Part shown: one piece after another, positions 1 to 17,473 of the stretch
How positions within the stretch are numbered: the first letter of the stretch is position 1
Layout: the number at the start of each line of letters is the position of its first letter
Source: Bacteroidales bacterium
GTDB lineage: Bacteria > Bacteroidota > Bacteroidia > Bacteroidales > UBA932
Length of the DNA stretch: 17,473 nt
Assembly: GCA_017478685.1 (NCBI GenBank)
Contig: JAFVDC010000159.1
Span: forward strand, 1 to 17,473
Reading direction: 5' to 3'
Program-made: the position numbers and the translations under genes
Notes under the pieces: generated by a model
The model's database searches: none
What the model was told of the DNA's origin: nothing
The model's input: only the letters and a program-made list of their open reading frames with translations

Positions 1-1498
1 CGAAGGAAGTAAAGCCGGTGCCGGAGAAAGCGTACTCCCCGATGAGTTCCACCGAAGCAGGCAATGTCAGATTCTTGAGAACACGACAGTTGGAAAACAT
101 ATTGTCACCTATTTGTTTCGTACCTGCGGGGATATTGATGGATGTCAGCTTCGAACATCCGCTGAAAACGTTTTTCCCGAAGGTCATGGCGTTGTCCGGC
201 AGGACGACTTCTTCCAGCGCATCGCAATACATGAAGGCGCCATCCCCAAGGTGGTTGAGTCTGGGTGAGAACTCAATGGTCTTGAGGGCGGTGCAATTGT
301 AAAAAGCCATTTCTCCTATTGCGTCCAGATTGCCGGGAAGACGCACGGACACCACATTTACGCAGGAATTGAAATAAGGGGGCATTTCTCCTGTACCATT
401 GTCGTCAAAGACCAGAACATAGCGGTCGTTGACGGCATCGTAGGTATGGCTCAGGATACCTTCACGGGTATAGAATCCATCCGAGAAGGGGTCCCCGTTT
501 TCGTCAAATCCACTGGCCTCGGACCTGGTTGAAGCGGGCGTTCCGTTATTGGTGGTATAGATGACGGTATTGTCGGAGAGTTGAACGGTATAGATGTCCC
601 CTTCATCGGCATCGCCCACCTTGCCCCACACGGCACGCTTAACCGTAACAGGATCGCTGTGGACATATTCTCCGGCCACTACCTCAAGTCCGTTCACCTT
701 CTTGGTGAAGCGGAGGGTGAATCCCTGCTCCAGGGTGGCGGGAATGGCCGCTATGCAGTACCACTTGCCTTTCTCAAAGGTCTCTCCTTCGGGTGCGCGG
801 AGTTCGATGTGGCTGTACTCTTTCTGCGGGCCCAGCGTAACGCCGGGAGAAGGGATGTAACAATAAGGCTTGCCGTCAGTGTCAAAGGACACCCGCACGT
901 CCCCGGCAAGTTTTTCTCCGCCGTTGGCAAAGAGCACCACCTTTTCCACGCCCTCCTCCTGAATGGAGAATTTGACACCTCCGCAGACGTTGTAGAAGGT
1001 GAGAGCGTCCATGGACCTGCTGCTGTTCACTATCCCCTGGGCAGCCGAAAGGAAAGCAGCCCGGTCAAAGGTGCCGACAGTGGCTGTCTGGATATAGGGA
1101 ACAGCAGTTTCAATGTAATTGACCGTTTCATTATTGTCAATGCACCACCGCTTCTGTCCTGCCGCCTCGTACGGGTACAGGGCCCAGAGGTCCAGATCAA
1201 ATTCGAAATCCGGCCTGCTGGCATAGATATCCCAGCGCTGGGTGCCGGTGAAATCGGCCGTCCGCGATGGTGCGGAAAGGGAAGTTGTGAACTTCTCGGC
1301 GTCCAAGAAATATACCATTATGGCATCGCCGTCTTCCCAGAAGATGGAGCCATCCTCCTGCAGAACGGTTTTGGTGGGATTGCATTCACCGGTGGCGCGG
1401 ATAGTGAAACCTTGAGCATCGGAGTTCCGGGGCACTTCCTCGCGGGCGCAGGCGGCAAGGGTAAGCAGTGCAGAAATAAAGTATATCGTCCTTTTCAT
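1..1498 (-). CDS. BspA-like leucine-rich-repeat surface lipoprotein (3' end outside window)
   Basis: Open frame from ATG at 1498 to the window edge, about 499 codons with no stop, so the C-terminus is missing. The N-terminus MKRTIYFISALLTLAAC is a lipoprotein signal with Cys17 in an LAAC lipobox. It is followed by AREE, an acidic stretch like the surface-export signals of Bacteroidetes lipoproteins. Residues of roughly 30-330 are beta-rich and not assigned with certainty; they resemble the N-terminal part of fimbrillin-like or other Bacteroidales surface lipoproteins. From about residue 395 on there are LRR_5/BspA-type repeats, with recurring patterns such as IGEMAFYNCTALKTI, GAFMYCDALEEVVLP and NVFSGCSKLTSINIP. 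Proteins of this family are surface-exposed and often bind host or microbial ligands; the ligand here is unknown. It starts 19 nt after the stop of the BIG2 lipoprotein gene and is likely co-transcribed with it. The family is clear, the exact function is not. Confidence 0.85.
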   Translation of the reverse strand, partial: MKRTIYFISALLTLAACAREEVPRNSDAQGFTIRATGECNPTKTVLQEDGSIFWEDGDAIMVYFLDAEKFTTSLSAPSRTADFTGTQRWDIYASRPDFEFDLDLWALYPYEAAGQKRWCIDNNETVNYIETAVPYIQTATVGTFDRAAFLSAAQGIVNSSRSMDALTFYNVCGGVKFSIQEEGVEKVVLFANGGEKLAGDVRVSFDTDGKPYCYIPSPGVTLGPQKEYSHIELRAPEGETFEKGKWYCIAAIPATLEQGFTLRFTKKVNGLEVVAGEYVHSDPVTVKRAVWGKVGDADEGDIYTVQLSDNTVIYTTNNGTPASTRSEASGFDENGDPFSDGFYTREGILSHTYDAVNDRYVLVFDDNGTGEMPPYFNSCVNVVSVRLPGNLDAIGEMAFYNCTALKTIEFSPRLNHLGDGAFMYCDALEEVVLPDNAMTFGKNVFSGCSKLTSINIPAGTKQIGDNMFSNCRVLKNLTLPASVELIGEYAFSGTGFTSF

Positions 1499-1517
1499 GA
1501 TATTCAGTCTTTAAGGG

Positions 1518-2453
1518 TTACTTCCAAACTTCTTCGCCGGTGCCTTCGTTGCCACCGGAAACGGGTTCCACCGTGACGGTACATTTCGCGGACACGCCAT
1601 CGGCTGATGCCGATATCTCCGCGGTCCCCACGGCCAAGGCAGTTACCTTGCCGCTCTGGTCCACGCCCGCAACTCCTTCGTCGCTGCTCTTCCACACAAG
1701 GGAACCTGCCGACGGGGCGTTTTCCGGAGTTACCACCGCATACAGGTAAAGGGTATTCCCAACCATCATATGGACGTCCTCCGTATAGAACGCAATGGAC
1801 GTGACTTTCTGGACCACCGTAACCGTGCAGGTGCCGCTTATTTCCTGACCCAGCAGCGTTTGTCTATAGGCATAGATGGTGGCCGTACCGGCCTTGCCGC
1901 CGGTGACAGTTCCGTCGCTGGTCACAGATGCAGTGGAGGTGCTGGAGGAACGCCAATAGACGGTTTTGTCAGTTGCGTTGTCAGGGGCTACTGTGGCCGA
2001 GAGTCTTACTGTCTCTCCCACGTTTATTTCCGCTTCAGAGGGTGTTACCGTTATGCCGGTAATGTCCACATACCCTCCGGGGCCGGGGCCTTCGTCGCTC
2101 CACACCACTATCTCGCATTCTGCGGTAAGTCCGTTGGCGGTTTTGGCGCCCACAACGGCCGATCCCGGTTCAAGGCCTTTCACCAGGCCGCTCTCCGAGA
2201 TGCTGGCCACCTTGGGCTCCAGGGTATACCAAATAACGGTTTTGTCGGTAGCGTTGTCCGGTTTGAGGGTGGCGGCGAGCTGGAGAGTCTCACCTACCTT
2301 GACGGATTCGCTGGTATGGTTCAGGGAGATTTCGGTTACTTCCACTTTGGAAACATCGGGGACATCCGGGATGTCCGGAGCCTTTTCACAGGAAAAGAGG
2401 AAAGTGCCTATGGCTACACCGGCCGTCAGCATCTTGAGAGTAGCAGATTTCAT
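1518..2453 (-). CDS. Lipoprotein with three BIG2 (bacterial Ig-like group 2) domains
   Basis: A 311-residue protein with a lipoprotein signal peptide ending in LFSC (Cys22), followed by EKAPD, an acidic region typical of surface-exported Bacteroidetes lipoproteins. Three BIG2 domains follow at about residues 37-117, 129-214 and 217-296. Each shows the family pattern: a VGET or VGNT turn, a PDNAT or PENAP turn with a conserved W some 5-8 residues later, an ASV-type strand and a final GTA...A strand before CxVxV. No enzyme domain is visible. BIG2 domains serve as stalks or adhesion modules on cell surfaces, so a structural or adhesive role is inferred. It is the first gene of a leftward operon with the BspA-like gene, reading from a TAnnTTTG promoter about 22 nt upstream of the ATG. 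It is divergent from the two-component system. Confidence 0.87.
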   Translation of the reverse strand: MKSATLKMLTAGVAIGTFLFSCEKAPDIPDVPDVSKVEVTEISLNHTSESVKVGETLQLAATLKPDNATDKTVIWYTLEPKVASISESGLVKGLEPGSAVVGAKTANGLTAECEIVVWSDEGPGPGGYVDITGITVTPSEAEINVGETVRLSATVAPDNATDKTVYWRSSSTSTASVTSDGTVTGGKAGTATIYAYRQTLLGQEISGTCTVTVVQKVTSIAFYTEDVHMMVGNTLYLYAVVTPENAPSAGSLVWKSSDEGVAGVDQSGKVTALAVGTAEISASADGVSAKCTVTVEPVSGGNEGTGEEVWK

Positions 2454-2475
2454 GGCTTTACTATTCTGGTTCGCC

Positions 2476-2483
2476 CAAATATA
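2476..2483 (-). promoter_or_regulatory. Predicted -7 box for the BIG2/BspA lipoprotein operon
   Basis: Read on the minus strand, the bases are TATATTTG, a full match to the Bacteroidetes -7 consensus TAnnTTTG. The lipoprotein ATG lies 22 nt downstream. No good TTTG or TTG was found at the expected -33 position (around 2503-2506). The promoter therefore looks weak or activator-dependent, which fits the phased repeats starting about 20 bp further upstream. Confidence 0.5.
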
Positions 2484-2524
2484 TGAAGATTATACCACTC
2501 CAGAGCCCTCCGGAAGGCCCTTTT

Positions 2525-2594
2525 TGACGAACCATCCCCTGCGGATGACGAAGCCCCCCGCTGCGTTGACGAAGCAAAAAAAGTTACTGACAAT
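2525..2594. promoter_or_regulatory. Four TGAC-core direct repeats at 21-bp period; candidate LytTR operator
   Basis: TGACGAA occurs at 2525-2531, 2546-2552 and 2567-2573, and a degenerate TGACAAT at 2588-2594, so the step is exactly 21 bp each time. The second and third copies match over nine bases (TGACGAAGC). Known LytTR regulators such as AgrA bind pairs of about 9-bp direct repeats with about 12-bp spacers, the same geometry. The array lies between the divergent promoters of the lipoprotein operon and the kinase gene, and a LytTR regulator is encoded at 5226. Binding is inferred. Alternatively these are remnants of a short repeat. Confidence 0.5.
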
Positions 2595-2629
2595 TAGCCA
2601 TATACGGCAGTTTTACGTTACAATTTATA

Positions 2630-2637
2630 TAAATTTG
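2630..2637 (+). promoter_or_regulatory. Predicted -7 box of the kinase/regulator operon, adjacent to the start codon
   Basis: TAAATTTG matches TAnnTTTG. Only five bases separate it from the GTG at 2643, so the transcript would begin at or within a few bases of the start codon. No TTTG is present at the expected -33 site (near 2607-2610). This suggests dependence on an activator, possibly at the repeats at 2525-2594. Confidence 0.55.
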
Positions 2638-2642
2638 CAGCA

Positions 2643-5219
2643 GTGAAAAAGCCTCTCTCATATTGTATTGCCTTGCTGCTGGCTGCAGCCTTCTGCCTGC
2701 AGGCCGCGGCGGACAATCTGGAACATTCGCTCAGTTACCGGCGTTTCACTACGCTGGACGGCCTGCCTCAAATGCAGACGGAAGCCGTATGGCAGGACTC
2801 CCGCGGCTATATCTATATAGGTACGCTTTCCGGTTTTGTCCGTTACGACGGCAGGTCTCTCTCCCCTTTTCTCAAAGGACGGAGGGAGAACATTGTGAGT
2901 TTCCAGGAAGTGGACGGGAAGGTACGTGCCCTTGGCTTTGTACGGCAGTGGACCGTACGCGGAAACAAAGTTCACATGCAGCCCATAGACCCTGACGGGG
3001 AGCTGCTGCTGAACAATTTTAACGCCGCAGACCTTCCCCCGGGTTACATACTCCTTGAAGACCGCCTTGAGAAGGGGCGTGTCCTTGCAAGGCTGGAGGC
3101 CGATGAAATGGCCCCCGTACTGGACCTCCCGCTGTTGGACAAGATGACTCCGGACCGGAAAATGTACGTGGACTCCACAGGTATATACGTCCCCACCTCC
3201 GAAGGACTTTTTGTGGCGGTGAACGACGAAATCCGCCTTCTCACCCGCAAGGCCGATATCTACGCTCTCATCCGGACGGAAGAAGGGCTTGCAACCTTTG
3301 CCGGAGACGGCATCTGGACCGTGAATAATGACAGCCTCTCCCTTGCCCATCCATTCCGGTTCCCCAATCCGGATTACGGCCTTTCCGTCAGGCAGAACTC
3401 ACGCGGGCAGATATACATTGCCGACGCCCACACCATCTGGATGTATGACGGGGAACTCCACCGTCTGGTGTCGGGCTTCAACCTCATCAGGGGCATCTTA
3501 GTGGACAGATGGGACCGCCTGTGGGCCGCCACATACCAGGGAGCCTACTGCTTTTTCCATTGCAACATCATCAACCATTCACTGGACGACGACAACGATA
3601 TAGTACGTGCGCTCGCATTCAGCGGTGACAGTCCGGTCATGGGAACCCTCAACGGAAAAATCCTGGCCGGCGGAGAGGTCATAAGCCGGGAAGATGACAA
3701 TTTCTATGCTCCCGGCGCCGCCGCCCTGGACGGAACGGTCTATATGGCCGGAAACGGTGATATTGCGGCCGTCAGCGGGCACTCCATGAAGTGGATCGGC
3801 CTTCCCTATGACCGCTACCGCTTTGTATCGGCCGCCGGAGGAAAACTTATCATCGGCACGCGTTCGGCCGTTCTTTCCTATGATACGCATGCGGGCATTA
3901 CCGATACCCTCACCACGCAGATTGTCCACCCCTGGTGCGCGGTAGAGGACGGGGAGGGGCGCCTGTGGGTAAGCGGTAACCCCGGTCTGTACTGCCTTGA
4001 GGAGCCACACACCATACGCAAAGTCAGGAGCACTCCCTCCACACTTGTCATCACCGCCATGACTGCCGATGAAAAAGGCACTGTCTGCTTTGCCGAAGGC
4101 GATTCCCTTTTTGTGATCAAAAAAGGGCAAATCCGTAAAATGACGGAACTTCCGGTCTCCGGCCACGAAATCCGTTCAATCCACATTTCCCGGCAGGGGT
4201 ATTTGGTTGTGGCGGCCGTCGACGGCCTGCTTGTCGCACGTCTGGATGACCGGGGATATGCCGATGATTCCCATTGGTTTGACTCCTTCAACGGGTTCAC
4301 AACCGTGGAACCTCTTGCCGCGCCAATGGCGGAAGCCCCCGACGGGACCATATGGCTGGCCGGTCTGGAAGAGATGACGTCTTTCCACCCTGAAAAGCTC
4401 CTGGAAGACAACCGGGAATCCACCTTCATCCCAGGTCCCCGCCCGTGGTGGCAGCACTGGTGGCTCTGGGTTTTGGCTGCGGCTCTGCTCTCCTTCTGCG
4501 TATGGATGGCAGCGCGGCACTTTGAAAAACGGGCTTCACGCAGGAAGATGGAGGAGCTGGAACGTGAGAAGCAGCTTAAGGAGCTGCAGCTGAGGTCGGT
4601 ACGCCTAAAGTCCATCCCCCACTTCCACGCAAACGTACTATCCGGCATCGAATACTTTGTCATGAACAATTCGGCCGAAGAAGCCTCGTATTACCTGAAA
4701 CTGTACTCCGACTTCACAAACCGGACGCTCTCAGACATAGAGCGGCCGGCCCGCACCGTGGCCGAAGAAGTGGATTACGTCAGGGGTTATCTGGAACTGG
4801 AAAAACTGCGTTACGGTGAGCAGTTGGAGTACGATGTCAACGTGGCCCGGGACGTGGACAGGGAAGCACTTCTTCCCACCATGCTTCTTCATACCTACTG
4901 CGAGAATGCCGTCAAACACGGGATATCGGCCAAAAACGGAACGGGGCATATACATGTAAATGTTTCCAGAGAGACAAGAGGCGGCGTGGATGGCATTCTG
5001 GTATCCGTGGCCGATGACGGAGTAGGGCGAATACGTGCGGCTATGTCCGGCGGTCATTCCACCAAACAGGGGCTCAGTATCCTTCAGCAGCAGATAGAAC
5101 TGTACAACCGTTCCAACAGACACCATATTGTCCAGCAGGTTATAGACCTTGCCGATGCCGAAGGCCATCCGGCCGGCACCCGCTTTGAGACCTGGGTCCC
5201 GGAAGGGTTTCAATTTTAG
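2643..5219 (+). CDS. Propeller-sensor histidine kinase, LytS type
   Basis: An 858-residue sensor kinase. GTG at 2643 is the only plausible start: the frame has no ATG between an upstream stop (2595) and here, and it begins a good signal peptide (about residues 1-23). Residues of about 25-585 form a periplasmic beta-propeller with recurring units such as SRGYIYIGTLSGF, DRLWAATYQGAY and DGTIWLAGLEE, as in Reg_prop sensors of Bacteroidetes. A transmembrane helix lies at about 604-624 and a coiled linker at 627-655. The LytS-type kinase domain has the His in IPHFHAN (His660) and a YLELEKLRYG motif; the ATPase domain has CENAVKHG (Asn754) and DDGVG (791-795). The usual Y_Y_Y Ig-like domain before the membrane helix is missing, as the propeller runs almost directly into PRPWWQHWW. 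The regulator gene starts 6 nt downstream, so this is a classical pair and not a hybrid. The ligand is unknown. Confidence 0.93.
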   Translation: MKKPLSYCIALLLAAAFCLQAAADNLEHSLSYRRFTTLDGLPQMQTEAVWQDSRGYIYIGTLSGFVRYDGRSLSPFLKGRRENIVSFQEVDGKVRALGFVRQWTVRGNKVHMQPIDPDGELLLNNFNAADLPPGYILLEDRLEKGRVLARLEADEMAPVLDLPLLDKMTPDRKMYVDSTGIYVPTSEGLFVAVNDEIRLLTRKADIYALIRTEEGLATFAGDGIWTVNNDSLSLAHPFRFPNPDYGLSVRQNSRGQIYIADAHTIWMYDGELHRLVSGFNLIRGILVDRWDRLWAATYQGAYCFFHCNIINHSLDDDNDIVRALAFSGDSPVMGTLNGKILAGGEVISREDDNFYAPGAAALDGTVYMAGNGDIAAVSGHSMKWIGLPYDRYRFVSAAGGKLIIGTRSAVLSYDTHAGITDTLTTQIVHPWCAVEDGEGRLWVSGNPGLYCLEEPHTIRKVRSTPSTLVITAMTADEKGTVCFAEGDSLFVIKKGQIRKMTELPVSGHEIRSIHISRQGYLVVAAVDGLLVARLDDRGYADDSHWFDSFNGFTTVEPLAAPMAEAPDGTIWLAGLEEMTSFHPEKLLEDNRESTFIPGPRPWWQHWWLWVLAAALLSFCVWMAARHFEKRASRRKMEELEREKQLKELQLRSVRLKSIPHFHANVLSGIEYFVMNNSAEEASYYLKLYSDFTNRTLSDIERPARTVAEEVDYVRGYLELEKLRYGEQLEYDVNVARDVDREALLPTMLLHTYCENAVKHGISAKNGTGHIHVNVSRETRGGVDGILVSVADDGVGRIRAAMSGGHSTKQGLSILQQQIELYNRSNRHHIVQQVIDLADAEGHPAGTRFETWVPEGFQF

Positions 5220-5225
5220 TTAAGA

Positions 5226-5954
5226 ATGACAAAAAGACTTAAAACCATAGTTGTGGAAGACGAGCGCCTGCCGCGACTTACCTTGCTTCAAAAGCTGCAG
5301 GACTACCCTGTAATAGAGGTAGTGGATGCCTGTGACAGCTATGAGAGCGCACGGGACAGTATCCTGCTGCATCGGCCTCAACTTCTGTTCCTGGACATCC
5401 AGCTGCGGGGGCAGAACTCAATTTCACTGCTGGAAGAGCTCAGGCAGACCATCACCCTGCCGTACGTGATTTTCACAACCGCATACTCCGACAGCAAGTA
5501 CCTCATGAGCGCAATCAAGCTCTCGGCCGTGGATTATCTGGTGAAGCCGATAGGCAAGGCTGAGCTTTCCCACGCCATGGCAAAGATATCCAACCGCGCC
5601 TCTGAAGAGGCATTGGCAAATACAAAAATAGGCTTCAAGGCCGTTGGGAGCATGATTTTCGCGGAGCCCGGAGACATTGCCGCAATCCAGGCCGATGGCA
5701 ACTACTCAAAACTTGTCACGTTTGATGGCGAAGACCTTATTCTGGAAAGTCTGCTGTCTCTGGAAAGGCGTCTTGAAAACCCACCGTTTGTCCGGGCAGA
5801 CCGCAGCACCATAGTGAACCTGCAACTCGTGAGCCGCCTGAATGCCCAGGAACGCACATGCACACTTTTATCCCCGGACGGCCGATCAAGGGTAATAGAA
5901 CTGTCAAAAAGCGGAATTGAAAAACTCCTTTTGGTGATGAACCCGGGGTTCTGA
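5226..5954 (+). CDS. LytTR-family response regulator
   Basis: A 242-residue two-domain regulator. The receiver domain (about 5-122) has the acidic pair Glu11-Asp12, phosphoacceptor Asp57 (LLFLDIQL), Thr84/Thr85 (FTTAY) and Lys107 (LVKPIG). The C-terminal LytTR DNA-binding domain (about 134-240) shows IAAIQADGNYSKL, FVRADRSTIVNLQLV and a closing ELSKSGIEKLL. It starts 6 nt after the kinase stop and is surely its partner. It would be phosphorylated by the kinase and bind direct repeats in DNA; the phased repeats at 2525-2594 are the obvious candidate. No Shine-Dalgarno sequence is seen, as is usual in this phylum. The start is set by spacing and by the KTIVVEDE receiver beginning right after it. 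Confidence 0.95.
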   Translation: MTKRLKTIVVEDERLPRLTLLQKLQDYPVIEVVDACDSYESARDSILLHRPQLLFLDIQLRGQNSISLLEELRQTITLPYVIFTTAYSDSKYLMSAIKLSAVDYLVKPIGKAELSHAMAKISNRASEEALANTKIGFKAVGSMIFAEPGDIAAIQADGNYSKLVTFDGEDLILESLLSLERRLENPPFVRADRSTIVNLQLVSRLNAQERTCTLLSPDGRSRVIELSKSGIEKLLLVMNPGF

Positions 5955-5964
5955 CAATCTCTTC

Positions 5965-6222
5965 CTAATTCAACAGCCCTCGATTCATTACTTCCGCAAT
6001 GAGTGCGGTGGAGGTGTGGACATCCAGTTTGGCAAGAAGGCGCTTGCGGAACCAGACAATTGTTTCATAACTCACACCCATTTCATCGGCAATCATCTTG
6101 GTGCTCTTGTCTTCCATGAGAAGGCGGACCACTTCCTTTTCCCGTTTTGTAAGTTTGACATCCTCCTGGCTTGTCCGGCCTGCAGTTGGACCAGGTCCAA
6201 CAACCTTCTCGGTACTGGCCAT
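5965..6222 (-). CDS. Small GerE/LuxR-type HTH protein, receiver domain absent
   Basis: An 85-residue frame, convergent with the LytTR gene (10 bp between the stops). Residues 24-84 are a complete GerE helix-turn-helix domain: LTKREKEVVRLLMEDKSTK, then IADEMGVSYETIVWFRKRLL, then KLDVHTSTALIAEVMNRGLL. The ATG at 6222 is the first start in the frame and lies inside the first copy of a 52-bp tandem repeat. The frame stays open upstream to a stop at 6376, but that part translates the repeat DNA and does not resemble protein. No receiver or sensor domain is present and no TAnnTTTG promoter box was seen upstream. It may be a genuine short DNA-binding protein or the 3' remnant of a LuxR-family response regulator cut off by repeat insertion. 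The domain call is firm; that it is expressed is uncertain. Confidence 0.6.
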   Translation of the reverse strand: MASTEKVVGPGPTAGRTSQEDVKLTKREKEVVRLLMEDKSTKMIADEMGVSYETIVWFRKRLLAKLDVHTSTALIAEVMNRGLLN

Positions 6223-6320
6223 ACACGTTTCAGGGCATTTTTGTTTGCGTTGAGTACCCGGTGGTACTGACCATACACGTTTCAGGGCATTTTTGTGTAC
6301 AGTGAGTACCCAGTGGTATT
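6211..6320. repeat. 52-bp tandem repeat, two copies plus a short third start
   Basis: Copies lie at 6211-6262 and 6263-6314, and a third begins GGTATT at 6315. They differ at only a few bases, mostly near GTTTGCGT versus GTGTACAG. Each unit starts GGTACT and carries AGTACC near its end, so each can fold into a hairpin; copy two also has an inner TACAC/GTGTA pairing. The first copy overlaps the start of the GerE-type gene. Function unknown. Confidence 0.8.
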
Positions 6321-6324
6321 TGAA

Positions 6325-6459
6325 TTGGGCGAGGCTGGTTTTAATGTAACCAACCCCGCCCGCTGAAATGCCATCTCAACATGTTGTAAGGCATATGTAT
6401 TGGGCGAGGCTGGTCGAACAAAAACCAACCTCGCCCAAAAGTGGTGCCAACCTCGCCCA
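6325..6459. repeat. Cluster of GGGCGAGGCTGGT direct and inverted repeats (hairpins)
   Basis: TTGGGCGAGGCTGGT occurs at 6325-6339 and again at 6400-6414. Inverted copies follow at 6349-6361 (ACCAACCCCGCCC), 6424-6438 (ACCAACCTCGCCCAA) and 6446-6459. The 6400-6438 pair forms a 15-bp stem with one mismatch and a 9-nt loop; 6327-6361 forms a weaker stem of the same kind. A small hairpin ATGCC/GGCAT with a central CAACATGTTG palindrome lies between them. No protein-like frame covers the region. It could be structured RNA or a cluster of short mobile palindromes. Confidence 0.7.
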
Positions 6460-6471
6460 TGTCGGGACGGT

Positions 6472-6610
6472 TTTGCCGCCAATCCATTTAGAACGCCCAC
6501 AATGAGGTTTTTGTGTACTGGCGGCTGGCATTTCGGCCCCTGGAGGCATTTTCTTTGCCGCCAGTACAGAAAAAGTGACTCCGGCGGCCCGCAGATGGAT
6601 TGGCGGCAAA
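6472..6610. repeat. 139-bp nested inverted repeat
   Basis: The outer arms are a perfect 16-bp inverted repeat: TTTGCCGCCAATCCAT at 6472-6487 and its complement at 6595-6610. Inner arms of 18 bp with one mismatch lie at 6508-6525 (TTTTTGTGTACTGGCGGC) and 6557-6574. Because both arm sets share GCCGCCA/TGGCGGC, other pairings are possible. No target-site duplication is visible and there is no coding potential inside. With the two neighbouring repeat sets it fills most of the gene-free stretch 6223-6706, which otherwise holds only the atpD promoter. Confidence 0.75.
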
Positions 6611-6671
6611 CAGAAGTATAGGAAACAGGCGCTTGTCTCCACGGCCCCGGAACGATAGCGAATAAACTTCG

Positions 6672-8226
<1,555 letters not shown>

Positions 8227-8227
<1 letters not shown>

Positions 8228-8472
8228 TGGATAATCTGAAACTTCATATCCTGAGCCCTGAAGGGACTCTCCTGGAAGCAGACGTAGAGCTTGTGACGCT
8301 TCCGGGCCTGCTATCGCCCTTCACCGTCCTTCCCGGCCATGCCGCCATTGTGACGGCCCTGGAAAAGGGAACCGTCCGCTACGTGGAGGCCGGAAAGGAG
8401 ACTTTCCTTCCCATAGAAGGCGGCTTTGCCGAAGTAAAGGACAATGCCGTAACCGTGTGCGTTGAGGTATGA
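8227..8472 (+). CDS. atpC: F1Fo ATP synthase subunit epsilon, short form
   Basis: 81 residues, comprising only the N-terminal beta-sandwich of epsilon (SPEGTLLEADVELVTLPG, SPFTVLPGHAAIVTALEKG, FLPIEGGFAEVKDNAVTV). This part binds gamma and the c-ring in the central stalk. The C-terminal helix pair, which in E. coli-type epsilon (about 135-140 residues) inhibits ATP hydrolysis, is absent; short epsilon forms are common in Bacteroidetes, so this is not a truncation. The start is a GTG overlapping the atpD stop by one base (TAGTG). The stop overlaps the atpB start as ATGA. Both overlaps suggest coupled translation. Confidence 0.94.
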
Positions 8473-9503
8473 TGCTGACGTTTATCATATCGCTTCTTCT
8501 TCAGATTCCCGGTCAAGCCGGGAATGACGCCGTTGCCGGGAATGACGCCGTTGCTGCCGTCATGCCCGACCCCGATCGGGCATCTGATATAGATGTGTCG
8601 GAAATCATTTTCTCGCACATTGGGGACGAATACGAGTGGCACATTACTGAGTGGAAGGGAAAGCCGGTGGCCATTCCGCTGCCGTGCATTGTGATTGAGG
8701 ACGGCGTGCATGTGTTTACGGCGCATCACGCGGAAGAGAACGGATATACGTTCAATGAAAACGGGAAACTTATAAACGCCCAAACCGGCAAGAGGCCCCT
8801 TGACATTTCAATTACAAAGAATGTCCTGGCGCTTATGATGTCAAGCCTTCTCCTTCTTGTCATAATCCTTCTTACGGCAAGGTGGTACAAGCGCCACGAT
8901 GCCCTTCAGGAGGCTCCTACTGGCATTGCCGCATTCATGGAGCCCCTTGTCATGATGGTCCATGACATGGCCAGGGAGAATATCGGAGAGGACTACAGGA
9001 GATACTCCCCGTATCTTTCAATGGCGTTCCTGTGGATACTCCTCAACAACTTCATGGGCATCCTGCCGTTCTTCCCCGGAGGCGCCAACCTCACCGGCAA
9101 CATTGCCATCACCCTGGTCCTGGCACTTTGCACCTTCTTTACCGTAAACCTCACAGGTACAAAGCATTACTACAAAGAGATATTCAACCCGGACGTTCCG
9201 GTGTTCCTTAAACCAATAATGCCGGTCATCGAGGTGTTCAGCGCCCTCATGAAGCCGGTGTCCCTCACCATCCGTCTTTTTGCCAACATGCTGGCGGGGC
9301 ACATCATGATACTTTCCATGGTGTGCATCATCTTCATAATGGCCAAGTACGGCCCGCTGCTTGGCGGCGGCATGACGGTTGTGAGCGTGCTCTTCGGCGT
9401 TTTCCTGGATGCGCTGGAGTGCCTTGTGGCCTTTATCCAGGCGTATGTGTTTACAATGCTAAGTTCAATATATATAGGACTGGCAAGGCAGAAAGAAGAA
9501 TAA
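8469..9503 (+). CDS. atpB: F1Fo ATP synthase subunit a, with an in-frame palindromic-repeat insert
   Basis: 344 residues; the proton-channel subunit of Fo. A short hydrophobic N-terminus (MMLTFIISLLLQ) is followed at residues 13-39 by a peptide encoded by a REP-like element (IPGQAGNDAVAGNDAVAAV, then MPDPDRASD). The usual Bacteroidetes pre-domain (VSEIIFSHIGDEYEWHI) comes next, then the membrane part: helices at about 116-138, 183-200, 210-228, 246-262, 270-292 and 298-335. The essential arginine is Arg269 in SLTIRLFANMLAGH, facing the c-ring glutamate; MKPVSLTIRLF and the final ECLVAFIQAYVFTMLSSIYI are well conserved. The ATG overlaps the atpC stop by 4 nt; ATG at 8472 is an alternative start. 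The insert sits outside the membrane core, so the protein should work. Confidence 0.96.
   Translation: MMLTFIISLLLQIPGQAGNDAVAGNDAVAAVMPDPDRASDIDVSEIIFSHIGDEYEWHITEWKGKPVAIPLPCIVIEDGVHVFTAHHAEENGYTFNENGKLINAQTGKRPLDISITKNVLALMMSSLLLLVIILLTARWYKRHDALQEAPTGIAAFMEPLVMMVHDMARENIGEDYRRYSPYLSMAFLWILLNNFMGILPFFPGGANLTGNIAITLVLALCTFFTVNLTGTKHYYKEIFNPDVPVFLKPIMPVIEVFSALMKPVSLTIRLFANMLAGHIMILSMVCIIFIMAKYGPLLGGGMTVVSVLFGVFLDALECLVAFIQAYVFTMLSSIYIGLARQKEE
8505..8587. repeat. REP-like double palindrome inside atpB
   Basis: Left palindrome 8505-8525 (TTCCCGG...CCGGGAA) and right palindrome 8562-8583 (ATGCCCG...CGGGCAT). The inner feet of both read GTCAT when taken outward-in, and their outer ends read ATCT or ATCTG. 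Between them an 18-bp segment (GCCGGGAATGACGCCGTT) is present twice in tandem, at 8517-8534 and 8535-8552. The same two-palindrome layout recurs in atpG at 13021-13091. Everything stays in the atpB frame. Confidence 0.85.
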
Positions 9504-9523
9504 ACAATTAAATATTTGATATT

Positions 9524-9784
9524 ATGATACTTTCAACAATGATTCTCCAGGCGGCCGCAGGTGCTGCATTAGGAAAGGCTGGTGCCGCCCTCGGCGCTGC
9601 AATCGCTGCAATTGCCGCCGCTATCGGCATCGGTAAAATCGGCAAGTCCACCATGGAGGCCATCGCCCGCCAGCCCGAAAGCGCCGGCAACCTGCGTACG
9701 TCCATGATTATCGCCGCCGGTATGGTTGAGGGCGCCGCCCTGTTCGCCATCATCGTCGCCCTCCTTGCAATCGTCATCAAGTAA
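9524..9784 (+). CDS. atpE: F1Fo ATP synthase subunit c
   Basis: 86 residues forming a two-helix hairpin; copies assemble into the proton-driven c-ring. Helix 1 (about 17-45) ends in GIGKIG, the polar loop is ARQPE (48-52), and helix 2 (about 58-84) contains the proton-carrying Glu69 in GMVEGAALF. No Ser or Thr follows the Glu and no helix-1 Gln ligand is visible, so proton rather than sodium coupling is expected. The helix-1 packing motif, usually GAGLAxIGAGIGIG, reads GAAIAAIAAAIGIG here, with three glycines replaced by alanines. The gene lies 20 nt after atpB and 3 nt before atpF. The start ATG has an A/T-rich leader and no Shine-Dalgarno sequence. Confidence 0.97.
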   Translation: MILSTMILQAAAGAALGKAGAALGAAIAAIAAAIGIGKIGKSTMEAIARQPESAGNLRTSMIIAAGMVEGAALFAIIVALLAIVIK

Positions 9785-9787
9785 GTC

Positions 9788-10294
9788 ATGAACCTTGTTA
9801 CCCCGGATTTCGGCCTTCTTTTCTGGATGGTCGTGATTTTCGGCATTGTGTTTTTCCTCCTTTGGAAGTTCGGCTTCCCCGTAATCACGGACATGGTGGA
9901 CAAACGCAGCGCCAAGATTGCGCAGTCCCTGAGGGATGCCGATGAAATTGCGGCCCGGATGGAAGAGTGGAAGGGGGAGCACGCCCGCATGATGGAGGAA
10001 ACCCGCAAGCAGCAGTCGGAGATAATCCGCGAGGCTACGGAAACCCGCGCCAAAATCATCTCTGAGGCCAAGGCCCAGGCAAAGCAGGAGGCCGACGCCA
10101 TGATTGCTTCGGCCAAAGCCCAGATTGAGGCCGAAAAAGAGAGCGCCCTCCGCGATGTCCGAAGGGAAATTGCCATCCTTGGCGTTGACGTGGCCGAAAA
10201 AATCCTTCGTCATGAGCTCAGCGACACCGGCAGCCAGAGAGCCTTCATAGACTCCCTGGTAGATGAAGCAAATGAAGCCAGGCTTGGATCGTGA
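9788..10294 (+). CDS. atpF: F1Fo ATP synthase subunit b
   Basis: 168 residues, the peripheral-stalk subunit. One N-terminal transmembrane helix (about 9-29, LLFWMVVIFGIVFFLLWKFG) is followed by the conserved FPVITDMVDKR and a long charged coiled coil (about 38-140, rich in Ala, Glu, Lys and Arg). The C-terminal delta-binding part is REIAILGVDVAEKILRHEL. Length and layout are normal. The gene starts 3 nt after the atpE stop. Its stop TGA overlaps the GTG of atpH (GTGA), so translation of delta is likely coupled. Confidence 0.97.
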   Translation: MNLVTPDFGLLFWMVVIFGIVFFLLWKFGFPVITDMVDKRSAKIAQSLRDADEIAARMEEWKGEHARMMEETRKQQSEIIREATETRAKIISEAKAQAKQEADAMIASAKAQIEAEKESALRDVRREIAILGVDVAEKILRHELSDTGSQRAFIDSLVDEANEARLGS

Positions 10295-10851
10295 ACCGCA
10301 GTATCGTCATAACCCGCTATGCCACAGCGCTTGCGAAGTATGCCGGTGAAAGCGGGCAGGGTGCCGCCGTGTGCTCCGAGGCCGAAACCCTCATGAAGGC
10401 CCTGGGAGAGGTCCCGGACCTTCGGCGCATGGTGAGCGCAGCCGACGACGTAGTGTCTCCCTTCGACAAGAAAAAACTCCTCCAGACGGCCCTTGGAAAC
10501 CGTATGACGCAGGAGCTCCGCCGTTTCCTCACCCTCCTTAACCGTAATGGCCGAATGGATCTTGTGGAGGATATCCTGAGGGACTTCGTGGACATGTACC
10601 ACAGGAGTATCGGCATACGGAAAGCACGCCTTACGACAGCCCGTGAGCCCTCCGAACGCCTTCTGCAGCGCCTGAGGGCCATAGTGAAATCAAAGACCGG
10701 CTGCGACTGCATAATAGAGGTGGAGGTGGATCCCTCGCTTGTGGGCGGCTTTGTGTTTGACCTTGACGACTACCTCCTTGACGCCAGCGTAAAGCGCCAG
10801 CTGGACCTTATCCGTGAACAATTTATTGAAAAAAATACCCGCATCGTATAA
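10291..10851 (+). CDS. atpH: F1Fo ATP synthase subunit delta
   Basis: 186 residues, the OSCP/delta protein that joins the b stalk to the top of F1. An N-terminal helical bundle ([13 protein letters not shown], then [20 protein letters not shown] and [19 protein letters not shown]) is followed by the C-terminal signature [26 protein letters not shown] in two parts (about 145-175). The start is a GTG that overlaps the atpF stop by four bases; no alternative ATG gives a full N-terminus. The stop TAA shares one base with the atpA ATG (TAATG), a coupled arrangement. Confidence 0.96.
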
Positions 10852-12431
10852 TGGCAGCATCACTTAAACCCAGCGAAGTAAGCGAAGTTCTCCTTAGCCA
10901 GTTAAGGGACATGAAATCCGACCTCCAGTTTGAGGAAATCGGAAAGGCCCTTCAGGTGAGTGACGGAGTTGTGAGAATATATGGCCTTGACCACGCCGAG
11001 GCCGGGGAACTCCTGGACTGCGGCGGCGGTGTGATGGCCGTTGTCATGAACCTTGAGGCCGACAACGTGGGCGCCGTTCTCATGGGCCCCACAGACCATG
11101 TAAAGGAAGGAATGCTGGTGCGCCGCACCGGACGCATAGCCTCCATAGGCGTGAGTGACGCCATGGTCGGCCGCGTGATAGACCCCCTTGGAAATCCTCT
11201 GGACGGCATGGGGGCCATTGAAGGGGACAAGGCCGATATGCCGCTGGAGAGAAAGGCTCCCGGCGTCATTTTCCGCCAGCCCGTTTCCGAGCCCCTCCAG
11301 ACCGGTCTCAAGGCCATCGATGCCATGATTCCAATTGGCCGCGGCCAGCGCGAACTCATAATCGGAGACCGCCAGACCGGAAAGACGGCCATAGCCATTG
11401 ATACCATAATCAACCAAAGGGCCGCCTATGAGGCCGGGAAGCCCGTCTACTGTATATATGTGGCAATCGGCCAAAAGGGCTCTACGGTTGCTTCCATAGT
11501 TCAGACACTGAGGGAGCACGGGGCCATGGATTACACCATTGTGGTGGCCGCTACGGCCGCAGACCCTGCCGCGCTTCAGTACTATGCGCCTTTTGCCGGG
11601 GCTGCAATAGGAGAGTATTTCCGCGACACCGGCCGCCATGCGCTTGTTGTGTACGACGACCTTTCCAAACAGGCCGTGGCATACCGCGAGGTTTCCCTTA
11701 TCCTCAGGCGTCCTTCCGGCCGTGAGGCATACCCCGGAGACATTTTCTATCTCCACTCACGCCTTCTTGAGCGCGCCGCAAGGATTATTGACCAGCAGGA
11801 GGTTGCAGCCCAGATGAACGACCTCCCTGCCGCTCTGAAGGACAAGGTGAGGGGCGGCGGCTCGCTAACGGCGCTTCCCATCATCGAGACCCAGGCCGGG
11901 GATGTTTCGGCATATATCCCCACAAACGTGATTTCCATTACGGACGGCCAGATTTACCTGGAACAGGGGCTTTTCAACCAGGGTGTACGCCCGGCGGTGA
12001 ACGTGGGTATCTCCGTTTCCCGCGTGGGTGGCAGCGCCCAGGTCAAGTCCATGAAAAAGGTTGCCGGCACCCTCAAGATAGACCAGGCTCAGTGGGCCGA
12101 ACTCGAGGCCTTCTCCAAGTTCTCCTCCGACGTAGATAAAGTTACGGAACTTGCCCTTGACAAGGGCCGAAAGAATAACCAGCTGCTTATCCAGCCCCAG
12201 TACAGTCCCATGCCGGTAGGGGAGCAGGTTGCAATCCTGTTCTGCGGCACCAGGGGCCTCATGAGGGACATTCCGGTTTCCCGCGTCCGCGAGTTCCAGG
12301 ACGCATTCCTGGACCGCCTCCGCGCCGCCCATGCCAAAGATGTCCTGGAGCCGCTGGGAGAGGGTAAGCTTACTCCTGAGATCGAGGCCCTGCTCACCGA
12401 AACTGCATCTTCCGTAATCATGTCATTCTGA
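10851..12431 (+). CDS. atpA: F1Fo ATP synthase subunit alpha
   Basis: 526 residues, the non-catalytic nucleotide-binding F1 subunit, full length. A beta-barrel domain (about 25-95) is followed by Walker A GDRQTGKT (172-179), [11 protein letters not shown] (Walker B, Asp269/Asp270), [12 protein letters not shown] and the arginine finger Arg391 in SVSRVGG that reaches into the beta catalytic site. A C-terminal helical domain ends SSVIMSF. The last three codons and the stop (ATG TCA TTC TGA) coincide with the start of a REP-like element at 12421, so the present C-terminal end seems to have been set by that element. The ATG overlaps the atpH stop by one base. Confidence 0.98.
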
Positions 12432-12447
12432 GCGAAGCGAAGAATCT
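12421..12447 (+). repeat. REP-like palindromic unit at the atpA/atpG junction
   Basis: The unit starts TGTCATTCTGAGCGAAGCG and ends AGAATCT. Its ATTCT and AGAAT ends can pair around a GAGCGAAGCGA centre. It supplies the final codons and TGA stop of atpA, the entire 16-nt intergenic gap and the bases directly before the atpG ATG (12448). This GAGCGAAGCGA class of repeat is familiar from many Bacteroidetes and other genomes. Confidence 0.75.
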
Positions 12448-13341
12448 ATGCCAACGCTTAAGGAAATAAAGGGCCGGATAGGGTCTGTAAGGAGCACGCT
12501 GAAGATTACTTCGGCCATGAAACTGGTGTCTTCGGCCAAACTCCGCAAGGCCCAGAATGCCATTGCCGCCATGCGCCCGTATCAGCAGAGGCTTGAGGCC
12601 ATGCTGCGCCTTGTCCAAGGTGGGATTACTCCGCTCGCTTCGCTCGGTCGAAATGACAATGAGGACGGAATCGGGGAATCTCCTGCGGTTATCGTTGCAG
12701 TAGCCTCCAACTCTTCCCTATGCGGCGGGTTCAACGCCAACATCATTTCCAAGGTGCGTTCCGTCCGGCGTCCGGGGGACGTGGTATATTCCATCGGCCG
12801 GAAAATGGCCGACGCCATGGTCCGTGACGGCTTCCGGTCTCCGGAGGATTATTCGGACCTGGCTGAACATCCGGCATACGCCAAGGCCGCGGAACTTGTC
12901 CAGAAGCTTTCGGAGGATTTTTATGCCGGCCGCATAAGCGGCGTGACGCTTTGCTACACGCACTTTGTGTCCACTTCCCGGCAGGTTCCCGTGGTGGAGA
13001 GGCTGTTTCCTATGGATGAGATTCCCGGTCAAGCCGGGAATGACGTAGGGCGCACCGCGGGCGTCATGCCCGGCCCTGACCGGGCATCCGATGCCATCCT
13101 GGAGCCTTCGGCCGGGGAACTCCTGGAGGCACTGATACCAAAAACACTGAAACTGAAACTATACGCCGCCCTGCTTGACAGCGCCGCGGCGGAGCATGCC
13201 GCCCGCACCATAGCCATGCAAACGGCTACGGACAATGCAGAGAACCTCCTTGCAGAGCTTACCCTGCAGTACAACAAAGGCCGGCAGCAGAAAATTACAT
13301 CGGAAATCCTGGACCTCGCAGGAGGCCAGGCCGCCGAATGA
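12448..13341 (+). CDS. atpG: F1Fo ATP synthase subunit gamma, carrying two in-frame palindromic-repeat inserts
   Basis: 297 residues, the rotating central shaft of F1. The N-terminal helix (LKEIKGRIGSVRSTLKITSA, then MKLVSSAKLRKAQ) and C-terminal helix (AEHAARTIAMQTATDNAENL, then LTLQYNKGRQQKITSEILDL) that form the coiled-coil shaft are well conserved; SNSSLCGGFNANI starts the Rossmann-like domain. Residues about 59-71 (ITPLASLGRND region) are encoded by a REP-like unit, and residues 192-215 (IPGQAGNDVGRTAGVMPGPD and RASDA) by a double-palindrome element. Both inserts lie in loops outside the shaft helices, at places where gamma subunits vary in length, so the protein should function. The start ATG is immediately after another REP unit. 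No further atp gene follows. Confidence 0.96.
   Translation: MPTLKEIKGRIGSVRSTLKITSAMKLVSSAKLRKAQNAIAAMRPYQQRLEAMLRLVQGGITPLASLGRNDNEDGIGESPAVIVAVASNSSLCGGFNANIISKVRSVRRPGDVVYSIGRKMADAMVRDGFRSPEDYSDLAEHPAYAKAAELVQKLSEDFYAGRISGVTLCYTHFVSTSRQVPVVERLFPMDEIPGQAGNDVGRTAGVMPGPDRASDAILEPSAGELLEALIPKTLKLKLYAALLDSAAAEHAARTIAMQTATDNAENLLAELTLQYNKGRQQKITSEILDLAGGQAAE
12623..12659 (-). repeat. REP-like unit inside atpG (codons 59-71)
   Basis: Read on the minus strand it starts TTGTCATTTCGACCGAGCG, continues AAGCGAGCGGAG and ends TAATCC. This is the same GTCATT...GAGCGAAGCGAG...AATC layout as the unit at 12421-12447 but in the opposite orientation. It stays in frame with atpG and contains no stop. Confidence 0.7.
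13021..13091. repeat. REP-like double palindrome inside atpG (codons 192-215)
   Basis: The left palindrome 13021-13041 is identical to the one in atpB. The right palindrome 13066-13087 (ATGCCCGG...CCGGGCAT) differs from the atpB copy mainly in its loop. The spacer between them is 24 nt here and 36 nt in atpB, of which 18 is a tandem duplication. The GTCAT feet face inward as in atpB. It is translated in the same frame as the atpB copy (IPGQAGND...MPxPDRASD). Confidence 0.85.
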
Positions 13342-13362
13342 GACTAACACTAACCACATTTT

Positions 13363-14301
13363 ATGAAAAACATCATTGAAATCCTGAAAAGCTGGAAATT
13401 CTGGAAAGAGCTTTTCATCATGACAGCCGGCATGACGGTTGCAGCCGCCGCTGTCTATTACTTCCTTATGCCGTCAAAACTGGTTGTAGGCTCAATAACG
13501 GGTCTTTCAATCGTTATCGGAAAGCTTCTTAACATTGCCGGAATCGGCATAAAGGTGTCCCAGGTAATTGTCATTATCAACGCTATCCTGCTGGTACTGG
13601 CGTGGCTCCTCATAGGCAAGGAGTTCGGCGCAAAGACCGTATATACGGCCCTTATCCTGGGCCCGCTGGTGGATTTCTGGGAGAAGATCCTGCCCATTGA
13701 GAAGCTTCTGGAGCCCGGCCAGACATCCCTCATGAATGACCCCTGGTTCGACCTCCTATGCTTTGTGCTTATCCTCAGCGCATCCCAGACTATCCTTTTC
13801 CACATCAATGCCTCTACCGGCGGGCTGGATATCCTGGCAAAGATAGTGAACAAGTACCTGCACATAGACCTTGGCACTTCCGTCTCCGTGGCGGGAGCCC
13901 TCATCTGCTGCACGGCTTTTGCCATCAATCCCTTCAGACTGGTGGTGATTGGCCTTATCGGCACCTGGATCAACGGTATTGCGCTGGATTACTTCACCGC
14001 CGGCATGAACCGCCGAAAGAGGGTGTGCATAATATCGTCCCAGTACGAGCGCCTGAGGAAATACATCATCGAGGACCTTGAGCGCGGCTGCTCCCTGTAC
14101 AATGTAACGGGCGGCTACAACGGCCATCAGAACGTGGAAATCCAGGCCCTTCTTACCCAGAACGAGTTCGCCAACCTCATGGAATACATGAAAGTAAATG
14201 ACATTCACGGGTTTATTACGGCCGGCAACGTGAGCGAAATTTACGGTGACTGGAACAAAAAGAAGCACAAGAAGAAGAGTTTGGCACGAAATTCGGAATA
14301 A
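13363..14301 (+). CDS. YitT-family membrane protein (YitT_membrane + DUF2179)
   Basis: 312 residues. About five to six membrane helices at the N-terminal two thirds (for example 18-35, 41-58, 63-82, 88-104, 128-146 and 170-205) match the YitT membrane domain, with the family's MPSKLVVGSITGLSIVIGK and INASTGGLDILAKIVNKYL stretches. The soluble C-terminal DUF2179 domain (about 222-288) has RKRVCIISSQYERLRKYI, RGCSLYNVTGGYNG and FANLMEYMKVNDIHGFIT. The biochemical role of this family is not established; a transporter role is often supposed. It starts 21 nt after atpG with no terminator between, so it is probably transcribed with the ATP synthase genes. The C-terminal end is Lys-rich (KKKHKKKS). 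Confidence 0.9.
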   Translation: MKNIIEILKSWKFWKELFIMTAGMTVAAAAVYYFLMPSKLVVGSITGLSIVIGKLLNIAGIGIKVSQVIVIINAILLVLAWLLIGKEFGAKTVYTALILGPLVDFWEKILPIEKLLEPGQTSLMNDPWFDLLCFVLILSASQTILFHINASTGGLDILAKIVNKYLHIDLGTSVSVAGALICCTAFAINPFRLVVIGLIGTWINGIALDYFTAGMNRRKRVCIISSQYERLRKYIIEDLERGCSLYNVTGGYNGHQNVEIQALLTQNEFANLMEYMKVNDIHGFITAGNVSEIYGDWNKKKHKKKSLARNSE

Positions 14302-14337
14302 GGGGTATCAGACATAAATATTGATACCTTACCATAC

Positions 14338-14379
14338 ACCCGCGGCCAATTGTGAAATTCGCTTGCGGGTTTCTCTTTT
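14338..14379 (+). terminator. Candidate intrinsic terminator after the atp-yitT-like unit
   Basis: ACCCGC (14338-14343) pairs with GCGGGT (14365-14370), with AATT/AATT pairing possible in the loop, followed by a T-rich run TTTCTCTTTT. A second 7-bp hairpin (GGTATCA at 14304-14310 with TGATACC at 14322-14328) lies just before it. The T-run overlaps the -33 element of the next promoter. Confidence 0.45.
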
Positions 14380-14408
14380 GCCAAATCCGCCGTAAATTCG
14401 TAAATTTG
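14377..14408 (+). promoter_or_regulatory. Promoter of the HAD-MFS gene pair
   Basis: TTTG at 14377-14380, a 20-nt spacer and TAAATTTG at 14401-14408 match the Bacteroidetes consensus. Unlike the other forward promoters here, the ATG is 22 nt further on, preceded by GAAAGGAT, which looks like a Shine-Dalgarno site. Confidence 0.65.
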
Positions 14409-14430
14409 CAGCCTTAGAATGTGAAAGGAT

Positions 14431-15045
14431 ATGCCTAAAGCAATAGTTTTTGATATAGGTGGGGTGCTCATCGGCCTTAATATGGGCCGGTGCATTGAAG
14501 CATTCCGCTCCGGCCTTGGCTTTGAGAGGATTACGCAGCTCCTGGATCCCTATCACCAGAAGGGCATTTACGGAGAGTTGGAGGGCGGTCGCCTCTCGGA
14601 GCAGCATTTCAAGGACCTTGTCATTGCCGAATCCCGCCCGGGCACCAAGCCGGAGGATGTAGAGTGGGCCATGGGAGAACTCCTTGATGGGAAGATGGAC
14701 CCTCGTTCCGTGCAGGCCGTGAAAAATCTTGCGGGGAAGTATCCTCTATATCTTCTTACCAACAACAATCCCATTTCCATAAGGCTCTGCCACGGTATTT
14801 TCAAAGATAACGGGATAGACCCGGAGACCGTGTTCAAGGAAGAGTTCATCTCATCGGACCTCAAGATGCTGAAACCGGATCCGGAGTTTTACAAGTACGT
14901 GATCCGGAAAATCGGCCTGGAGCCTCAGGAGATTCTTTTCATAGATGACAACAAGCCCAATGTGGACGGCGCAAGGGCCTTGGGGATTGATGCCCGTCAA
15001 TATATTCCCGGAACAGACCTTGGACTTATCTTGTCAGACTGCTAG
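14431..15045 (+). CDS. HAD-superfamily hydrolase, subfamily IA (phosphatase-like)
   Basis: 204 residues with the full set of HAD motifs: motif I FDIGGVL with nucleophile Asp8, motif II LLTNNN (Thr110), motif III MLKPDPEFY (Lys148) and motif IV FIDDNKPNV (Asp172/Asp173). The cap inserted after motif I is the small alpha-helical type. The second aspartate of motif I (DxD) is a glycine, as in the YihX and epoxide-hydrolase N-domain branch (FDxGGV/FDxGNV). This makes phosphatase activity on a sugar phosphate or similar compound plausible but not certain. The MFS gene starts 3 nt downstream, so substrate uptake and dephosphorylation may be linked. The start is supported by the promoter, the RBS-like GAAAGGA and motif I at residue 7. 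Confidence 0.9.
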   Translation: MPKAIVFDIGGVLIGLNMGRCIEAFRSGLGFERITQLLDPYHQKGIYGELEGGRLSEQHFKDLVIAESRPGTKPEDVEWAMGELLDGKMDPRSVQAVKNLAGKYPLYLLTNNNPISIRLCHGIFKDNGIDPETVFKEEFISSDLKMLKPDPEFYKYVIRKIGLEPQEILFIDDNKPNVDGARALGIDARQYIPGTDLGLILSDC

Positions 15046-15048
15046 CCC

Positions 15049-16401
15049 ATGTCCCTTTACAGCTACTTCCGCATAAGCAAGCCTTCGGCCGGAAAGGTTC
15101 CGGAAGGGGAAGTGGACGCTGCGTATAAACGCCTGCGCTCCAGAACTTTCTGGGGCGTTACGGTGGCATATACATTATATTATGTGTGCCGAATGACACT
15201 TGGCGTGGTGAAGCAGCCGCTCATAGACGGCGGCGTGCTCACAGCCGGGCAGCTTGGCGTAATAGGCTCCGCGTTCTACTTTGTCTATGCGGTGGGGAAG
15301 TTCTCAAACGGGTTCATTGCCGACTACTGCAACATCCGCCGTTTCATGGCGGCCGGCATAGGGATTTCGGCCGTCGTAAACCTGATTCTGGCATTGATGG
15401 GGCTTCTGAACGGACCTCTTGGCTTTGGCTCCATAGTGATGATGGTCACCTTCACGCTGTTTTGGGGCGTCAACGGCTGGGCCCAGTCCATGGGCTCCCC
15501 GCCCGGCACCATAAGCCTTTCCCGCTGGTTCCCTCTGTCCCTTAGGGGCCGATACTACAGCATTTTCTCCTCCACTCCGCAGCTTGGCAAGGCAGTTTCC
15601 ATGATGCTTACGGGCTTCATCGTGGCCGCGGCGGGCTGGCAGTGGGGCTTCATGGCCGCTGCGGTTGCCGGAATTATCGGCTTTGCCGTATCCGTGTTTT
15701 TCATCTCCGACACCCCCGAAAGCCAGGGCCTGCCTTCCGTCCAGGAACTCTCCGGAGAAGAGACCAAACCGCTGGACAAACGCCCTACCAGGGAACTCCA
15801 GAAATGGGTGTTCAAGCACCCCGGAATCTGGGTCATAGCCATTTCTACGGCCTTTTTGTATATTACCCAGCACGCGGTTTCGGACTGGGGCGTGCTGTTT
15901 CTCCAGAAGCAGAAAGGATTCTCGCTTGAAGGCGCCACGCAGGTAATAGGACTTGCCGAAATCTTTGGCGTTGCCGGAAACCTTGCCGCCGGCTGGATCT
16001 CGGATGTTTTGCTTAAAGGCAACCGCGTAAAGCCAGTTGTGTTTTCCGGTATTCTGGCGGTGTGCTCCCTTGCCGCATTCCTGTTCCTTGGCGGCGGATT
16101 CTGGGGCAACATGGCCTTTGTGGCCCTGTTTAGTTTTGCCTTCAGCGTGGTGTTCTGCATTGTGGCCGGCCTCATGGCTCTGGACTTCGTGCCCCGCAAG
16201 GCAACCGGAGCCGCCCTTGGCATTGTGGGCATCTCCAGCTATGCCGCCGCAGGCCTCCAGAGCATGGTGAGCGGCTTCCTCATCCAGGGTAATTCTTCGG
16301 CCGAAGTATACAATTTCACCCCCGTATCCATTTTCTGGATAGCGGCGTGCTTCCTGGCCTTCACCCTTCCGGTGATAGGGTGGAAATATCTGAGGAAATA
16401 G
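15049..16401 (+). CDS. MFS transporter of the organophosphate:phosphate antiporter (OPA) type
   Basis: 450 residues with twelve predicted membrane helices in two halves joined by a loop at about 222-255. The family is recognised from YTLYYVCRMTLGVVKQP (helix 1), GKFSNGFIADYCNIRRFMAA (helix 2-3 loop), FWGVNGWAQSMGSPPGTISL (helix 4), FPLSLRGRYYSIFSSTPQLG and, in the second half, AAGWISDVLLKGNR, which parallel GlpT, UhpT and UhpC. Arg48 aligns with GlpT Arg45. The position of the second phosphate-binding arginine (GlpT Arg269, in YLLRYG) seems to be Gln274 (YITQHAVSDW). The substrate is therefore open; it may be an organophosphate or another anion. It starts 3 nt after the HAD gene and forms an operon with it. 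Confidence 0.9.
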   Translation: MSLYSYFRISKPSAGKVPEGEVDAAYKRLRSRTFWGVTVAYTLYYVCRMTLGVVKQPLIDGGVLTAGQLGVIGSAFYFVYAVGKFSNGFIADYCNIRRFMAAGIGISAVVNLILALMGLLNGPLGFGSIVMMVTFTLFWGVNGWAQSMGSPPGTISLSRWFPLSLRGRYYSIFSSTPQLGKAVSMMLTGFIVAAAGWQWGFMAAAVAGIIGFAVSVFFISDTPESQGLPSVQELSGEETKPLDKRPTRELQKWVFKHPGIWVIAISTAFLYITQHAVSDWGVLFLQKQKGFSLEGATQVIGLAEIFGVAGNLAAGWISDVLLKGNRVKPVVFSGILAVCSLAAFLFLGGGFWGNMAFVALFSFAFSVVFCIVAGLMALDFVPRKATGAALGIVGISSYAAAGLQSMVSGFLIQGNSSAEVYNFTPVSIFWIAACFLAFTLPVIGWKYLRK

Positions 16402-16438
16402 CCCCCTGGACCTGGTCCACAGCATGAGGGGCACGGCG

Positions 16439-16517
16439 TTACACAGAAAACCGCGTTTTTGTGTAAATAAAAGCCTTTTGGGCCGCCCGTTACGCGAAAA
16501 CGACCGTTTTTGTGTAA
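16439..16517. repeat. Two related 28-nt hairpins in the MFS-lgt spacer
   Basis: Hairpins at 16439-16466 (TTACACAGAAAAC, loop, GTTTTTGTGTAA) and 16490-16517 (TTACGCGAAAACG, loop, CGTTTTTGTGTAA), 51 bp apart in the same orientation. The left arms differ at two stem positions, but in plus-strand RNA both keep pairing as G-U. The TTTTTGTGTA core also occurs at 6290 and 6508. They are not followed by a T-run, so they are poor classical terminators, though they lie just after the MFS stop. Confidence 0.65.
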
Positions 16518-16566
16518 TCAGATGTCCTGGCTCGGAACAACGGTACAGGGCATACATGCCGGGGTC

Positions 16567-16596
16567 TTGACAATAGCGAGTTTATTGCTAACTTTG
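16567..16596 (+). promoter_or_regulatory. Promoter of lgt
   Basis: TTG at 16567-16569, a 19-nt spacer and TAACTTTG at 16589-16596 fit the Bacteroidetes consensus closely. The lgt ATG at 16601 follows after four bases, again predicting a leaderless or nearly leaderless transcript. Confidence 0.7.
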
Positions 16597-16600
16597 CAGC

Positions 16601-17473
16601 ATGGAAACACTTATTGTACATTGGAATGTAGATCCCGCCATTTTCCATATCGGCGGATTCGAGCTCAGATGGTATTCCCTGCTGTTTGTGAGCGGCTTCA
16701 TCCTGGGCTGGTTCATAATGAAAAGCTTCTTCGGCCGTGAAAAGATAAGCGAGGCCCTCCTGGACCCCATGCTCTATATGCTCCTCATCTGCACCATTGT
16801 TGGCGCACGCCTGGGACACTGCCTGTTCTATGAGCCGGATTACTACCTGGCACCGTTTGTCCAGATGTTCGGCGGCACGGTGTCTCCTCAGGTGGCGGCG
16901 CGCGGGATGACCAACTGGCAGGCTTTCTGGGAGATATTCATGCCCTGGAAAGGCGGCCTGGCAAGCCACGGCGGCACCATTGCAATCATCCTTGGCATCA
17001 TCTGGTATGCCCGCAAATACGGCCCCGCAAACGGCTTCGACTTTGTTTGGGTAATAGACCACATTGCCATTCCGGTTTGCTTTGCAGCCTGCTTCATCCG
17101 TCTTGGAAACCTCTTCAACTCAGAGATTTACGGCGGTCCCACCACCCTTCCCTGGGGCTTTGTGTTTGAGCGCAACGGAGAAACCGTCGCCTGCCATCCC
17201 ACCCAGCTCTACGAAGCCGGCACATACCTTCTCCTTGGCATCCTTCTCATGTGGCTGTACTGGAAAAAACTGGACAAGGTATACCGCGGCACGTTCATCG
17301 GCCTGTTCCTCATTGTGTGCTTCGGCAGCCGTTTCCTCATAGAGTTTGTTAAGAACGACCAAGTGGATTTCGAGGCCAATATGGCCCTCAACATGGGGCA
17401 GCTCCTCTCAATCCCGTTTGTCCTCCTTGGAATAGGCTTCATTGTGTACGCCTTCATAAAGAAGCAGCCGGCG
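16601..17473 (+). CDS. lgt: Prolipoprotein diacylglyceryl transferase (3' end outside window)
   Basis: 291 codons from the ATG to the window edge without a stop. Lgt is the inner-membrane enzyme that transfers diacylglyceryl from phosphatidylglycerol to the lipobox cysteine of prolipoproteins, the first step of lipoprotein maturation. Family signatures are all present: GGFELRWYSLLF near the N-terminus, ICTIVGARLGHCLFYEP (about 63-79), WKGGLASHGG with the conserved His, CFIRLGNLFNSEIYG (the Lgt signature region), CHPTQLYEA, and SRFLIEFVKNDQ near the end. About seven membrane helices can be drawn. The missing part is probably short. It has its own promoter directly before the ATG. The two lipoproteins encoded at the left of the window would be substrates of this pathway. 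Confidence 0.96.
   Translation, partial: METLIVHWNVDPAIFHIGGFELRWYSLLFVSGFILGWFIMKSFFGREKISEALLDPMLYMLLICTIVGARLGHCLFYEPDYYLAPFVQMFGGTVSPQVAARGMTNWQAFWEIFMPWKGGLASHGGTIAIILGIIWYARKYGPANGFDFVWVIDHIAIPVCFAACFIRLGNLFNSEIYGGPTTLPWGFVFERNGETVACHPTQLYEAGTYLLLGILLMWLYWKKLDKVYRGTFIGLFLIVCFGSRFLIEFVKNDQVDFEANMALNMGQLLSIPFVLLGIGFIVYAFIKKQPA

Follow-up and report, generated by a model that had tools for sequence, protein, structure and literature searches.

Palindromic repeats in and between ATP synthase genes

The window analyzed here, a 17,473-nt stretch of DNA from a Bacteroidales bacterium related to rumen species, includes atpB (F0 subunit a; 8469–9503, plus strand; Pfam ATP-synt_A, 9.3e-59, residues 123–336, and alignment of relatives) and atpG (F1 gamma; 12448–13341, plus; Pfam ATP-synt, 1.6e-79), which host short palindromic repeats, and atpA (F1 alpha; 10851–12431, plus), whose stop codon lies inside a further one. 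All six units of the original prediction were present, with coordinates shifted by one or two bases only; four contain a perfect 8-bp hairpin, one a 5-bp hairpin with a tandem G·A mismatch, and one is a mutated copy. A scan for GTC followed by a hairpin (AT at its start, AT at its end) and C recovered five of them, all but that at 12623–12657, which was missed because of one mismatch in its outer stem. When the same scan was applied to 100 dinucleotide shuffles of the window, a mean of 0.22 matches (maximum 2) was obtained. The units were assigned to two types, A and B, which were defined after inspection of the elements.

In atpB, two type A repeats with CGTC feet and 8-bp stems form a feet-inward pair that directly follows the N-terminal hydrophobic segment. 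The left half (8503–8528, minus strand) is translated as IPGQAGND, and the right half (8559–8585, plus) comprises 27 nt, i.e., the nine codons VMPDPDRAS. An 18-bp tandem duplication (GGGAATGACGCCGTTGCC / ...GCT; 8520–8555, plus) overlaps the repeat and lies in frame within the insert. At the atpA/atpG junction, a type B repeat with a TGTC foot (12422–12447, plus) provides the end of atpA (ATG TCA TTC TGA), while its own end immediately precedes the atpG ATG.

The inserts within atpG were mapped to two loops of the globular part by alignment to solved gamma chains. Loop 2 carries another feet-inward pair of type A repeats with CGTC feet, of which the left half (13019–13044, minus) has the same sequence as 8503–8528 and the right half (13063–13089, plus) reads VMPGPDRAS; the two predicted head-to-head pairs were thus confirmed by direct reading of the sequence. 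Loop 1 contains a degenerate type B repeat with a TGTC foot (12623–12657, minus; ...GGAGTAATCC), of which an intact relative occurs in atpB of L063, the nearest relative (...GGAGAAATCT). In the alignment, positions 12663–12681 (plus; GGACGGAATCGGGGAATCT) correspond to the 3' half of a repeat preserved intact in L063 and possibly represent the remnant of a second repeat, so that the 12623 unit, originally described as a single, may be what is left of one half of a pair.

The four units with CCCGG-type stems gave folding energies of −8.3 to −9.2 kcal/mol as single-stranded DNA (z −3.4 to −4.6). With standard parameters, the remaining two units were no more stable than their shuffled versions (z −0.02 and 0.44), and their acceptance as repeats is based on family conservation, not on folding energy. 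CCCGG stems had the CGTC foot in 4/4 cases and the other stems TGTC in 2/2. An Rfam search of the window returned no matches up to E 1.

Two hairpin types in related genomes

In 1.7 Mb of DNA from relatives, 185 matches were detected, corresponding to 68 type A and 111 type B elements plus six that were discarded by type as chance, including conserved atpD codons in L115 and L122. The predicted dispersed REP-like family was borne out by this approach, since 80 loci (1.39 Mb) contained 189 matches, compared to 13 in the dinucleotide-shuffled loci and 7 to 26 in control scans of the same loci with eight other three-base feet. Chance palindromes or metagenome assembly artefacts are therefore a negligible explanation, refuted in practice by that scan: the relatives' records are indeed metagenome-assembled or uncultured genomes, but many separate assemblies contain the same families, with frames open. 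Two looser patterns, GTCAT-gap-ATC (418 + 472 vs. 147 + 140) and, in 151 genomes, GTCAT-gap-ATCT, were set aside as mostly chance-like; their backward-read control was unmatched in composition.

Type A elements mostly have a CGTC foot and an unbroken stem of 7 or more pairs, the base before GTC being C in 57 and T in 8 of the 68. Type B elements mostly combine a TGTC foot with a 5-bp stem, GA/GA and a short inner stem, and here that base was T in 103 and C in 4 of the 111. Altogether, 172 of 179 elements carried a (C/T)GTC foot, where the scan required GTC itself and left the preceding base free; the stem starts with AT in all matches, as required by the scan. With regard to the tail, in which C followed by C or T was required whereas the C/T choice and the third base were free, CT plus any base was found in 167 elements, CCA in 2 and another CC plus base in 10.

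The 43 pairs comprised 36 with tags inside, 5 with tags outside and 2 in tandem, and 42 of them were homotypic. Two discrete types with matching feet, together with this homotypic pairing, suggest recognition of the foot plus the hairpin. L075 (same MAG as L074, with identical DNA over its length) and L178 (overlapping L063; nine elements) were excluded from the type, pair and frame counts. The nearest genome, G001, sampled as a stand-in for the copy number in the source genome itself, yielded 31 elements without L178, 15 of them in genes (40 and 21 with L178), as well as 20 exact 26-mers at distant places.

Reading frame and exchange at insertion sites

Roughly half of the elements lie within genes. 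Of the 81 elements in gene interiors, 71 had their foot codon in frame (sense 45/51, antisense 26/30), which agrees with the in-frame insertion into essential genes that had been proposed. This also held for sense elements open in all three frames (29/32) and, within the same class, with a single vote for each combination of host family, orientation and type (10/12; p 5e-4). Lengths that are a multiple of three were overrepresented among type B elements in genes (22/34 vs. 14/62, p 7e-5), with no such signal for type A (20/42 in genes vs. 10/25). The host proteins are unrelated (CysS, Mur ligase, DnaX, GH3, GH31 and MatE), and the MatE-type gene has one insertion place, behind GGL(T/A)AQAYG, in six loci. 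Judging from their intact and conserved genes, the hosts are presumably functional.

Within the ATP synthase genes, interior repeats were found in atpB (21/69 loci), atpG (22/79) and atpH (1/72), and none in the scanned loci of atpA (0/78), atpD (0/73), atpE (0/68), atpF (0/72) or atpC (0/66). These counts leave out matches with only four outer pairs, unless the stem is ACCGAGG; restoring them (L085 and L132 for atpB; L072, L077, L100 and L106 for atpG) gives 23/69 and 26/79, respectively. Matches in atpD of L087 and L140 and in atpA of L120 were judged to be chance and left out, as were 13 repeats in the stop-to-stop frame of atpC, located before or at the aligned start.

The hairpins might have been retained for an RNA or protein function: they could tune the atp mRNA, for instance, or provide subunits a and gamma with useful linkers. 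The strong reading-phase preference speaks for such a role, as does the position of the junction repeat, which immediately precedes atpG in four cases (the window, L063, L092 and L125) and lies two bases upstream in L072 (5 of the 12 junctions compared). However, most loci have no scanned repeats at the same sites, the sequences and types are variable and the host proteins unrelated, and we regard such a function as highly improbable.

When seven sequences were aligned at the DNA level across the atpB site, L064, L068 and L070 proved to be empty and L067 to contain one repeat, whereas the window, L063 and L087 harbor three different pairs; the differing repeats of the relatives are in frame. 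A 45-base in-frame indel separates L067 from both L064 and L068. Since L068 and the window are 87.6% identical over aligned blocks, the empty alleles are those of other species. Similarly, the P0002 AtpG, 92% identical to that of the window, has loop 1 in common with it and a different insert in loop 2, and P0001 differs from P0002 and P0003 by whole pairs of other sequence between the same outer junctions. Ten repeat-bearing indels were observed, nine of them distinct; eight of these nine are a multiple of three long, and the ninth (38 bases) lies upstream of atpG. Identical DNA at the same places in relatives, with no empty alleles, had been named as the outcome that would speak against mobility, and both empty and different alleles were found instead. 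From these filled/empty differences, compared between species and unpolarised on any tree, the repeats appear to be mobile over evolutionary time. Because relatives carry no repeats or different ones at the same spots, atpB and atpG seem to tolerate and swap small mobile DNA pieces.

Mobilization and relation to known repeats

The original prediction also envisaged that a RAYT gene would lie between copies of these hairpins, GTCA serving as the guide. Of 65 loci with Y1/RAYT-like genes in the genus (35 + 30 loci; 64 distinct genes), for which 30 of the many matches per search were taken together with some 1.5 kb of flank in both directions, none had its Y1 gene bracketed by these repeats, and this part of the prediction is not supported. 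One repeat was located about 80 nt away from a 122-aa Y1 fragment (L169), on one side, and several Y1 genes adjoin other palindromes. Eight called genes were bracketed by repeats within 150 nt, none of them transposase-like as judged by eye from the protein start, and all four Y1 genes tested scored below the cut-off of NCBIfam REP_Tyr_transpos (32.7 to 52 bits; cut-off 80).

Across 151 genomes, copies of a type-B subset rose with the number of Y1 matches (Spearman 0.37, phylogeny and completeness uncontrolled), and a Y1 match was present in 21 of 22 repeat-rich genomes vs. 89 of 129 others. Y1 was still carried by 51 of the 87 genomes without the type-B subset, and no PF01797 match was detected in G132 (repeat-rich, 83% complete). 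A link between the L003-type Y1 and type-B copies, apparent in the first 35 loci, was not upheld: this Y1 is widespread (121/151) and absent from G108, which bears 10 copies.

The lack of a bracketing transposase would be compatible with relic repeats whose transposase has been lost, as raised for CGTC repeats by Di Nocera 2013 (PMC3733652), with present turnover due to recombination, slippage or template switching between repeats and not to transposition. Slippage is clear from the 18-bp duplication in the window and tandem partial copies in L076; further, L080 and L089 differ by 24- and 30-base in-frame steps, and loop 2 of L067 resembles a deletion between two repeats present in L064. Slippage is, however, incapable of producing the whole-pair replacements seen in AtpG, and the many exact copies at distant places in G001 also argue against this scenario, which we consider unlikely.

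Most probably, the six units are non-autonomous REP-like palindromes of two types, spread through the genus, with ATP synthase hot spots and persisting as tolerated inserts. New copies of both hairpin types would land widely in Bacteroidales genomes of this genus, and in-gene copies would persist if they occupy a surface loop or a position close to a terminus and leave the frame intact. The atpB site and the two atpG loops would thus be hot spots at which repeats are gained, lost and exchanged. Copies may move in the form of single-stranded hairpins, with cutting by an enzyme that recognizes both foot and hairpin. This enzyme would probably be a Y1/HUH transposase of the TnpA_REP/RAYT kind that works in trans, and the inserts would be tolerated rather than useful. 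The feet-inward orientation of the pairs, unusual if excision takes place at the feet, counts against this explanation.

More tentatively, types A and B could be two parallel hairpin codes, each with its own foot-stem combination, own-kind pairing and a putative Y1-like trans enzyme, using loops of essential enzymes as swap sites. If true, this would supply CGTC-type repeats with the enzyme that was missing in 2013. With its many genomes, same-site exchange, two clear-cut hairpin types and naturally varying numbers of Y1 genes, the genus lends itself to a comparative search for the mover of CGTC-type repeats and to in vitro testing. In addition, loops in the a and gamma subunits of ATP synthase appear to accommodate foreign peptides repeatedly. 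Among titles and abstract openings, with subscription journals mostly outside the scope, no paper on these repeats in ATP synthase genes was found, and the letters gtcattctgagc appeared in three papers, all on other subjects as judged by title.

REPINs, in which a pair of short foot-motif hairpins forms the unit (Bertels and Rainey 2011, PMC3116915), and GTAG REPs, whose RAYT / TnpA_REP performs foot-guided cutting (Corneloup 2018, PMC6006769), share with the present repeats the short hairpin with a foot motif and the pairs. They differ in the foot, GT[AG]G there and (C/T)GTC here, where no RAYT-like gene was bracketed in 65 loci. The closest known kind is the CGTC-tagged REPs described by Di Nocera, De Gregorio and Rocco 2013 (PMC3733652). 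These have an unpaired CGTC tag, changed to TGTC in many, a stem of 8–9 bp that begins with AT pairs, a loop of 4–5 and a 3-base tail, mostly CCA; in pairs, tags outside predominate and tags inside are rare, and the paper reports no association with a transposase gene. The present repeats resemble them in the tag at one end, the pairs, the in-gene copies, the occurrence in Bacteroidetes and in that no dedicated transposase was found.

According to the same source, RPE-4 and RPE-6 are CGTC-tagged REPs found inside genes, so the likeness to Rickettsia palindromic elements noted at the outset holds, including in-frame gene insertion. Compared by description and not by sequence, they belong to another phylum, whereas here two types coexist and are exchanged at ATP synthase loops; likewise, Neisseria dRS3, named as CGTC-1 elements in that paper, are reported there to form large clusters, in contrast with the singles and pairs described here. 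The kind of repeat is thus already known, and, relative to the CGTC REPs as described, three traits differ: the tail is mostly CT plus any base, the pairs mostly have tags inside, and the type B stem consists of 5 bp, GA/GA and a short inner stem, while type A, with 7 or more unbroken pairs, approaches the 8–9 bp stem.

Hairpin repeats in the ATP synthase cluster

The F1F0 ATP synthase cluster of the window runs in the order atpD, C, B, E, F, H, A, G, with D, B, A and G assigned by Pfam and the remaining genes by order and by comparison with relatives, whose records in many cases carry titles that mention rumen or another forestomach as the sample. All six GTCAT-foot hairpin units placed in this operon by the original prediction were present, with coordinates shifted by one or two bases only, at 8503-8528 (-), 8559-8585 (+), 12422-12447 (+), 12623-12657 (-), 13019-13044 (-) and 13063-13089 (+), and two full head-to-head pairs with the feet inward were confirmed. 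Four of the six units have an unbroken 8-bp stem and fold well as single-stranded DNA; unit 12422 combines a 5-bp stem with tandem G·A and the core GC-GAA-GC, and unit 12623 is a mutated copy. Loop 1 of atpG possibly holds a third, decayed pair: the nearest relative's locus (L063) has an intact repeat whose end is matched by 12663-12681. The last codons of atpA, stop included (ATG TCA TTC TGA), come from the 12422 repeat, which stops directly before atpG, and the same arrangement was found in L063; in an alignment read by eye, atpA ends (M/L)K-stop in the relatives' loci L068, L072, L081, L092 and L125.

Other repeats were also observed in the window. Upstream of atpD lie two tandem 52-nt units (6211-6314, 88% alike, CATACACGTTTCAGGGCATTTTTGTG near-common to both) and inverted repeats at 6325-6438 (37-nt arms) and 6508-6574 (18-nt arms), which are unlike the GTCAT repeats. 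Just behind an MFS gene, 16437-16517 holds two 30-nt units, CGTTAC...TTTTTGTGTAA, that are 77% alike.

Abundance and types of the hairpins

A scan for GTC followed by a hairpin with AT at both ends and then C gave 5 matches in the window, vs. 0.22 on average over 100 shuffled versions. In 1.39 Mb of relatives' DNA (80 loci), 189 matches were detected vs. 13 in the shuffled loci, while eight other feet gave 7 to 26 matches each in the same loci. A stricter scan of 79 loci and 19 stretches of G001, the nearest genome sampled, with L075 and L178 set aside, yielded 185 matches: 68 of type A (at least 7 unbroken pairs), and 111 of type B, whose 5 pairs are followed by GA opposite GA and, in most cases, by one or two inner pairs; the remaining 6 were put down to chance. 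GA opposite GA was no part of the scan criteria; directly inside it, the type B pair was G-C in 88, A-T in 15, C-G in 7 and G-T in 1 of 111, a tally only partly independent of the scan, which demanded one or more additional pairs at any position.

Foot and hairpin are associated, since the base 5' of GTC splits by type (C in 57/68 type A, T in 103/111 type B) and 42 of the 43 pairs no more than 100 nt apart are of one type (22 B-B, 20 A-A, 1 A-B). The feet of these pairs point inward in 36, outward in 5 and in tandem in 2. The two types occur independently over the 79 loci (both in 11, A only in 12, B only in 27, neither in 29). The association of foot with hairpin would be expected if a single, putative enzyme reads both.

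Sites of insertion and reading frame

The atpB site follows the N-terminal hydrophobic segment, and in a DNA alignment of seven sequences it carried no repeat in three (L064, L068, L070); the others were filled differently, L067 by one repeat and the window, L063 and L087 each by a different pair. Among AtpG homologues that share a backbone (60 aligned of 120 listed, those being the best of 7999), the inserts of two loops differ; P0002, 92% identical, shares loop 1 with the window and has another insert in loop 2. In the two solved gamma chains with alignments shown, both atpG sites fell in gaps or weakly matching stretches. With dropped rows excluded, interior repeats were found in atpB (21/69 loci), atpG (22/79) and atpH (1/72), and none in atpA (78 loci), atpD (73), atpE (68), atpF (72) or atpC (66). 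Another repeated peptide, ENYFSQGFAKNQFSST with near variants, was seen at the same atpB site (L072, L073, L086, L091, L097) and in atpG loop 2 (L097, L103), and a further one in atpB of L074, L093, L109 and L133 reads TLSSASLRDPVRANAPERVSP.

Beyond the operon, repeats avoid genes, yet often hit them, because 82/154 matches in the 79 loci and 21/40 in G001 (329 kb; the 40 include L178) lay inside genes, as called by our own simple codon-based caller, vs. gene coverage of 92% and 90% of the DNA. Ten further host proteins, out of thirteen hand-picked with coordinates, were checked by Pfam; nine had matches, including MatE, GH31, GH3, cysteinyl-tRNA synthetase, Mur ligase, formyl transferase, DNA polymerase III gamma/tau and a PP-loop protein, and one had none. 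In the MatE-type transporter gene, repeats occupy one place, immediately or shortly after GGL(T/A)AQAYG, in L069, L071, L099, L102, L115 and L133; other inserted-looking stretches were seen there in L080 and L085. Single open frames join NAGLU to an endonuclease/exonuclease/phosphatase domain (L186:16452-19244) and LptF/LptG to a formyl transferase (L179:10448-12952), each with a repeat in the second part.

The proposal that the units can enter genes when they stay in frame was supported. Within gene interiors, the foot codon was in frame in 45/51 sense (GTC) and 26/30 antisense (GAC) matches, and in 29/32 sense matches with all three frames open. As related host genes are non-independent, one vote was also given per host family, orientation and type, which left 24/31 overall and 10/12 for all-open elements. 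Type B lengths were multiples of three in 22/34 elements in genes vs. 14/62, and type A lengths were not more often so in genes. These frame and length data may reflect selection that favours hydrophilic peptides in loops (VMPGPDRAS, IPGQAGND) or a phase set by insertion.

Candidate transposases and known repeat families

Y1 transposase domains (PF01797, E up to 0.001) were found in 110/151 genomes of the genus. The expected RAYT/Y1 gene flanked by the same hairpins was not encountered among 65 Y1 loci (64 different genes; sampled as 30 matches from each of two Y1 searches plus 5 of G001). Repeat density at two sets of Y1 loci was 0.046 and 0.027 per kb, vs. 0.132 in the 80 loci, a reference centred on a hot spot. 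Some Y1 genes adjoin palindromes of their own rather than GTCAT repeats. Such palindromes were seen near the Y1 genes of L148 and L149 (AAATCGCCTG..), on both sides of that of L163 (AAGGTGCG..CGCACCTT) and behind that of L001 (ACGCAATTTGCTCCCG..).

A type-B subset, counted by a 25-base pattern with zero control matches, occurred in 64/151 genomes, with up to 77 copies. Its copies rise with the Y1 match count (Spearman 0.37; 151 genomes), and 21/22 genomes with at least 10 copies had a Y1 match vs. 89/129 others; computed without a tree, this relation is a lead only. Exact copies of a 26-base type B pattern were present in only 8/198 genomes of the order, with 23 copies in G220, a genome from another, distant family.

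In-frame palindromic repeats are not new as a general idea; the literature searched yielded no report of the B-type hairpin, the foot-hairpin code or exchange at ATP synthase loops. CGTC-tagged REPs were defined by Di Nocera 2013 (PMC3733652), where they are reported from Bacteroidetes and from gene interiors, lack a transposase and are equated with two Rickettsia elements, in line with the predicted likeness to Rickettsia palindromic elements. The tag is common to those REPs and the present elements, and so is an AT start, which the scan required of every match. The present elements are classed as closest to the four families of that paper and not as members, because their tails and pair orientation are different, as is the stem of type B.
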